NCBI RefSeq assembly: GCF_000018865.1
Contig: NC_010175.1
Span: 806,001 to 870,000, forward strand
From: Chloroflexus aurantiacus J-10-fl
GTDB lineage: Bacteria; Chloroflexota; Chloroflexia; Chloroflexales; Chloroflexaceae
Reading direction: 5' to 3'
DNA: 64,000 bases
The notes under the pieces: generated by a model
Told to the model about the DNA's origin: nothing
Database searches by the model: none
Seen by the model: the letters and a program-made list of their open reading frames with translations, nothing else
Program-made: the position numbers and the translations under genes
Part shown: piece after piece, positions 1 to 64,000 of the stretch
How positions within the stretch are numbered: the stretch's first letter is position 1
Layout of the letters: each line of letters begins with the position of its first letter

Positions 1-301
1 CAACCATGCGACCCTCGTCCTGGCCGCTGAGCGCAGCCAGGCGGGAGGCGAGCCACGCAACCACGCCGGTCTGCTCTAGTGCCGCCGTAATGACGAAGAG
101 CCCGACGATGGTGACGACGGCGCTATTGCTGAAGCCACTCAGGGCTTCCTGCGGAGTAAGCACGCGGGTGACTCCGAGAGCGATTAACACCAGAAGTGCG
201 GCAAGGTCGGCGCGGAGCCGATTGCTAACGATCAATCCAAGTCCGATAAGCGTGATTATAAAGAGCACCAACTCTGGAGTACTTAAGAGTGGCACAGACA
301 T
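1..301 (-). CDS. SLC13-type permease, N-terminal part (runs off window)
   Basis: Reading the minus strand from an ATG at 301 gives an open frame to the window edge (about 100 residues, no stop), starting MSVPLLSTPELVLFIITL. It shows two hydrophobic segments and the stretch ALSGFSNSAVVTIVGLF, which resembles the first helices of SLC13/CitT-like divalent anion and citrate transporters (many carry a central TrkA-C domain, which would lie outside the window). The gene begins 16 bp after the stop of the EamA-like gene on the same strand, so the two probably shared a transcript. The substrate cannot be told. The family call rests on the N-terminus only. Confidence 0.7.
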   Translation of the reverse strand, partial: MSVPLLSTPELVLFIITLIGLGLIVSNRLRADLAALLVLIALGVTRVLTPQEALSGFSNSAVVTIVGLFVITAALEQTGVVAWLASRLAALSGQDEGRMV

Positions 302-317
302 TATCAATACCTCACCG

Positions 318-725
318 CTAGGCTTGCAAGACCAGGACTACAACGCCCACCTGCACCATTGATATCCAGCCATTCGGCGACGAGGATCGCTCTGACAGAA
401 AGGTGAAGATTGTTACCAGTACGACACTAAGCTTGTCGATCAGGACAACCTTCGACGCCTCATCGATCTTCAGTGCCCAAAAGTAGTACACCCACACGGT
501 GCCAGTGGCCAGACCCGAGAGGATCAGGAAGCCCGGGTCTTGCCACTGAGCGTGAGCAGGTTGAACCATTTGCCTGCCAGCTAGCACGAACAGGATGACT
601 GCGGTGCGGATCAGGACAGCAAGATCAGAGTCAATGCCATGGACGCCAATCTCAGCGAAGATCGGGCTGAGTGCCGCGAAGACCGCCGGGAGTAGCACTC
701 AAAAGAGCCAGGAGGTTGTGTTCAT
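318..725 (-). pseudogene. EamA/DMT-family transporter with in-frame stop
   Basis: From an ATG at 725 the minus strand reads MNTTSWLF, a TGA stop at 699-701, then VLLPAVFAALSPIFAEIGV and about 115 further residues to TAG at 318. The whole matches the short, about 135-140 residue EamA (drug/metabolite transporter) form: four hydrophobic helices and the typical FWALKIDEASKVVLIDKL and SVVLVTIFTFLSER stretches. In relatives the stop position usually holds tryptophan, so one TGG-to-TGA change explains it. A GTG at 698 could restart translation, but would lose half of the first helix. I therefore call it a recent pseudogene; a sequencing error is the alternative. A SLC13-type permease follows directly. 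Confidence 0.65.
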
Positions 726-778
726 CGAGGTTTCCTCACTCTGTCGGCGCATGCCCCTATCTCAATCTGCTCTCTGAG

Positions 779-812
779 TGACGCCGGATACACTGCGATG
801 CATCCGGCGTCA
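779..812. terminator. Hairpin between EamA gene and mgtE scrap
   Basis: Perfect 11-bp inverted repeat TGACGCCGGAT / ATCCGGCGTCA with a 12-nt loop. On the plus strand it is followed by ACAAAATT and there is no proper T-run, so a terminator role is only possible. It could also be a leader structure for the minus-strand transporter pair. Confidence 0.4.
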
Positions 813-1057
813 ACAAAATTAGCTTCTCCCTTAGCCCGCAGGATCGCCTGATAGAATTTATCAGCCGAAGATGCAGCGGTTGACCGCGAGATTTATTGCG
901 TGGATATGGTAATGATTACGCTGCATTATAGCACTTTGGCATCATTGGTGCAAACTGCGGCTTGCCGTGAAGAAGTCTTCCAGGGTCTGATCGCCTATTA
1001 TGGCGCAGATGACTCATAACCAGAGTCGCGACCTGTGAATCGGAACGGCCGCGCTGG

Positions 1058-1254
1058 AGATGATCAGCGGCAGAAACGTAAACAAAATGACCAGCCAGTC
1101 GGCGTGCTTGCGGATCATTCGCGGGGCACGATCTGCAAATACGGCTCGTCCAGAGCTTCAGAACCACCGATCTTCTGAATGTCTTCGGACCCTCTTGATC
1201 GACGACATCAAGAATATCATCGACCGTGTCAACATAGCATGTTGGTGACGCAAG
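1058..1254 (-). pseudogene. mgtE: Fragment of mgtE magnesium transporter
   Basis: Three minus-strand frames read in turn give VDDILDVVDQE, then EDIQKIGGSEALDEPYLQ, then MIRKHADWLVILF. This is the CBS-domain end, connecting helix and start of the first transmembrane helix of MgtE, where relatives read like VVDVLEEEATEDI..GGSEPLD.PY..RKRAGWLLVLF. At least two frameshifts separate the pieces, and both the N-terminal domain and the rest of the membrane domain are missing. It cannot encode a working protein. The identification rests on family memory, but the order and spacing of the three pieces are right. Confidence 0.65.
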
Positions 1255-1617
1255 CAGGCTTGATAGGGGTTGCCGTATGGCAGACAATGGCATACAAAAC
1301 ACATTTGTATGTTCAGCCTGTTATCGGCGAAGTATCGCATGAGGCAGCACATACCGACACTGTCGCGGTTGGGCAGGTTACATTGACGGCGCGTGTCCGG
1401 GTGTGGCATAGCCCCTGCATTCACCGCCAGGTTACCTCTCACCATTGCACCCAGCCGATTGTGCCCCACCCGTGCGATGCAGCGCAGGGATATCGCCGCC
1501 TGGTGAATTGCAATCCATCCCCAAAAAACCACCAATGCCCTATCGATCCCGCCAATTGTATCAGGCAGCAGACCGTTGTTGCCTGAGACAGGGTAACCGG
1601 CCTGGAGGAGAGCAACT

Positions 1618-1848
1618 ATGGCCTTCGTGCAAAAGTTCTGGACCGCTATCCTACCCCAAGCCTGGGCAGAAGCGATGCGCGCTGAGTCGCAAAGCTGGAT
1701 GATGCGTTGTCCCTGCGGCTTTGAACGCTCTATCTGGGACAGCGGAGGCGTCCGCTGGAAGGCCAGGGGTAGCCCACGACGGCTGCAGCGCTGTCCACAG
1801 TGCAGGAAATGGACGTGGCATACGGTTTATCGACGATCAGGGACGTAA
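1618..1848 (+). CDS. Small zinc-ribbon protein of unknown function
   Basis: 76 residues from ATG at 1618, preceded by a good ribosome binding site (GGAGGAGAG, about 7 nt away). It carries two CxC/CxxC knuckles, CPCG near residue 32 and CPQC near residue 61, spaced as in a four-cysteine zinc ribbon. Between them is a basic and aromatic stretch (FERSIWDSGGVRWKARG). It ends with WTWHTVYRR. The pattern looks like a conserved small protein rather than chance reading, and the cysteines would bind zinc. No function is known to me. It stands alone between decayed sequence on the left and a repeat on the right. Confidence 0.6.
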   Translation: MAFVQKFWTAILPQAWAEAMRAESQSWMMRCPCGFERSIWDSGGVRWKARGSPRRLQRCPQCRKWTWHTVYRRSGT

Positions 1849-2711
1849 CTGGCAGCGGTCTTGTCACCCTGCGTTGTCAGTCGGTCTCCCTGTGGACAGC
1901 GGTTGACCCTGGCCTTATGTCGCTTCCGCTGCGCATGTGCTGCTTCGGTGCGGATAGGTTTGCGCACTTTAGGAGTTTTGGGCGTGCATGATCACCTCTT
2001 GACGATGAGCGCAGCAGCATGATAAGCTCCAGCAGGAAGTGCAGAAGCGTGGAAAAGACTGACATTCCCCATTTCGCTCTCGTTGTAAGCATAGAGCGGA
2101 GGCCGTCTAACGGTCTGGTAAGAGATATTAGACGAAAGTGAGATGAGTAATATTGTTAGCTGCCAGTATTGCTAAAGAGAGCAAGTGAAGCGGGCAAATG
2201 CAGGCGGTGGATCTTACTTGGGGGAAACGTTTCTACTAGAACCTATTTCAAAAACGTCTACCAGTACAGCAAGGCATCTCATTCATTCCTAACCGACTCT
2301 GTGATCGTAACCAGCATATCCAGACTCCCCGTAACCTGGATGGTCAACGGCATGCCACACGCCGGATCGTGACTCCAAACTTCGAGACAAGCACATGACG
2401 AGCAGGCAAGGCAATCCATCCAGCGCGTGATGGCACGATGAGAGCTTCTCTCTGCTAACAGGCCAACAGTAGGGTAGGCTGTCGTGTGTGATTGGCAAAC
2501 GTTCATGCACCTGGACGACCGTCTGGCAGCACGATAGCACCACTTTTATGACATAAGTTCGCGTATTTGTTGGTGAACATCTCTGCGTGATTCACCTTTC
2601 GCTTCCCGCATCTATCATCGCCGTAATGCCCCCGCTACCAATCGATTGTGGTACAATGCACAACAGTGATAACAATCGTGCAGATATGCCTACGCGAGCA
2701 GTGCCTGCCGT
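1849..2711. other. Non-coding stretch upstream of recN
   Basis: About 860 bp. The main content is the MITE-like repeat at 2239-2560. The rest (1849-2238 and 2561-2711) shows no supported gene. A TACAAT at about 2652 preceded by TG (TGTGGTACAAT) is a possible extended -10 element for recN, without a clear -35. Confidence 0.5.
2239..2560 (+). repeat. MITE-like repeat, copy 1 (lacks REP insert)
   Basis: 322 bp with imperfect terminal inverted repeats: left GAACCTATTTCAAAAACG, right end reads (complement) GAACTTATGTCATAAAAG. The same element recurs at 21304-21518 (inverted, deleted), 35607-35968 and 58239-58553. The left end is preceded by TA in all four. No transposase is encoded. This copy reads CGTGACTCC where the others hold all or part of a REP-like palindrome, so it looks like the empty site. 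Confidence 0.75.
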
Positions 2712-4472
2712 ATGCTGATTGAGTTGCAGATCCAGGATTTTGCGATTATTGACCGACTGCATCTGCGCTTCGAGCAGGGTTTCAATGTGCTGACCGGTGA
2801 AACCGGCGCCGGTAAGTCGATCATTATTGATGCGCTCGGTACCCTGCGTGGTGACCGGGTTGATCCAACGTTTGTGCGCGCCGGTTGTGCGCGCGCCCGC
2901 GTTGAGGGGGTCTTTAGTCTTGATGATTGCCCTCACCTGGTGCCTCTGCTGGTTGAATATGATCTGTACGATGAAGACGACGGTCAGCTTATTTTGACCC
3001 GTGAGATGTCGGCTGAGTCGGGGCGCAGTGTGGCTCGTGTCAATGGTCGAGCCGTGAATAGTGCGGTGCTCCGCGAGATTGGCAGCCGGTTGATCGATAT
3101 TCATGGGCAGCACGAGGGGCAATCGCTTTTTAATCCACGCACGCATCTTGATCTGCTCGACCGCTTCGGCGATCTGTTGCCGCTCCGGCAACAGGTGACC
3201 GATCAGTTAGCTGCCTTGCGTGCCGTGCAGGCGCAGTTGAACGATTTACGCACCGGTGAGGCGCGACGCCAGGCCCGCATCGAGGAGTTGCAACTGTTGT
3301 GCGATGATGTGGCGGCAGCAAAGCTCAGGCCAGGCGAAGAAGAGGAGTTGTTGCGCGAGCGCAGTATCGTGCAGAATGCGACCCGGATTGCAACCCTGGC
3401 CGATGAGGCGTATCGAGCTTTGTATAGCGGTGGCGAGGGCCGCAGTGGGCGACCGGCTTCGGAAGCGATGGCGCTGGCAGTTGATGCGTTGAATGAATTG
3501 AGCCGTTTCGATGATCGGGCTGCGCCGCTCGCCCAGCAGGCTACTGAGCTTCAGTACCAGCTTGAAGATTTGGTGATTGCCCTGCGGAGCTATCGCTCGC
3601 ATCTTGATGTTGACCCGCGCCGACTTGAGGTGATTGAGGATCGGTTGACGGTGCTGCGCGATCTGCAACGCAAGTATGGGGTTGATTTGGCGACGCTGAT
3701 CGAGCAGGCTGCTCGCGCTGGCGACGAGATCGAGCAATTGAGTAGTGCTACAACCCAGATTGCGGCTCTGGAAGCGCAAGAACATGCTCTGCTGCAAGAG
3801 CTGGCGCGCCGGGCCGCCGAACTATCGCAACGGCGGAAGCAGGTCGGTGAAGAGTTGAGTCGGCAGATCAGTATGGCCATGAAAGACCTGGCGATGCCAA
3901 ATGTTCAGTTTGCCGTCCAGATTGATCACCAGGATGATCCAAATGGGCCGCTGATCAATGGTCGGCGCCTGGCCTGTGATCGCAACGGTATCGACCGGGT
4001 TGAGTTTCTAATTTCGCCTAACCCTGGTGAGCCGCTGAAACCACTGGCGCGTATCGCATCAGGTGGCGAGAGTGCCCGGCTGTTGCTGGCGCTGAAGTCG
4101 ATTCTGTCGCAAGTTGATGAAGTGCCAACCCTGGTCTTTGATGAAATTGATGTTGGGGTCGGTGGCCGCGCCGGTCATGTGGTTGGGCAGAAGTTATGGA
4201 TGATCAGTCGCCGCCATCAGGTGTTGTGTATCACCCACCTACCACAAGTGGCTGCGTTCGCCAATGCCCATTACCATATTCGCAAGGAAGTCGTTGGCGG
4301 GCGTACCCGCACAGCGGTTGAGGTATTATCCGCCGAACAACGGATTGATGAGATTGCAGCGATGCTTGATGGTGTTCCGAACGATCATAGCCGCGCCAAT
4401 GCCCGTCAGATTCTCGAACGGGCGCAGGCGTGGCAGATGCATCGCCAGGCTGAATTAATTCCGGAACGTTAG
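2712..4472 (+). CDS. recN: DNA repair protein RecN
   Basis: 586 residues, an SMC-like ATPase acting in repair of double-strand breaks in the cytoplasm. The N-terminus MLIELQIQDFAIIDRLHLRF is typical, with Walker A GETGAGKS at residues 29-36. A long charged, coiled-coil middle runs from about 150 to 390. The C-terminal half has the signature SGGESARLLLALK near 449 and Walker B TLVFDEIDVGVGG near 473. Length fits the family (about 550-590). The ATG at 2712 is chosen because the conserved N-terminus begins there; the ribosome binding site is weak. The next gene starts 49 bp downstream on the same strand. Confidence 0.95.
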   Translation: MLIELQIQDFAIIDRLHLRFEQGFNVLTGETGAGKSIIIDALGTLRGDRVDPTFVRAGCARARVEGVFSLDDCPHLVPLLVEYDLYDEDDGQLILTREMSAESGRSVARVNGRAVNSAVLREIGSRLIDIHGQHEGQSLFNPRTHLDLLDRFGDLLPLRQQVTDQLAALRAVQAQLNDLRTGEARRQARIEELQLLCDDVAAAKLRPGEEEELLRERSIVQNATRIATLADEAYRALYSGGEGRSGRPASEAMALAVDALNELSRFDDRAAPLAQQATELQYQLEDLVIALRSYRSHLDVDPRRLEVIEDRLTVLRDLQRKYGVDLATLIEQAARAGDEIEQLSSATTQIAALEAQEHALLQELARRAAELSQRRKQVGEELSRQISMAMKDLAMPNVQFAVQIDHQDDPNGPLINGRRLACDRNGIDRVEFLISPNPGEPLKPLARIASGGESARLLLALKSILSQVDEVPTLVFDEIDVGVGGRAGHVVGQKLWMISRRHQVLCITHLPQVAAFANAHYHIRKEVVGGRTRTAVEVLSAEQRIDEIAAMLDGVPNDHSRANARQILERAQAWQMHRQAELIPER

Positions 4473-4521
4473 CCATTGTTCCCTGTGTATCACTTGATGA
4501 AGAGAGGCTACTACACTCGCT

Positions 4522-7500
4522 ATGCCTTCCCATAGTGTTCTTGGCCGGTGGAGCGCACGGATTATCGAGGCAAGCTGGTTGCTGGCACTGACGCTGGTGC
4601 CGATCTATTTCAACCTCTACTCGGCGCGCCACTTTGAACCTGATAAAGCTGCTGTGTTGCGTTCGCTGGCTCTGATCGGGCTGGCTGCGGCACTGGTCTG
4701 GCTGATCGACCAGATCAATCGCCGGAGTCCTGCCGGGCAGACCACAACCGGTTGGAACTGGACGGCGCTGCGCAGGCATCCGCTGTTCTGGCCGGTAGCA
4801 GGCTATACCGCGGTCTTTGTGCTCACAACGATTACCTCTGTGACACCGGCGACCAGTCTGTGGGGGTCGTACCAGCGGATGCAGGGGTTGTATACGTTTC
4901 TTTCGTATGTCATATTCGGTGTGCTGATCGCAACCACGCTCCGCACAGCCACCCAACGCGAGCGCTTTATTTCGCTTAATCTGGCAGCCGGTACCGTGGT
5001 GGCAATCTATGGGATCATGCAGCACTATCAGCTTGATCCCCTGCCCTGGCGCGGCGACGTCATTGCGCGTGTAGCTTCAACCCTGGGCAATTCGATCTTT
5101 GTGGCCGCTTATCTGATCATGATCGTGCCCCTGGCACTCTACCGCATGGTGGCCGCACTGGCGGCTGCCCGCCAGGCGCCGGGCGCGAGCCAGCCGGCAA
5201 CTGAATGGCGTTGGGCAGGCAGCCAGTTGCTGATCTGGCTGGCCGGTACCCTGCTCATTCTCGCGACGGTCAAGTTTAGTGTTGCTATTCGCACCATTGA
5301 TTTTCGGTACTGGTGGCTCTTTCCAGGGGCTGTTGGCTGTGCGACGGCCCTGTGGTGGCTGTTGACCGTCGACCGTGGTGCGGCCCTACCGCGCTGGCCG
5401 CTAGTGGTGACCCTGTTGTTCCTGCTCGGCTTTGGGATCAGCTTTGCCTACAATGCAACCGCCGGTGTTCAGCAGGTTGCCTCTGCCGAGATCGCGGCCA
5501 ATGCGCTGGATTGGTGGCTCTGGCTTGCGGGGGCGGTGGTAGCGTTGTTGGCCGGCTATGGATTACGTCTCGCCGGAAAGATACCATCTGAACCGTCGCG
5601 GCTGACCTGGCAGTTGCAGGCGGTAGCCAGTGCGCTGGCGTTGGTGCTGATCCTGCTGACGATCTTCTTCAGTCAGAGTCGCGGCCCATGGATCGGCCTG
5701 GGGGCTGGTCTTTTTCTGTTTATCTCGCTCGCGCTCTGGTTTGGGAAACGACGATTGGCGGCGACCGGTGATGAACGCAACAGTCGCCGTCTGGGTCAGA
5801 TGCTGGCCGGCTGGATCGCTCTCACGTTGATCGTTGGTGGCTTCCTGATCGCGTTTAATCTGTCGGATGCGCCCTTCTTCAACCGTCTGCGCGAGATTCC
5901 CTATGTGGGACGGATGGGGCGACTGCTGGAGGTGGAGAGTGGTACCGGGCTGGTGCGTCGTCTGATCTGGGTAGGTGACGAGCACGCCGGCGGTACGCTC
6001 GGCCTGATTACCAGTGATCCGCTGCGGCTGATCATCGGTTGGGGGCCAGAGAGTATGTTTGTCGCGTTCAACCGCTTCTATCCGCCGTCGCTGGCTAATG
6101 TCGAAGCGCGGGGTGCGTCACCAGACCGCTCGCATCAAGCCTTCCTCGATGAGGTCGTGACGAAAGGTCTCTTAGGGTTAGCCGCCTACTGCTGGCTGAT
6201 CGGAAGCCTGGTGCTGTTTTGCTGGCGGCAACTACAAGCCTCGATGAGCTGGCGTCATCACCTGCTGATCATTGGTGTGCTGAGTGCGATCACAGCCCAT
6301 CTGGTTGAAGGCTTGACCGGCATTCCGATTGTGGCAACGCTGATGATGTTCTGGATGTTGCTGGGCTTGAGTGTGGCAGCGAAGCAGATAGAAGATGCTC
6401 AGGCAGCGATACCCGTTCCAGAGCCGGCAGCCCAGCCGACAAAGACAGGCGGACGCCAGCCTGCCCGGCGCAATCCGCAACGAATACCGGCACGCCAGAT
6501 CGGCGCTCAGCGACCGGATGGCGCAACGTTCGGGATGGCCGGCCTGATCGGCCTGATCACCGTTGCACTGGTCTGGTGGCTCAATGTCCAACCGGTCTAC
6601 GCCGATATGCGCTTTCAGCAGGCGCAGAGTTACAGCGAACAGAGTAACCCATCCGCGCAGATCATCCTGGCTGCGCTGAATGAATATCTGGGCGCGATTC
6701 GGGCCAATCCCGCCGAGGATTTCTACTATCTCCACCTTGCCCGCACGCTGATGACGCTGGCTGACGGGCTGCGCAATCAGGGTGTCGCTATCGGTGACGC
6801 CGGTCAACCCGATCTTGACGCCTTACTCCGTCTTGATAGCGTACCGGCAATCACGGCGTTTGTTCAACGCTCGACACCCCTCAGTTTGCTGGCTCATGCC
6901 GAAGCAGCGCTACTCCGTGCCCATCAGATCAGCCCGCTGAACAAAGATCATTATGCCAATTCAGGACGGATCAACACCTTCTGGTACGGCTGGACGGGTG
7001 ATGTCCAACGGTTGTACAAGGCGCTTGACTGGTACGAACGGGTGGCAGAGATTGCACCTCGTGATGTCACCCTGATCAACGAGCGCGCCGGTGTGTTGAT
7101 GCAACTGGCCGAATATGCAACGACGAACGGCGATACGGCGCAGGCCAGTGCCTTCTTCCAGCAGGCTGATGAACTGTTGCAGACATCGGCCCGTCTCGAT
7201 CCGCGCTACGGCGATACGGCGCTGCGGCGGGGTGACCTGGTGCGCTTCCGTACCGGCGATCTGGACGCTGCGACAACCTTCTACGTTCAGGCTATTGAAC
7301 GGTCACCGCAGCAGATGGTTGATAATCTCGATCGCATTGCTCGTGCGTTGCAGAGCCGGCCTGATTTACTAAGCCAGCTTCGTTCGGCCTTCGCTGTGCA
7401 GGCCGAACGCGCCGACCAAATCTTCACCGAAGCTCAAGGGAAGCCCGAACGGGCGATTGAACTGCCGGCACTATCCGACCAGGCGAGCAGATTGTATGCC

Positions 7501-7755
7501 GCCGTCGCCCGCCTGGCAGTCCAGACCGGCGACATCGCCGGTGCGGTGGCACCATACGCCCGTGCCGTAGCCATCCAGCCCACCAATACTGCGCTCAGCC
7601 AGCAATACACCCTGGTGTTGAGCGAAACGCTTCAGTACGATGCGGCTGTCGCCGAAGCGCAACGCTTGCTCTCGATACTTAAGAGCAGTGGTCGCAACAA
7701 CGAAGCAGCCCAGGTCGAACAGCTCATTACGGTACTGGAACAGGTGCGACAATGA
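4522..7755 (+). CDS. O-antigen ligase-family membrane protein with C-terminal TPR region
   Basis: 1,077 residues. The first 610 residues hold about a dozen hydrophobic helices. They include family landmarks SLWGSYQRMQGLYTF near 112, FFSQSRGPWIGLG near 381 and the loop GWGPESMFVAFNRFYPP (near 505) followed by RSHQAFLDEVVTKG; the last is typical of the Wzy_C/WaaL-like domain. A proline/arginine-rich linker (about 630-665) and one more helix (about 671-690) lead to a C-terminal region of TPR-like repeats (about 700-1070). Such proteins join or polymerise lipid-linked glycans at the outer membrane face; the TPR part may bind partners. The polyprenyl-phosphate sugar transferase gene follows 88 bp later, supporting a glycan role. 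The exact acceptor is unknown. Confidence 0.85.
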   Translation: MPSHSVLGRWSARIIEASWLLALTLVPIYFNLYSARHFEPDKAAVLRSLALIGLAAALVWLIDQINRRSPAGQTTTGWNWTALRRHPLFWPVAGYTAVFVLTTITSVTPATSLWGSYQRMQGLYTFLSYVIFGVLIATTLRTATQRERFISLNLAAGTVVAIYGIMQHYQLDPLPWRGDVIARVASTLGNSIFVAAYLIMIVPLALYRMVAALAAARQAPGASQPATEWRWAGSQLLIWLAGTLLILATVKFSVAIRTIDFRYWWLFPGAVGCATALWWLLTVDRGAALPRWPLVVTLLFLLGFGISFAYNATAGVQQVASAEIAANALDWWLWLAGAVVALLAGYGLRLAGKIPSEPSRLTWQLQAVASALALVLILLTIFFSQSRGPWIGLGAGLFLFISLALWFGKRRLAATGDERNSRRLGQMLAGWIALTLIVGGFLIAFNLSDAPFFNRLREIPYVGRMGRLLEVESGTGLVRRLIWVGDEHAGGTLGLITSDPLRLIIGWGPESMFVAFNRFYPPSLANVEARGASPDRSHQAFLDEVVTKGLLGLAAYCWLIGSLVLFCWRQLQASMSWRHHLLIIGVLSAITAHLVEGLTGIPIVATLMMFWMLLGLSVAAKQIEDAQAAIPVPEPAAQPTKTGGRQPARRNPQRIPARQIGAQRPDGATFGMAGLIGLITVALVWWLNVQPVYADMRFQQAQSYSEQSNPSAQIILAALNEYLGAIRANPAEDFYYLHLARTLMTLADGLRNQGVAIGDAGQPDLDALLRLDSVPAITAFVQRSTPLSLLAHAEAALLRAHQISPLNKDHYANSGRINTFWYGWTGDVQRLYKALDWYERVAEIAPRDVTLINERAGVLMQLAEYATTNGDTAQASAFFQQADELLQTSARLDPRYGDTALRRGDLVRFRTGDLDAATTFYVQAIERSPQQMVDNLDRIARALQSRPDLLSQLRSAFAVQAERADQIFTEAQGKPERAIELPALSDQASRLYAAVARLAVQTGDIAGAVAPYARAVAIQPTNTALSQQYTLVLSETLQYDAAVAEAQRLLSILKSSGRNNEAAQVEQLITVLEQVRQ

Positions 7756-7843
7756 TCATTGCACACCATACTGCCACATCGTAAGGCGAGAGGACAGGTT
7801 CGCAAGAGATTGCTTTCCTTTGCAAGACCGGGGAACCCGCGAT

Positions 7844-8866
7844 ATGGCCAGTATTGCCTTAATCCTCATCGCCGCCCTTACCTTCTCGATCCTGGCGACG
7901 CCGCTGGCCCGACGGGCCGCATTGCGCAGTGGCTTCATTGCGATCCCACGCAGCCGTGATAGTCACTCCACACCGATCCCGCTCCTCGGCGGTGCGGCGA
8001 TCTATGCCGCGTTTGTGGCTGCCCTGCTCTTGTTCGGCGACCTGGCGCATATTCGTGAACTGATCGGCATCTTGCTCGGCGCTACTATTGTCTCGCTCTT
8101 CGGTCTGGCCGATGACCGCTGGGGAATGAAGGCACTTGTCAAGCTCGGCGGTCAAATCCTGGCGGCAACCGTCTTGCTGCTCGGCGGTACCCAGGTGCAA
8201 CTCTTCGCGGAGCCGATCCTCAACTGGATGGTGACGCTCTTGTGGGTGGTTGTTATTACCAACGCCATCAATTTTCTCGACAACATGGACGGGCTATCGA
8301 GTGGTGTTGCCATTATCGCGGCGGCGTTTTTTCTCCTGCTGGCGGCCATGAATCAACCGCGGCAGGTACTGGTTGGGGCGATGGCGGCGGCATTGATCGG
8401 TGCCTGTATCGGCTTTCTCCGCTACAACTTCAATCCGGCCAGTATCTTCATGGGCGATACCGGTAGCCTGTTTATCGGGTTTATTCTGGCTGCCCTGGCA
8501 ATTAAACTCCGCTTTCTGAACAACATCCCCCTGGTGACCTGGCTGGTACCGGTATGTGTGCTCGGCTTACCACTCTTCGATCTGGCACTGGTGACTGTCG
8601 CCCGTATCCGGCGCGGGGTGAATCCCTTTACAACCGCAGGCAAAGATCATCTCTCTCATCGCCTGCACGCGCTGGGGATGACAAAGCGTGAAGCTGTGCT
8701 CACATGCTACCTGCTGGCCGGCGCGAGCGGGTTGGTGGGAGTGTACATTACGCAGGCGCGTCCTTCAGAGGCTTACCTGGTCTTCGCCGGTTTGGTGACG
8801 ATAGCCGTCGGTGGTATCATCTGGTTCGAGCGCGTCTGCCCATCGGGACAACCACGGCAACGATAA
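7844..8866 (+). CDS. Polyprenyl-phosphate GlcNAc-1-phosphate transferase (WecA/TagO type)
   Basis: 340 residues, membrane protein of the MraY/WecA family, which moves a sugar-1-phosphate from a UDP-sugar to undecaprenyl phosphate as the first step of many surface glycans. Landmarks: NAINFLDNMDGLSSG near 139-153 (active-site aspartates), FNPASIFMGDTGSLF near 197-211, and AGKDHLSHRLHALG near 265 (conserved histidines). About ten hydrophobic helices. The frame stays open further upstream into the previous gene, but MASIALILIAAL at 7844 gives the normal N-terminal helix and follows the end of that gene. WecA/TagO type is preferred to MraY because of the HLSHR motif and short length; the sugar is an inference. 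Confidence 0.88.
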   Translation: MASIALILIAALTFSILATPLARRAALRSGFIAIPRSRDSHSTPIPLLGGAAIYAAFVAALLLFGDLAHIRELIGILLGATIVSLFGLADDRWGMKALVKLGGQILAATVLLLGGTQVQLFAEPILNWMVTLLWVVVITNAINFLDNMDGLSSGVAIIAAAFFLLLAAMNQPRQVLVGAMAAALIGACIGFLRYNFNPASIFMGDTGSLFIGFILAALAIKLRFLNNIPLVTWLVPVCVLGLPLFDLALVTVARIRRGVNPFTTAGKDHLSHRLHALGMTKREAVLTCYLLAGASGLVGVYITQARPSEAYLVFAGLVTIAVGGIIWFERVCPSGQPRQR

Positions 8867-8896
8867 TCGGCTCAGCACGCTTCGACGGCCAAAAGA

Positions 8897-8929
8897 TAAC
8901 GGACGGAAGGTTCGATCTTCCGTCCGTTA
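8897..8929. terminator. Bidirectional terminator hairpin
   Basis: Perfect 13-bp stem TAACGGACGGAAG / CTTCCGTCCGTTA with a 7-nt loop, lying between two convergent genes (plus gene ends at 8866, pcs ends at 8951). The T-runs are poor on both sides, but the position and stem strength argue for a shared terminator. Confidence 0.75.
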
Positions 8930-8950
8930 CCTGTTCAATACCCATCCGCG

Positions 8951-11900
8951 CTACCGCTCGCCGGCCGTCCACGCCTCGTACAGCTCGTCCCTGTTCTTTA
9001 GGCCGAGACGTGGTAAGGCATGATTCACCACATAAGTGGCCGCCGTGTGGCGATTTTCCCACATCGCCTGATGTGCTTCGGGTAGTTCATCCCACGGCAC
9101 CACTGCCGGCTCGGTAATCGTCAGCAGACCGGCGCTGATCTCATCATTCAGACGCAGAATTTCATACGCATTTGAGAGGTGCGTACCAAAGATCTGTGCC
9201 GTCGGCATGTAGATGCGGCGCTGGCGCACCCAGATTTGCGGTGCGAAGAAGGAGTAACGCCGCCCACCAATGTCCTCGAAGTAGACAATCCGTCCGGTGA
9301 AGGGCTTGATCAGCATCGCGCTCACCGCCAGTGCATCGTGGGCAGCCCGCTCGATGATCAGATCGGGGTAGCCACGCGGATTGTCGGCACTCCGCAAGAA
9401 GACACCGACCGCGCTTCCTAGCGGCTTGAAGACCAGATCGTTGAAGCGGCGGACAGCCTCTTTCAGACCCTGCGGGTCCTGGCGGGCGTTCGGCAACGGC
9501 GGCATCGTGCGCGGCCACTCAAACTCATCGCCGAAGCGCCGTTTGAGTTCCGCCAGGCTGACGACACCACGTAGGGCAGCCCCGAAGCCCAACGAGAGGA
9601 CAAACTCGCGTTGCGCATCGCTGACGGTAACGACGACGATCCGCGCTCCCATTTGCCGCGCCGCCTCGATAGCCTCCAGACCGCCGGTATCTACCAGGTC
9701 ATCGCTCCCAACCCCGTAGTAGATCAACACCGCCTCACCGGCGCGGAGATTGGCCCGCCGCAGCATCTCGGTCGGCGAAGCTGACCCTGGCTTACCCAGG
9801 AAGGTGAAGTGGTAGCCACTGGTGGCACCGTAGAATGTGAGCGTCGGAATGTGACCATCGCGTGGCTCGCCGAGAAGCTGGAAACTGCGCGGGAAGGCCG
9901 TCTCGCCCGCGTGCGAGACCACATAATCGGCCAGTCGCCCGTCGTTCTGCGCCCGGAACATCGCCAGCAACGGCTGACCGGCGGCTTCCCAGGCTGCCCA
10001 GGCTGATGGATCTTCGGGCACGCGCGTGAAACAATCGGCAACCTCCGGGTCTTTACGGTTAATCGCACCGTGGGCACCCGCAGCCAGCAGCGTAGACGCA
10101 CGTGACGACGAACTGACCATTCCAATTACGCGCAGACCATTCCGGGCCGCCGAGCGCGCTGCGTCCAGACCGGTACCGGTCGCCGCACCCTCGATAAAGA
10201 TGGTGCGTCCGGCCTTGATTTGCAACGTCGTAAAGAGGGCGCGATAGATCGTACCGAGATTGAGGATGTAGCTGCCGGCTGCCTCGATAGACATATCGGT
10301 TGGGATGGGCAGACACTGCGGGGCCTGGGCCAGCATAAATTGCTGATGCGATCCATCTGGCGTGTCGTTCCCCTGGATGACGAAATCGGCGGCCATCGGA
10401 TCAAGGCCCATCAGCGGTGAGAGCAGATCCGACTGCCCGGAGTAGATCGCCACCAGATCACCCACCTTCAGCCGGCCTTCGCGTCGCGCCTCTTCACCCA
10501 GCGCAACGATCAGGCCGATGCCACCTGAACCGGTAACGTGCCAGTCGCGGTCGTGCTCATCAAACCGTGACACCGGAATACCGGTAATCGCCCAGATATC
10601 GTTGAAGTTCACCTCCGAGGCCAGAACATAGATCAGCGCCTGATTGGCGCGGGGGCGTTCCACCGGCACAATAATCTGCTTTTCAGCCACGATGGGATCG
10701 CCGTGAGCCGCCGCACCGGTGTCCGGATCACGAATAACCGTCTGCGCGTACTGCCACTTCGGAATCCGGTCAACACCGGGGAAGAAGGGTGAACCAACCG
10801 GCAACAGTTCTTTCTGATCGCGCAAGAGTTGCTCCTGTTCAGGTGTAATCAATGGTCGGCGGGTTGGCAACGGCGCACTCTGGCGGTCGAGGAACTCGCG
10901 AATACCACGCTTGCCACCGTTCGGGTCAACCACTGCCTCGGCAAAGAGCTTCGCCTCGTGCTCCAGACCGGCCTCGAAGCCGTGGATAATGCCATAGCGG
11001 ATTGCATCCAGTGCCCGATGCACTGCCGCATCGCGCCCAACGGTATGGGCCTGCCGGATAATCCGCTCGATACGTGGATGGGCGATAATCGAGCGCAGTT
11101 CGTCATCGGCAAAGCGCGGGTCTGGTTTGCGCCACTCGTCAAGCTGCTCGTGGCGATGGCGGAAAGCCTGGGTCACCGCAGCCGACTCGATCAACTGACC
11201 ATCGGCGCCGATTGCGGCACGGGCTAACGCGCATGCCAGCGACAGTGAGTCCTGATCGCCGGTAGCAATGGCATCGATCAGACCCAGCTCCAGCGCCTCA
11301 TCAGCCGGTACGCTACGCCCACCCAGAATCATCTCCAGCGCTCGGAGCAGACCGGTGCCGTTGTTGCGCTTGTACAACAGGCGCGGCAAGCGCTGCGTGC
11401 CACCATAACCAGGTAGCAAGCGCAGATTAATCTCTGGCTGACCGAATTCGGCATAGACATCGGCAACCCGGTAATGGCAGGCCATGGCGAATTCCAGACC
11501 ACCACCGAGCGCCACACCGTTGATCGCCGCGATACACGGCTTATTCATACGCTCAATCTTGCGGAAAGCAAGATGGGCGTTATTCGGCAGGGCCATTGCC
11601 TCTTCAACCGTATGAATCTCTTCGAGCAACTGGCGAATATCAGCGCCGGCGACAAAACTCCTGGCGCCCTGTCCGGTGAAGACAATTGCGGCAACATCCT
11701 GACGACGGGCCAGGTGGTCAACAATTGTGTTCAACTCATCGAGCGCACGCTCATTCAGTGCGTTCACCGGCGGATTTGTCACCGTCACTACCGCGAGTTT
11801 ACCCGCACTGGCCGTTGGTGGGTGATACTCGATCCGGAAGTAGCGATAGCGTTCGATGATCTGCTGCTCTTCGGCCATACGCTGACGGCGTTTCCACTCA

Positions 11901-14419
11901 GCGATCTTGGCTGCAATCTCTTCGAGCACTTCAGGATTGCGCAACGTCGTCGTATCACCCAGTGGTTCATCGAGCATCATATTGCGCAAAAAGCGCCGCA
12001 TATACTTCCCGCTGCGGGTTTCGGGAAAGGCACTGACCTCGATGTAATCCTCTGGGACACTGACCGCCCCCTTCTCGGTACGCACCAGCTCATCGAGACG
12101 GCGCCGGTCGGCGCCGGTCAGATGACGGCCAGGCGCAGGTTGAATGAAGGCAACCGGGGTCAGACCCTTCTCACGGTGCGGCGCACCGACCACAATACAA
12201 TTACCGACGGGCGAGTCGGGCGTGATCTGGCGGTCACGCAAAATGGCACCCTCAATCTCCTCGGTGCCCATACGGTGGCCCGACACATTGATCACATCGT
12301 CAGAGCGTCCGTGGAGCGTGAAGCTACCATCGGGGTACTTGATGGCAAAATCACCCTGGATATAGCCCCATTCACCGTTTGGCCCACGTCGCCAGTAGGT
12401 CTTGACGAAACGCTCGGCATCACCCTTCCAGGCCCGCAGCGGAATCTCACCGCGCAGGTACGCCTCGAAACCGGGCACATCACCCCAGAGTGTGCGGGTC
12501 AGGTAGGGATACGGGGCGGTAATCACAATCTCGCCCTTCTCATCGAAATCAGCGACCCGATAGCGCGTCGTCCCGCTCTCATCAGTTTCGGCCACCCAGA
12601 CATCACCCATCACCCAGGGCAAGGGATAGGTATGGGCATCGGGACGAAGCGGGAAGTCCTGATTACCGTAGAAATGCGTCCAGACAATTCCACCGTGCTC
12701 GGTCGCCCAGTACGAATTGATATACTGCGGGGTCATGATCTGCATACCAAACTGCTGCACCGCCGGACTGACCGGCTCGGCGCAGAAGGTTGCAACCCGC
12801 AGCGAGTGCATATCATAGAGTCGCACATCTTCAACATTCTGCGGATTGGACATCACTGTCTTGAGGAAGGTCACACCCGCCTTAAAGATCTGCACCCCAT
12901 AGCGCTCGATGATGCTGGCATAACGCCCGGCTGAGGGGAAGAGCGGTGATCCCTCGGCAATCACCCCGGTCAGCCGACCGGCCATTGTGGCTGTGAGCAT
13001 ATAGCTCTGACCGGTGATCCAGCCCGGATCGGCGATCACATATATCGTATCACCCGGCTCGGCGTCAAAACTGACCCGCAAGGTGTGCACCACACCGGCG
13101 ACATAACCGCCGTGAACGTGGATCACACCCTTGGGCTTACCGGTGCTACCCGATGTGTAAATGATAAACATCGGATATTCAGCATCAACCGGTTCACAGG
13201 GAATACTGGCGTAGAGCGCACGGATAAGCTGGTCATCGGGGAGATTGAGCAGATCATTCTCACTGTGCACATCAAAGCCGGCAGCACGCGCATTGGCCAG
13301 AATCTTCGCCAGCGCAGCATCCAGCAAGTCGTGACTCCAGCGATCTCGCCCCTCGTTCCACAAAATCTCCTGACCGGTATGACGCACAACCACCACAGCT
13401 TCAACCCGCGGCGGCGACTCGACCAGCGCCTGCGCCAGTACTGTACGCACCTTTGCCTGCACGCTTGCATCAAGATCGCGGAGCTTTGCGAGGGCAGAAC
13501 CAACCCCACGCATCACGTCCGAGCGCTCAACCGTAATCTCACCGGCCAGTGCGGCCTCCACTTCGGTGATGATCGTCTGGCGCTGCGACTCAGTCAGGGG
13601 CAAGGTGGCCAGGGTCTGCGCAACAATCGCCTGCGCCGTCTCAACCGGAATATACTTATCGAGCGCCTGATCGGTATACGCTTCTTTGTAGGGCACCACC
13701 TGCGCGTTGCGGTACGCACCATCAGAGGTAATCACCACTCGTGCACCGGCATTGTGAATACGGTCGGAAAGAGTCTTGTCCGAGAAGCCACCGAAGACCG
13801 GCGTGTACAGAATACCCAGTCGTTTTGCCGCTTCCGTATAATAAATCTGCGGCATAATATTCGGCATATTCAGAGCAATCCGATCACCCTTCTTCAGGCC
13901 CAGATCACGCAACACCTGCGCAGCCTTCACCACCTCCACCAACAGGCGCCGCCGCGTGATTGTCTCCTGGACAACCGGACCACCACGACCATTGTTGAGC
14001 GAGTTATCCCAGCGGTCACCTTCAAAGTAGTAGGCCACCTCGTCGCCATAGCCCATCATGACATGCCGGTCTACTTCATTAAAGCAGGCATTTGTCAACC
14101 CACCACTAAACCAGCGGTAAAACGGCGCTTCACTATCATCAAACGCCTGTTGCCAGGGCTGATAATCGGCGGGATAGTCTACCGTTACAGGGGCACCGGT
14201 AGCGGCATCCAGCCCTTCCCAACGCTGACTAGACTCGTTGAAGCGAATCCAGCAATGGTGTTGTGGGTCGTACCAGTGGATAACTGTCCGGGCAATCGCG
14301 CCATGAAAGGCACCGGGATCTGCCAGCGCAGCAGCGCGCTGAGCTTCCCAATCAACTCGATCCCGAATCGGATTAGAGCGGGGCGCCCGTGGTGGGGCAA
14401 GGGGCGCAGTGTCGATCAT
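8951..14419 (-). CDS. pcs: Propionyl-CoA synthase, trifunctional (3-hydroxypropionate bicycle)
   Basis: 1,822 residues, the published size of the Chloroflexus enzyme, which converts 3-hydroxypropionate to propionyl-CoA with ATP, CoA and NADPH. Domain 1 (about 1-860) is an AMP-forming acyl-CoA synthetase: YTSGSTGKPKGVIH near 415-430, the hinge GRSDDVINVSGHRMGTEEIE, and the catalytic-lysine motif RSGKYMRRFL near 805. Domain 2 (about 870-1150) is an enoyl-CoA hydratase: GVALGGGLEFAMACHYRVAD near 965-985, then PEINLRLLPGYGGTQRLPR. Domain 3 (about 1200-1822) is an MDR-type enoyl-CoA reductase with NFNDIWAITG and the nucleotide-binding stretch IFIEGAATGTGLDAARSAA near 1410. The start at 14419 is set by AAGGAGG 7 nt upstream and by the published length; a TTG 21 nt upstream is in frame but less likely. 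Confidence 0.97.
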   Translation of the reverse strand: MIDTAPLAPPRAPRSNPIRDRVDWEAQRAAALADPGAFHGAIARTVIHWYDPQHHCWIRFNESSQRWEGLDAATGAPVTVDYPADYQPWQQAFDDSEAPFYRWFSGGLTNACFNEVDRHVMMGYGDEVAYYFEGDRWDNSLNNGRGGPVVQETITRRRLLVEVVKAAQVLRDLGLKKGDRIALNMPNIMPQIYYTEAAKRLGILYTPVFGGFSDKTLSDRIHNAGARVVITSDGAYRNAQVVPYKEAYTDQALDKYIPVETAQAIVAQTLATLPLTESQRQTIITEVEAALAGEITVERSDVMRGVGSALAKLRDLDASVQAKVRTVLAQALVESPPRVEAVVVVRHTGQEILWNEGRDRWSHDLLDAALAKILANARAAGFDVHSENDLLNLPDDQLIRALYASIPCEPVDAEYPMFIIYTSGSTGKPKGVIHVHGGYVAGVVHTLRVSFDAEPGDTIYVIADPGWITGQSYMLTATMAGRLTGVIAEGSPLFPSAGRYASIIERYGVQIFKAGVTFLKTVMSNPQNVEDVRLYDMHSLRVATFCAEPVSPAVQQFGMQIMTPQYINSYWATEHGGIVWTHFYGNQDFPLRPDAHTYPLPWVMGDVWVAETDESGTTRYRVADFDEKGEIVITAPYPYLTRTLWGDVPGFEAYLRGEIPLRAWKGDAERFVKTYWRRGPNGEWGYIQGDFAIKYPDGSFTLHGRSDDVINVSGHRMGTEEIEGAILRDRQITPDSPVGNCIVVGAPHREKGLTPVAFIQPAPGRHLTGADRRRLDELVRTEKGAVSVPEDYIEVSAFPETRSGKYMRRFLRNMMLDEPLGDTTTLRNPEVLEEIAAKIAEWKRRQRMAEEQQIIERYRYFRIEYHPPTASAGKLAVVTVTNPPVNALNERALDELNTIVDHLARRQDVAAIVFTGQGARSFVAGADIRQLLEEIHTVEEAMALPNNAHLAFRKIERMNKPCIAAINGVALGGGLEFAMACHYRVADVYAEFGQPEINLRLLPGYGGTQRLPRLLYKRNNGTGLLRALEMILGGRSVPADEALELGLIDAIATGDQDSLSLACALARAAIGADGQLIESAAVTQAFRHRHEQLDEWRKPDPRFADDELRSIIAHPRIERIIRQAHTVGRDAAVHRALDAIRYGIIHGFEAGLEHEAKLFAEAVVDPNGGKRGIREFLDRQSAPLPTRRPLITPEQEQLLRDQKELLPVGSPFFPGVDRIPKWQYAQTVIRDPDTGAAAHGDPIVAEKQIIVPVERPRANQALIYVLASEVNFNDIWAITGIPVSRFDEHDRDWHVTGSGGIGLIVALGEEARREGRLKVGDLVAIYSGQSDLLSPLMGLDPMAADFVIQGNDTPDGSHQQFMLAQAPQCLPIPTDMSIEAAGSYILNLGTIYRALFTTLQIKAGRTIFIEGAATGTGLDAARSAARNGLRVIGMVSSSSRASTLLAAGAHGAINRKDPEVADCFTRVPEDPSAWAAWEAAGQPLLAMFRAQNDGRLADYVVSHAGETAFPRSFQLLGEPRDGHIPTLTFYGATSGYHFTFLGKPGSASPTEMLRRANLRAGEAVLIYYGVGSDDLVDTGGLEAIEAARQMGARIVVVTVSDAQREFVLSLGFGAALRGVVSLAELKRRFGDEFEWPRTMPPLPNARQDPQGLKEAVRRFNDLVFKPLGSAVGVFLRSADNPRGYPDLIIERAAHDALAVSAMLIKPFTGRIVYFEDIGGRRYSFFAPQIWVRQRRIYMPTAQIFGTHLSNAYEILRLNDEISAGLLTITEPAVVPWDELPEAHQAMWENRHTAATYVVNHALPRLGLKNRDELYEAWTAGER

Positions 14420-14817
14420 CGACCATCCTCCTTGACGCAAATGCTAATAGACCGGTTGTGATATAGATAACAAGGGGTGCATACTATAGCCTACAGTGTA
14501 TAACGCAATTCGTCAAGACCTCAACAATTGAGAATTGTTCACCATCTGACCGAAGACACTTGCATAACGCGCAGAATTGCTGTGTAGTTCAAGATCAAAT
14601 TCTGGTTGATGATATGAATGCCACGCATAGCATGCATCCGACAGGGTACCGTCGATCCATCCCCATGCCATGTTCTGGAAACAAGAGGCATGGCTATTCG
14701 CCTGACCTTCCTCAAAGCATTCAACCTGATCAACGAGAGCGTAGCAAGATGGTATACTGCTTATATCATCTACAGCGTAGTTACGAACGTGTTTGACTGC
14801 CTGCAACTGCTCAGACT
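14420..14817. other. Divergent promoter region of pcs and the kinase-like gene
   Basis: About 400 bp between divergent genes. It holds the candidate pcs promoter at 14497-14524 and a TATACT at about 14752 that could be the -10 of the kinase-like gene. No gene is supported. It is AT-richer than the flanks. Confidence 0.5.
14497..14524 (-). promoter_or_regulatory. Candidate sigma-70 promoter of pcs
   Basis: Minus strand TTGAGG, 16 nt, TATACA, about 78 bp upstream of the pcs start. A second -10-like TATAGT lies just downstream, but its -35 spacing is poor. Sequence resemblance only. Confidence 0.4.
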
Positions 14818-16890
14818 GTGACCAAACCCATGTCCTTTCAGCCTGCTATAGACGAACAACTGATCATTGACGGCATCAGCTATCAAGTGTGTGCTCACCC
14901 GGCCCTTCCCGGTCGTCCGTTTATCCAGGAAGGTCAATACAGCCGGGTTGTCCAGCTACGCACCGCCGGTGGCTTCGTTGCCCTGAAGATACAAGAGCAG
15001 ATTCGCGATCAGACCCTCAGCACCCACGCGACTCAGATTCAGCCCCTCAGCGCCATTCCCGGTTTACAGGTAGCACGACGGATGATCATTACCACGGCAA
15101 ACCAACCAGCTCTTACGACGACTCGACCTGAACTAGAGTACGCGATTCTGATGCCGTGGGTGTATGGCCCGCCCTGGCAGGAACTGATTCACCATCGGCG
15201 GCCACTCAGTGCCGCGCAGAGTTTGAGTCTGGCTCGCGCGCTAACCGATCTGCTGGTCACACTTGAGCAACGAGGTCTGGTTCACGGTGACTTGCAGGCA
15301 GCGCATGTGATGCTGCCGGGATTGATCGATCCAGGTGCAGCGGCTCCTATCGCCCTTGTCGATCTGGAGACAATGCATGGTGTAGGTGTGCTACGCTTAC
15401 CGCTTCCCCAACCGGTGAGTCCGTATCACCACCCTGTTCCGGCGCAAGGGCTGGCTGGAGATCGCTTCAACGGTGCTCTGCTGATTCTTGAACTGCTTGG
15501 CTGGTGTGATGAAGAGGTGCGGAATGCCGCTGCCGGCGATAGCTTCTTCGCGCACGATGACCTGCTTAGCACCGGTGAACGGTACCACATTCTGCGTGAG
15601 GCATTGGCGCGCCGCTGGGGACTTGGGGTGGCGCAAATGCTCGACCGCCTCTGGCAAAGTTCAACCCCGATGAACTGCCCGCAGCTCAAAGAATGGCAAG
15701 CGATTCTGCCGTCGCCGGCAATGGCAACGGTAGAAGCACCTGTTCCTCCACCATCGCCACCTTCGCTCGTCGATCCGGTTGGTCAGCTCATCGCCGATGC
15801 CACTACCCTCCATGAACAGGGACAGCCGGCACAGGCCCTCGCCACCTACCGTAGTGCGCTCGACCGGTTGCCGGCTCACGATCCACGGGTAGGGCAGGTC
15901 ATGCGGACGATTGACTCACTCGAACGAGAGCTGGCCGACCTGAAAGCAACAACGCCATCCACGAACCTGAACTGGTCGGTACCGGTTGGGATTGGGGTTG
16001 TGATCATTGTGCTACTTGCCGTCCTGGCCACAATTGGCCTGAACAGATCATCAATCCCAACTACGGAGCCGACTCCCGTTTCACCAACGGCAGTTGTTGC
16101 ACCAACAGCAACGGTTGCACCACCTACTCCTTCACCAACGGCCACCCCACAACCGTCACCGGTGTATGTGCTATCGTTTCAGATTGACCGCATCGTTCCC
16201 ACCGATCTGTACATCAGATCAACACCGTTGGAATTTACGGTACAGGGTGCCAGGCTGGCCGATGTGCGCACGGCGACTCTGCGCGCAGCCGGTTATGAAC
16301 CGATTGCGTTGACAATTGTCGATGGTAGTAGCGACAACGAGCTTCGTCTGCGTTTACCCGATCTCACCATCCCGCTGGCCGGTGCAATCCCGTTCACGCT
16401 CGAACTCAACGATACGCCGGTACCCGGCGCAGCCGTGACGCTGCGCGACTACATCAGTGTACGCACTGTAGCCGGTGTCCGTGCCGAATATCGCTATACC
16501 GGACGGATTGAAGAAGATGGACTGGGGCCGTTTGCTCGCCTGTACACCGAACCGGCGACGACCAGTGCCTTAAGTGACCCGATCCGCAATGGTGATGAAG
16601 TTGAGATTTTGAGTGATCAACCTGCCGGATGGTACTGGATACGCATTCGCACCAGTAATGATCAGAGCCTGAGTGGTCGGAGTGGCTATATCGAACGCTG
16701 GCTGATCGACAATACAGACGTGCCGCCACCGCCAACACCAACCATTCCCCCCGAACCACCGCGGCTACGGTTTGTGAAGCTCAGCGAAGCGGAAGATGCA
16801 GGCTGCGTTTTGATCCAGATCAGGGGTGTCAATACCAATGGTTGGGTTGTTTCGATAGACGGATTGCGACTACGCAGTGCATTTGACTGA
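14818..16890 (+). CDS. Kinase-like membrane receptor with C-terminal SH3-like domain (3' frameshift)
   Basis: 690 residues before the stop. Residues about 20-300 resemble a protein-kinase or aminoglycoside-phosphotransferase fold: VALKIQEQ (lysine strand), LVHGDLQAAHVML near 155 (catalytic loop with the usual Asn replaced by His) and IALVDLETMHG near 180 (DFG-like metal site). A TPR-like stretch (about 315-360) leads to a membrane helix near 385-407, a Thr/Pro-rich linker, and an SH3b-like domain near 570-630 (VEILSDQPAGWYWIRI). It is probably a cytoplasmic kinase-like domain joined to an exterior sensor; activity is uncertain given the His. The frame breaks close to the end: the natural C-terminus continues in another frame to 17035. 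Start GTG 14818 or ATG 14830; neither has a good ribosome binding site. Confidence 0.7.
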   Translation: MTKPMSFQPAIDEQLIIDGISYQVCAHPALPGRPFIQEGQYSRVVQLRTAGGFVALKIQEQIRDQTLSTHATQIQPLSAIPGLQVARRMIITTANQPALTTTRPELEYAILMPWVYGPPWQELIHHRRPLSAAQSLSLARALTDLLVTLEQRGLVHGDLQAAHVMLPGLIDPGAAAPIALVDLETMHGVGVLRLPLPQPVSPYHHPVPAQGLAGDRFNGALLILELLGWCDEEVRNAAAGDSFFAHDDLLSTGERYHILREALARRWGLGVAQMLDRLWQSSTPMNCPQLKEWQAILPSPAMATVEAPVPPPSPPSLVDPVGQLIADATTLHEQGQPAQALATYRSALDRLPAHDPRVGQVMRTIDSLERELADLKATTPSTNLNWSVPVGIGVVIIVLLAVLATIGLNRSSIPTTEPTPVSPTAVVAPTATVAPPTPSPTATPQPSPVYVLSFQIDRIVPTDLYIRSTPLEFTVQGARLADVRTATLRAAGYEPIALTIVDGSSDNELRLRLPDLTIPLAGAIPFTLELNDTPVPGAAVTLRDYISVRTVAGVRAEYRYTGRIEEDGLGPFARLYTEPATTSALSDPIRNGDEVEILSDQPAGWYWIRIRTSNDQSLSGRSGYIERWLIDNTDVPPPPTPTIPPEPPRLRFVKLSEAEDAGCVLIQIRGVNTNGWVVSIDGLRLRSAFD

Positions 16891-17035
16891 CGCCGCAGGA
16901 AATGCGCGCATCTGCGGCCTCCGCCCGCGTCAGGAGGTGACGTTCACTGTACGCGACGAGCAGGGAGCACCGGTACGCGGCGGGGTCGGTGTCCCTACTC
17001 GTGGGAGTGATGTGATGTTCGCTGAATGGCGGTGA
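16868..17035 (+). pseudogene. Displaced C-terminus of the kinase-like protein (frame +1)
   Basis: After the in-frame TGA at 16888-16890 the next frame stays open to TGA at 17033-17035 and reads TDAAGNARICGLRPRQEVTF, then RDEQGAPVRGGVGVPTRG and SDVMFAEWR. This is a sensible continuation of the preceding extracellular domain (GWVVSIDG, then LTDAAGNARICG). One base gained or two lost between about 16858 and 16890 explains it. It may be a true frameshift that shortens the protein by about 50 residues, or a sequencing error. Confidence 0.7.
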
Positions 17036-17042
17036 AGCAGAC

Positions 17043-17272
17043 GCCAGCAGTTACCTTAGCCCAAGTTGACCTATGCTGTGAGCAGACCACAGAGGCTGAC
17101 TGCCAGGATGAACAGCACGACATTGCACATATCACCGTGCGGCGTACTTACATGAACGATGTGGGGAGCAGCCAGTTCCCAAAGACGCGCCAGGTCACGC
17201 CTCACGGTAGCAACTCAGGTTATATCCATCCTCTGTGCCTCTATGGTGACAAAGGTAGCAACTCAGGTTGAA
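17043..17272 (-). repeat. Dispersed repeat family 2, copy A
   Basis: About 230 bp, present again in the opposite direction at 19757-20004, so the two copies bracket the membrane-protein and guaB genes as an inverted pair. Shared parts (minus strand) include AACCTGAGTTGCTACC, CACAGAGGATGGATATAACC, CCACATCGTTCATG and GTTCATCCTGGCAGTCAGCC. It encodes no protein. Confidence 0.7.
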
Positions 17273-17285
17273 ATAAGTTCTCTAC

Positions 17286-17723
17286 CTAGACCAGATGACT
17301 GTAATCGGCGTGCGGTTCAGCAGCGGGCGGATTGAACTTCGCGGTTAGCACCTCTTCTACCACCGACGCCGCTATCGGCAACAGCGGCACCAGACTCAAG
17401 TTATACCGTTCGCCGGCATCACCCTGCAAACGCAACACCCGCTGCCCGAAAAAGATGAGCGCCGGTAGTAACGCCGGAAAGACTGCCAGCACAATCCCAC
17501 GCGGCAACCAGCGCTCGCGTGGTAATTTGCCGATGAGGGCCTGGCCGAGCGTGACCAGCGCCATTGTATTAAAGAGGAGACGGGTATGCTCGGCAATGCT
17601 CTCATTCCGCAGGCTCAGGTAGGGGATTTTTGGCCAGAACTGCTTTGAATTACCATGCAAAATTATCATCACAATCACATTCGCGGCCACAAAACCCAAA
17701 CTACGGAGAATTCGCTTCATCAT
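17286..17723 (-). CDS. Small membrane protein of unknown function
   Basis: 145 residues from ATG 17723, with GAGAGGAG about 8 nt upstream; a start 21 nt earlier is in frame but has no binding site. Four hydrophobic segments are visible: about 8-22 (SLGFVAANVIVMIIL), 50-65, 78-98 (IVLAVFPALLPALIFFGQ) and 115-130. The rest is unremarkable and has no motif I recognise. It is transcribed away from guaB. The ORF fits the codon use of the neighbours and has a credible start, so it is probably real, but no function can be given. Confidence 0.6.
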   Translation of the reverse strand: MMKRILRSLGFVAANVIVMIILHGNSKQFWPKIPYLSLRNESIAEHTRLLFNTMALVTLGQALIGKLPRERWLPRGIVLAVFPALLPALIFFGQRVLRLQGDAGERYNLSLVPLLPIAASVVEEVLTAKFNPPAAEPHADYSHLV

Positions 17724-17909
17724 AGACGCCACTCCTCTCCACATTGCTGCACTGTGTTATTGTTATCATAGCATTTTGGCGTAACGGCGAGAATACCTTT
17801 CACGACCTGACAATGCCAGGTTATGGGATTTATACTGTAGATTGTCGTGACATAGCGCTATCAGGCATCCCGGTGGCTCAGGATAGATTGCCACCGGGTC
17901 AGCACCGGT

Positions 17910-17938
17910 TTGACGAGGCAGTCAGCTCGGAGTATAGT
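17910..17938 (+). promoter_or_regulatory. Sigma-70 promoter of guaB
   Basis: TTGACG (17910-17915), exactly 17 nt, TATAGT (17933-17938). Near-consensus, pointing at guaB, giving a leader of about 105 nt. Confidence 0.75.
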
Positions 17939-17989
17939 ACAGGCGAAACGGTATCCACCAATGCGCACGGTACCGTCTCAATGCGGTAG

Positions 17990-19534
<1,545 letters not shown>

Positions 19535-19642
19535 GCGGTGTCTACGCAACCAGGTGCGCTGTTTGACCACAGCGCACCCGTTCTGGCGAGGCTGACCAGA
19601 AAACCGTTCCGCGTCGTGATGCACGTATCGCGTGGTTTGGCG

Positions 19643-19663
19643 TGCGGAAGCCATACTTCCGCA
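19643..19663. repeat. REP-like hairpin
   Basis: TGCGGAAG / CTTCCGCA, perfect 8-bp stem around CCATA, within GGCGTGCGGAAGCC. Same design as the hairpin at 61936-61964 and the one inside the MITE at 35747-35767. Confidence 0.6.
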
Positions 19664-19756
19664 GCTACCACGCTCAATCGCCGGCGCACAGTGCACCGGT
19701 CATTCTGCCGGTCACAGGCACAACGGGCGTGATCATCACGATCATCTGACTGCTTT

Positions 19757-20004
19757 GTTACCATAAGCCAGGTTGCTACCTTTGTCATCACAGAGGCACG
19801 GAGGACACAGAGGATGGGCATAACCCGAGTTGTTACCGTGAAGCGGACGTGACGTAGGGCGTCTACGGAACTGGCTGCTACCCACATCGTTCATACAGGT
19901 ACGTCGCCCGATGTTGCGCACAGCGTTATGCTGTTCATCCTGGCAGTCAGCCCTCACGTGGCCTGCTCACAGTATAGGTGGCAACCTGGGTTACCATAAG
20001 CCAG
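19757..20004 (+). repeat. Dispersed repeat family 2, copy B
   Basis: About 248 bp, inverted relative to 17043-17272. Both ends carry the direct repeat GTTACCATAAGCCAG (19757-19771 and 19990-20004), just outside the inverted AGGTTGCTACC / GGTGGCAACCT. The internal CACAGAGGCACGGAGGACAC is also related to the two short repeats at 52531-52659. Confidence 0.7.
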
Positions 20005-20110
20005 CGGTTGCAAGCGTAAACCTGATGCAGACCGCCGGAATCACAACCTTCATCGGGTAAACATAGTTGGAAGCAGATTCTCATCTCAACACGGGAAAGC
20101 ACCAGAAACT

Positions 20111-21283
20111 ATGAACCAGTCTACCATTCCACATTATGTAAGCGATCTCGTGGTACCAATGCGTACCGCCCACGAACAGATTCTGGCTGAATTACAACAG
20201 CACAACCTGCTACCACCCCCTCCACCGCCGTTACCTCCTGCCCGTGCGCAAGGGATGGCAGCGGCCCGTGCCTACCCGATGCAAGGGGTACTGAAGTATC
20301 ACGGCCTGAGCGATTGGACACAACGGATTGCCTTTCTGCCCTCGATCTCGCTAAACAATGCTGCGGCGCATACGACCACCCTGGTTGAGTTTGATCCAGC
20401 ACTACCGGCCGACACTGCCATAATCGGCGGTATTCCCGCCCAGGGCCGCGAACTTGAGCGCGTGGTTACTGTGCTCGATGCAGTACGTTCACTGGCCGGC
20501 ATAAGCAGTCGTGCCCGGGTCATCTCGCGCAATGTACTGCGCACAAAGGTGGCCGGCAAAGGACTGGGCACCAGTGCTTCGGCAGCAGCGGCCCTGGCCT
20601 GTGCGGCCATCAGCGCCCTCTTCGGCCCGGAACTGGCCGGCCACACCCGCTTTCTCTCCACCCTTGCCCGCCTGCTGGCCGGTTCGGGGTGTCGCAGTAC
20701 TGCCGGCGGCCTGGCACTCTGGCTCAGCTACCCCGGCATCTCCCCCACTGAAAGTTATGCCGTGCGGCTCGACCAGCACAACGAACTCGCCGATGTTGCC
20801 CTCATCACCGTGCCAATCGACTCGCGGATCGGCCTGAAAACCGAACAGGCTCATCACGATGCGCCAAACAGCATCTTTTTTCGCTCCTGGATGCTGGCCC
20901 GCGGCGACGAAGTGCGCGAGTGTATCAGTGCCGTGCGTCGGGGCGACTGGCAGACCATCGGACAACTGGCCGAACTCGACAGCATGCGCCTGCACGGCGT
21001 CACCATGTCTGGTTCGCGTGAGCAGCGAATCATCGGCTGGGAACCGGAAAACATCACCCTCTTTCGGCTTTGCAACGACCTGCGTGCCCGTGGCGTGCCG
21101 GTCTACGCCAGCACCGACACCGGGCCGACGGTCGTATTCATCACCCACCGCGATCACGCACCGACCGTCGTCGCCGCGATCCACGACCTTGGCCTGAACC
21201 TGGAAACCGTAGTCGCCCCCATCGGAGGACCTGCCCACGTGATTCCGGTTGAAGAAGCATTGTCAGAACTTGAAGGGGTGTAG
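20111..21283 (+). CDS. mvaD: Mevalonate-pathway decarboxylase (phospho- or diphosphomevalonate decarboxylase)
   Basis: 390 residues of the GHMP kinase superfamily. Landmarks: KYHGLSDWTQRIAFLPSISL near 58-77, the glycine-rich loop GKGLGTSASAAAALA near 149-163, GSGCRSTAGGLALW near 195-210, and ASTDTGPTVVF near the C-terminus. This is the decarboxylase layout, not mevalonate kinase. The enzyme yields isopentenyl diphosphate (classical route) or isopentenyl phosphate (alternative route). A relative from Roseiflexus castenholzii was shown to use mevalonate monophosphate, so substrate choice is open here. The first 55 residues are proline-rich and unusual. Chloroflexus is known to make isoprenoids from mevalonate. 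Start ATG at 20111 without a strong ribosome binding site. Confidence 0.85.
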   Translation: MNQSTIPHYVSDLVVPMRTAHEQILAELQQHNLLPPPPPPLPPARAQGMAAARAYPMQGVLKYHGLSDWTQRIAFLPSISLNNAAAHTTTLVEFDPALPADTAIIGGIPAQGRELERVVTVLDAVRSLAGISSRARVISRNVLRTKVAGKGLGTSASAAAALACAAISALFGPELAGHTRFLSTLARLLAGSGCRSTAGGLALWLSYPGISPTESYAVRLDQHNELADVALITVPIDSRIGLKTEQAHHDAPNSIFFRSWMLARGDEVRECISAVRRGDWQTIGQLAELDSMRLHGVTMSGSREQRIIGWEPENITLFRLCNDLRARGVPVYASTDTGPTVVFITHRDHAPTVVAAIHDLGLNLETVVAPIGGPAHVIPVEEALSELEGV

Positions 21284-21303
21284 CGGGTAGGTTGTAGAGA
21301 GTA

Positions 21304-21518
21304 GAACTAATTTCATACCACTCGCTGAATTGGTTGCCTTTCCCGCTCGTCATGCGTGTGTCGCGGCGTTTGGAGTGCGGCAGCCATGCTCACGATTCGG
21401 CACGTGGCCCGCCGTTGACCGTGCTGGTCGCGGGGATGCTGGGTGTGATTGTTATGAGCATGGAGGCGGTCAGGAATCAATGAAATAACTTCTCGTAAAT
21501 GTTTTTTGAAACAGGCTC
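21304..21518 (-). repeat. MITE-like repeat, copy 4 (inverted, deleted)
   Basis: 215 bp. The plus strand starts GAACTAATTTCATACC and ends TTTTTTGAAACAGGCTC. The inside matches about two thirds of the 58239-58553 copy, including ACGCACACATGCGTGTC-type surroundings, GGAGTGCGGCAGCCATGCTC (half of the REP insert) and ATGCTGGGTGTGATTGT. The middle third is missing. Confidence 0.65.
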
Positions 21519-21911
21519 TTATACCGGTTAACATTTGATCTGATTGTTTCAGATGAAGCACGCACGTTTCCATTGCCAAGGGGTATACCGGGCACAGGTA
21601 TGGAGTAACGGGAATGGCGACGCCGATGCGTTATGGAGACGCCTGGTCGGAGCACACGACCGTGTGCCTCGAACGTTGGTATGGACAGAGGGTATGCACG
21701 TGCGTCGGTGATGGAAAGTGTAAGAAGGGAAATCAGAGTTTGCATTGAGACTCTGATAAGGAAGACATTGCGTTAGCTTATATTTTCTGGCCGTCTCCGA
21801 AGGGACGAGGACAGGCAGACAGATCGGACCGGACGAACTACTGATATTGAACGTCTTGTGGCTGGAGCGCAGCATAACCGCCGAACAGGCAGCCCAAATG
21901 GCCCACTACAG

Positions 21912-22100
21912 ACTCACTCTTCCACCAGAACTTATGGTAGAGTTTTTAACAAGTTCGTGTAGTCGTCCATCGATTCGGATAATTATCAATATCCCAGAAT
22001 CCCGCACTCTCGCCGCACTGCGTGATGCACTTTTACCAAAACTCATTCGGGGCGAATACGGGTGAAGGATGCGGAGGCGATCATTGAGAGGATGGTATGA
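21912..22100 (+). pseudogene. hsdS: C-terminal scrap of a type I restriction specificity subunit
   Basis: One frame reads ESRTLAALRDALLPKLIRGE, the classic end of HsdS. After a one-base shift it continues RVKDAEAIIERMV and stops at 22100, also a textbook HsdS tail (VKDAE..IEE). Upstream, further frame changes give FNKFV and similar bits that match the coiled end before ESRTLA. Everything N-terminal (both target-recognition domains) is gone and no hsdM or hsdR is in the window. It is a relic of a lost restriction system. Confidence 0.75.
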
Positions 22101-22183
22101 TGTCTGACACTCCAATCCCTCGACCGGCTAGCTAAGCACAACAAGCAACTACTAAACTACACTTTACCAAAAGCGAGGCTGAA

Positions 22184-22690
22184 ATGAGCTATACCCCCAC
22201 CTACCACCGCCGATCAATTCGCCTGAAGGGGTACGATTATGCGCAGCCTGGAGCCTATTTTGTGACCATCTGCACGCAGAACCGTGAATGCCTGTTCGGG
22301 GAGGTGGTAGATGGAGCAATGCGGTTGAATGCCTTGGGAGAAATAGTGCAACGCACGTGGTGTGACCTGCCCAATCACGTGGATGGAGTGGTGTTGGATG
22401 CGTTGGTGGTGATGCCAAACCACGTCCACGGGATCATTATGATTGTAGGGGCGGGTTCTAAACCCGCCCCGCCGGAATCCGCCTCGACGGAACCCGTGCC
22501 AACGACACCCGCCCCGCCGGAATTCGCCCCTTCCAGCACGTCTGCTAAACGTCAGGGATTGCCGGAAATCGTTCGTCAATTCAAAACGTTTTCCGCCCGT
22601 CGGATCGCTGCACTGCGATGCACAGGCATGTGTGTGGGTGTCCCCCATGGAAGCACGAACATACGACTCATTGGGGTATTGCAAACCTGA
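22184..22690 (+). pseudogene. REP-associated tyrosine transposase (RAYT, IS200-like), decayed
   Basis: 168 residues in frame. The N-terminus RRSIRLKGYDYAQPGAYFVT and TICTQNRECLFGEV are typical, and the HUH motif MPNHVHGIIMI sits near 85 (metal-binding histidines). Then the frame carries an unusual Pro-rich insert (SKPAPPESASTEPVPTTPAP) produced by a REP-like palindrome at 22448-22470. RQFKTFSARRIAALR follows, after which the family sequence (VWQR.YYEHIIR) is lost through frameshift; traces such as PWKHEHTTHW occur in the next frame near 22646. The C-terminal helix with the catalytic tyrosine is not intact. Such proteins mobilise REP hairpins, many of which occur in this window. Confidence 0.75.
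22448..22470. repeat. REP-like palindrome inside the transposase gene
   Basis: GGGGCGGGTT, CTA, AACCCGCCCC: a perfect 10-bp stem lying in frame inside the RAYT gene. Its translation GAGSKPAP interrupts the family sequence. Confidence 0.75.
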
Positions 22691-23106
22691 ACCAGCGTGC
22701 GAAAGCGGGATCCATCCTGCATCGGAGACTCCTGCCCCGGCGGGGACGGGTAAGGGTGAGGGCGCGTGTCGTATAACACTATTGAACGCAGCACCAACAT
22801 TACACGCTCGTCAACCATTACCCTGGCGCTGACCCTGCACGCAACTGCCCGTAAACCAGTTTGAGCGTCTATGCTGGTCCACTGGCGGATTGCTAATGAC
22901 ACGCCTGACAGTGGCTCTATCATGGGTCTGACAACCTGAATAATGTACAGTGTCAGTCAAGATTTGATGTTACACTAGATATGATACTCCCCCAAACTGA
23001 CGCCCCCCATATCGAAAGCGGGAAACGCTCTCGCGTGTGACGAGGCCGCAGGGGTGGATGGCGGGCATGCTATAGCGCAGAAGGCTGAAACCGCTGGATG
23101 AAGCTG
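22691..23106. other. Intergenic debris downstream of the RAYT gene
   Basis: About 415 bp. It holds scraps of the transposase 3' part in other frames and GGGACGGGTAAGGGTGAGGG (from 22743), the complement of the CTCACCCC-type short repeat seen at 34796 and 36688. The section 22800-23106 shows nothing recognisable. Confidence 0.45.
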
Positions 23107-24468
23107 TCATCCGACCACAATAAACACCAGATCGTTGACGTTGGTGCCGGTTGGGCCGGGGCGCAGGAGATCGTCGAGGGCGGCGAAGAAGGGGTAGGCG
23201 TCGTTGCGCCGCAGGTGAGTGAGTGGATCGTGGCCTATCGCTCTGGCACGAGCGACGGTTGTGCCGGTGGCAACTGCGCCGGCAGCATCGGTTGGTCCGT
23301 CGCCGCCATCGGTTGCCAGGGCAATGACGGCGGCCTGGTCGAGGCCGTCGAGGGCGATGGCGGCACTCAACGCCAGCTCCTGGTTCCGTCCGCCCAATCC
23401 GGTTCCACGCAGGGTTACGGTTGTTTCGCCGCCGGCAATCACGCAGGCCGGCGTTGCCAGTGGATGGCCGGATGTGGCAATTTCGCGGGCAATGCCGGCC
23501 AGCACGTGCCCCACCTCGCGAGCTTCTCCCTCCAGGTAGGTGGTCAGGAGCATTGCGTTGAAGCCGGCGTCGCGGGCGGCAATAAGTGCGGCCTGGGCGG
23601 CCTGAGCGTTGCTCCCGATGAGAATGTTCTGCACCGTCGTGAGCAAGGGATCGCCCGGTTTCAATGTCTCTGGATGGTCGCCACGGGAACCTGCCATCAG
23701 ATACGTCAGGATAGCCGGTGGACACCGTTCCATTAATTCGTACTGTTCGAGAAACGCCAGGGCGTCGGCAAAGGTGGTTGGATCGGCGACGGTTGGCCCG
23801 GAGGCGATGACCTGAAGTGGGCTACCGACAACGTCGGAGAGGATGAGGGTAATGAGTGTTGCCGGTGCCGCCATGCGCGCCAGTCCGCCACCTTTGATCT
23901 GATCGAGATGCTTGCGCAGGGTGTTGATAGCGCCAATCGGTGCGCCACAGGCCAGTAGTTCGGCAGTGAGGATCTGAATGTCGGCCAGGGTGACCCCCGG
24001 TACCGGCAGGTTGAGCAGTGCTGAACCACCACCGGAAATCAGGGCCAGGACCAGGTCGTGTGCGGTGACCCCGGCGAGCAAGGTCGCGAGTTGCTGACCG
24101 GCCAGTACACTCCGTTCGTCTGGGGTCGGGTGGGCGGCGCGTAGCAGGGTGATACCCGGCAGGTCAGGCAGTGGGGCACCGTCATCTTTCACGACGACCA
24201 GGCCGCCGTGCAGGCGATCTCCCAGTACCTGAACCGCAGCCTGTGCCATTGCTGCACCGGCTTTGCCCGCACCGACCAGCCAGATACGCTGAAACGCCCG
24301 CAGATCGTAGCGGCGCTCGCCGACCATCAGCCAGTCGCCGTCGCGCTGCAGAGCGGTGAGCGTGGCCTGGAACGGATCAGCCGCGGCCAGGGCAGCAGCC
24401 ATGATCCGCGTAACCGCAGGTCCCCACCAGGCCGCCCGCAGCGACGCCGTCAACAATCGCTCAGACAT
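23107..24468 (-). CDS. Glycerate 2-kinase (type II, MOFRL family)
   Basis: 453 residues. Family landmarks: VGAGKAGAAMAQAA near 63-77, LALISGGGSALLNLPVPGVT near 140-160, INTLRKHLDQIKGGGLAR near 181-198, SDVVGSPLQVIASGPTV near 212-228, and the C-terminal MOFRL-type end with GLGGRNQELAL and ATDGGDGPTDAAGAV. The enzyme phosphorylates glycerate to 2-phosphoglycerate with ATP, feeding central metabolism. The ATG at 24468 lies inside the end of ychF (the ATGTCTGA overlap, 8 nt), which implies translational coupling; an in-frame start 36 nt earlier is unlikely. Glycerate could come from glyoxylate metabolism in this organism, but this is inference. Confidence 0.9.
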   Translation of the reverse strand: MSERLLTASLRAAWWGPAVTRIMAAALAAADPFQATLTALQRDGDWLMVGERRYDLRAFQRIWLVGAGKAGAAMAQAAVQVLGDRLHGGLVVVKDDGAPLPDLPGITLLRAAHPTPDERSVLAGQQLATLLAGVTAHDLVLALISGGGSALLNLPVPGVTLADIQILTAELLACGAPIGAINTLRKHLDQIKGGGLARMAAPATLITLILSDVVGSPLQVIASGPTVADPTTFADALAFLEQYELMERCPPAILTYLMAGSRGDHPETLKPGDPLLTTVQNILIGSNAQAAQAALIAARDAGFNAMLLTTYLEGEAREVGHVLAGIAREIATSGHPLATPACVIAGGETTVTLRGTGLGGRNQELALSAAIALDGLDQAAVIALATDGGDGPTDAAGAVATGTTVARARAIGHDPLTHLRRNDAYPFFAALDDLLRPGPTGTNVNDLVFIVVG

Positions 24469-25543
24469 TGAAGAGGAAGTGGCAAATGTCTCCATCTTGC
24501 ACAATGTACTGCTTGCCTTCCATCCGTACCAGCCCTGCTTTTTTCGCCTCGTGCATGCTGCCGGCGTTGATCAGATCGTGGTAGGCAACAATCTCAGCCC
24601 GGATGAAGCCACGTTGAATATCGGAATGGATCGTTCCTGCTGCTTCGACTGCTGGCGTACCTTTCGGGATCGGCCATGCCCGCACCTCGTCGGGGCCGGC
24701 GGTGAGAAAACTGATCAGTCCGAGCAGGCGATAGCTGGCTGCAATCACCCGATCACGGGCCGGAGCGGTGATGCCCAGGTCGTCCATGAAGACCTGCGCT
24801 TCGGCATCGTCGAGCTGCGCCAGCTCGGCTTCGATCTTGCCGCACAGCGGTTCAACCGCACTCTGGCGATGCGGATATGTAATCTGCGGTGGATTGGCTA
24901 TGTCGGCTTCACCGATGTTCGGGGCAATCAGCATTGGTTTCGCGGTGAGAAACTGGTAGCCGCGAATCAGCCGCGCCTCGTCCTCGGTCAATTCGAGCGC
25001 CCGGATTGGCGTTTCGGCTTCGAGTGCCTCGCGTAAACGCTGCAACAGATCGCGTTCGGCAGTGCGCAGCTCTTTCTCTTTGGCCGGCAATTTGGGAATC
25101 TCGGCGTTCAATCGGTTCAGACGCCGTTCGATGATGCCGAGATCGGAAAAAGCCAGTTCCAGATCGACTGCGGCAATGTCGCGTTGCGGATCGACCGAAC
25201 CATTTGGATGGGGTACTGCCGGATCGTCAAATGCGCGCACCACGTGCAGCAGGGCATCGGCAGAGGCGATGTAGTTGAGCAAGACGGGTGGCAGGCCACC
25301 TCCAGCCCGGCCACTTCCACTCAAGCCGCCAATATCAACGTATTGCACATCGGCATAGGTAATCTTGCGCGGCTTGAACATCTGCGCCAGAACTTCCAGC
25401 CGCGGATCGGGAACTTTAACGGTTGCCAGGTTTGGCTCTAATTGACCCGATGAATACGCGGCTGTCTCGGCGTGGCCGCGTGTCAGGGCATTGAAGACGG
25501 TTGTTTTGCCACTATTTGGTAGGCCAATAATCGCTATTTTCAT
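24461..25543 (-). CDS. ychF: Redox-regulated ATPase YchF
   Basis: 360 residues, the normal length (about 363) for this universal OBG-family protein, which binds ATP and associates with ribosomes. P-loop GLPNSGKTT at residues 7-15; ADVQYVDIGGLSGSGRAGGG near 64-83 (G3 region); G4-like APNIGEAD instead of the NKxD of GTPases, as expected for ATP preference; C-terminal TGS domain near 275-360 (IHSDIQRGFIRAEI; MEGKQYIVQDGDICHF). Start ATG 25543 with GAGGACA upstream. The open frame continues 345 nt further upstream only because the purine-rich tandem repeat there has no stops. Confidence 0.96.
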   Translation of the reverse strand: MKIAIIGLPNSGKTTVFNALTRGHAETAAYSSGQLEPNLATVKVPDPRLEVLAQMFKPRKITYADVQYVDIGGLSGSGRAGGGLPPVLLNYIASADALLHVVRAFDDPAVPHPNGSVDPQRDIAAVDLELAFSDLGIIERRLNRLNAEIPKLPAKEKELRTAERDLLQRLREALEAETPIRALELTEDEARLIRGYQFLTAKPMLIAPNIGEADIANPPQITYPHRQSAVEPLCGKIEAELAQLDDAEAQVFMDDLGITAPARDRVIAASYRLLGLISFLTAGPDEVRAWPIPKGTPAVEAAGTIHSDIQRGFIRAEIVAYHDLINAGSMHEAKKAGLVRMEGKQYIVQDGDICHFLFNV

Positions 25544-25611
25544 CGCATGTCCTCGTGCGAATGTCGTGTATTGGTGAACACTATACCATAACTGGATGGG
25601 GAGCAGGCAGT

Positions 25612-25745
25612 GAGGGAGGAGGGAGGAGATAGGAGATAGGAAATAGGAGATAGGGGGAGGAGATAGGAAATAGGAAATAGGGGGAGGAGATAGGAAATAG
25701 GAAATAGGGGGAGGAGATAGGAAATAGAAGGTAGGAGGGAGGAGA
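25612..25745. repeat. Purine-rich minisatellite
   Basis: Tandem repeat of a 27-bp unit, GGGGGAGGAGATAGGAAATA followed by GGAAATA, about three good copies plus degenerate flanks. Almost pure purine on the plus strand (G, A and T only), so the complement is a CT-rich tract. Read on the minus strand it gives open but meaningless PPISYFLSP repeats. Confidence 0.85.
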
Positions 25746-26093
25746 TGGGAGGGAGGTATTGGGAAGTAGAAAGAGGGGGCTGGATTGGAACGTGAGGCAA
25801 CGGTGGGAGATGGAGAGAGGTTCTTATTGGTGTTCCACTTGAACCGCCATGTCACATATTCCTCGCGACATTTGTCACGAAATTGCACGCTGCTTGCACA
25901 AAAAATTGTGATATGATTAGAGAAGAGAGGTGCAACAACACCACGATGTCTGGGTCTGGCCAGGCACGTATCAAGGGTTATAAGAGCGAGAGGTTATGCA
26001 AAATATGCAAAAACCTGTCACCTAAACCACGTTGTACGATTCGCGTTTTCAGCATTCTGTAAGGAAATGAAAAATAATCCGGCGTCCAGGTAT

Positions 26094-26122
26094 TTGACGC
26101 AAAAGCAAAACGGTTCTATAAT
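26094..26122 (+). promoter_or_regulatory. Sigma-70 promoter of the act operon
   Basis: TTGACG (26094-26099), 17 nt, TATAAT (26117-26122). Perfect -10 and near-perfect -35, 51 bp upstream of actA. It predicts strong, constitutive-looking expression of the respiratory/photosynthetic complex. Confidence 0.8.
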
Positions 26123-26173
26123 AGCTGAACAGGTGACACCGTGCAGTTCACTTCCTGGATAGGGTAATGCAGC

Positions 26174-26833
26174 ATGGCACAGATTTTTCCCCGCAATGCC
26201 AACCTTCTGTCGCGTTTGAGCATCTTCGCCCTCGTTCTGCTCGTCGTTGAAGGGATTCTTATTCTCGGCGTTTACTTTCGGTCAAATTATTTCCGACAGG
26301 TAAACGTGGCCATTGAGCAGCCGGTGGCATTCAGTCATCAACTGCATGTGAATGTCGTCGGGATTGACTGTCGGTATTGCCATACCTCAGTTGATCAGTC
26401 GTACTTTGCCAACATTCCGGCCACCGAAACCTGTATGACCTGCCACTCCCAGATCAAGACCTACAGCCCGCTCCTGGAAAAGGTGCGCGAGAGCTATGCC
26501 ACCGGTAAGCCGATTGAATGGGTGAAGGTGTACGACCTGCCGAATTTTGTCTACTTCAACCATTCGATCCACGTCAACAAGGGTATTGGTTGCTCGACCT
26601 GCCACGGTCAGGTGAACAATATGCCGGTGGTCTGGCAGCAACAGGCCCTGTATATGGGGTGGTGTCTGAATTGCCACCGCAATCCAGAGCTGTACGTGCG
26701 ACCGCGCGAAGAGGTGTACAACATGGATTATGTACCACCATCCAACCAGTTGGAGATCGGTCGCCAGCTTGTAGCGGAATACGGCATCATGCCACCTGAT
26801 CAGTTGACCAATTGTTACGTATGTCACCGCTGA
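26174..26833 (+). CDS. actA: Alternative complex III subunit A, pentaheme cytochrome c
   Basis: 219 residues. One N-terminal membrane anchor (about 13-33), then a periplasmic domain with exactly five CxxCH heme sites: C66-H70, C87-H91, C140-H144, C164-H168 and C214-H218. This is the published make-up of ActA in Chloroflexus alternative complex III, a menaquinol:electron acceptor oxidoreductase that replaces cytochrome bc1. It is the first gene of a seven-gene unit, actABCDEFG, all on the plus strand. The last heme motif sits at the very C-terminus (CYVCHR). The strong promoter lies about 50 bp upstream. ActB starts 72 bp downstream. Confidence 0.97.
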   Translation: MAQIFPRNANLLSRLSIFALVLLVVEGILILGVYFRSNYFRQVNVAIEQPVAFSHQLHVNVVGIDCRYCHTSVDQSYFANIPATETCMTCHSQIKTYSPLLEKVRESYATGKPIEWVKVYDLPNFVYFNHSIHVNKGIGCSTCHGQVNNMPVVWQQQALYMGWCLNCHRNPELYVRPREEVYNMDYVPPSNQLEIGRQLVAEYGIMPPDQLTNCYVCHR

Positions 26834-26905
26834 TTCGCCAGGTTGATCGACCGGTGTAATCTACGTGCCCGCTGGAATCGCTATCAACGGTATTGGTAGA
26901 AGATT

Positions 26906-29900
26906 ATGACACAGCAACAACCCGATCTCGAAGCTATTCGTGCCCAATTGCGGGATGCTCGCGGCCCACAGTTCTGGCGTTCGCTTGATCAATTGGCCGA
27001 TGCGCCAGCCTTTCGTGAGCTGATCGAGCGTGAATTTCCGCGTGGTGCAAGCGAGCTGGAGGATGGAATCAGCCGGCGTACCTTTTTGAAGCTGATGGGA
27101 GCTTCCCTCGCTTTGGCCGGTGTCACTGCCTGTACGTATCAACCACGCCAGTACATTGCGCCGTTTGATCGCCAGCCAGAGGGACGAGTACCCGGCATAC
27201 CACAATATTTTGCTTCGACGCTGACCCTTGGCGGGTATGGTACCGGTGTTCTGGTGCGCTCGAATGAAGGGCGGCCAACGAAAGTAGAAGGCAACCCACG
27301 CCACCCGGCCAGTCTCGGCGGTACCGATCTCTTCGCGCAGGCCGAGATTCTTACCATGTATGACCCTGACCGCTCGACGACAGTGTTGCGGCAAGGTGTG
27401 CCGTCTACATGGGCTGAGTTTACTACCACGCTCGGCAATGCTCTGACTGCGGCCAGGGCCACCCAGGGAGCGGGGGTACGCCTGCTCACTACGACTATCA
27501 CTTCACCATCGTTAGCGGCCCAGATTGAGCAGTTTTTGCAAGCCTACCCCCAGGCCCGCTGGTATCAGTATGAGCCGATCAACCGCGACAATGTGGTTGC
27601 CGGTGCCCGGCTGGCGTTCGGTCGTGATGTTACGACGCGCTACGATCTGTCGGCAGCTCAGGTTGTGGTAAGTCTGGATGCCGATTTTCTGGCCCCTGGC
27701 CCTGGTTTTGTCGCCTATGCCCGCGCCTTTGCCGAGAGGCGAAAGGTGCGTAAAGATAGTACGACGATGAACCGGCTGTACGTGGTTGAGGCCAGCCCTT
27801 CAACCACCGGCACGGCTGCCGATCACCGGTTGCCACTACGTGCCGATGCCATTGCTGCCTTTACCGGTGCCCTGGCGAACGAGCTGGGTGTCGGTGGCGC
27901 ACCGGCTACATTGTCGCCAAAGGCTGAAGAGTTTCTGCGTGCGATTGCCCGCGATCTGGAAGAGCATCGTGGTCAGTCGGTGGTGATTGCCGGCGACCAA
28001 CAGCCGCCTATCGTCCACGCACTGGCGCACTTGATCAATGCTGAATTGGGAAATGTGGGCCAGACAGTGTTCTACCACGAACCGGTTGAAGCCCGACCAA
28101 CCAATCAGACGGAAGAGCTGGTGGCACTGGTCAGCGAGATGGCTGCCGGTCGGGTTGAAACCCTGATCATGATTGGCGGGAATCCGGTCTACAACGCGCC
28201 CGGTGATCTCCGCTTCGCCGACCGCATGGCGAGCGTACCGCTAACTATTCATCTGAGCCAGTTTGTTGACGAGACTTCGGCACGTGCCACCTGGCACATT
28301 CCGCAAGCGCACCCGCTGGAGAGCTGGGGCGATGCTCGTGCCTTCGACGGTACGGCCAGTATTGTGCAACCGCTGATTGAACCCCTCTACGGTGGAAAAA
28401 CCGCTAACGAACTGCTGGCGGCAATGCTCGGCCAGCCAGAAGCAGAGAGTTATGATCTGGTACGTTCATTCTGGCTGGAACAAATTGGCGAAACCGGCTG
28501 GCAGGTGGCACTGGCAAACGGCGTCATTGCCGAGACGGTTGCCCCCGTTATCGAACCAACGTTAAATGAGGGAGCAATCCGGGCGACACCGATTCCTCAG
28601 CCCGGTGATGGCGTCGAAATCGTATTCCGGCCAGACCCATCACTTTTCGATGGCTTTTATGCAAATAATGGTTGGCTGCAAGAGCTACCACGTCCACTCA
28701 CCAAACTGGTTTGGGACAATGCGGCTTTGATGAGTCCGCGCACAGCCATCAAATTGCTTGGTCTGCCGTTCAATGCTGACCGCCTGATTGGGACTGAAGC
28801 CGATGATCGTGAGCGGCAGCAATATCTTGAGCAGCTCTCGAAAGTCAACGGCACGATAGCCCGCATTGAGTATCGCGGTGGGATCATCGAGATACCGATC
28901 TGGCTCCTACCCGGTCACGCCGAAGACTCGATCACACTCAATCTCGGCTATGGTCGCACCCATGCCGGACGGGTGGGCAACAACGTCGGTATCGATGTCT
29001 ACCCAATCCGTACCAGTGATAGCCCGTGGTTTGGCGCTGGTGCTCGCGTAACCAACACCGGTCGCACCTATCTGCTGGTCAGCACGCAAGATCACTGGAC
29101 ACTCGAAGGACGCGATATTTATCGGGTTGGTGAATTTAAGAAATTCAAGGAAGACCCGAAGTACATTGCCAAAGAGGTCTATCAAGAGGAATACGGACGA
29201 GAAACGCCGAACTATCAATCGCTTCAACCCGGCGATGACTATACCGGTCGCAACGCCTGGGGAATGACCATCAACCTGAACGCCTGTATCGGCTGTAACG
29301 CCTGTGTCGTAGCCTGCCAGGCTGAAAACAACATCGCCGTCGTTGGCAAAGATCAGGTCTCGCGTGGCCGTGAAATGCACTGGATACGCATTGATCGATA
29401 CTTTGCAGGTGAGGATCTTGATAACCCCTCGATCTACATGATGCCTGTCAACTGTATGCAGTGCGAAAAAGCGCCATGTGAGGTTGTCTGTCCGGTTGCG
29501 GCTACCGTTCACGACTACGAAGGTCTTAACAACATGGTGTATAATCGCTGTGTCGGTACAAAGTATTGCTCGAACAACTGCCCGTACAAGGTACGGCGGT
29601 TTAACTTCTTGCAATACAGCGATACCACGACCGAGACCTTCAAGCTCGCGTTCAACCCAGATGTGACGGTGCGCATCCGAGGTGTGATGGAGAAGTGCAC
29701 GTACTGCGTCCAGCGCATTAGCGGAGCACGTATTGCAGCCAAACGAGCGGCAGTGCAAGCCGGTCAGTCATCGTATGTCATTAGCGACGGCGCCATTCAG
29801 ACCGCCTGCGAGCAGGCGTGTCCAACCGGTGCCATTGTGTTTGGTGACATTAATGACAGCAACAGCCGGGTCGCAAAATGGAAAGCAGAAGGGCACAACT

Positions 29901-29995
29901 ACGGCCTGTTGGGCTTCCTGAACACCGTCCCGCGCACGACATATCTGGCCCGTGTCCGCAATCCGTCTGAGGAACTAGAAAAGGTGGAAGGCTAG
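26906..29995 (+). CDS. actB: Alternative complex III subunit B, molybdopterin-like and Fe-S protein
   Basis: 1,029 residues. A Tat-type motif SRRTFLK near 52-58 is followed by a hydrophobic run ending LAGVTACTYQP; it sits unusually far from the N-terminus. Residues about 80-760 resemble the molybdopterin oxidoreductase fold, which in this complex is known to lack the cofactor. The C-terminal part is a ferredoxin-like domain with four cysteine clusters: CIGCNACVVAC near 793, CMQCEKAPCEVVCP near 850, CVGTKYCSNNCP near 882 and CTYCVQ (near 931) with CEQACP (near 968). It carries electrons from quinol at ActC toward ActA and ActE. It ends 2 nt before actC, so the two are translationally coupled. 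Confidence 0.97.
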   Translation: MTQQQPDLEAIRAQLRDARGPQFWRSLDQLADAPAFRELIEREFPRGASELEDGISRRTFLKLMGASLALAGVTACTYQPRQYIAPFDRQPEGRVPGIPQYFASTLTLGGYGTGVLVRSNEGRPTKVEGNPRHPASLGGTDLFAQAEILTMYDPDRSTTVLRQGVPSTWAEFTTTLGNALTAARATQGAGVRLLTTTITSPSLAAQIEQFLQAYPQARWYQYEPINRDNVVAGARLAFGRDVTTRYDLSAAQVVVSLDADFLAPGPGFVAYARAFAERRKVRKDSTTMNRLYVVEASPSTTGTAADHRLPLRADAIAAFTGALANELGVGGAPATLSPKAEEFLRAIARDLEEHRGQSVVIAGDQQPPIVHALAHLINAELGNVGQTVFYHEPVEARPTNQTEELVALVSEMAAGRVETLIMIGGNPVYNAPGDLRFADRMASVPLTIHLSQFVDETSARATWHIPQAHPLESWGDARAFDGTASIVQPLIEPLYGGKTANELLAAMLGQPEAESYDLVRSFWLEQIGETGWQVALANGVIAETVAPVIEPTLNEGAIRATPIPQPGDGVEIVFRPDPSLFDGFYANNGWLQELPRPLTKLVWDNAALMSPRTAIKLLGLPFNADRLIGTEADDRERQQYLEQLSKVNGTIARIEYRGGIIEIPIWLLPGHAEDSITLNLGYGRTHAGRVGNNVGIDVYPIRTSDSPWFGAGARVTNTGRTYLLVSTQDHWTLEGRDIYRVGEFKKFKEDPKYIAKEVYQEEYGRETPNYQSLQPGDDYTGRNAWGMTINLNACIGCNACVVACQAENNIAVVGKDQVSRGREMHWIRIDRYFAGEDLDNPSIYMMPVNCMQCEKAPCEVVCPVAATVHDYEGLNNMVYNRCVGTKYCSNNCPYKVRRFNFLQYSDTTTETFKLAFNPDVTVRIRGVMEKCTYCVQRISGARIAAKRAAVQAGQSSYVISDGAIQTACEQACPTGAIVFGDINDSNSRVAKWKAEGHNYGLLGFLNTVPRTTYLARVRNPSEELEKVEG

Positions 29996-29997
29996 CG

Positions 29998-31458
29998 ATG
30001 GCACAGGCGCAACCACTCCGCACCCGGCCACAAGACGATGGCGAAGCCTATCTGTTGCCGGGAGAAACCTACACATCGATCTCTGCGAAGATCGGTGATG
30101 TACCCCTTACGCCGCCGCTGAAGACACCAAAGGGCTGGCTAGCCGGCTTCAGCGTGGCATTCTTCATGTTGATGATCTTCTTTGTGTCGGTGACGTGGCT
30201 GTTCATCCGCGGCGTCGGTATCTGGGGTATCAATATCCCGGTCGGCTGGGGCATGGACATCATCAACTTCGTGTGGTGGATCGGTATCGGTCACGCCGGT
30301 ACGCTCATCTCGGCAATCTTGTTGCTGCTCAACCAGGGCTGGCGCAACTCGATCAACCGCTTTGCCGAGGCAATGACGCTGTTCGCAGTGGCCTGTGCCG
30401 GTCTCTACCCGATTCTGCACCTTGGGCGGCCATGGCTCTTCTACTGGCTGATCCCGTACCCCAACACCCACGGCATGTGGCCACAGTTCCGCAGCGCGTT
30501 GGCCTGGGACGTGTTCGCAATTTCGACCTACGCAACTGTGTCGCTGGTGTTCTGGCTGGTAGGTCTGATCCCCGACTTCGCTACGCTGCGTGATCGAGCG
30601 AAGAATATTTGGGTGAAGCGACTGTACGGCATTGCTGCCCTTGGCTGGCGCGGATCGGCTCGTCACTGGCACCGCTACGAGATGGCTTCGATCTTGCTGG
30701 CAGGTCTCTCAACGCCGCTGGTGGTGTCGGTACACTCAATCATTTCGCTCGACTTCGCCATTTCGCAGGTGCCCGGCTGGCAGGTTACCGTCTTCCCACC
30801 CTACTTCGTGGCCGGTGCCGTGTTCGCCGGTTTCGCGATGGTACTCCTGCTCATGATCCCGGTACGCACCTTCTACGGCTTTGAGAACTACATTACCCTG
30901 CACCATCTTGATGTGATGGCGAAGGTTATGCTCACGACCGGGATGATTGTCGTGTACGGGTACTTCATGGAGGTCTTTGCCTCGCTCTACAGCGGTAATG
31001 AGTTCGAGGAATACCTCTTGTACAACCGTCTGTTTGGACCAAGCTCGTGGGCGTACTGGGGGTTGCTCTTCTGTAACGCAGTGGCGATTCAGCCGCTCTG
31101 GTTCAAGAAGGTGCGGCAGAATATACCGGCCTTGCTGATTATCTCCTTGATTGTTAGCGTCGGTATGTGGCTTGAGCGTTACGTGATTATCGTGATTTCG
31201 CTCGAACGCGACTTCTTGCCGTCGTCATGGGATATTTATATTCCCACGATTTGGGACTGGTCGCTCTACATTGGCACCTTCGGCCTCTTCTTCACGCTGC
31301 TCTTCCTCTTCATCCGTGTCTTGCCGATGATTAACATCTTTGAGATGCGGTTGTTCCTCTATCAGGAAACGGAGAAGGCAAAGCAGCGGGCAGGGCATGG
31401 CGCGCACGGCCACGGGCACGAGCAAAGCCCGGCGCATGGTGCAGCGACAGCAGACTAA
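29998..31458 (+). CDS. actC: Alternative complex III subunit C, NrfD-like quinol-site membrane protein
   Basis: 486 residues. About ten membrane helices (for example SVAFFMLMIFFVSVTWLFI near 50-68; GMIVVYGYFMEVFASLY near 315). NrfD/PsrC-family protein that holds the menaquinol-oxidising site; conserved polar residues such as GIGHAGTLISAILLLL near 96-111 and HLGRPWLFYWL near 140 are present. It ends with a histidine-rich tail (HGAHGHGHEQ) of the kind seen in other members. It follows actB after 2 nt and precedes actD by 13 nt, with AAAAGGAGTGAGG as the actD binding site. Confidence 0.97.
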   Translation: MAQAQPLRTRPQDDGEAYLLPGETYTSISAKIGDVPLTPPLKTPKGWLAGFSVAFFMLMIFFVSVTWLFIRGVGIWGINIPVGWGMDIINFVWWIGIGHAGTLISAILLLLNQGWRNSINRFAEAMTLFAVACAGLYPILHLGRPWLFYWLIPYPNTHGMWPQFRSALAWDVFAISTYATVSLVFWLVGLIPDFATLRDRAKNIWVKRLYGIAALGWRGSARHWHRYEMASILLAGLSTPLVVSVHSIISLDFAISQVPGWQVTVFPPYFVAGAVFAGFAMVLLLMIPVRTFYGFENYITLHHLDVMAKVMLTTGMIVVYGYFMEVFASLYSGNEFEEYLLYNRLFGPSSWAYWGLLFCNAVAIQPLWFKKVRQNIPALLIISLIVSVGMWLERYVIIVISLERDFLPSSWDIYIPTIWDWSLYIGTFGLFFTLLFLFIRVLPMINIFEMRLFLYQETEKAKQRAGHGAHGHGHEQSPAHGAATAD

Positions 31459-31471
31459 AAGGAGTGAGGCG

Positions 31472-32011
31472 ATGCGTAACGATGTGTACGGCGTGATGGC
31501 TGAGTTTCCCACGCCAGAGGCATTAATTGAAGCAACTCGCAAGGCTAAGGCAGCCGGCTATACGAAGATGGATGCCTTTTCACCCTTCCCAATTGAAGAG
31601 GTGATTGAGGAGATTGCCCATGGCGATACCGGTGTGCCTCGCCTGGTGCTGCTCTTTGGGCTGATTGGGGCTGCCTCTGGGTTTATTCTGCAATACATCG
31701 GAAATCTGGTTGATTATCCCCTCAATGTCGGCGGTCGCCCGCTCGATATTACCAACTGGCCGGCCATGATCCCGATCACATTTGAAAGCGGGATTCTGCT
31801 GGCTTCGTTTGCGGCAGCCATCGGCATGATTGTACTTAATGGTCTACCGTCACCGTACCATCCGGTGTTTAACGTGCCACGTTTCCAGTATGCGTCACAA
31901 GACGCCTTCTTCTTGTGTATTGAAGCAACGGATCCGCTGTTTGATCGTTCGCGCACTTCACAGTTCCTGCGCTCGCTGAACCCGATGCAGGTCTCTGAGG
32001 TGGCATACTGA
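31472..32011 (+). CDS. actD: Alternative complex III subunit D
   Basis: 179 residues, DUF3341-type. Landmarks: the N-terminal cytoplasmic part with FPTPEALIEATRKAKAAGY and DAFSPFPIEEV, then two membrane helices (about 60-80, LVLLFGLIGAASGFILQY, and 105-125, LLASFAAAIGMIVL), then a short tail. Known as the linking subunit between the two large membrane subunits. The start is ATG 31472, as the AAAAGGAGTGAGG site lies just upstream; an in-frame start 132 nt earlier overlaps actC and is not credible. ActE starts 9 nt after its stop. Confidence 0.95.
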   Translation: MRNDVYGVMAEFPTPEALIEATRKAKAAGYTKMDAFSPFPIEEVIEEIAHGDTGVPRLVLLFGLIGAASGFILQYIGNLVDYPLNVGGRPLDITNWPAMIPITFESGILLASFAAAIGMIVLNGLPSPYHPVFNVPRFQYASQDAFFLCIEATDPLFDRSRTSQFLRSLNPMQVSEVAY

Positions 32012-32020
32012 GGGACACCC

Positions 32021-32638
32021 ATGCAAAAGCCTCGCTTGACATCACGCATGATTCGCTTCGGTTGGGTCGGCCTGTTGGTGCTGCTGCTGACTGCATGTCA
32101 CCAGGATATGTACGATCAGCAGAAGTACACCACCTATGAGCCGAGCAGCTTCTTCGCTGATGGCCGTTCGTCGCGCCCAAATGTTCCCGGCACGACACCG
32201 TTTGAAGTAGTAAAGACCGACGAGTTTCTCTACACCGGTCTGATCGATGGTCAGGAAGTGGATGCAATGCCCTTCCCGGTAACCAAAGATCTGCTCTTAC
32301 GTGGCCAACTGAAGTACAACATCTACTGTGCAGTGTGTCATGGCGAGGCTGGCTACGGGGCAAGTATGGTTGCTGAGCGAGGCGGTATCGTGCCGGCCAA
32401 CTTCCATCAACAGCGCCTGCGCGAAGCGCCTCTCAGCCATTTCTTTGTGGTGATTACAAATGGCGTGTACCGCGGTGATCCGGAGAATGGTGGGTATCAG
32501 TCGATGTACGGTTATGCATCACGGATTACCCCCGAAGATCGTTGGGCGATTGCCGCTTATATCCGGGCCTTGCAGTTGAGCCAAAATGCAACTATTGATG
32601 ATGTTCCTCCCGATCAGCGTGCACAGCTTGGTAATTAG
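32021..32638 (+). CDS. actE: Alternative complex III subunit E, monoheme cytochrome c lipoprotein
   Basis: 205 residues. A lipoprotein signal ends in LLLTAC, making Cys26 the lipidated residue. One heme site CAVCHG is at C103-C106-H107. The downstream region with the segments VPANFHQQRL and YGYASRITPEDRWAIAAYI is a class I cytochrome c end. In the complex it is anchored at the outside of the membrane and passes electrons to soluble acceptors such as auracyanin (known for the family, not visible here). Gap to actF is 18 nt. Confidence 0.96.
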   Translation: MQKPRLTSRMIRFGWVGLLVLLLTACHQDMYDQQKYTTYEPSSFFADGRSSRPNVPGTTPFEVVKTDEFLYTGLIDGQEVDAMPFPVTKDLLLRGQLKYNIYCAVCHGEAGYGASMVAERGGIVPANFHQQRLREAPLSHFFVVITNGVYRGDPENGGYQSMYGYASRITPEDRWAIAAYIRALQLSQNATIDDVPPDQRAQLGN

Positions 32639-32656
32639 GCTGGAAGGTTAGAATCC

Positions 32657-33892
32657 ATGGCGACGACAAGTATCTCACAGACCCGTATTCCCCAGCTCGG
32701 CCAGGTACAGATGCTTGGCCTGGCCGCTGCTGTGATTGGTATCGGCGTTCTGGCCGCCGGCTATTTTCTCAGTCCGACCTCGTTTTTCGAGTCGTACATT
32801 TATGGTTACTACGTGGCAATGACGATCCCTCTCGGCTGCCTGGGCTTTCTGATGGTGCAGCACCTGACCGGAGGCGCGTGGGGGGTGACGGTACGCCGGA
32901 TGCTGGAAGCCGGTGCTGCTACGTTGCCGATTATGGGCTTGCTCTTCATTCCGATTGCCCTCGGTTATTTTGATACGTACAAGGCGCTGGGGCTAGAGCA
33001 TCCGCTCTACGAGTGGGCCAACCCGGAAGTGGTAACCCCTGGTGGCGCCGAGTTCGATCCTATCATTGCCCACAAGGTCCCCTGGCTTAGCCCGTTGTGG
33101 GTGACCGCCCGAATCGCGATCTTTTTCATCATCTGGTCGGCTCTGGCTCTGACCCTGCGTGCATGGTCGCGACAGCAGGATGCCGGCGGTGATGCGAAGA
33201 AGCTGGCAACCCGGATGCGCCGTCTGAGTGGCATCGGTGTTGCGCTGTTTGTGATCACGGTGACCTTCTTCTCGTTCGATGTGGCAATGTCACTCGATCC
33301 GCACTGGTTCTCGACCATCTACGGTGCGCACTATATGGCGAATGCCGGGTTGATGACGCTGGCATTTCTGGCCTTGATGATGAGCCGCGTCCGTGATGCC
33401 GCGCTCTTCCGCGAGTATGTCTCGGTTAAACCGATCCACGACATCGGGAAATTGATATTTGCCTTCACCGTGCTGTGGACGTATATGTCCTACGGTCAGT
33501 TGGTTATTATCTGGTCGGGTGATGTGGCCGAGTTTACGCCCTGGTATGTTCACCGGACGCAGCACGGCTGGGTTTTTGTCGCGCTGGCCCTGATGCTCTT
33601 CGCCTTCGCGTTACCGTTCTTTGTCTTGCTGTTCCGCGGTACGAAGCGCAACCTGAACACACTAGCGACGATTGCGGGCTGGATTGTGGTGATGCGCTTT
33701 GTTGATATGGCCTGGATTATCCTCCCCGAATTTCGCGAACATCTGTGGGATATTGCAATTACCGACGTGGCAGCACCTATCGGGCTGATCGGCCTGGTCA
33801 TTGCTCTGTTCGCTGCAAACGTCCAACAGGCACCACTGCTACCGCTGCGCGATCCAAATATGGAGCAGTTACAGAACAGCGGTCACCACTAA
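32657..33892 (+). CDS. actF: Alternative complex III subunit F, membrane protein
   Basis: 411 residues and about ten membrane helices, related to ActC but lacking a quinol site; in known structures it carries proton-path residues. Landmarks: WLSPLWVTARIAIFFIIW near 143-160, SFDVAMSLDPHWFSTIYG near 206-223, VKPIHDIGKLIFAFTVLWTY near 258-277. Start ATG 32657 has GGAAGG upstream. ActG follows after 18 nt with GAGGAGTG as its binding site. Nothing is odd in length or composition. Confidence 0.96.
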   Translation: MATTSISQTRIPQLGQVQMLGLAAAVIGIGVLAAGYFLSPTSFFESYIYGYYVAMTIPLGCLGFLMVQHLTGGAWGVTVRRMLEAGAATLPIMGLLFIPIALGYFDTYKALGLEHPLYEWANPEVVTPGGAEFDPIIAHKVPWLSPLWVTARIAIFFIIWSALALTLRAWSRQQDAGGDAKKLATRMRRLSGIGVALFVITVTFFSFDVAMSLDPHWFSTIYGAHYMANAGLMTLAFLALMMSRVRDAALFREYVSVKPIHDIGKLIFAFTVLWTYMSYGQLVIIWSGDVAEFTPWYVHRTQHGWVFVALALMLFAFALPFFVLLFRGTKRNLNTLATIAGWIVVMRFVDMAWIILPEFREHLWDIAITDVAAPIGLIGLVIALFAANVQQAPLLPLRDPNMEQLQNSGHH

Positions 33893-33910
33893 CGTAGAGG
33901 AGTGTGAAGT

Positions 33911-34249
33911 ATGAGCTATCGCCCGAACTATTCTGCATCACGATATACTGCCGGACGACCTGCACAGCCGGTTCGCACGGCTCGCACAATGGCAGAGCCA
34001 TCACTGAGTCGCCTGATGATCGCCGGTCTGATGGTGTTCCTGGTGTTGAGTCTGGTCGTGTTGCTGGCCGGGCGTCTGCCCTTTACCCCACAACCGGCAC
34101 CGGTTACCGGGAATACGTATCGAACGTATGTCAATGATGCACGCACATTACTCAATAGCTACGGCTATACGATGGAGGGTAAGGTGCATATTCCGATAGA
34201 TCGGGCGATGGATTTGATTGTCGAGCGGGGACTACCGGTACGCGAGTAG
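33911..34249 (+). CDS. actG: Alternative complex III subunit G
   Basis: 112 residues, the smallest act subunit. A cytoplasmic N-terminus rich in Arg/Pro (about 1-30) leads to one membrane helix near 34-54 (LMIAGLMVFLVLSLVVLLAG), then a short exterior domain ending VHIPIDRAMDLIVERGLPVR, which resembles the conserved tail of this subunit. It closes the operon; a terminator hairpin follows at 34278. Confidence 0.93.
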   Translation: MSYRPNYSASRYTAGRPAQPVRTARTMAEPSLSRLMIAGLMVFLVLSLVVLLAGRLPFTPQPAPVTGNTYRTYVNDARTLLNSYGYTMEGKVHIPIDRAMDLIVERGLPVRE

Positions 34250-34277
34250 TCTCGTGTCGTAGCGGCAAAGCGCGAGT

Positions 34278-34309
34278 CAGGAGGGGCGAACAGTGATTCG
34301 TCCCTCCTG
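34278..34309 (+). terminator. Terminator of the act operon
   Basis: Stem CAGGAGGGGCGAA / TTCGTCCCTCCTG (13 bp, one G-T) with a 6-nt loop, then CTGTTTCGT. Located 28 bp after actG. Confidence 0.8.
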
Positions 34310-34721
34310 CTGTTTCGTGGTGCAGCATAACTACTACGGACACTTCAGGAGCGAATCGAACCTGCGCACGTATAACAGAGATTGAGATTGGCTGTAGGAT
34401 GAACGCCCTCATCCACGGTCCCTCTCCCGTAGCACGGTCTATCTATGCACGACCCATAAGTCACGTGGTAGGCAATAGGATGCCCATGTAACATGTGGTG
34501 GCTCCCGATGATGCGGGATGCAAGCCCACGTACCGGCATTCCCGCCACCCTGTCAGGTGATTGCCGTGGCCGCCAGTACACAGGGTGGACACCTGTCCTA
34601 TGGTCAGGTATGATCCCCCCTCCGCCTCACCCAACCCGCCGATCTGGTCGTGCGGGCTGATGCCCTCCCTCACGAGGTGAAAGCCCTGCTGAGGCTGTCC
34701 ATCAGTGCACCTGGCACCTGC

Positions 34722-34783
34722 TCCCCACCGGCAGGCTAGCCCCGGAGGGACTTCCACGAATTGAGGCAGGGTTTTAAGCCCGC
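34722..34783 (-). repeat. Dispersed repeat family 3, copy A
   Basis: Minus-strand GGCGGGCTTAAAACCCTGCC continuing to GGGGCTAGCCTGCCGGTGGGG. It matches 36780-36840 on the plus strand with a few differences. Confidence 0.6.
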
Positions 34784-35248
34784 CGCCTCGCGGGTCCTCA
34801 CCCCTGACCCCTCTCCCACAGCGCGCTTTTCATTACCCATAACGCGATAGGTGCCATCTGCGTGTATCATCAGGGAGTATCGCAGCCTGCGCTCCCCTGG
34901 GCATCACTGCATGACACCAGCACGGTCGTGATGCCGGAGATGTCCGGTGCATCCGCCTATCACGCCAGGGCGCACCGACAGAACCTGGATGGTGCAGTGG
35001 TGGCGGACGGTGGCGTCGTGTCGGGCAGAGTAGGGCTGGACGCTTTCCCGATGGGTGCTCATACCCCGTCCTGGGCACTGCTGCCCCCTACACGGACATC
35101 ATCAGGTGCCAGCCGGCGACCATTGTCGTCCTGGGGATGGCGGCAGCATGCTGCACCGGCATGGGTAGGGTCACGCAGCCGTACGCCCCTACCGGGCACG
35201 GTCAGGACATCCCCGGTGGCCCGTGACCCGTGACCCGACCGATACATC

Positions 35249-35587
35249 ATACCGGCTACTGTGTGGCGTATGGGTAATGCATAGCACAGCGCGGTAGAGG
35301 GGAGAGCAGAGGTCTGCATTGCGGCTTTCTGATGCGGTAGATATTGTGTTGTACTCAATCTAGTAGAACAGAAGTCATGACACAACAGCCAATAAATTAC
35401 CCTGATGCTGCCCTTGAACGACGCCTGGCGTAGGGGCACAGCATGTCGTGCCCCTACGACTAACAACAACCCACTTGTAACTGACTGATAGCGCACGTGA
35501 TACCGCTTCGGCACAGGGATCACACCTGAACGATGCGCATTGTTGAGCAGGATTTGGGATTAGCTCATATGTCGTGTCCGTCCTTGA
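35249..35587 (+). repeat. Dispersed repeat family 4, copy A (with REP hairpin)
   Basis: 339 bp related to 37152-37444: ATACCGGCT at the left, GGTAATGCATAGC, GATGCTGC, a palindrome, ATCACACCTGAACGATGC, GTTGAGCA, TTTGGGATTA and TGTCCGTCC at the right. It encodes nothing recognisable. Confidence 0.65.
35429..35458. repeat. REP-like hairpin in family 4 copy A
   Basis: CGTAGGGGCAC / GTGCCCCTACG, perfect 11-bp stem, 8-nt loop. It occupies the same place as a differently sequenced palindrome in copy B (37340-37367). Confidence 0.75.
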
Positions 35588-35606
35588 ATTGCGCTGCCAG
35601 AGGGTA

Positions 35607-35968
35607 GAACCTATTTCAAAAAACGTCTCCTGGAAGTTATCCCTTTTATGCCTGACCGACTATACGATGGTAACGAGTATACCCAGCATCCCCGTGACCA
35701 GTACGGTCAACGGCATACCACGCGCCGGATCGTGAGCACGGCTGCTGCGGCAGCCATGCTGCCGCACTCCAAACCCTGCGACACGCACATGACAAACGGG
35801 CAAGATAACCAATCCAACGAGTGATGGCACTGACGATGGTCGTTAGCCCTCCTCGCTACCATACCGGCAGACTGGGAGCAGGATATACTGTCGTAAGTGA
35901 TTGGCAGGAGTTCATGTGCCTGTGTGATCGTCAGGGGCACGAGAGCACAGCTTTTATGAAATAAGTTA
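35607..35968 (+). repeat. MITE-like repeat, copy 2 (with full REP insert)
   Basis: 362 bp with ends GAACCTATTTCAAAAAACG and TTTTATGAAATAAGTT. It lies 19 bp after family 4 copy A, and a family 4-like tail (ATATTCTGTCCG) resumes at 36011, as if the MITE had landed in a duplicated family 4 end. It contains the REP hairpin 35747-35767. Confidence 0.75.
35747..35767. repeat. REP-like hairpin inside MITE copy 2
   Basis: TGCGGCAG / CTGCCGCA around CCATG. Copy 1 of the MITE lacks it (CGTGACTCC), copies 3 and 4 hold only the right half (GCATGGCTGCCGCACTCC). Confidence 0.7.
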
Positions 35969-36010
35969 GACTAGAAGCCGATTCCGGGTCGTCCTGATGC
36001 AGCAGAAGTT

Positions 36011-36043
36011 GTTTTAGTTCATATATTCTGTCCGCTCCTGAAA
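36011..36043 (+). repeat. Family 4 tail fragment
   Basis: GTTTTAGTTCATATATTCTG then TCCGCTCCTG, matching the right end of the family 4 copies (TTAACTCACATATTCTGTCC). Confidence 0.5.
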
Positions 36044-36059
36044 ACAGGGAAGAGCATCA

Positions 36060-36521
36060 TCAGCCTGTCAGTAGTAGCTCGCGTATACTGCTTTCTGCTA
36101 TCGCCGTTGCCGCAAAAAAGAGATGACCACCACACCCAGTGTCAGAAGCACCAAAACCGCTGATCGGACGTATCAGTTCTGGCACTTTAGCCAATTCTTT
36201 ACACCAGCGACACTCAAGCCGATCTCGTCCGGGTGCAGCCCATATTGTGCGTATCTCGGCGTGAGGACGCAAATAGTCGATGTGCCAGTGAAAGCGCTTT
36301 TCAATGGCGATATGCCGTCGTAATCGTGCGGCCAGACCGCCGGTACCAAATGCACTGCCAACGTAGTAGTAATGACCAGGGGCGAAGTCGAACCTTCCCA
36401 GGCGACCAATTGCGATCTGTGTCAGTTGATGATTGAGCCACAGGTGCAAAAGGTAGGTTCCTTCCGTGCGTAGATCAGGGGTATGTTCGACCATTGCCGG
36501 AGTTAGAATAAGGAGTTTCAT
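36060..36521 (-). CDS. DUF123 (GIY-YIG-like) domain protein
   Basis: 153 residues. The sequence reads YLLHLWLNHQLTQIAIGRLG, FAPGHYYYVGSAFGTGGLAA (the GIY-YIG-like core with YYYVGSA), RHIAIEKRFHWHIDYLRPHA, ECRWCKELAKVPELI and a C-terminal FGASDTGCGGHLFF with the conserved Cys and His. This is the DUF123/Nth-like stand-alone domain, a GIY-YIG nuclease relative found near DNA-repair genes in many archaea and bacteria; activity is not established. Start ATG 36521 (MKLLILTPAMVEH) or an in-frame site 6 nt earlier. It is the only credible gene in a 3.4-kb repeat island. Confidence 0.85.
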   Translation of the reverse strand: MKLLILTPAMVEHTPDLRTEGTYLLHLWLNHQLTQIAIGRLGRFDFAPGHYYYVGSAFGTGGLAARLRRHIAIEKRFHWHIDYLRPHAEIRTIWAAPGRDRLECRWCKELAKVPELIRPISGFGASDTGCGGHLFFAATAIAESSIRELLLTG

Positions 36522-36779
36522 AAGCAAGATTTTGCTTCCACGTGTTGCCTATCGTCAGGTCTGAGTCGGTTCACCTACATCGTGACATATCCTGGATATT
36601 TCTGCCAGTGGCTCGCTGTGATTGGTTCAAGGATGGACAGAAGGTGTCAGGGCGTGCAGGAGCGAGGTCTCAAGGTTGCTCTGAGGACCCTCACCCCCGG
36701 CCCCTCTCCCGCTACGCTCTATGCATTACTCGAAGACTGCATAGCTTGCGTGCGGGAGCAGGGGTGATGGCGGCGAGTC

Positions 36780-36840
36780 GGCGGGTTAAAACCCTGCCTC
36801 ACTTCCTCGAAGCCCCTTCGGGGCTGGCCTGCCGGCGGGG
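36780..36840 (+). repeat. Dispersed repeat family 3, copy B
   Basis: GGCGGGTTAAAACCCTGCCT then GGGGCTGGCCTGCCGGCGGGG; partner of 34722-34783 in opposite orientation. Confidence 0.6.
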
Positions 36841-37151
36841 ATTGGGGCCGGGCGTGCTGCTGGGTAGCCCTGGCAGGGCGTGCCGCTGGCGGGATAGCAC
36901 CGAGCAGCGGGGAGTGTGGGGCTATAGGGGACGGTATGCCAGCCCGTGGCGCAGGCGTCCAGCCTGCGCACCAGCGGCCACATCCGGCACCTGACGGCCG
37001 TGGCGGGGAGATGCATGCCACGGGAGGGCCGCACCACAGGAACGGCAGCGATGGCGTGCTGATAACGCAGCAGGACGCTGCGGAGCGCATGACCGCATGG
37101 TGTGTGTGACTCACGACGCACCGTATCCATCACGATGTGCTATGAGGTGTT

Positions 37152-37444
37152 ATACCGGCTGCTGGGTGCCATGTAGGTAATGCATAGCAACGCGGGAGAA
37201 CGGCGCATAAAGAGCTGCGCTGGCACTTCCTGCTGCGATAGACGTTGTGTTCTATCAAATCTGGTGGAATATGAAGTTATGTCATATCAGCCAACGATCA
37301 TCCCGATGCTGCACCTGGACGATGCACCGCTGGACGTTAGTAGAGGCGACGCATGCGTCGCCTCTACTCGCCGGTATCACACCTGAACGATGCACTTTGT
37401 TGAGCAAATTTGGGATTAACTCACATATTCTGTCCGTCCCGGAA
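37152..37444 (+). repeat. Dispersed repeat family 4, copy B (with REP palindrome)
   Basis: 293 bp; matches 35249-35587 at both ends and through most of the middle. Confidence 0.65.
37340..37367. repeat. 28-bp perfect palindrome in family 4 copy B
   Basis: Arms GTAGAGGCGACGCA and TGCGTCGCCTCTAC with no loop. The arms differ from those of copy A (GTAGGGGCAC), yet both are fully self-complementary and sit at the same place. Confidence 0.8.
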
Positions 37445-37732
37445 GTATGAGTGGAGTGCAGTCGGATCGTTCAGATCGCCAGCGACCGGGTTGAGGCATG
37501 CCATCGGCTGGGGGATCTACTCGACTAATACGAACGCCTGGCTTCCACACCCCAACCGATGATACCCCGCCATCGCTCGCGTAGAAGTGGATTAAGGCCG
37601 ACGCCATTCGTCGCGCTCCAACACTCGTCGGTGATCCTGTGTCACCTGAACACCCTGTCACTCAGTCATCTTAATCATGCTATACTTGTCGCACTGGCTT
37701 GTAAGACGCCGACCATCGTGATTGATAGGACT

Positions 37733-38977
37733 ATGAACGTATTACTCATTGGTTCCGGTGGACGAGAGCACGCCCTGGCCTGGAAAATTGCCAGCTCGCC
37801 TGGATTTACGAAACTGTTAACCATTCCCGGTAACCCTGGTACAGGGCGCTACGGACGCAATGTACCATTTCCTCTCACCGATTATCCGGCCCTGATCGAT
37901 CTGGCCCAACAGGAAAAGATTGACCTCCTGGTCGTTGGCCCCGATAACCCCCTCGCGGATGGTATTGTCGATGCCTTTCAGGCTGCCGGTATTCCGGCAT
38001 TCGGCCCAACCGCAGCAGCGGCCCGGATCGAGAGCAGCAAATCATTTGCAAAAGAGATTATGGCCGCTACCGGTGTGCCAACCGCCCAGAGTCATGTCTT
38101 TGCCTCGGCTGAAGAGGCAGCAGCATTTGCCCGTGAAAGCGGTAAAGCGTGGGTGGTGAAGGCTGACGGTCTGGCCCTTGGTAAGGGTGTGATCGTTGCG
38201 GAAACGGTTGACGAGACCCTGGCCGCGATTGCGAAGTTAAGTGCGATTCCCGCCGGTCACCATCTCTTGCTTGAAGAACGACTATACGGGCGCGAGGTCT
38301 CGGTACAGGCTCTCTGTGATGGCGAGCGGCTCTGGCCGTTGCCACCTGCACGTGACCACAAACGGCTAGAAGAGGGTGATCGCGGTCCCAACACCGGCGG
38401 CATGGGGGTGATTGCACCGGTTGATGAGGTTACACCGGCCTTACTGGACGAAATTGTCAATCGTTGTATGCAGCCGGTTGTCAATGAGCTGGCTGCACGG
38501 GGCACACCTTTCCGGGGTCTCCTTTACGCCGGGATCATTCTGACCGCGGATGGCCCAAAGGTGCTTGAGTTTAATGCTCGCTTTGGTGATCCAGAAGCAC
38601 AGACGGTGTTGCCGCTGCTGGAAGGCGATTTTCTCGGTGCCCTGTATGCCTGTGCTACCGGCCACATGCAACCCAACCTGCTGCGCCGTCGCAAGGGATA
38701 CGCGGTCTGTGTGATCTTGTGTGCTGCTGGTTATCCTGACCGTCCGCGAAAAGGTGATTTGATCCGCGGTGTGGAAGCGCTTGACGAAGATCAGGTGCTC
38801 GTGTTCCACGCCGGCACGACGCTCGGTCCAAATGGTCTGTGTACGGCCGGTGGACGGGTGCTGGGTGTAACCGGTCTCGGTTCAACCCTGCGCCAGGCGC
38901 GTGAACGGGCATACGCTGCTGCCGATCAGATTCGCTTTGAAGGCAAACATTTTCGCCGTGACATCGGCCAGGAGTAG
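37733..38977 (+). CDS. purD: Phosphoribosylamine--glycine ligase
   Basis: 414 residues. ATP-grasp enzyme of purine synthesis joining phosphoribosylamine and glycine. MNVLLIGSGGREHALAWKIA at the start, FGPTAAAARIESSKSFAKEI near 90-108, WVVKADGLALGKGVIVAET near 141-159, EGDRGPNTGGMGVIAPV near 212-228 and EFNARFGDPEAQTVLPLL near 283-300 are all present. The open frame extends upstream, but the conserved N-terminus begins at ATG 37733, with AGGA nearby. purN starts 4 nt after the stop, so the two purine genes form an operon. Confidence 0.96.
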   Translation: MNVLLIGSGGREHALAWKIASSPGFTKLLTIPGNPGTGRYGRNVPFPLTDYPALIDLAQQEKIDLLVVGPDNPLADGIVDAFQAAGIPAFGPTAAAARIESSKSFAKEIMAATGVPTAQSHVFASAEEAAAFARESGKAWVVKADGLALGKGVIVAETVDETLAAIAKLSAIPAGHHLLLEERLYGREVSVQALCDGERLWPLPPARDHKRLEEGDRGPNTGGMGVIAPVDEVTPALLDEIVNRCMQPVVNELAARGTPFRGLLYAGIILTADGPKVLEFNARFGDPEAQTVLPLLEGDFLGALYACATGHMQPNLLRRRKGYAVCVILCAAGYPDRPRKGDLIRGVEALDEDQVLVFHAGTTLGPNGLCTAGGRVLGVTGLGSTLRQARERAYAAADQIRFEGKHFRRDIGQE

Positions 38978-38980
38978 GTT

Positions 38981-39604
38981 GTGCCAGGGATTGCAGTATT
39001 GTTGAGCGGCAGCGGGAGCAATTTGCAAGCGCTGCTTGATGCCCAGGCTGCCGGTGATCTGGCTGGTGAAGTGGTACTGGTCGCAAGTGACCGTGCTCAA
39101 GCTTACGGTCTGCAACGGGCATTGCAGGCCGGTGTGGCAGCGGCGTATATCCCTCTACGGGCAACGCGCGGCCCGCAGCGTCAGCAGTGGGAACAACGGC
39201 TGGCCGATATTGTCGCCTGTTTCGAGCCTGATCTGATCGTCCTCGCCGGCTTTATGCGGGTGCTTTCGGCAGCATTCCTTGAGCGGTTCCCTAACCGGGT
39301 GATTAATCAGCATCCCGCGCTCTTACCCGCGGATGGCGGCGATACCGTGACTACCACCAGTGGGTTGGTTATTCCGGCATTGCGTGGTGCGCACGTGGTA
39401 GCCGATGCACTACGGCTCGGTTTGCCCGTTACCGGTTGTACCATCCATCGCGTGACACCGCGGGTGGATGATGGCCCAATTCTGGCCCGCGCTGAGGTTC
39501 CGATCCAACCCGATGACACGGTTGAGTCGCTGCACGAACGGATAAAGGCGGTCGAGCGACGATTGATTGTTGCCACCGTTAACCGCTTACTTGCCGGAGA
39601 GTGA
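38981..39604 (+). CDS. purN: Phosphoribosylglycinamide formyltransferase
   Basis: 207 residues, GTG start 3 nt after purD. N10-formyl-THF-dependent transfer of a formyl group to GAR. IAVLLSGSGSNLQALLDAQ at the start; DLIVLAGFMRVLSAAFLERF near 85-104; INQHPALLPADGG near 108-120 (catalytic Asn and His); GCTIHRVTPRVDDGPILARA near 149-168 (catalytic Asp). Between LLP and GAH it has about 20 extra residues (DGGDTVTTTSGLVIPALR) not found in the E. coli type; similar inserts occur in some other phyla. Stop at 39602-39604 lies in a short hairpin. Confidence 0.94.
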   Translation: MPGIAVLLSGSGSNLQALLDAQAAGDLAGEVVLVASDRAQAYGLQRALQAGVAAAYIPLRATRGPQRQQWEQRLADIVACFEPDLIVLAGFMRVLSAAFLERFPNRVINQHPALLPADGGDTVTTTSGLVIPALRGAHVVADALRLGLPVTGCTIHRVTPRVDDGPILARAEVPIQPDDTVESLHERIKAVERRLIVATVNRLLAGE

Positions 39605-39625
39605 CCGGATACTACTACCGGTCAC
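39601..39625. terminator. Hairpin between convergent purN and ubiB-type genes
   Basis: GTGACCGG / CCGGTCAC, 8-bp stem, 9-nt loop, overlapping the purN stop and 5 bp before the end of the facing gene. Possible shared terminator; no T-run. Confidence 0.5.
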
Positions 39626-39630
39626 TCACC

Positions 39631-41304
39631 TCATTCGCGACGTAGCAACGCCAGCGTCAACATAATTCCGCCGGTGATCACGCCACCAATCCCGATGAAC
39701 AACAGTGTCCACGGCAACACGCCATACCAGTCCAAAGCACGCATTGCAATGACCAATGCTGCTACCCCTACGATAAACGCTGCAACAACCAGCGCCAGTG
39801 CCAGCCGATTGGCAGCACCGATCAACGCAGCGGCCAGTCGGCGCAATTCAAGCTCGCGGGTTTGAATGCGCAACTCGCCATCGTTGAGGTGTTGGAGAGT
39901 TTGACTGATCTGGATGGGTAGATCAAACGCCAGTTCACCCAATTCACGACCACCTGCCAGCGCCTGAGCGCCGAGGGCGGTTGGATTCATCTGCTCACGA
40001 AGGGCGCGCTGAATGTACGGGCGGGCGGCAGCGAAGACATTCAGGTTCGGATCAAGTTGCATCCCCAACCCCTCCATCATCACAATGGTCTTGAGCAACG
40101 TGGCCAGAGGGCCGGGAATGGTTAAACGGTGCCGCCGTAGGAGTGTGGTGAGGCCATCGAATGTCTCGCGGGCCGAAATCAGGCCGAGGGGCCGATCCAC
40201 AAATCCCTCGACGAACCGTTCCAGATCGCGACGCAACGCCAGATTTGCCGCTCGCCGGGGTATGACTTCCAGGCGTTCGAGTGATCTGAGCAGCCCCTGA
40301 CTATCGTGATTGACCAGCGCACCCATCAGCCAGAGCAAGCCCTGCATCGTGGCGTGATCAAGCGTGCCTACCTGCCCGAAATCAACTACTCCCAATACGT
40401 CACCATCGAGTACGAAGAAGTTGCCCGGATGGGGATCGCTGTGAAAGAAACCGTGGGTAAAAATCTCTTCCAGCGTAATATCAAGGCTTGCCCGCGCCAG
40501 GCGCGACATGTCAACCCCGGCAGCACGCAATCCTGCCATATCGTTTAGCTTAACCCCAACAATCCGCTCCGTGGTCAAGATACGGCTACCGGTATATTCC
40601 CAATACACCCGCGGAATATAGATATGCGGATTTGTGCAAAACATCTGGCGGAAGCGCTCGGCATTGCGCCCTTCACGGACGTAATCAAGCTCGGCGCGCA
40701 ACATGGCGCTAAACTCCCACACAATCTCGCTCAGGTTGTATTGGGCGGCGAAGGCCAGACGTTCCTGTGCCAGTGTTGCCAGATCGGCCAGGATTGCCAG
40801 ATCGGTCTGAATGCGCGAGGCAATATCCGGGCGTTGCACCTTGACCACCACCTGCGTTCCATCAGGCAGAACGGCAGCGTGTACCTGACCAAGCGAGGCA
40901 GCGGCAAAGGGCTGACGATCAAAGGCAATAAACAGTTGATCAAGTGGCCGATTAAAGGTTGCTTCGATCAGGGCCACCGCCTGATCGCCGGGAAACGGCG
41001 GCACCGTATCCTGCAACTTACTCAGCTCGGCAACCACATCGGCTGGAAGAAGATCGGGACGAGTGCTCAAAGCCTGGCCCAGCTTGACGAACGTCGGCCC
41101 CAGCTCGATCAGCGCCTCGCGCAGCCGGGCTGCACTACCGAGTGGTGGCGGTGCCGGTGCCCGCAAAATGACCCGGCGGGGCAACGACAACAGCCCACTC
41201 AACCCAAGCTGATCGACCAGATAGCCAAAACCGTGATGCACCAGCACCTGAGCAATTTCGCGGTAGCGTCCAAGATGACGGGCCTGGCGAACAAGTGGCC
41301 ACAT
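39631..41304 (-). CDS. ABC1/UbiB-family atypical kinase
   Basis: 557 residues. KLGQALSTRPDLLPADVVAE near 73-92 is the KxGQ signature, and AAASLGQVHAAVLPDGTQVV (near 130-150) is the Ala-rich loop that replaces the Gly-rich loop of normal kinases. VVVKVQRPDI holds the lysine, and HGFFHSDPHPGNFFVLDG (near 285-303) with GVVDFGQVG completes the site. Two membrane helices close the C-terminus (about 500-550). Members support quinone synthesis or lipid homeostasis; in a menaquinone organism the first is only a suggestion. The gene is 98 bp downstream of the DgkA-type gene on the same strand side. Confidence 0.92.
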   Translation of the reverse strand: MWPLVRQARHLGRYREIAQVLVHHGFGYLVDQLGLSGLLSLPRRVILRAPAPPPLGSAARLREALIELGPTFVKLGQALSTRPDLLPADVVAELSKLQDTVPPFPGDQAVALIEATFNRPLDQLFIAFDRQPFAAASLGQVHAAVLPDGTQVVVKVQRPDIASRIQTDLAILADLATLAQERLAFAAQYNLSEIVWEFSAMLRAELDYVREGRNAERFRQMFCTNPHIYIPRVYWEYTGSRILTTERIVGVKLNDMAGLRAAGVDMSRLARASLDITLEEIFTHGFFHSDPHPGNFFVLDGDVLGVVDFGQVGTLDHATMQGLLWLMGALVNHDSQGLLRSLERLEVIPRRAANLALRRDLERFVEGFVDRPLGLISARETFDGLTTLLRRHRLTIPGPLATLLKTIVMMEGLGMQLDPNLNVFAAARPYIQRALREQMNPTALGAQALAGGRELGELAFDLPIQISQTLQHLNDGELRIQTRELELRRLAAALIGAANRLALALVVAAFIVGVAALVIAMRALDWYGVLPWTLLFIGIGGVITGGIMLTLALLRRE

Positions 41305-41402
41305 GAGAACACCAGCTATCTACAGGCAGAAACTCGTGCGAACAACGCAGCAGTAAGTGTAGTATACCCCGGTTTCGAGACCAAGAGGTGAGCAAACCGG
41401 CT

Positions 41403-41798
41403 TCACGTACTCAGAATCAGCCAGAGTGCCCAGAGGCGTGGCCCGAAGATCAGCACTCCGACCACCACCGCGGTCAGCGCACAGATCAACACACTGCCGG
41501 CTGCCACATCTTTCGCAATCCGGGCCAGCGGATGACGATCACGAGTCGCTAAATCAACGGTCGCCTCAATGGCAGTATTAAAGCCTTCAGCCGCCAGCAC
41601 CAGGCCAATCGTCAGCGTCAATACCACCCATTCCCAATGCGCAATACGTAAGGTCACACCCAATGCGACTGCAATCGCGCCGATCAAAAGATGAATCTGC
41701 ACGTTACGCTGGGTACGCACCAGATGACCGATCCCGGCAAAGGCATAGCGAAAGGCGGCAATGAGACGGCGGGTACTCCGATCAATCGGCGCAGCCAT
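41403..41798 (-). CDS. dgkA: Diacylglycerol/undecaprenol kinase (DgkA type)
   Basis: 131 residues with three membrane helices. FRYAFAGIGHLVRTQRNVQIH near 17-37 is the usual first region, and the signature EGFNTAIEATVDL near 70-82 and AKDVAAGSVLI near 94-104 are clear. In Gram-positive-like lineages this small enzyme phosphorylates undecaprenol, recycling the lipid carrier used by the glycan genes elsewhere in the window; in E. coli it acts on diacylglycerol. Which substrate applies here cannot be told from sequence. The gene ends 98 bp from the UbiB-type gene start. Confidence 0.9.
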   Translation of the reverse strand: MAAPIDRSTRRLIAAFRYAFAGIGHLVRTQRNVQIHLLIGAIAVALGVTLRIAHWEWVVLTLTIGLVLAAEGFNTAIEATVDLATRDRHPLARIAKDVAAGSVLICALTAVVVGVLIFGPRLWALWLILST

Positions 41799-41898
41799 AG
41801 GTTTCTTCCTCGTTCAGACAGCGACTATCCTCAGCCGCGAATGATACCATCTCGGCTATAATGGCGCTTGCAAAAACTACTTCTTCCACAGTGAGGTA

Positions 41899-42549
41899 AT
41901 GAAGCGTATGCGACTGATCATTGTTCGCCACGGCGAGAGTGAATGGAACCGGATCAACCGTTATCAGGGCCAGCAGGACGCGCCACTCTCTGAATTGGGG
42001 CGCAAGCAGGCAGCAGCGTTGGGTGAGCGTTTACGACACGAAAAGATTGACGTTGTGTATAGCAGCCGCCTGCAACGCGCAGCCCACACTGCGCAGGCGA
42101 TTGTAGCCCACCATCCCGGTCTTGAGATCATCTACGACGACGCGCTGCTTGAGATCAACCACGGAGAATGGGAAGGGAAGTATCTGCACGAGATTCTGGA
42201 GCGTTACGCCGATGGTCTGCGCGAATGGCGGCAGCATCCCACCCGTTCGCAGATGCCGGGTGGCGAGAGCTTCTCGAACGTACTCAAGCGGGTACTCGAC
42301 TTCCGCGAGCGGATTTGTGTCCAACACGCCGGACAGACGGTCTTGATCAGTACCCACGATGTCATCGTTAAGATTCTGGTTGCCGATGCTCTGGGAATGA
42401 ATATGGATCGCATCAATCGCATCTGGGTTACCAACGCCAGCATCAGCGTGATTGAATACGGTGATGATCTGCCCTACCTGGTGAGCCTGAGCGAGGCGTG
42501 CCATCTCGGTCATTTGGCCACCACCCGTGAACAGCAGCACGCGCTGTAG
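41899..42549 (+). CDS. Histidine phosphatase / phosphoglycerate-mutase-like protein
   Basis: 216 residues. LIIVRHGESEWNRINRYQG near 6-24 contains the catalytic RHG (His11), and Glu is supplied near 79-91 (LLEINHGEWEGKY). QTVLISTHDVIVKILVADAL near 146-165 has the second histidine. This is the branch-1 histidine phosphatase fold. Members include cofactor-dependent phosphoglycerate mutases, cobalamin phosphatases (CobC) and broad phosphatases. The short length and the acidic loop favour a phosphatase. Start ATG 41899 (GAGG upstream) or the in-frame ATG 9 nt further. Confidence 0.88.
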   Translation: MKRMRLIIVRHGESEWNRINRYQGQQDAPLSELGRKQAAALGERLRHEKIDVVYSSRLQRAAHTAQAIVAHHPGLEIIYDDALLEINHGEWEGKYLHEILERYADGLREWRQHPTRSQMPGGESFSNVLKRVLDFRERICVQHAGQTVLISTHDVIVKILVADALGMNMDRINRIWVTNASISVIEYGDDLPYLVSLSEACHLGHLATTREQQHAL

Positions 42550-42647
42550 GCACGTGCAGAGGATACTGGGGAGCAACCTCAAAGACTGACTCCACATGCG
42601 AGGTAGCGGCCATATTTCCGGCAGCCCGACCCTGATCTGTCGGACAC

Positions 42648-42667
42648 CGGCAGCAACGATGCTGCCG
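42648..42667. repeat. REP-like hairpin between convergent genes
   Basis: CGGCAGCA / TGCTGCCG around ACGA, in the 157-bp gap between facing genes; it could also act as a terminator. Confidence 0.5.
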
Positions 42668-42706
42668 CGCCCAATCCCTTCACCCAGACCGATGACACTA
42701 CCAGCT

Positions 42707-44161
42707 TCAGCAATTGGTCGTCAGACGGCAGCGGTTGAACAAAATATCGCCCAGACGACTTAGTATCTGCAACGGTACCTGAAGCTGATACCAGAGCATA
42801 TCATCCCAAATCAAACCACGTCGCAACTCGGTTCTAACGAACGTCCACTGCGCAATCAGACCTACATTCCAGGCCACAAACAGCGCAGCGCCAACAACCA
42901 GTGGCTTCCACCCCAGCCGTGGCTGTAACCAGGCCAGCAGTGCCGATAACCCCAAGACGAAGATCGGCGTGCATTCAATCAGGCGCCGAAAACCAAATGA
43001 GCCGCTCAGGTGCCAGGTGGTGCCGAATGCACCATTGATATATACCTGACCGAGAAAACCGATCAGTAGCAGTAAAGCCAACGGGCCATCGCGGCGAAAT
43101 AGCCAGGCGAGACCGGCCAAGGCCAGAAACAGGATTGGACTCCAGAGCAGCGCACCGTGAGCCGGATGGATCAGCGTATCCCAAAAGCGGGGACTCACCA
43201 GGATCGGTAATGGTCCCAATTGCACGAACGCCAGTTTACCACCCACGGTTGAAGAGGGGCCAATCCGCCCATTGAGCACCCAGTAGGTCGCCAGTTGCGG
43301 TGTGATGGATACAACAAAGACGGCAAGAAACAGGAGATGACCGGCAAACAGCCTGCGCAGCAGCGACCATTGCCGACGGCGCAGGGCACCAATGTAGGCC
43401 GCCAGTGCCTCAACGGCGGGGATGAGGAGCAGCAAACCTAACTGCTCGCGGGTCATCACCATCAAACCGGCCACGACACCCAGTGCCAGCCAGACACTCC
43501 AGTGGCGTTGGCCATCGCTGAGGCCAAGATTGCCTTCGCGACCCCGCATCCAGATCGTAAGGAAGAGGGTAAAGAGAAAAAAGCCATTGGCATGCGACCA
43601 GGCCATCGCAAGATAGGTGTAAAAGACCAGTGGTGTACTCAAAAACACGGCGATGGTCGCGATCAGGGCCGGCAACTGGCCGGTGTAGATGCGGGCCAGA
43701 CGATAGGTCAATAACAGCCCAAGCAAGCTGTACAGCGCCGACATCAGACAAACGGCAACGATGTACGGCTGACTATAGCCATCACGCGGAATTGCCGCCC
43801 CGCCCGCATTTGCTATCTGCACCCACAGATCGGCAACCACAAAACCCGGTGCCCACAGCAACGCCGAGCCAATCGGCGCCACGTTGCGTAGCTTACCGGT
43901 TACCGGATTGGGATTCGCATCATCAGAACGTAGCAGCGCATTAGATACTGCCGGATCATCGTTTTTCAAGCCAATCTCGGCAAAGTGCTGATACTCATTG
44001 TAAAAATTGAGATCACGATCAAAGTAGAACGAACGCAGATAGGCGTAATACTGCACCTCATCGCTCAGCGCAATGCGCGGCAGGCTAAATGGCAAGAGGA
44101 TAAGAAACATGAGAATAATGACCAGTGGTCCCAGGTCGCGGCCGGCAAAAAACGTGCGCAT
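42707..44161 (-). CDS. Multi-spanning membrane protein, GT-C glycosyltransferase-like
   Basis: 484 residues from ATG 44161, about eleven helices. The first exterior loop has ALSDEVQYYAYLRSFYFDRD (about 31-50) with paired acidic residues, the usual place of the catalytic Asp in GT-C enzymes of the ArnT/PMT kind. Further, RNVAPIGSALLWAPGF near 90-105 and FGTTWHLSGSFGFRRLIECT near 380-400 recur in bacterial hypothetical GT-C proteins. Activity would use a lipid-linked sugar donor on the outer face. No exact family name can be assigned. An in-frame GTG 96 nt upstream exists but the region before 44161 has AGGAG and reads unlike a signal. Confidence 0.7.
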   Translation of the reverse strand: MRTFFAGRDLGPLVIILMFLILLPFSLPRIALSDEVQYYAYLRSFYFDRDLNFYNEYQHFAEIGLKNDDPAVSNALLRSDDANPNPVTGKLRNVAPIGSALLWAPGFVVADLWVQIANAGGAAIPRDGYSQPYIVAVCLMSALYSLLGLLLTYRLARIYTGQLPALIATIAVFLSTPLVFYTYLAMAWSHANGFFLFTLFLTIWMRGREGNLGLSDGQRHWSVWLALGVVAGLMVMTREQLGLLLLIPAVEALAAYIGALRRRQWSLLRRLFAGHLLFLAVFVVSITPQLATYWVLNGRIGPSSTVGGKLAFVQLGPLPILVSPRFWDTLIHPAHGALLWSPILFLALAGLAWLFRRDGPLALLLLIGFLGQVYINGAFGTTWHLSGSFGFRRLIECTPIFVLGLSALLAWLQPRLGWKPLVVGAALFVAWNVGLIAQWTFVRTELRRGLIWDDMLWYQLQVPLQILSRLGDILFNRCRLTTNC

Positions 44162-44315
44162 ACGTCCCGCTACTCCTGATTGTAGATTCTTTTGATATAT
44201 CTTCCTCCGACAGCACCACGGCTGCCCGCTGCTATTGTACGACGAATCGTCAGACACGCTCGAAGCGCTGTTTTTGCTGACAGGAATAAGGTAAAGGGAT
44301 TTTTGTTGTTTTAAG

Positions 44316-44344
44316 TTGACAAACTTCTTTTATTAGAGTATGCT
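44316..44344 (+). promoter_or_regulatory. Sigma-70 promoter of the iron-uptake operon
   Basis: TTGACA (44316-44321), 17 nt, TATGCT (44339-44344). Perfect -35 and good -10, 77 bp before the first gene. Confidence 0.75.
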
Positions 44345-44351
44345 AACCGCA
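44333..44351 (+). promoter_or_regulatory. DtxR/IdeR-like operator over the -10 element
   Basis: TTAGAGTATGCTAACCGCA agrees at 14 of 19 positions with the DtxR/IdeR iron-box consensus TTAGGTTAGSCTAACCTAA, and it covers the -10 element of the iron operon. Repression by iron would fit. No DtxR gene lies in this window, so the regulator is inferred. Confidence 0.45.
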
Positions 44352-44421
44352 AACATTCACACGTGCTCGATGAAGAGCAAACCCCAGATGCCTGTGTCCT
44401 GTCGAATACAAAGGAGGAACT

Positions 44422-45498
44422 ATGGCGCGCCAGTTACGGCTTGCCTTGCTCGTGGTGTGGATTGTGTTGTTCAGCGGATGTAGCGCTGTCACCACACCAA
44501 CCCCCACTACCGCTCCCGTCACCAGCAACCTCAGCGGCATCAAAGATTATCTGCTCGGCCAGACACGTGCGCTGGTCACGGCTACCGCTGACCTGCAAAC
44601 AGCCAGTAACCGTTACTACGACCTTGCGCAGGCGACCAATTTTGACTATGCCAGCCTCTGGCAAAACCAGCAGCGTGAGGTGATTGCAGCCCTTAACGCA
44701 GCTCGTGAAGCGTGGATTACTGCCAGCCCAATCTACGAGAAGATGGAAGGTATCGTCGCCGGTACACCGGCACTCGCTCAATTCGACGTTGATCTCGATG
44801 CCGGTGCCGCCGGCAGTGAAGACCCTGAAAACGCGGTCTCTTTCGACCTCGTCTTGCCCGATGGACGCACCCTGCCCAAGCCAGGAAACCTGTTTGGTGT
44901 GACTGAAAGCACGCTATGGGGTACTGATCCGGCTTTTGCCGCGCCGGTTAGCGCGGATTGGAACGGCGATGGCACGATTGAATTCGGCGAAACCCTGCCC
45001 GATGCCAATGTGTTGAAAGCCAGTGCCGATCTGCTGGCCCAAATGGCGAACGATCTGGATAGCACCGCACAGAACTGGACACCAACCGAATCGGATGCCT
45101 TTACCGCGCTGGTGGTGATGGTTCCTACTATGAGCGAATACTTTGCTTCGTGGCGCGATTCGCGCTTTGTCCTGGGTGACGCTTCAACGCAGCGTGATTT
45201 TAATGTCATTTCGCGTCTGGCCGATATTCAAGATATTCTAAGCGGGCTTGAGGTTGTCTATGCGCAAGTGCGCCCACGGGTAGAGGCGGTCGATCCTGCC
45301 CAGGCAGAGCAGATCGCAACCGGTCTGCGTGATCTGCGCGCCTTTGTGGCCGATATTTACACGCAAGAGCGCAATGGGCGACGCTTTAGCCCGGAAGAGG
45401 CGGACACGCTAGGCGCTGAGGCGCAAAATCGGGCCACTGCCATTACCGGTCAGATCAGCCAGATGGCCGGCGCCCTTGGGGTCACCCTGGCGGAATAA
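44422..45498 (+). CDS. Imelysin/EfeO-like lipoprotein, first gene of the iron operon
   Basis: 358 residues. Signal peptide with lipobox FSGC (Cys20) and a short Thr/Pro linker, then an all-helical domain. The stretch GIKDYLLGQTRALVTATADL near 40-60 and the spacing of helices are like imelysin/EfeO proteins, periplasmic partners of FTR1 permeases. The metal motif HxxE of peptidase M75 is not evident, so the assignment leans on position: 99 bp upstream of an FTR1 permease. A segment ADWNGDGTIEFGETLPDA near 174-192 resembles a calcium-binding (dockerin/EF-hand-like) loop. GGAGG lies just before the ATG. Confidence 0.65.
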   Translation: MARQLRLALLVVWIVLFSGCSAVTTPTPTTAPVTSNLSGIKDYLLGQTRALVTATADLQTASNRYYDLAQATNFDYASLWQNQQREVIAALNAAREAWITASPIYEKMEGIVAGTPALAQFDVDLDAGAAGSEDPENAVSFDLVLPDGRTLPKPGNLFGVTESTLWGTDPAFAAPVSADWNGDGTIEFGETLPDANVLKASADLLAQMANDLDSTAQNWTPTESDAFTALVVMVPTMSEYFASWRDSRFVLGDASTQRDFNVISRLADIQDILSGLEVVYAQVRPRVEAVDPAQAEQIATGLRDLRAFVADIYTQERNGRRFSPEEADTLGAEAQNRATAITGQISQMAGALGVTLAE

Positions 45499-45529
45499 GC
45501 CCTGCACGCGCTTATCTGAGAAAGCCTGG

Positions 45530-45552
45530 TGGCGCAGGTCATGCCTGCGCCA
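45530..45552. repeat. Perfect intercistronic hairpin (REP-like)
   Basis: TGGCGCAGG / CCTGCGCCA with loop TCATG, between the lipoprotein and FTR1 genes. It may modulate mRNA stability or partial termination; no T-run. Confidence 0.6.
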
Positions 45553-45597
45553 AATATTCCGATAGACGTTCAGCCAGAGAATCAGGAAGGTTCCTGT

Positions 45598-47946
45598 ATG
45601 AAGCTCAAGCCGGTATGTGCCACTACCCGCTACGGACTGATATTGCTGGCTCTGATGGGAATAGCTCTCGCCCTGATTGCACCGACAGTATCAGCGCAAA
45701 CCCGATCACCCGGTCAGATCGCCGAGCATATTCGAGCGACCCTGGTATCCATTCAACTCCACGAAGCCGGCGATCCCACAACTGCCCAGGCACACTTGAA
45801 CGAACTGTACGGCGAATACACCGCCCTGGCACCAACCATCGGTCACTACAATACCAGCGCAGACAGCGCTATCCGTGCCGGATTTCGTGCTGCCGGAAAT
45901 GCGCTGGCTACTGCCGATATGCCCGGTTTTGCAATGGCACGCGCCCAAATCTGGACGGCACTTCTGAACGGTGGGTACGGCGTGGTGAGCGGTGCTTTGC
46001 ACGAAGGTGATACACTCACCGCCCGACAATGGCTGGTAGTGCGTGAATTTCGCCATGCCAATCGGTTTGCTCGCCCGAATGCCGATGCCACGAAAGCGGT
46101 ATACGCCGCCGCGAACGGCGCGCTTTCAACCGAGGAGGCGCTGGCCGCAGTGAACGCCGATCTGCTCGACACGTATCAGGCCCGGCTCAATGAAGCACTT
46201 CAGGCACTCATCGCCGCCGATCAGCAAGGCTTTCCCAGCCGGCGTGCTGAAACAGCAGCGCTGGCCGCCGGCTACTTCGCCATTCTGACTCCTGCTTATG
46301 CTGAACAGCGTGGCGAAGCGGCAGCGATGAGAGCACAGGCAGCCTTTGCCGCATTGCAAGAGGCAGCGTACCGCGGTGAACCGATTGCATCACTGCTGGC
46401 AGAGGTGCAAGACCTTCTGCGTGGCTTTCGTGCTGCACCACTCAGCCCTGCCGAACAGGTGCGACGGAGCGGTCAAATGCTGCGCTTTTTGCAACTCGTG
46501 CCGATTGAGTACGAGCGAGGGGTGCGAAACGGTCAGGTTACCGTCGATTTAGAGATTCGCGAAGCGATCACCTTTCACGCCGGTGCGATGGCTGCCTTTA
46601 GCGACCTGCGTGATCTGCTCGAACAGCGCAATCCCGATCTGACCACCACGGTTGCCGCTCGTTTCACAGAGCTGGGTAACGCATTGGCCAACACCGGCAA
46701 CCGCACGGAGATTGCCGAACCAGCGACAATTCGCTCAACGACAGAAGCGCTGCTCAGCGATTTACGCACTCTCTTGCCACCCGAATGGCAAAAGCAAACC
46801 AGCGGTGCTGACTTCGATGTGATTCGGTCAGCTCTTGATCAGATGGAACAGGCAGTACGTGCCGGCGAGTATGCACTTGCCGAATCGGCGCGTCTGGAAG
46901 CCTACGCGATTATGGAGATTGGCCCGGAAGCCAAGCTGATCGCCTTCGCTCCTCAGTACAAACCGATTATCGAGGGCTATTTCTGGTACGGACAGAATGA
47001 CCACAAAGGTCTGGCCTATCTCATCGAGCAACGGGCAAGTCCGGCTGAGATTGCCGCCACCCGTGCCGCGCTCGACCAGGCATTAGCCGAAGCCGAACAG
47101 GCACTGGCCGGGAGCAATGCCCCACTGGCGATCACAACCAACGCAGCAGTGATTGTCTTCCGCGAAGGGCTTGAGGCAGTACTTATTCTGGCGTCGCTGA
47201 TGGGTAGTCTCAAAGCGCCAGGACAACGCCGTTTCCGCCGCCCCCTCTGGATCGGTGCCGGCGTAGCGATGCTGGCAACCGTATTGACGTGGATTCTGGC
47301 GCAGAGTGCATTAATGGCGATGGCCCGGCTGGGTGAGACGCTGGAGGCTATCGTTTCCTTGATTGCAATTGCCGTCTTGCTCTTGATCACCAACTGGTTC
47401 TTTCACGATGTCTACTGGAAAGACTGGATGGCATCCTTCCACCAGCAGAAAAAGCATATTCTCGGTGGACAAACCGGTCAATGGCTCGGCCTGATCACGT
47501 TGGGGTTCGCCAGTATCTACCGTGAAGGATTTGAGACGGTGCTCTTTTTGCAGGCACTGACCCTCGAAGGCTCCATTACAACTGTTCTGGCTGGTGTCGG
47601 TATCGGCCTGACACTCACCCTGTTCGTGGGACTGGCCGTCTTTGTTATGCAGGCAAAGCTGCCCCACAAGAAGATGCTGATTGTTACCGGGATTCTGATT
47701 GGGGCAGTGCTGTTGCAAATGGTTGGTCACACGGTCAATGTCTTGCAGGTGATCGGCTGGCTACCGCTGCATCCGATTCGCTGGCTCGACCTGCCCTACT
47801 GGACGGGATTCTGGTTTGGGTTGTATCCTACCTGGGAAGGGATTGGTCTGCAAGCAGCAGCAGCGGTCTTTGTGATTGGCAGTTATTATCTGGCCGAGTA
47901 CTTGCAGCGACGTGAGCAACAGCGCTACGTAATCGCCCATTCGTGA
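45598..47946 (+). CDS. FTR1-family high-affinity iron permease with long N-terminal exterior domain
   Basis: 782 residues. A signal peptide (about 1-34) and a long helical exterior part (35-510) come before a seven-helix FTR1 membrane domain. The iron motifs are VIVFREGLEAVLIL near 518 (REGLE) and SIYREGFETVLFLQ near 642 (REGFE). The family moves Fe3+ (after oxidation of Fe2+, or as EfeU). The N-terminal extension probably replaces a separate EfeO-like partner or works with the upstream lipoprotein. The start is ATG 45598 with AGGAAGG; an in-frame ATG 69 nt earlier is inside a hairpin and less likely. Gap to the next gene is 27 nt. Confidence 0.92.
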   Translation: MKLKPVCATTRYGLILLALMGIALALIAPTVSAQTRSPGQIAEHIRATLVSIQLHEAGDPTTAQAHLNELYGEYTALAPTIGHYNTSADSAIRAGFRAAGNALATADMPGFAMARAQIWTALLNGGYGVVSGALHEGDTLTARQWLVVREFRHANRFARPNADATKAVYAAANGALSTEEALAAVNADLLDTYQARLNEALQALIAADQQGFPSRRAETAALAAGYFAILTPAYAEQRGEAAAMRAQAAFAALQEAAYRGEPIASLLAEVQDLLRGFRAAPLSPAEQVRRSGQMLRFLQLVPIEYERGVRNGQVTVDLEIREAITFHAGAMAAFSDLRDLLEQRNPDLTTTVAARFTELGNALANTGNRTEIAEPATIRSTTEALLSDLRTLLPPEWQKQTSGADFDVIRSALDQMEQAVRAGEYALAESARLEAYAIMEIGPEAKLIAFAPQYKPIIEGYFWYGQNDHKGLAYLIEQRASPAEIAATRAALDQALAEAEQALAGSNAPLAITTNAAVIVFREGLEAVLILASLMGSLKAPGQRRFRRPLWIGAGVAMLATVLTWILAQSALMAMARLGETLEAIVSLIAIAVLLLITNWFFHDVYWKDWMASFHQQKKHILGGQTGQWLGLITLGFASIYREGFETVLFLQALTLEGSITTVLAGVGIGLTLTLFVGLAVFVMQAKLPHKKMLIVTGILIGAVLLQMVGHTVNVLQVIGWLPLHPIRWLDLPYWTGFWFGLYPTWEGIGLQAAAAVFVIGSYYLAEYLQRREQQRYVIAHS

Positions 47947-47973
47947 CGATCAGACAGAAAAGCAGAGGAGACT

Positions 47974-48882
47974 ATGACCATGATGCCCGATCCGATTGCG
48001 CCGATTGCTGCGGCAGCAATCGAACACATGAATAGCGATCACGCCGATGCTGTACTGGCCTACGCTCGTGGCCTGGCCGGTATAGCCTGGGCCAAACAAG
48101 CGCTGATAACGCGCCTCGAAGCAGGTGGTATTGAGATACAGGTCAGTGGCGACGAACGAACAACGAGCGTCCTGATCCCATTTGAGCCACCACTCACCCA
48201 CCCGGAACAGCTTCGACCGGCACTCATTGCTCTGGCCCAGAAAGCACGTCACCATCTGGAAGCCGGCGCTCAGGTAGAGGCTCCAGTGCCGATACGCAAT
48301 GCTGAACTTCCCCATCTGTTGCTCAATGCCATTGCCAATCGCCGCAGTTTTGCGCTGCAAGATTTAACCGCCGAGCCGATTGCACGAGAGGCGGTGACGC
48401 TGATGCTCGAAGCGGCGAACTGGGCACCGAGCCACGGCCAGACAGAACCCTGGCGCTTCGTGGTCTATAGCGGTGCTGCACGCCAAATCCTCAGTGAAGC
48501 CTTTGGTACAGCATTTCGTCTGCTCAACCCCAACCTGCCCGCCGGGAGTCCCGGTGAAGAGGGGCAACGCAACCGGGTGTGGCAGGCGTCAGTCTGGATT
48601 GCAATCGGCATGCAAGCCCATCCGAAGCGACCCGAATGGGAAGAGTTGATTGCCGTCGGCTGTGCAGTCCAGAATATGCACCTGATGGCCAGTGCGCTGG
48701 GTCTGGCCGGCAAATGGACGAGTGGTGCCTGTGCGACACACCCGCACGTGGCAGAGGTTGTCGGATTTACCCCTGGCACCCGATTACTCGGCTTCTTCTA
48801 CGTTGGGCATCCTGCGGCTCATGAGTGGCCACGCGGTCGCCGTCGTTCACTGGTAAACAAAGTCGTCTGGCACGAGGAATAG
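47974..48882 (+). CDS. DUF2470 (HugZ-like) - nitroreductase fusion
   Basis: 302 residues. Residues about 12-90 match DUF2470, the small domain of HugZ-type heme-utilisation proteins (EHMNSDHADAVLAYARGL). Residues about 108-302 form an FMN-dependent nitroreductase: NRRSFALQDLTAEPIAREAV, then LMLEAANWAPSHGQTEPWRF near 141-160 (FMN-binding), and a C-terminal LGFFYVGHP. A fusion of these two is unusual. The gene is the third of the iron operon with GAGGAG before the ATG, so a role in iron release from heme, or flavin-driven ferric reduction, is plausible but unproven. Confidence 0.85.
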   Translation: MTMMPDPIAPIAAAAIEHMNSDHADAVLAYARGLAGIAWAKQALITRLEAGGIEIQVSGDERTTSVLIPFEPPLTHPEQLRPALIALAQKARHHLEAGAQVEAPVPIRNAELPHLLLNAIANRRSFALQDLTAEPIAREAVTLMLEAANWAPSHGQTEPWRFVVYSGAARQILSEAFGTAFRLLNPNLPAGSPGEEGQRNRVWQASVWIAIGMQAHPKRPEWEELIAVGCAVQNMHLMASALGLAGKWTSGACATHPHVAEVVGFTPGTRLLGFFYVGHPAAHEWPRGRRRSLVNKVVWHEE

Positions 48883-48939
48883 GGATAGGCCAGTCTCGCG
48901 AGCTGGTGTTTACTATCGGTTGTATGCTGATACAGCATA

Positions 48940-48967
48940 ACAGGGGCACACATCTGTGCGCCCCTGT
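48940..48967. terminator. Bidirectional terminator after the iron operon
   Basis: ACAGGGGCACACA / TGTGCGCCCCTGT (13 bp, one mismatch) with a 2-nt turn, between convergent genes ending at 48882 and 49001. Confidence 0.7.
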
Positions 48968-49000
48968 CATTTGTGCGCTTTAAACACTGTCAGCGCACTG

Positions 49001-51343
49001 TTACCGATTCAGTAACGGCACGTAGACCTGCGGGAAGGTCACCTGATCGAGTGTAATGACACCTGCGGGCAAGACTGACGCAGCGGGCTGAGCAGTCGTC
49101 GTCGGGCTACCGCTGACACTCGGATTGCCGGCACCATCAAGGATGCGAGCATAGACATAGTAAGGTCCAGGGGTAAGCTGTTCTTCCGGCAAGCCACTAG
49201 CCAGACTCCAGACCACGTTAAAGCTATTGGTGTCACCCGGGGCAGCAACCGGGAACCAGACCAGGCTCGGATCAGTTGCCGGATTAGCTACCGGAACCCG
49301 GCTATTGGCCAGCCAGACGCCCCAGAAGCCGCGACCAGGGTAGAGATTATCGGTTACAGCAATATTACTAAACTCCAGATTCACGATAATTGTTGCACTG
49401 CCCGGGATCGGCTGCACCTGCAAGGTACCACCATTGAGTACCGGCGGTGTGACATCGTAGATCAATGTGCGCGTAAGATGCATCGAATTGCCCAGTGTAT
49501 CACGCATACGCACGACAACCGGGAGCGGTCCTTCAGCTACCGTATCAGGATAGGGCAGGATATTGGCAAAGCGATTGCCGCTAATGGTCAGTGTACTCAC
49601 GCTATTGAGTGCCGTTGCGTTTGGAGCCAGCGCAAAATTTTGCAGTCCACTACAATCACCAACACTCCGCAGTTCGACGTAGATTGCCGGCACACGAGTG
49701 TAGTCAGGATGACCATCACTGGCCCCACCTTCTCCAATCGTATCAGCGGTTGTAATGCCGGTAAACGGTGAGGTCTTCAAGCGCGAGAAGGGGTTTCCGA
49801 CAGTAGCGCTGGCTAGAACACCGGCATCGATAATCACCGCATCAGAGCGAACCTGATCGATCAGATTATTCTCACTCCGACGCAACTGCGTGTAGAGAAC
49901 ACGTTCAACACAACCGGCATCGGTACGCAAGGATTCGGGAATTGGCACCGTCAACACACTGGTTGGACCACTAGGGTTGAACGGCTGCCATCCACCAGAG
50001 TCATTTTCAGTATCAGTCGGAGGTGCTCCCCAGCGCCAGCGCACCTGATCGGGGAGATTCGAGGTGGTCAGGTCAGGGAAGGTCACATTAACCGTCACTT
50101 TACTATCGCCACCAACCACTGCAACATCATTTTCGATGAGCGGGCGTGAGCCGAACGCAGCACCTGGAGCCTGGAAGAGGGCATAGCGAGGACGCGGAGC
50201 CGTACCCTGGAAGAATTCGTGCACGACATGCATATAGCTTCGCGCACCAACCCGGGCATCAGCCCACGCATTAAAGACCGGCGCGACGGTCGGCGCACTG
50301 ACCACCGGCAAGAAGCCCTGATTCGCCGGCCTGACGGCATAAAAGAGTTGATTGACACTTCGGCTGGTGCCCTGACGAATCCATGCCATGTGGAGATTCC
50401 CACGCTGGTCGTAGTCAATGTTGACTCGGCCATCACCTTTTCCGCTGATCAGTGTAGAAGCCGACCAGGGGCCACTGAAATTACTGACCAGCTTTTCCGC
50501 GAAGAAGATGCCATCATCAGCTCCCCGGAATGCAACCGCGATTCGCGTATTTGGTGCCGGATCGGCACTGAAAGCAACACTGGCATCAGCAAACACCGCC
50601 GACGTGCTACCGTTCACATCAACAGGCGTTCCAAAACCTGTACCAGTCCAGAGCGAAACCATGACGTGTAATGGACGTGGCGTATCGCGAGTGAAGGTAA
50701 TTGCCAGCTCACCATTGGGTCCAGCCGCCATTGCCGTTTGAGACTTATACGCCAGTGCACCTGGTACTGAACCTACGGCAGACCAGGTAGTGCCACGATC
50801 ATTCGAGAAGGCATAGTTAATATTTTTATCATCACGCCACGCTGCGACAATCTGGCCGTTGGTGCGGACTGCCATTGCAGGTTCCACGGCAAAGATATGA
50901 CCACGCATTATTTCAAATGTTGCCGGATTCCAGGCTCCACCCGGCTCACGGCGACGAAACTTGATCGTCTTGGCAACCTGATCGATCCACAACACGTAGA
51001 CCTCGCCAGTTGGTGCAGTTGCCACCGCGGTTTGCACCCAGTCCTGGGCAATCCCGGCAGCAACAGTACCAAGCGATAATGGTGCGGGAAAAGCGGCATC
51101 TTCTTCACCCTTGACCCACAGTTTTACAGTGCCGTCTTCACTGCCAGAAATGCCATCGGTTGCACTAACATACACTCCATTGGCATCAACAGCCAGTTGG
51201 GGGTATTTGGTATTACTGGCTGCAATATCAATTTCGCGGATGAAGCTGGCCCCTTCTTGTGCCTGCGATGGAATAGGGAGCAACCCGGCCAACGTAACAA
51301 CAATGAAGCAGATAACAGTAATCAGCGAAGTTGTACGCAACAT
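49001..51343 (-). CDS. Secreted beta-propeller-like protein, sialidase-like (paralogue 1)
   Basis: 780 residues. Signal peptide MLRTTSLITVICFIVVTLAG to about residue 28. The first half shows recurring strands with SxDxGxxW-type repeats (SNDRGTTWSAVG near 175) and FTRDTPRPLHVMVS, as in six-bladed sialidase-like propellers, but the Arg triad of true sialidases is not evident. The second half is Ig/FN3-like (GAPPTDTENDSGGW; TPPVLNGGTLQVQ). It ends VYVPLLNR, a tail also found in the paralogue at 52764-55103 (TYVPLVTR). Start ATG 51343 with AGGAGA upstream. It lies 79 bp downstream of the LamG-like gene, as in the second module. Confidence 0.75.
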   Translation of the reverse strand: MLRTTSLITVICFIVVTLAGLLPIPSQAQEGASFIREIDIAASNTKYPQLAVDANGVYVSATDGISGSEDGTVKLWVKGEEDAAFPAPLSLGTVAAGIAQDWVQTAVATAPTGEVYVLWIDQVAKTIKFRRREPGGAWNPATFEIMRGHIFAVEPAMAVRTNGQIVAAWRDDKNINYAFSNDRGTTWSAVGSVPGALAYKSQTAMAAGPNGELAITFTRDTPRPLHVMVSLWTGTGFGTPVDVNGSTSAVFADASVAFSADPAPNTRIAVAFRGADDGIFFAEKLVSNFSGPWSASTLISGKGDGRVNIDYDQRGNLHMAWIRQGTSRSVNQLFYAVRPANQGFLPVVSAPTVAPVFNAWADARVGARSYMHVVHEFFQGTAPRPRYALFQAPGAAFGSRPLIENDVAVVGGDSKVTVNVTFPDLTTSNLPDQVRWRWGAPPTDTENDSGGWQPFNPSGPTSVLTVPIPESLRTDAGCVERVLYTQLRRSENNLIDQVRSDAVIIDAGVLASATVGNPFSRLKTSPFTGITTADTIGEGGASDGHPDYTRVPAIYVELRSVGDCSGLQNFALAPNATALNSVSTLTISGNRFANILPYPDTVAEGPLPVVVRMRDTLGNSMHLTRTLIYDVTPPVLNGGTLQVQPIPGSATIIVNLEFSNIAVTDNLYPGRGFWGVWLANSRVPVANPATDPSLVWFPVAAPGDTNSFNVVWSLASGLPEEQLTPGPYYVYARILDGAGNPSVSGSPTTTAQPAASVLPAGVITLDQVTFPQVYVPLLNR

Positions 51344-51422
51344 GGGAACGTTCTCCTGATGGGTTCGGTGATTTTGCTCTATTGAGTAATGGTCACGCCT
51401 CACCTTATCCACATCCAATCGG

Positions 51423-52196
51423 CTAAGGCGCAATGATAACATCATCGAACAGCATCCCGCCGATGGCACGGGTATAGACACCAGCCTGCCCGGCAGGCAA
51501 TGGCTGTCCATCGGTTACCTCCATCAGAAGCTTGCCGTCGAGACGAACCTGTAACATTCCGCCACGCAGCTCCAGCTCGATCACGTGCCACTGGCGAGGC
51601 GCAAAGCCCGGCCCCTCTACTGTTGCCAGCGGTGTAGCTACCCCATCGACCACCTTCTCCAGGACGTATTTTGGTGTCGCTTCGTATTCCCTCTTCAACA
51701 GGCGTACCCGGTAGTAGCTTGCCTCGTAACCGACCTCACCCTGATAGCGTGCGACGATGCCGGCCACGCCATTAAACTCATCGTAAAAACTGACCCGCAC
51801 CACGCCATCGCCCACCACAGGCGCGGCTGCTAACAGGGCAACCTGGGCCAATGAGCTATTGCGCAGTTCGCCGGCAAAATCCTGACGCAGGCGTCCGTTG
51901 TCAATGACCCAATTAGGGGTGTCTTCGGTCAAGACGAAATCGAGAGCAACGGATTGCCAGGCGGCGAGGCTATCAGTGGTAGCAAAATCAGCGACGAACA
52001 GCGGACCGGTGGCTAAACCTGCCGGCACCGTTGGATTCGGGCCAATAGTCGGGGCCGGTGGTTCAGGGGGATATTGCAAGATTGGTCCACCCTCCTCGGC
52101 TTGACCGGGACGGAGTGCCAGCCAAAAACCACCGAAAACTGCCACCATCACCAACAGCAGTGATGTGAGTAACAGGTGAGGTTGGCGATACCACAT
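51423..52196 (-). CDS. Exported LamG/concanavalin-like protein (module 1)
   Basis: 257 residues. N-terminal membrane helix near 7-27, an extracellular Pro-rich stretch (GGPILQYPPEPPAPTIGPNP), then a beta-sandwich domain (about 65-257). It begins FVADFATTDSLAAWQS and ends AIGGMLFDDVIIAP, resembling the LamG/DUF1080 type of carbohydrate-binding lectin fold. Nearly the same protein occurs at 55130-55900; the two differ at few positions over about 220 residues. Start ATG 52196 with AAGGAGGAG. The gene precedes the sialidase-like gene by 79 bp. Sugar ligand unknown. Confidence 0.75.
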   Translation of the reverse strand: MWYRQPHLLLTSLLLVMVAVFGGFWLALRPGQAEEGGPILQYPPEPPAPTIGPNPTVPAGLATGPLFVADFATTDSLAAWQSVALDFVLTEDTPNWVIDNGRLRQDFAGELRNSSLAQVALLAAAPVVGDGVVRVSFYDEFNGVAGIVARYQGEVGYEASYYRVRLLKREYEATPKYVLEKVVDGVATPLATVEGPGFAPRQWHVIELELRGGMLQVRLDGKLLMEVTDGQPLPAGQAGVYTRAIGGMLFDDVIIAP

Positions 52197-52323
52197 CGTA
52201 GACTCCTCCTTACACATGAAGACTACCTGCATTGTACAACGTAGCCGGCAATGTTGATAGGGATAGGATATAACGAAAAAGTACTGAAAATGGTAAAATT
52301 TTTGCGCCAACTGTATTCAGGCA

Positions 52324-52343
52324 ACGATACGATAAAGTATCGT
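52324..52343. promoter_or_regulatory. Small inverted repeat upstream of module 1
   Basis: ACGATAC, 6 nt, GTATCGT. Operator-like, about 130 bp upstream of the LamG-like gene start. Function unknown. Confidence 0.3.
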
Positions 52344-52530
52344 AGTACAAGACACCCGTTTTCCCTCCTGCTCATGTATAAAACCGTTCTGAGCGGCCAA
52401 AAGTAACGCGGGATTTTGGTGGATTTGTCTTGTTTATTCTCAAATCGATGACAGCAGCGAAAAAGACAGGAGTATTCCTCTGTTGGGCAAGCACGTCACA
52501 GTGAATGTATCCAGGGGCTATGGTTTTTAA

Positions 52531-52659
52531 TGGCACCACAGCGACACCGAGGACACAGAGAATAGTAGCAACTGGGTGGCCATCAGGACTTCACAGTGGG
52601 TATGTATGGTATCTTCGCGGTTTGCATGGCACAACAGCGACACCGAAAACACAGAGGGT
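52531..52659. repeat. Two direct CACAG-type short repeats
   Basis: ACCACAGCGACACCGAGGAC (with ACAGAG following) and AACAGCGACACCGAAAACAC, spaced about 90 bp. Related to the inside of repeat family 2 (CACAGAGGCACGGAGGACAC at 19791). Confidence 0.6.
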
Positions 52660-52670
52660 CGTAATATAGC

Positions 52671-52693
52671 GGGGCGGCTCTGGTAGCCGCCCC
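52671..52693. repeat. REP-like hairpin
   Basis: GGGGCGGCT / AGCCGCCCC with a 5-nt loop; perfect 9-bp stem, kin to the GGGGCGGGTT palindrome inside the transposase gene. Confidence 0.65.
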
Positions 52694-52763
52694 GAACGGT
52701 GATGGTGGTACAAGCGCGTGATACCACCACCATCTCCTATTTTCTATCTCCTACGTACAAACA

Positions 52764-55103
52764 CTAGCGCGTTACTAAGGGTACATAGGTTCGGACAGGC
52801 GTGAGCGTGCTGGTTGCCGTCGTCTCTACCACCGCATCACCAATATTACCGGCACGGTCAATCAGGCGAATGTAGAGATAGAAGGTCTGTTCAGTAACAC
52901 TGGTCATTGCCATTGTTACTCCGGGGGCATTCGCCATACTCCAGCTCGACACTGTGAACTGACCACCGTTGAAGTCAACCGGAGCTTCAATCCATTGCAG
53001 GGTCGATGCAGTAGCTGGATTAGACACTGCGCTTGGGCTGACGGCAATCAAGACACCCTGAATACCGTTCGCCTCGGTAATCGTTGCAGTTGAGAGATCG
53101 AACGTTAGGTCTTGGAGAATGTCTCCCAGCGGCGAGTCAGTAGCGGTAATGATCTCACTTCCGCTCAACGACATTTGCGGCGGCGTCCGATCAAGTCGAA
53201 TGGTACGGGTCACCGTTTGCGAATTACCTACCTGGTCATAAATTCTTATCACAACCGGGTAATTACCATCCGGTGACGGTGGCGAGAAGGTGACACCAGG
53301 GAGCGGAATAATCGCGTTTAACGTACCCTCTACGTCAAGATCGCTGGTTGCAGCAAGGGCAGCCACATTACTGGCAACGCGCACCCGACTGATTTGTGAA
53401 CAATCACCGCCATCTGTTACTGAAAGCAATATCTGTGACACTGGTGTACTGCCGGGATCGAGATCGTAAACTCGATAGTTACCGGCATACCAGCTCGACG
53501 AGTCGTACAACAACGGATTAGCTACACCGGCGGTGGCAACGACGCTGGTATCAATGATCACACTCGCCTTGCGTTCGGTTGTATCAATGACTGAAGCGGT
53601 GCCATTCCGTCGCAACTGAGTGTACAACGTGCGCGGTGTACAATCGTTGACATTGAGAAACGCAGCGGGGATCGGCACCGTCAATTCGGTGCTGGCAGTT
53701 GCGTTTTCGCTCAGCAATACCCAACCACCCGAGTCATTCTCGGTATCAGTTGGTGGCGCTTCCCACCGCCAGCGTACACTGATATTTTGCGGGTTTGTAC
53801 CCAAACCGGGGAACGTTACCTTCACCGACGTGCGGCCGTCTCCTCCAACCCGTGCTGCCCCACCTTCGATGAGCGGATCTGAGCCGAATGGCGAGCCGGG
53901 GGCCTGGAAAAGAGCGTAGCGGAGAAATGGGGTATCACCATTGAAGAACTCGTGGGCTACGTGCATGTAGAAGCCATTACTTGCACTGCTGACACCCCAG
54001 GCGTTAAACAGCGGTCCAGAGCTTGCCGACTCAATCGGTCCCAGAAAGGTGCCATTGGCTAGGCGTACTGCATAGTTTAACCGATTCTGGCTGCGACTAC
54101 CCGGCGTCCTGATGAAGGAGATATGTAAATTGCCGTAGAGATCGGTACTTACCGAGACCTGCCCATCGCCTTTCTCGCCTGTCAAACGTGCAGTGGACCA
54201 GGGTTGATTGTCGAACAGATTATTGATATTTTTCTCGGCGTAGAAGATGCCGCTATCGGCGTGACGGTAACCGACGTAGATGGTACCATTGTGAATAGCG
54301 ACACTGCTATCGGCATAGGGGGCAGGATCACCAAGATTGACATCAACCGGCACACTGAAACCATTCCCCTGCCAGATTGACACCATCACGTGCAGCGGTC
54401 GTGGTGTATCACGGGTGAACGTCAGGGCAACCTCGCCATTCGTACCTGAAGCAAGCTGCACCACAGCCCGATACGCTTCCACACCAAAAGCACGGGTTAC
54501 TGGCGCCCATGAAGCTCCACCGGTATCTGAGAAGGTGTAATAGATTGAGGCATCACTGCCGGTAAAATCATCACGCCAAACCGCAATGATGCGACCACTC
54601 TGACTCCCACCGTTCACGACAGTCATGGCTGGACGTACCGGAAAAGCGACGTTTCGCGTCACTTCGGTGACGGGTCCCCAGTTACCGGCAACATCACGTT
54701 TCCGAAACCGAATAACCTTGGCCGCCTGATCGATCCAGAGGGTTAACACATCACCAACCGGTGAGGTGGCAATGGCGCTGTTGATATACTCGGCATTAAG
54801 TGTCGTGCGTGACGTGTTTCCTAACGTATACGGGGTAGGGAAGGCCAGTGCAGTCTCGGTTTTTGACCAGACACGGGCTTTCCCTTCGGAGGCACCACTC
54901 GACTCAGCAATCCCTATGACATGAACCTGATCACCGTAGGTTGCAACCTGTGGCAGCTTGAGATTTGAGCTGTTGGGAAGAACGGTTTCGACTAATAATC
55001 GTGCACCACTTTGGGCGGCTGATGGCGTTGCCGATGGCAAGATGCCGGCAAGAAGTGCCAGCAGACAGAGCGGCACGAGCAAGGTGCGAACGAGCATCGA
55101 CAT
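52764..55103 (-). CDS. Secreted beta-propeller-like protein, sialidase-like (paralogue 2)
   Basis: 779 residues, collinear with the protein of 49001-51343 (780 residues). Shared strings include FTRDTPRPLHVMVS, HEFF then GDTPFLRYALFQAPGSPFGS, APPTDTENDSGGW, TLYTQLRR and VGGD. Signal peptide about residues 1-28 (ending PSAAQ). It ends VRTYVPLVTR. The propeller half probably binds or cleaves glycans, but no catalytic set is apparent; the C-terminal half is Ig-like. Start ATG 55103 with GAGGAG; an internal ATG two codons later is possible. It follows the LamG-like gene after 26 bp. Confidence 0.75.
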   Translation of the reverse strand: MSMLVRTLLVPLCLLALLAGILPSATPSAAQSGARLLVETVLPNSSNLKLPQVATYGDQVHVIGIAESSGASEGKARVWSKTETALAFPTPYTLGNTSRTTLNAEYINSAIATSPVGDVLTLWIDQAAKVIRFRKRDVAGNWGPVTEVTRNVAFPVRPAMTVVNGGSQSGRIIAVWRDDFTGSDASIYYTFSDTGGASWAPVTRAFGVEAYRAVVQLASGTNGEVALTFTRDTPRPLHVMVSIWQGNGFSVPVDVNLGDPAPYADSSVAIHNGTIYVGYRHADSGIFYAEKNINNLFDNQPWSTARLTGEKGDGQVSVSTDLYGNLHISFIRTPGSRSQNRLNYAVRLANGTFLGPIESASSGPLFNAWGVSSASNGFYMHVAHEFFNGDTPFLRYALFQAPGSPFGSDPLIEGGAARVGGDGRTSVKVTFPGLGTNPQNISVRWRWEAPPTDTENDSGGWVLLSENATASTELTVPIPAAFLNVNDCTPRTLYTQLRRNGTASVIDTTERKASVIIDTSVVATAGVANPLLYDSSSWYAGNYRVYDLDPGSTPVSQILLSVTDGGDCSQISRVRVASNVAALAATSDLDVEGTLNAIIPLPGVTFSPPSPDGNYPVVIRIYDQVGNSQTVTRTIRLDRTPPQMSLSGSEIITATDSPLGDILQDLTFDLSTATITEANGIQGVLIAVSPSAVSNPATASTLQWIEAPVDFNGGQFTVSSWSMANAPGVTMAMTSVTEQTFYLYIRLIDRAGNIGDAVVETTATSTLTPVRTYVPLVTR

Positions 55104-55129
55104 GGATCTACTCCTCAGGTATGTGCTAC

Positions 55130-55900
55130 TTACGGGGCGATGATAAAGTCATCAAACAGCATGCCACCGATGGCACGGGTATACACACCAGCCTGTCCGG
55201 CTGGCAACGGCTGTCCATCGGTTGCCTCCATCAGAAGCTTACCGTCGAGACGAACCTGTAACGTTCCGCCGCGCAGCTCCAGCTCGATCACGTGCCACTG
55301 GCTCGGTGCGAAGCCCGGCCCCTCCACCGCTGCCAGCGGTGTGGCTACCCCATCGACCACCTTCTCCAGGACGTATTTCGGTGTCGCTTCGTACTCCCTC
55401 TTCAGCAGGCGTACCCGGTAATAGTTTGCCTCGTAGCCAACCTCGCCCTGGTAGCGTGCCACGATGCCGGCCACACCGTTAAACTCGTCGTAAAAGCTGA
55501 CCCGCACCACACCGTCGCCCACCACAGGCTCAGCCAGCAAGGCGACCTGAGCCAGCGAGCTGTTGCGCAGCTCACCGGCAAAGTCCTGGCGTAGACGGCC
55601 ATTGTCAATAACCCAGTTGGGGCTATCTTCGGGCAAAACAAAATCGAGGGCGACGGATTGCCAGGCGGCGAGACTATCAGCGGTCGCAAAATCGGCGACG
55701 AACTGCGGACCGGCGGCCAGACCAGCCGGCACCGTGGGATTCGGGCCGATGGTCGGGGCCGGTGGCTCAGGGGGATATTGCAAAATCGGCCCACCCTCCT
55801 CGGCCTGACCGGGACGAAAGGCGACGAACAGGGCAGCACTCACCGCGATCAGCGACGCGGCCACTGCCAGCAGCGAGAGTAGACGGTTTCGTTGTGCCAT
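55130..55900 (-). CDS. Exported LamG/concanavalin-like protein (module 2)
   Basis: 256 residues, close copy of the 51423-52196 protein; the N-terminal membrane helix (about 8-28) differs but the rest from RPGQAEEGGPILQYPPE on is nearly identical. LamG-like sandwich from FVADFATADSLAAWQS to LFDDFIIAP. Start ATG 55900, GAGGAGG upstream. Placed 39 bp after the glycosyltransferase gene and 26 bp before the sialidase-like gene, so the five minus-strand genes from 58137 down to 52764 could be one transcript. Confidence 0.75.
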   Translation of the reverse strand: MAQRNRLLSLLAVAASLIAVSAALFVAFRPGQAEEGGPILQYPPEPPAPTIGPNPTVPAGLAAGPQFVADFATADSLAAWQSVALDFVLPEDSPNWVIDNGRLRQDFAGELRNSSLAQVALLAEPVVGDGVVRVSFYDEFNGVAGIVARYQGEVGYEANYYRVRLLKREYEATPKYVLEKVVDGVATPLAAVEGPGFAPSQWHVIELELRGGTLQVRLDGKLLMEATDGQPLPAGQAGVYTRAIGGMLFDDFIIAP

Positions 55901-55939
55901 GAAAAATCCTCCTCAATGACGGATGGCAAAACCCGCACC

Positions 55940-57208
55940 TTAGCGGCCAGTAGCAACCGTTTCAGGGAACGCCTTACTGCGTAAGGCGTTCCGATAGAGA
56001 TCGGCCAGTTCGGTAGCGATCCGCTGTGAAGAAAACTGCGGTGCCAGTGCTGCGGCACGTGCGCTATACGCCTGCCATACAGCCCGATCTTTTAACAACG
56101 AAACAATTGCCTCACCAATAGCCGGCCCGGAACGTGGCTCTACCACAATGCCGGCCTGTGCTGCCGCCACATACGCACTGGCGCCGGTGGTGCGGGTTAC
56201 CACCGGCGGCGTTCCAACAGCACAGGCTTCAATCACAACCCGACTAAACGACTCGGCGACCGAGGGAACGACAGCGACATCAGCGCCAGCCAGATAGGTG
56301 CGGGCATCGTGGTGGGGAATAGCGCCGGTAAAGATAACATCAGCCGCTACTCCCAATGCTTGCGCCCGGCGACGGAGAAATTCTCCGTAATCGCCGAAGC
56401 GTGGCGTCGAGCGATTTGGTCCGACAATCACGACCTGCGGTGCCAGACCGGCAGCACGGATTGTCGGTACTGCCTCAACCAGATACGCGATCCCTTTGAA
56501 TGGGTGGAGACGATTGAGACTGACAATGATCGGACGTTCTGGATCAAGGCCGTGACGAGTCGCGATGATTGCGCGACTGCGCGCACGCATCTCGCTCAAC
56601 GGCATATCAGCAGGCGGAAAACTATCTTCGGTGATGTTGTACGGAATTGCTGTGACCTTTGATGCGGGAGCACCACGGACAATGGCCAGCTCGCGAATCT
56701 GCGGCGAGTCGGCGCGGATCACCAGAGCACGCCGGAACACCAACGGTAGTAAGGCACGTACCGCCCGAAACCGGGCATAGCCATAGTCGTACTCTGGTTC
56801 AGCCATCACATCAGCACCGGGCAAGGTCACAGCTAACGGTGGAGCATACCTGCCGGCAAACAGCGCGGCAACCCCCAGCGGAAACGCCGTTTCGATGTGA
56901 CACAGATCAAATGGCGGCGTCGTTGCCAAAAACCGGCGCAAGCCAACGATTGCACTCGCCAGATACGGATAGGAGAAGAGTGGATTCACCACCCGATTAA
57001 CCACCTGGGTCACAAACGTGCCGCGTGAAGGCAGACGATGCACAACAATATCATCTTCAACCGTGCGGGTGGGTTGCGCCTGATTGGCCGCCAGACTGAG
57101 CACTTCAGCAGTAATTCCTGACTCACGCCAGGCGTGAATAACCTCTGTGTGAATACGATTACCCATCGCCGCACTATCGTAGCGCGGTAAGATATACAGA
57201 ATGCGCAT
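55940..57208 (-). CDS. GT4-family glycosyltransferase
   Basis: 422 residues, GT-B fold of family GT4. The N-terminal Rossmann half begins MRILYILPRYDSAAMGNRIH; the C-terminal half has RPIIVSLNRLHPFKGIAYLV near 223-242, HDARTYLAGADVAVVPSVAE near 300-319 and SFSRVVIEACAVGTPPVVTR near 320-339 (nucleotide-sugar-binding EX7E-like region). Donor and acceptor unknown. It follows the methyltransferase gene by 53 bp and precedes the exported-protein module, so it may build or decorate a surface glycan. Starts at ATG 57208. Confidence 0.9.
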   Translation of the reverse strand: MRILYILPRYDSAAMGNRIHTEVIHAWRESGITAEVLSLAANQAQPTRTVEDDIVVHRLPSRGTFVTQVVNRVVNPLFSYPYLASAIVGLRRFLATTPPFDLCHIETAFPLGVAALFAGRYAPPLAVTLPGADVMAEPEYDYGYARFRAVRALLPLVFRRALVIRADSPQIRELAIVRGAPASKVTAIPYNITEDSFPPADMPLSEMRARSRAIIATRHGLDPERPIIVSLNRLHPFKGIAYLVEAVPTIRAAGLAPQVVIVGPNRSTPRFGDYGEFLRRRAQALGVAADVIFTGAIPHHDARTYLAGADVAVVPSVAESFSRVVIEACAVGTPPVVTRTTGASAYVAAAQAGIVVEPRSGPAIGEAIVSLLKDRAVWQAYSARAAALAPQFSSQRIATELADLYRNALRSKAFPETVATGR

Positions 57209-57261
57209 AAGCCGATGTCACTTCCAGACCCATCTTACCATGATGAAGACGCTGGCGGGAG

Positions 57262-58137
57262 TCATTTTGTTCCCGACTGTTTGAGGGAGGCTGAGGATGG
57301 TTTTCGCAGCGTAAACATCACATAGAGAGGATCACTGCGATCAAAGCGTTCTTCCAGTGGGTGCACAATCCAGGCCAGGAGTAAATCCTTCAGAATGAAG
57401 GTACGCCAGAATCGAGTCAGCCGGGTTTCATGGTAGCGCCAGTTGAGAATTGAACGGCCAAAACCACGCAGAGGACTGATCTGCAAACCTGCCGGCTGCA
57501 CATATACCCGATGAATATCCGCCTCGTTGTAGAAACGGAAAAAGGAACCGGCTTTACCTTCCTGGACAAAAGCGTTACGGGCCACGCGCTTGAAACGTCG
57601 GATGCCCTCGAAGAAGCCGGTACGCTCGCCGCTGGTATACGGGATGGTAATAACAGCAATACCATCAGGCGCTAACACGCGACCGATCTCGCGCCCAACC
57701 GCCTCATCATCCGGGATATGTTCAAGGGTAGAGACCGCAGCAATGCGTGCAACCGAATCAGAGCGCAGCGGCATCGCTGTGGCACTGGCAACCAGCGGAA
57801 AGAACCGACCATCACCGGGGCGGGCCGTCGCTGCTCGTTTCTGCTTCTGCCAGCGCACCCGATCAAGATCGAGTTCAAGCACCACAACGTCTACCCCCTC
57901 CTTGGCCAGCATATGGGGAAACGATGACGTACCCGAACCAATATCGACCACCAGATCACCACGCCGGACATCGAGGGCTTTGGTTGCCCAGGGGTATTCA
58001 ATTAATCGCCAGAGGCTGAAATCGTTAACAGTACGGCGCAAAATACGCCAGCCATTGAGCGCCACCTCATACGCAATACAGCGCAACGCGCTCAGCCGAA
58101 TTGGTCGTCGTTGAGAACGTTTCATGAAACTCACCAT
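57262..58137 (-). CDS. Class I SAM-dependent methyltransferase
   Basis: About 291 residues. Motif I DLVVDIGSGTSSFPHMLAKE near 61-80, an acidic end of beta-2 (VVVLELDLDRVRW) and the post-motif region AAVSTLEHIPDDEAVGREIG near 132-152 followed by VLAPDGIAVITIPY. The substrate part is not recognisable; members with a similar motif cluster methylate sugars or small molecules. Its place before a GT4 gene suggests O-methylation of a surface sugar. The start is uncertain: ATG 58137 (MVSFMKRSQRR) or ATG 58125, with a weak GGTGAG upstream of the second. The segment after 230 (RTFILKDLLLAWIVHPLEER) is typical for the subfamily. Confidence 0.88.
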   Translation of the reverse strand: MVSFMKRSQRRPIRLSALRCIAYEVALNGWRILRRTVNDFSLWRLIEYPWATKALDVRRGDLVVDIGSGTSSFPHMLAKEGVDVVVLELDLDRVRWQKQKRAATARPGDGRFFPLVASATAMPLRSDSVARIAAVSTLEHIPDDEAVGREIGRVLAPDGIAVITIPYTSGERTGFFEGIRRFKRVARNAFVQEGKAGSFFRFYNEADIHRVYVQPAGLQISPLRGFGRSILNWRYHETRLTRFWRTFILKDLLLAWIVHPLEERFDRSDPLYVMFTLRKPSSASLKQSGTK

Positions 58138-58238
58138 CACATTGATTACCGCCCAGATGCGGCATCACAGTATAGCATGAGAAGCGAGAGCTGAGGATAA
58201 CCCTAACTCAATTTGATCAGGCTGGAAATCCGATAGTA

Positions 58239-58553
58239 GAACCTATTTCAAAAACGTTTGCCAGAAGGTATCTCATTACATGCCTGACCGACTCTATGAT
58301 CGTGACAGACACACCCAGCATCCGCGTGACCAGCAGGGTCAACCGCGTGCCACGTGCCGGATCGTGAGCATGGCTGCCGCACTCCGAACAGTGCGACACA
58401 GGTATGACAGAAGGGCAAAGCAACCAATCCAGCGTATGCCGGCATGACCGAAGCTGCGCTCTGCCAACAGGCCAGGATCAGGATAGGCTTTCGTTGGTGA
58501 TTGGCAAGGCGGTGGTCGGGAGCACGATAGCACAGCTTTTATGAAATAAGTTC
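58239..58553 (+). repeat. MITE-like repeat, copy 3
   Basis: 315 bp from GAACCTATTTCAAAAACG to ATGAAATAAGTTC, the cleanest copy. Both flanks carry TA (AGTA before, TAAT after), which fits a TA target duplication. It carries the right half of the REP insert (GCATGGCTGCCGCACTCC). Confidence 0.8.
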
Positions 58554-59015
58554 TAATAGCGGGGATTACACCCAATGGTGAGTGTTGCTACGGCCTGCAG
58601 GGTAAGCGATACGATACGCACCTGAGCGTGCGCACGGTGAGTGTGGCATCCCGGCTGCTGCCAAACCACGCACACGCGCCCATTGAGCGGGAACGGTTTT
58701 CATTCCAGCACACAATTGCACCGTGGATGGACGAAAAGAGCTTCTGGCTTCTACCCGTCTGACAGGTGCATCTAGCATAACGCCCTGAGCGATTGGATTC
58801 ACCCATCATCCAGGAAAAATCGGTAGATGATGGTTGCACTTTCGCAACCAATATCGCAAAGAAGGAACTACACTTTTACCCATTTCTATCAGCAGAAACC
58901 GCAAATCTACTGCCGAGAGGCTTTTTGCCTGAACATTCAAAAGATTGACTATCATGCTAAAATGAAAACTATCATGGGCCTGAAAAGAAAAGTGCGGAAG
59001 AGGTATTTTGTCTGG

Positions 59016-59044
59016 TTGCTGTAGTTTGAAAACAGTACTACAAT
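59016..59044 (+). promoter_or_regulatory. Sigma-70 promoter of hemN-hemG
   Basis: TTGCTG (59016-59021), 17 nt, TACAAT (59039-59044), 21 bp before the hemN start. Confidence 0.55.
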
Positions 59045-59065
59045 GAACTATCAAGAGGGGCTGTT

Positions 59066-60439
59066 ATGAGTGTTGAGATCACCCGCGAAACCATTGATCG
59101 CTACAACCGACCCGGCCCACGCTACACGAGTTATCCAACCGTTCCCCATTGGAGTAACAGCTTTACCGCAGACGATTACCTGGCCGCGTTAGCCGACATT
59201 GCTGTAACACATGACTCGCTCAGCGTTTATGTTCATCTGCCATTTTGTGCTGAACGCTGCGCCTACTGCGGTTGCAATGCCACCTCAACCCGACGGCCTG
59301 ACGTTGTTGATCACTATCTCGACCGGATCGAACGTGAACTAAGTATGGTTATCGCAGCGCTAGGGAGCAATCGTCGAGTGGTGCAACTCCATTGGGGAGG
59401 CGGGACGCCCAATTTTCTGAATGAAGCGCAGAGCCGGCGGTTAATGGGTATGCTCCGCACAGCATTCACGCTCGATCCAGCAGCAGAAGTCGCGCTGGAA
59501 GTCGATCCCCGCATCGGCAGCCGTGAACAGATTTTTCTCTTCCGCGAACTGGGGTTCAACCGCATCAGCTTTGGCGTGCAAGACATTGCGCCCGCAGTCC
59601 AGGTCGCCATTGGCCGCATCCAACCTCTCCACCAGACCGAAACCGTCGTCAAGGCAGCGCGCGACGCCGGCTTTTGCAGTATCAACATCGATCTGGTCTA
59701 CGGCCTGCCGTATCAGACACCAACCAGCTTTGCGGCGACACTACAGGCTATGATCGATCTGCGTCCTGATCGCATTGCCTGCTTCAGCTATGCCCACTTA
59801 CCCCAGGCCAGACCTAACCAGAAGCGCGTCGATGCCCGGCAGTTGCCAACCGGTTACGAGAAGTTTCAGCTCTTTCGTCAGGCGATTGACACCTTGACCA
59901 CCGTTGGTTACGAATGGATCGGGATGGATCACTTTGCGCTGGCGAGTGATGAATTAGCTGTCGCTGCCCGAGAGCGCCGGTTACAACGCAATTTTATGGG
60001 CTACACTGTCTTACCGGCGCCACACCAGATCGGGTTCGGGATGAGTGCAATCGGTGATCTGGCCGGGCGCTATGTACAGAATGATGCCGGTTTGGGACGC
60101 TATCAGCGGGCTATTGATGAGGGGCAGCTACCGATCATTCGCGGCATGCGCTTGAGTGACGACGATTTGATGCGTCGGCAGGCGATTATGCATCTGATGT
60201 GCAACCTCGAAGTACCGTTCGATCTCGCGCTTCCGCCCTACGGCGACCGGTTAGGCGATGTCCTGGCGCCTGAGATTGAACGAATTGCCGCCTACGCAGC
60301 CGATGACCTGGTAGCCATCGAACCACACCGGTTACGTGTCACCGAGCGCGGGCGCTTCTTTATCCGGAATCTGGCGATGGAACTTGATCGATACCTCCAA
60401 CAGGCAACAGAACGGCCGGTCTTCTCGAGCACAGTATGA
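59066..60439 (+). CDS. hemN: Oxygen-independent coproporphyrinogen III oxidase
   Basis: 457 residues, the length of HemN. Radical-SAM enzyme turning coproporphyrinogen III into protoporphyrinogen IX in anaerobic heme and chlorophyll synthesis. The [4Fe-4S] site CAERCAYCGC near 60-69, the upstream PRYTSYPTVPHW near 18-29, HWGGGTPNFL near 110-119 and SFGVQDIAPAVQVAIGRIQP near 168-187 are all present. The conserved extra cysteine after CxxxCxxC (CGC) is there, a mark of true HemN over HemW. hemG begins 12 bp downstream. Start ATG 59066, GAGGGG upstream. Confidence 0.95.
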   Translation: MSVEITRETIDRYNRPGPRYTSYPTVPHWSNSFTADDYLAALADIAVTHDSLSVYVHLPFCAERCAYCGCNATSTRRPDVVDHYLDRIERELSMVIAALGSNRRVVQLHWGGGTPNFLNEAQSRRLMGMLRTAFTLDPAAEVALEVDPRIGSREQIFLFRELGFNRISFGVQDIAPAVQVAIGRIQPLHQTETVVKAARDAGFCSINIDLVYGLPYQTPTSFAATLQAMIDLRPDRIACFSYAHLPQARPNQKRVDARQLPTGYEKFQLFRQAIDTLTTVGYEWIGMDHFALASDELAVAARERRLQRNFMGYTVLPAPHQIGFGMSAIGDLAGRYVQNDAGLGRYQRAIDEGQLPIIRGMRLSDDDLMRRQAIMHLMCNLEVPFDLALPPYGDRLGDVLAPEIERIAAYAADDLVAIEPHRLRVTERGRFFIRNLAMELDRYLQQATERPVFSSTV

Positions 60440-60451
60440 GGAGAAACGCAC

Positions 60452-61876
60452 ATGATGGCGGGATACGACAGTGTAGTGATTGGCGGTGGCATTGCCGGTT
60501 TAGCTGCGGCTTACACGCTCCACAAGCGTGGTTATCGGGTCCTGGTCATCGAGTCGACCAATCGCGTTGGCGGTGTGATCCAGACCATCACCACACCAGA
60601 AGGCTACATTCTCGATTGTGGGCCGAACACGGTGGGTACCGGCGATGCGCGATTGTGGCAGGAACTGATCGATCTGGGTCTGCGCGAGCGGATCACACCG
60701 GCAGCGCCATGTAGCAAACGGCGGTTCATCCTGATCAATGGTACACCGGTTGAAATCCCAACCTCACCAGTCGGGCTGATTACCACGCGATTACTCTCGT
60801 GGCGGGGGAAATTGCGGGTACTGGCCGAACCGTTCATCAACCGTGGATCGACCGATCCCGATGAAAGCGTTGCTGCCTTCTTCACCCGCCGGATTGGTGC
60901 AGAGGCTACCGCCCACCTCCTCGATCCATTTGTTGCCGGCGTCTACGCTGGCGATCCGCAACGGCTCTCGACTGCGGCAGTCTTTCCATCACTGTGGGAA
61001 GCGGCCCAGCGCAGTGGCAGCATCGTGCGCGGCATGCTGAGCAAACCCAAACCGAAGACTCAGGTGAGTGAGCCAAAGATGCGCAGCCGCACCTTTACCT
61101 TCCGCGGTGGCCTGGCCGAATGGCCACGCGCTCTGGCGCAAGCCCTGGGTGCCGGCAATGTCTGGACAGAACGGCGCGTGGTCAAGCTCCAACCACGCGA
61201 CTCCTGGTGGGAAGTGACGATTGATGGTGTGAACGGCCCGGAGACACTCATCAGTCGCAGCCTCATTATCGCCACCCCAGCCTTTACGGCGGCTGATCTC
61301 ATTGAGTCGGTTGATCAAAGAGCGGCTGGTGCCCTACGCGGCATTCCGTATGCGCCGGTAGCAGTGGTACATCTCGGCTTTCGTCGTGACCAGATCAGCC
61401 AGGAATTGAGCGGCTTTGGTGTGCTGGCCCCCTCAAGCGAACAGCGTCAGTTCCTCGGCATTCTCTGGACATCAAGCATCTTCCCGCACGTTGCACCACA
61501 CGATCATGTCCTCACCACAACCCTCAGTGGTGGTGCTATCCGGCCCGAACTGGCCGAACGGAGTGACGAAACACTGATTGAAGCGGCCATTCGCGATCAT
61601 CACCAGCTCCTGGGGATCAGAGGGCAACCGATCTTCACCCATGTTACTCGCTGGCGAACCGCCATTGCCCAGTATACCTTTGGGCACCGCGAGCGGATTG
61701 CCACCCTCGTGCAACTCGAACAGCGCCTGCCGACCATCCAGTTTGCCGGCAGCTACCGCGACGGCGTTGGAGTGCCCAAAACCTGGGCCAGCGGTGTGCA
61801 GGCAGGCGAGCGGATCGCTGCGGCACTGGCAGCCCATGGAACTACCGCAGTTTCCACAGAGACGGCGTCGGGGTGA
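60452..61876 (+). CDS. hemG: Protoporphyrinogen oxidase (HemY/PPO type)
   Basis: 474 residues; oxidises protoporphyrinogen IX to protoporphyrin IX, with FAD. N-terminal FAD motif SVVIGGGIAGLAAAYTLHKR near 7-26 followed by LVIESTNRVGGVIQTI, and the C-terminal IQFAGSYRDGVGVPKTWASG near 430-449 typical of PPO. This is the oxygen-type enzyme by fold, often called hemY, and pairs here with the anaerobic HemN. Start ATG 60452 after GAGGAGA. It closes the hem operon. Confidence 0.95.
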   Translation: MMAGYDSVVIGGGIAGLAAAYTLHKRGYRVLVIESTNRVGGVIQTITTPEGYILDCGPNTVGTGDARLWQELIDLGLRERITPAAPCSKRRFILINGTPVEIPTSPVGLITTRLLSWRGKLRVLAEPFINRGSTDPDESVAAFFTRRIGAEATAHLLDPFVAGVYAGDPQRLSTAAVFPSLWEAAQRSGSIVRGMLSKPKPKTQVSEPKMRSRTFTFRGGLAEWPRALAQALGAGNVWTERRVVKLQPRDSWWEVTIDGVNGPETLISRSLIIATPAFTAADLIESVDQRAAGALRGIPYAPVAVVHLGFRRDQISQELSGFGVLAPSSEQRQFLGILWTSSIFPHVAPHDHVLTTTLSGGAIRPELAERSDETLIEAAIRDHHQLLGIRGQPIFTHVTRWRTAIAQYTFGHRERIATLVQLEQRLPTIQFAGSYRDGVGVPKTWASGVQAGERIAAALAAHGTTAVSTETASG

Positions 61877-62373
61877 GGAGAGAACGTTCCAGGCATCGCC
61901 GGTCAGATGCTGCGACCGGGTTTTAACGAGATGGTGGCGTGCGGGAGCTATGCTTCCGCACGCCCAACCGTGTACCACGTGCATCACGCAACCCGGAAAG
62001 TCTCCAATTCGGTGCGGGATTTCGCCGTGGAGACAAACACACTTCCACATATAGCCAGAAGTGTCATCCAACCACATGATCCGGTAACGTTTCCGAGACG
62101 TCCTCTCGTGTAGGTTTATCCTTTGCCCTTCACTTGCAATTAAGACTAAGAATTTTAACCTCTCTAAGAACCCCGAACAAACTTTCAGTTTACTGCTACT
62201 ATCATTAATATTTAGCAAAAATAGCAATCAGTGTTTTGTCATACAAATTTCATTATCGAATACTACACTCTCCACGATCCCGCTAACGACTACAAGTAGT
62301 AACCATTAAGAGAGACCCGGCCAGGCCAAATATCTGAAGGGTTTCGTCATTTACCATGCACTGAGGTTGAACA
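61877..62373. other. Intergenic region upstream of the sigma-like gene
   Basis: About 500 bp: REP hairpin at 61936-61964, then 62100-62350 AT-rich with TTAGCAAAAATAGCAATCAG and similar, no clear promoter pair. No gene supported. Confidence 0.5.
61936..61964. repeat. REP-like hairpin
   Basis: GGCGTGCGGGAGC / GCTTCCGCACGCC with TAT loop, 13-bp stem with one G-T pair. Same GCGG-AGC / GCT-CCGC design as other REP hairpins in this window; it may also end the hem operon transcript. Confidence 0.65.
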
Positions 62374-63045
62374 ATGAGTGTAGATAGTTTACTCAACCTC
62401 CCCCTTGAGCAGCTCATCTGTGGTTGTGAACGAGAACGAACTGTCTTCCGTCAAACCAACGAACAACTATCACCGTACTGTATGGCACTGTTTCGCCGCG
62501 CTTTTGCCGGTGATCAAGATGCCTGGCAACACATCATTGTCATTTTCGGACGCATGCAGCGTACCTGGATCCAACACATTGTAAAGCTGGGGTCAATAGA
62601 GGATCTGGATAATGACGATTTGCAAGGCATCATACACGAAGCATTGTGCGCATTATATCAGGCCGGGCAACGCCATGAGGAACTGACTGCTACCGATAAT
62701 CCGGCGAAACTCATTAAATACTGGAAAAAATGCGTTCAAACAACGGTGTTAAGAACACTGCGCACGAGGAAGCGCCAACGTTTGTTCGCTCATCTACATG
62801 AACATTTACCTGCGCAACCTGGTGATCCAGAATTAAAGATTGCTCTCTGGCAACGTATTCGTGCAATCTTATCCGAGGAAGAACTCCTGATTCTCACTCT
62901 GGATATGCAAGGTTACAAACCACAAGATATTGTCAAACAACTACCAGAACAATTTCCTACAGTGCAGCAAGTGTATCAGATCAAACAAAACTACCTTCGT
63001 CGTCTGCAACACGATCCCACCATTCGCGAACTTCACAGCTTCTAA
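62374..63045 (+). CDS. Sigma-70-family-like regulator
   Basis: 223 residues. Residues about 40-150 look like sigma region 2 (FRRAFAGDQDAWQHIIVIFG then LDNDDLQGIIHEALCALYQA), and 155-215 like region 4 (LSEEELLILTLDMQGYKPQD, helix-turn-helix; VYQIKQNYLRRLQ). The gap between is short, as in ECF-type factors, but the region 2 core is not a textbook match, so I call it sigma-like. The coding bases are AT-richer than the neighbours. A small ORF and an exported-protein gene follow within 450 bp, a pattern in which a dedicated sigma factor drives a surface protein; this is an inference. Start ATG 62374. Confidence 0.7.
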   Translation: MSVDSLLNLPLEQLICGCERERTVFRQTNEQLSPYCMALFRRAFAGDQDAWQHIIVIFGRMQRTWIQHIVKLGSIEDLDNDDLQGIIHEALCALYQAGQRHEELTATDNPAKLIKYWKKCVQTTVLRTLRTRKRQRLFAHLHEHLPAQPGDPELKIALWQRIRAILSEEELLILTLDMQGYKPQDIVKQLPEQFPTVQQVYQIKQNYLRRLQHDPTIRELHSF

Positions 63046-63196
63046 CATAACGCCTGGATCGGCAATTGACCCATTCATATTGACAACGCATTCCTTGCCA
63101 TAGCGGTTGGAATGCGTTTTCTCTCTGCCTGCCAAAAACAACGTATTGCGTGCTCTCTTTAGTAGTAGAAGGAATCAGGCAACAAGGAGATCCGAT

Positions 63197-63415
63197 ATGC
63201 GTCCCCCCGCTGCCGATCAGCGCACACCAGTGCGCGGCAATAGTCCAAATCTATCGCCAGCAGCCCGACTCTATCAGCATTTCCTCCTACTAACCAGAAA
63301 TGACGAACGTGAAAGCTGGTTGCGCCTGTGTTACGTCAGGCGATCTTCGGTAGCGTTCACTAGCAGTCAACTTGTTGTTAGAAATATGCGAACTATGAAG
63401 CAAATTCAACATTGA
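63197..63415 (+). CDS. Possible small protein downstream of the sigma-like gene
   Basis: 72 residues from ATG 63197 with AAGGAG 8 nt upstream. Sequence is basic (PAARLYQHFLLLTRNDERES) without a known motif. Could be an anti-sigma-like partner or chance. An in-frame start at 63107 exists, but the binding site favours 63197. Confidence 0.4.
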   Translation: MRPPAADQRTPVRGNSPNLSPAARLYQHFLLLTRNDERESWLRLCYVRRSSVAFTSSQLVVRNMRTMKQIQH

Positions 63416-63494
63416 AAACATATAGCCATGTGATTCGTGACGTGACATCAAGAGGGTTTGGAAACTCCATCACTATCAACAAGAGGAGTTGACT

Positions 63495-64000
63495 ATGGCA
63501 GCGTCCTGTATCCGTAGCATGCTGTTAGGCGGATTGTTTATTCTCCTGGTCTCATTCAATGCACCGGTGTTTAGCATGCCGATCCTACACTCTTCACCAT
63601 TGACCTCAGGTGCTAATCAGGCTGGTGACACCCAAGAATCGGGTGCTATCCCATTACCACGAGGTTGTGGCGGCGTCACACCGCCGGGGGAAGTAGAGAC
63701 CACCTGCTGCCTGAACGGTATCGTATATGTTGATGGAGAGCCGGTTGCGGGGGCCGAAATTACGATCACCAGCTCACGTGGTACCAGTATTTCCCTGTAC
63801 ACCCGCTACATCAACACTGTTGACAACGTCCCATTTTACGAGATTAGCCTTAGTGACGATCCGCTACAAGTGCAAAGCGGTGAAACAATTACCATCACGG
63901 CACGACTTGGCAACCGAGAGCGTAGCCTGACTCATGAGGTGCAACCGGGAAGCCAACAAGTTGACATTGTGTTACCCCGCCGGAGTCCCAATGACTTTGT
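63495..64000 (+). CDS. Exported protein with CarboxypepD_reg-like domain, N-terminal part (runs off window)
   Basis: 168 residues visible, no stop before the window end. Signal peptide (about 1-28, LLGGLFILLVSFNAPVFS). A Cys-rich stretch (RGCGGV and TTCCLNGIVY) comes before a beta-sandwich of the carboxypeptidase-regulatory type: VDGEPVAGAEITITSSRG near 78-95, then SGETITITARLG near 129-140. Ends in frame with QVDIVLPRRSPNDF. Start ATG 63495 with AAGAGGAG. It is the likely target of the sigma-like gene upstream. Confidence 0.7.
   Translation, partial: MAASCIRSMLLGGLFILLVSFNAPVFSMPILHSSPLTSGANQAGDTQESGAIPLPRGCGGVTPPGEVETTCCLNGIVYVDGEPVAGAEITITSSRGTSISLYTRYINTVDNVPFYEISLSDDPLQVQSGETITITARLGNRERSLTHEVQPGSQQVDIVLPRRSPNDF

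Follow-up and report, generated by a model that had tools for sequence, protein, structure and literature searches.

The window, a stretch of 64,000 nucleotides of the Chloroflexus aurantiacus J-10-fl chromosome (NC_010175.1, positions 806,001 to 870,000), encodes two large exported proteins on its minus strand, here denoted A and B. Protein A (49001–51343, minus strand) has 780 amino acids counted from the methionine of its signal peptide, the open reading frame being listed from 51511. The predicted signal peptide, MLRTTSLITVICFIVVTLAGLLPIPSQAQ (51257–51343, minus strand), was assigned by our own heuristic and by reading the sequence; it is followed by a weak BNR-like match and then by a C-terminal portion, a linker and finally the tail considered here. 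Protein B (52764–55103, minus strand; 779 amino acids, with a signal peptide at the start) is a paralogue of A. As read from the translations, the frame 49001–51511 ends with QVTFPQVYVPLLNR and the frame 52764–55103 with TLTPVRTYVPLVTR, each followed by the stop codon. The common element of these ends (QVYVPLLNR and RTYVPLVTR) is Y-V-P-L-x-x-R-stop, exactly as claimed in the earlier note. The tail Y-V-P-L-L-N-R of A occupies positions 49004–49024 (stop codon 49001–49003) and the tail Y-V-P-L-V-T-R of B positions 52767–52787 (stop codon 52764–52766), both on the minus strand; both rest on the reading of the frames, the pattern count in the genome and the alignment of homologues.

Each of the two genes has a tail-less neighbour on the same strand ending with ...IIAP. 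The neighbour of A (51423–52310) encodes a 3-keto-disaccharide-hydrolase/LamG-like protein whose start reads as a signal peptide, and its paralogue next to B (55130–55900) is also predicted to be exported; the pair provides an internal control for the tail. Elsewhere in the window, at 44422–48882 on the plus strand, an Imelysin (M75) gene, an FTR1 iron permease and a DUF2470-nitroreductase fusion stand in a row and resemble an iron-uptake cluster.

Proteins A and B are paralogues over their full length (44% identity), and the only part that does not align is the stretch directly before the tail. The earlier statement that the preceding sequences differ thus holds for this stretch, not for the proteins as a whole. 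Since the proteins are paralogues at this level of identity, the tail might have been inherited by common descent, and the pair taken alone is weak proof. A sequence search of the PDB with protein A gave no match, and the fold predictions for both paralogues (mean pLDDT 41) are too poor for interpretation.

The genome containing the window (G000, a single contig of 5,258,541 bases) was scanned with a DNA pattern for [YF]-h-P-h-h-x-R-stop, which also lets through Ser in place of Arg and TGG in place of the stop codon, and with the reversed pattern as a control. There are 18 matches in 5.26 Mb, compared to 2 for the control. All 18 terminate long open reading frames, 17 of which are open to the edge of the DNA examined (507 codons) while one has 309 codons. 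No likeness upstream of the tail was seen among the 18 carriers save for the window pair. Signal peptides were called by our heuristic, not by SignalP, in 16 carriers, and were recognised by eye upstream in the remaining two; in one of these, L054, the signal peptide lies upstream in frame. The folds of tail carriers are diverse and include subtilases, C25, C11 and M23 peptidases, PA14, kelch, LamG, DUF11, Ig-like and beta-helix domains, and also GDSL. A crude hydrophobicity scan of the last 60 residues yielded a hydrophobic segment in only one of the 18 carriers, L061.

The second carrier with a signal peptide recognised by eye, L062, has an unusual structure: the signal peptide and the first part of its tail gene (9300–13024, plus strand) are in another frame, an apparent frameshift or sequencing error. 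Immediately to the right of the window, L052 (G000:C1:870001-890000) contains four core-tail genes within 20 kb, one of them with two extra residues; two MGDG-synthase-like genes lie near by.

The relation between the tail and export was assessed in 546 genes sampled from chosen DNA stretches, a set purposely enriched for tail genes. The motif [YF][LIVM]P[LIVM][LIVM]x[RK] stands exactly at the C-terminus 18 times, one or two residues before the end twice, and internally twice. The core pattern falls on 22 genes of the sampled set, and a signal peptide is predicted for 20 of these, the heuristic giving none for L054 and L062. The core tail is present in 0 of the 231 other cytoplasmic-called, 73 TM-only and 15 lipoprotein-type genes of this tail-enriched set. 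No tail carrier has a lipobox, compared to 15 other genes, the numbers being too small to build an argument on. Twenty-four spread-out stretches of the same genome outside the window contain zero tail genes, and hence are silent about the contrast between exported and cytoplasmic proteins. Variant tails that carry trailing residues or lack Arg are seen as well (YVPLVVRGR, FMPIIQRS, YMPVIASGG, WVPLVMN). Overall, the tail occurs almost exclusively on proteins that have a Sec-type signal peptide, is found on unrelated folds, and lies at the C-terminus or within a few residues of it.

We also considered the composition of the linker before the tail. The mean fraction of Pro, Thr, Ser and Gly is 0.37 compared to the background of 0.33, only a slight excess, and a fraction of at least 0.6 is reached in 4 of 72 cases (background 1.7%), so this argument was dropped.

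Across 31 genomes of the order, a search for homologues of protein A yielded 25 places, including the window's own two genes; 20 others were aligned with these two. Omitted were the tail-less L203, L204, where the motif is followed by eight residues (IYLPIIFNQRSFCS), and L205, where a neighbouring frame had been read instead. The 22 aligned homologues have 23–82% identity to protein A. Proline at position −5 is present in 21 of them, the remaining row being offset by one residue, and Arg or Lys at −1 in all 22, while the aromatic residue (Y/F) at −7 is dispensable. Position −6 is occupied by L (14 rows), V (3), M (2) or I (1). The linker positions from −26 to −7 drift, with an entropy of 2.2–3.3 bits.

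That the tail is a mere consequence of the common descent of the window paralogues, as their 44% identity over the full length would suggest, is next to impossible: the carriers are unrelated and the tail is selectively conserved. Common descent alone is refuted by the 18-against-2 count, the long-frame ends and the conservation among homologues. A structural role is improbable as well. The tail could be a strand completing the last domain, or a cap protecting the C-terminus from proteases, and its beta-type sequence and the Ig-like domains at the ends of several carriers are consistent with that. However, the same tail ends subtilase, C25, C11 and GDSL proteins, also follows Thr/Pro-rich linkers, and is fixed where the linker is variable.

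The motif has a counterpart among existing models. Two NCBIfam entries, NF050076 (sort_motif_YLP) and NF053834 (ultrashort_CTERM), are described as the YLP-box putative sorting motif. When 35 tails were compared with them, 17 matched NF050076 and 14 matched NF053834 (E-values up to 10), and four loci (L050, L098, L140 and L124) reached the cut-offs of both models. The two YVP tails of the window matched neither, and among ten tails of G000 scanned singly L050 was the sole match. The models resemble the window tails in the C-terminal placement, length and consensus, but some of our tails end in Lys and the YVP tails of the window go unmatched. The motif is already catalogued in NCBIfam, with the window's YVP tails outside both models. 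By our own criterion, not that of NCBI, the alignment places YVP and YLP tails on a single continuum, since residue −6 shifts between L, V, M and I in the homologues, while Pro(−5) and Arg/Lys(−1) stay. Among the papers listed in a literature search, there was no description of the tail, nor was a paper or an enzyme found for the YLP-box motif.

Several known sorting systems invite comparison. Like the LPXTG signal of sortase substrates, the tail is a C-terminal tag of exported proteins with a proline motif ahead of hydrophobic and basic residues, and a DUF11 domain is common to a tail carrier and an adjoining LPQTA protein. Unlike it, the tail lacks a membrane helix and the LPXTG-helix-basic cluster arrangement, and in most cases it has just one basic residue. 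At this locus, L056, a DUF11 protein with a classical LPQTA-TM-RRR sortase signal (L056:5645-6886, minus strand) has a C25 gene on one side and a tail gene with DUF11 on the other, so that two types of C-terminal tags stand side by side on related DUF11 proteins.

PEP-CTERM and GlyGly-CTERM proteins are described as numerous exported proteins of one genome that are usually homologous at the C-terminal region only (PMC1569441, PMC3237569), and the same sources present partial phylogenetic profiling of proteomes as a method for finding the partner enzyme. The tail resembles the signals of the exosortase and rhombosortase systems in having many exported carriers per genome. These signals are, however, tripartite and include a membrane helix, whereas the tail is helix-free, and this disfavours, in particular, the GlyGly-CTERM/rhombosortase system. 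The likeness to type IX secretion lies in the possible partner, a PorU-like C25 peptidase that often bears the tail itself. The type IX C-terminal domain (CTD), which PorU itself also carries, is a folded unit of domain size, whereas the tail has seven residues; the Por secretion tail family is absent from the family matches of the 17 carriers scanned.

Counts of the Arg tail, with the reversed control, were obtained for 301 Chloroflexota genomes. Three genomes from the family of the window have 45, 49 and 45 matches (control 4, 6 and 7, respectively), and some other groups also show a strong excess, while in groups such as f18, f25, f27 and f49 the count is no higher than the control. Genus g6 has no excess of Arg tails. 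Its Lys tails number 7, 8, 10 and 6 in four genomes, with 7, 4, 2 and 3 for the control, that is, they equal the control in one of the four; each of these genomes has one Lys-tailed C25.

A scan of a collection of 84,980 species with the strict pattern returned 101 stretches. Among the 80 stretches listed, there are 59 loci labelled Chloroflexota, in which 58 of 61 matches terminate a reading frame that either has at least 100 codons or is truncated by the locus end. In the other listed loci this is true of 6 out of 21 matches (Fisher p = 3e-9). Signal peptides are predicted in 29 of the 34 complete Chloroflexota carriers, none being seen in the other five. The earlier note's statement that other exported Chloroflexota proteins bear similar tails is borne out by these counts and by the collection scan. 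Whole-genome counts in ten of the scanned genomes show an excess in G313, G315, G320 and G321 and none in six, including the Anaerolinea MAG G322 (3 matches, control 4). Apparent tails in G281, G066, G170 and G057 were discarded, as their readable hits are short frames or lack a stop codon. At G321:C32:21966-22119, three tail-coding matches are spaced by exactly 65 bases, resembling a tandem repeat.

The distribution bears on a reading in which the tail is a signal for export through an outer layer, a step that follows Sec, with no anchoring. One of the genomes with many tails is G158, presumably a Roseiflexus, with 23 matches against 1 in the control. Chloroflexus aggregans and Viridilinea are described as diderm-like, with an enigmatic outer layer but without BamA or key LPS genes (PMC7332563), and this speaks for a signal of that kind. 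The same paper reports that the layer is apparently lacking in Roseiflexus castenholzii (PMC7332563), which does not fit the tail count of G158. The tag is therefore unlikely to serve the outer layer alone, and we regard a pure export signal as distinctly unlikely.

A restriction of the tail to this phylum is not supported, as MAGs labelled Acidobacteria and Deltaproteobacteria use it too. The former, G313, has 36 matches against 7, of which 25 are strict, with the stop codon. In 13 hand-picked stretches of this MAG, 14 of 14 matches end frames of 137 or more codons, 10 of them with a predicted signal peptide; a further hit, L284, is the end of an 81-codon frame. The latter, G315, has 11 matches against 4, nine of them strict, and 4 of the 7 examined end frames of 100 or more codons. 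RpoB of both MAGs falls apart from the Chloroflexota rows, beside Geobacteraceae and a gamma-proteobacterium, in a tree with two very long branches. In tetranucleotides, the similarity between the tail contigs and the RpoB contigs of the same MAG is 0.73–0.86, and that of L125 to a Chloroflexota locus is 0.84. Some tail contigs of G313 and G315 may therefore be misbinned.

Taken together, the confinement to exported proteins, the unrelated folds, the C-terminal position and the selective conservation suggest, with a probability of about 0.7, that the heptapeptide h-P-h-h-x-[R/K]-COOH, usually with Y/F in front, works autonomously as a sorting tag at the C-terminus, one that probably addresses proteins to the cell surface. 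The proposal of a C-terminal anchoring or secretion signal is partly supported: the tail behaves like a sorting tag, which may serve either anchoring or secretion, whereas the description of the signal as a new one is not supported, given the YLP-box models. Under this reading, the protein would first be exported by Sec, with the tail emerging last; a dedicated envelope factor would then bind the tail outside the cytoplasmic membrane and retain or attach the large multidomain cargo at the surface. As the tail contains no membrane helix, the reader must recognise the short peptide itself. If so, large exported proteins in a phylum with a debated envelope would be sorted by a tag without a membrane helix, to our knowledge among the shortest bacterial sorting tags. 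Surface display in Chloroflexota becomes testable, since genomes that use the tag can be told from those that do not and the candidate enzyme family is open to knockout.

No cognate processing enzyme had been seen at the locus, and indeed there is none among the 12 window proteins scanned. The all-against-all comparison around the tail genes of G000 detected no enzyme recurring beside them, and no recurrent neighbour enzyme was found in the 59 Chloroflexota loci together with the tail stretches of G000, the commonest neighbour families, as read from the sequences, being an ABC ATPase and a regulator. Sortase (PF04203) is present in 40 of 48 genomes, with or without the tail. It was rejected as a necessary partner, since G168 has zero PF04203 candidates and yet bears tails (23 against 9 for Arg and 15 against 3 for Lys, one confirmed by reading). 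Exosortase (PF09721), found in 2 of 26 genomes (G011 and G184) and not in G000, was likewise rejected as a necessary partner.

The as yet unproven leading candidate for the reader is the PorU-like C25 peptidases of clan CD, relatives of the type IX sortase. The C25 domain (PF01364) was found in 22 of 48 genomes in one scan and in 29 of 80 in another; a PorU-like C25 is present in G000 and in most tail-bearing genomes. Among 103 Chloroflexota genomes with tail counts (10 C25-tested genomes lacking counts were excluded), a strong C25 is seen in 24 of 31 tail-bearing genomes and 10 of 72 others under a mechanical rule applied to the Arg counts. Hand re-scoring of seven genomes (addition of four from g6, removal of G057, G066 and G170) changes this to 28 of 32 and 6 of 71, the addition of g6 being partly circular since its tails were first noticed on C25s. 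These genome-level figures are inflated by relatedness. At the level of families, using a hand-made list, six have both, two only the tail, two only C25, and 24 neither (p = 5e-4). Hence the search for a co-occurring transpeptidase-like family, suggested earlier, did produce one, albeit with imperfect co-occurrence: C25 was not found in G142, G037 and G262 from Chloroflexota, nor in G315, and was rejected as the sole reader. The tails of G142 and G037 are confirmed by reading, and that of G262 by the count only (7 against 1); G209, tail-bearing by the count only, has just a weak C25 match.

The C25 proteins themselves are informative. The structure closest to their profile is PorU (6za2, 97 bits, compared to 48 bits for gingipains), and all 15 rows of the C25 alignment match the PorU model NF033707, the one row displayed scoring 165 bits, below the cut-off of 420. 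His730 and Cys771 are invariant in these rows and, by our own reading, would be the catalytic residues. The alignment contains 15 of 21 rows; of the six omitted, one ends with FAPLIVR, and the other five show the motif lengthened by extra residues or lacking the final R/K. The tail proline and the terminal Arg/Lys are each present in 14 of the 15 rows, the exception having one extra residue. Out of 28 readable C-termini from 30 C25 loci, 15 have the exact motif, 8 a variant and 5 none; of the latter, two match C25 weakly and another has masked bases directly upstream. C25s without the tail include L226 and L241 of G011. Since the tail is present on most C25s, these peptidases could themselves be nothing more than cargo.

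Three accounts of how the tag could be read differ in probability. The most probable, though at less than even odds, is non-covalent docking, with the free tail binding a pocket or a beta-edge of an abundant receptor in the wall or the outer layer, no enzyme being involved. It agrees with a short, mostly C-terminal, basic-ended and helix-free tail, and with genomes where C25 (G142, G037, G262, G315) or sortase (G168) was not found and exosortase is scarce; on the other hand, the same tail occurs under the different envelopes of Chloroflexota and of the MAGs labelled Acidobacteria and Deltaproteobacteria. Covalent sorting, in which a PorU-like C25 transpeptidase would cleave before the tail and join the cargo to an envelope acceptor, in the manner of PorU in the type IX system, is rather unlikely. 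The co-occurrence, the likeness to PorU, the invariant His and Cys and the tails on most C25s are in its favour, and are weighed against the four tail-bearing genomes where C25 was not found, three of them Chloroflexota, the tail-less C25s and their possible role as cargo, and a co-occurrence partly among close relatives. Still less likely is a pared-down system, with no membrane helix in the tag and no type IX translocon, in which a PorU-like C25 transpeptidase would read the seven-residue tag and fix Sec-exported proteins to the envelope in Chloroflexota and in some bacteria of other phyla.

In G034, G043, G102, G110, G070, G152 and G283, a C25 domain and a sortase domain are separated by less than 1 kb. 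The six C-termini of such sortase-adjacent C25s that were read have the motif with extra residues or without the final R/K, for instance, YLPLTIAAP, YLPMLRLDH and YLPVMKRVAP.
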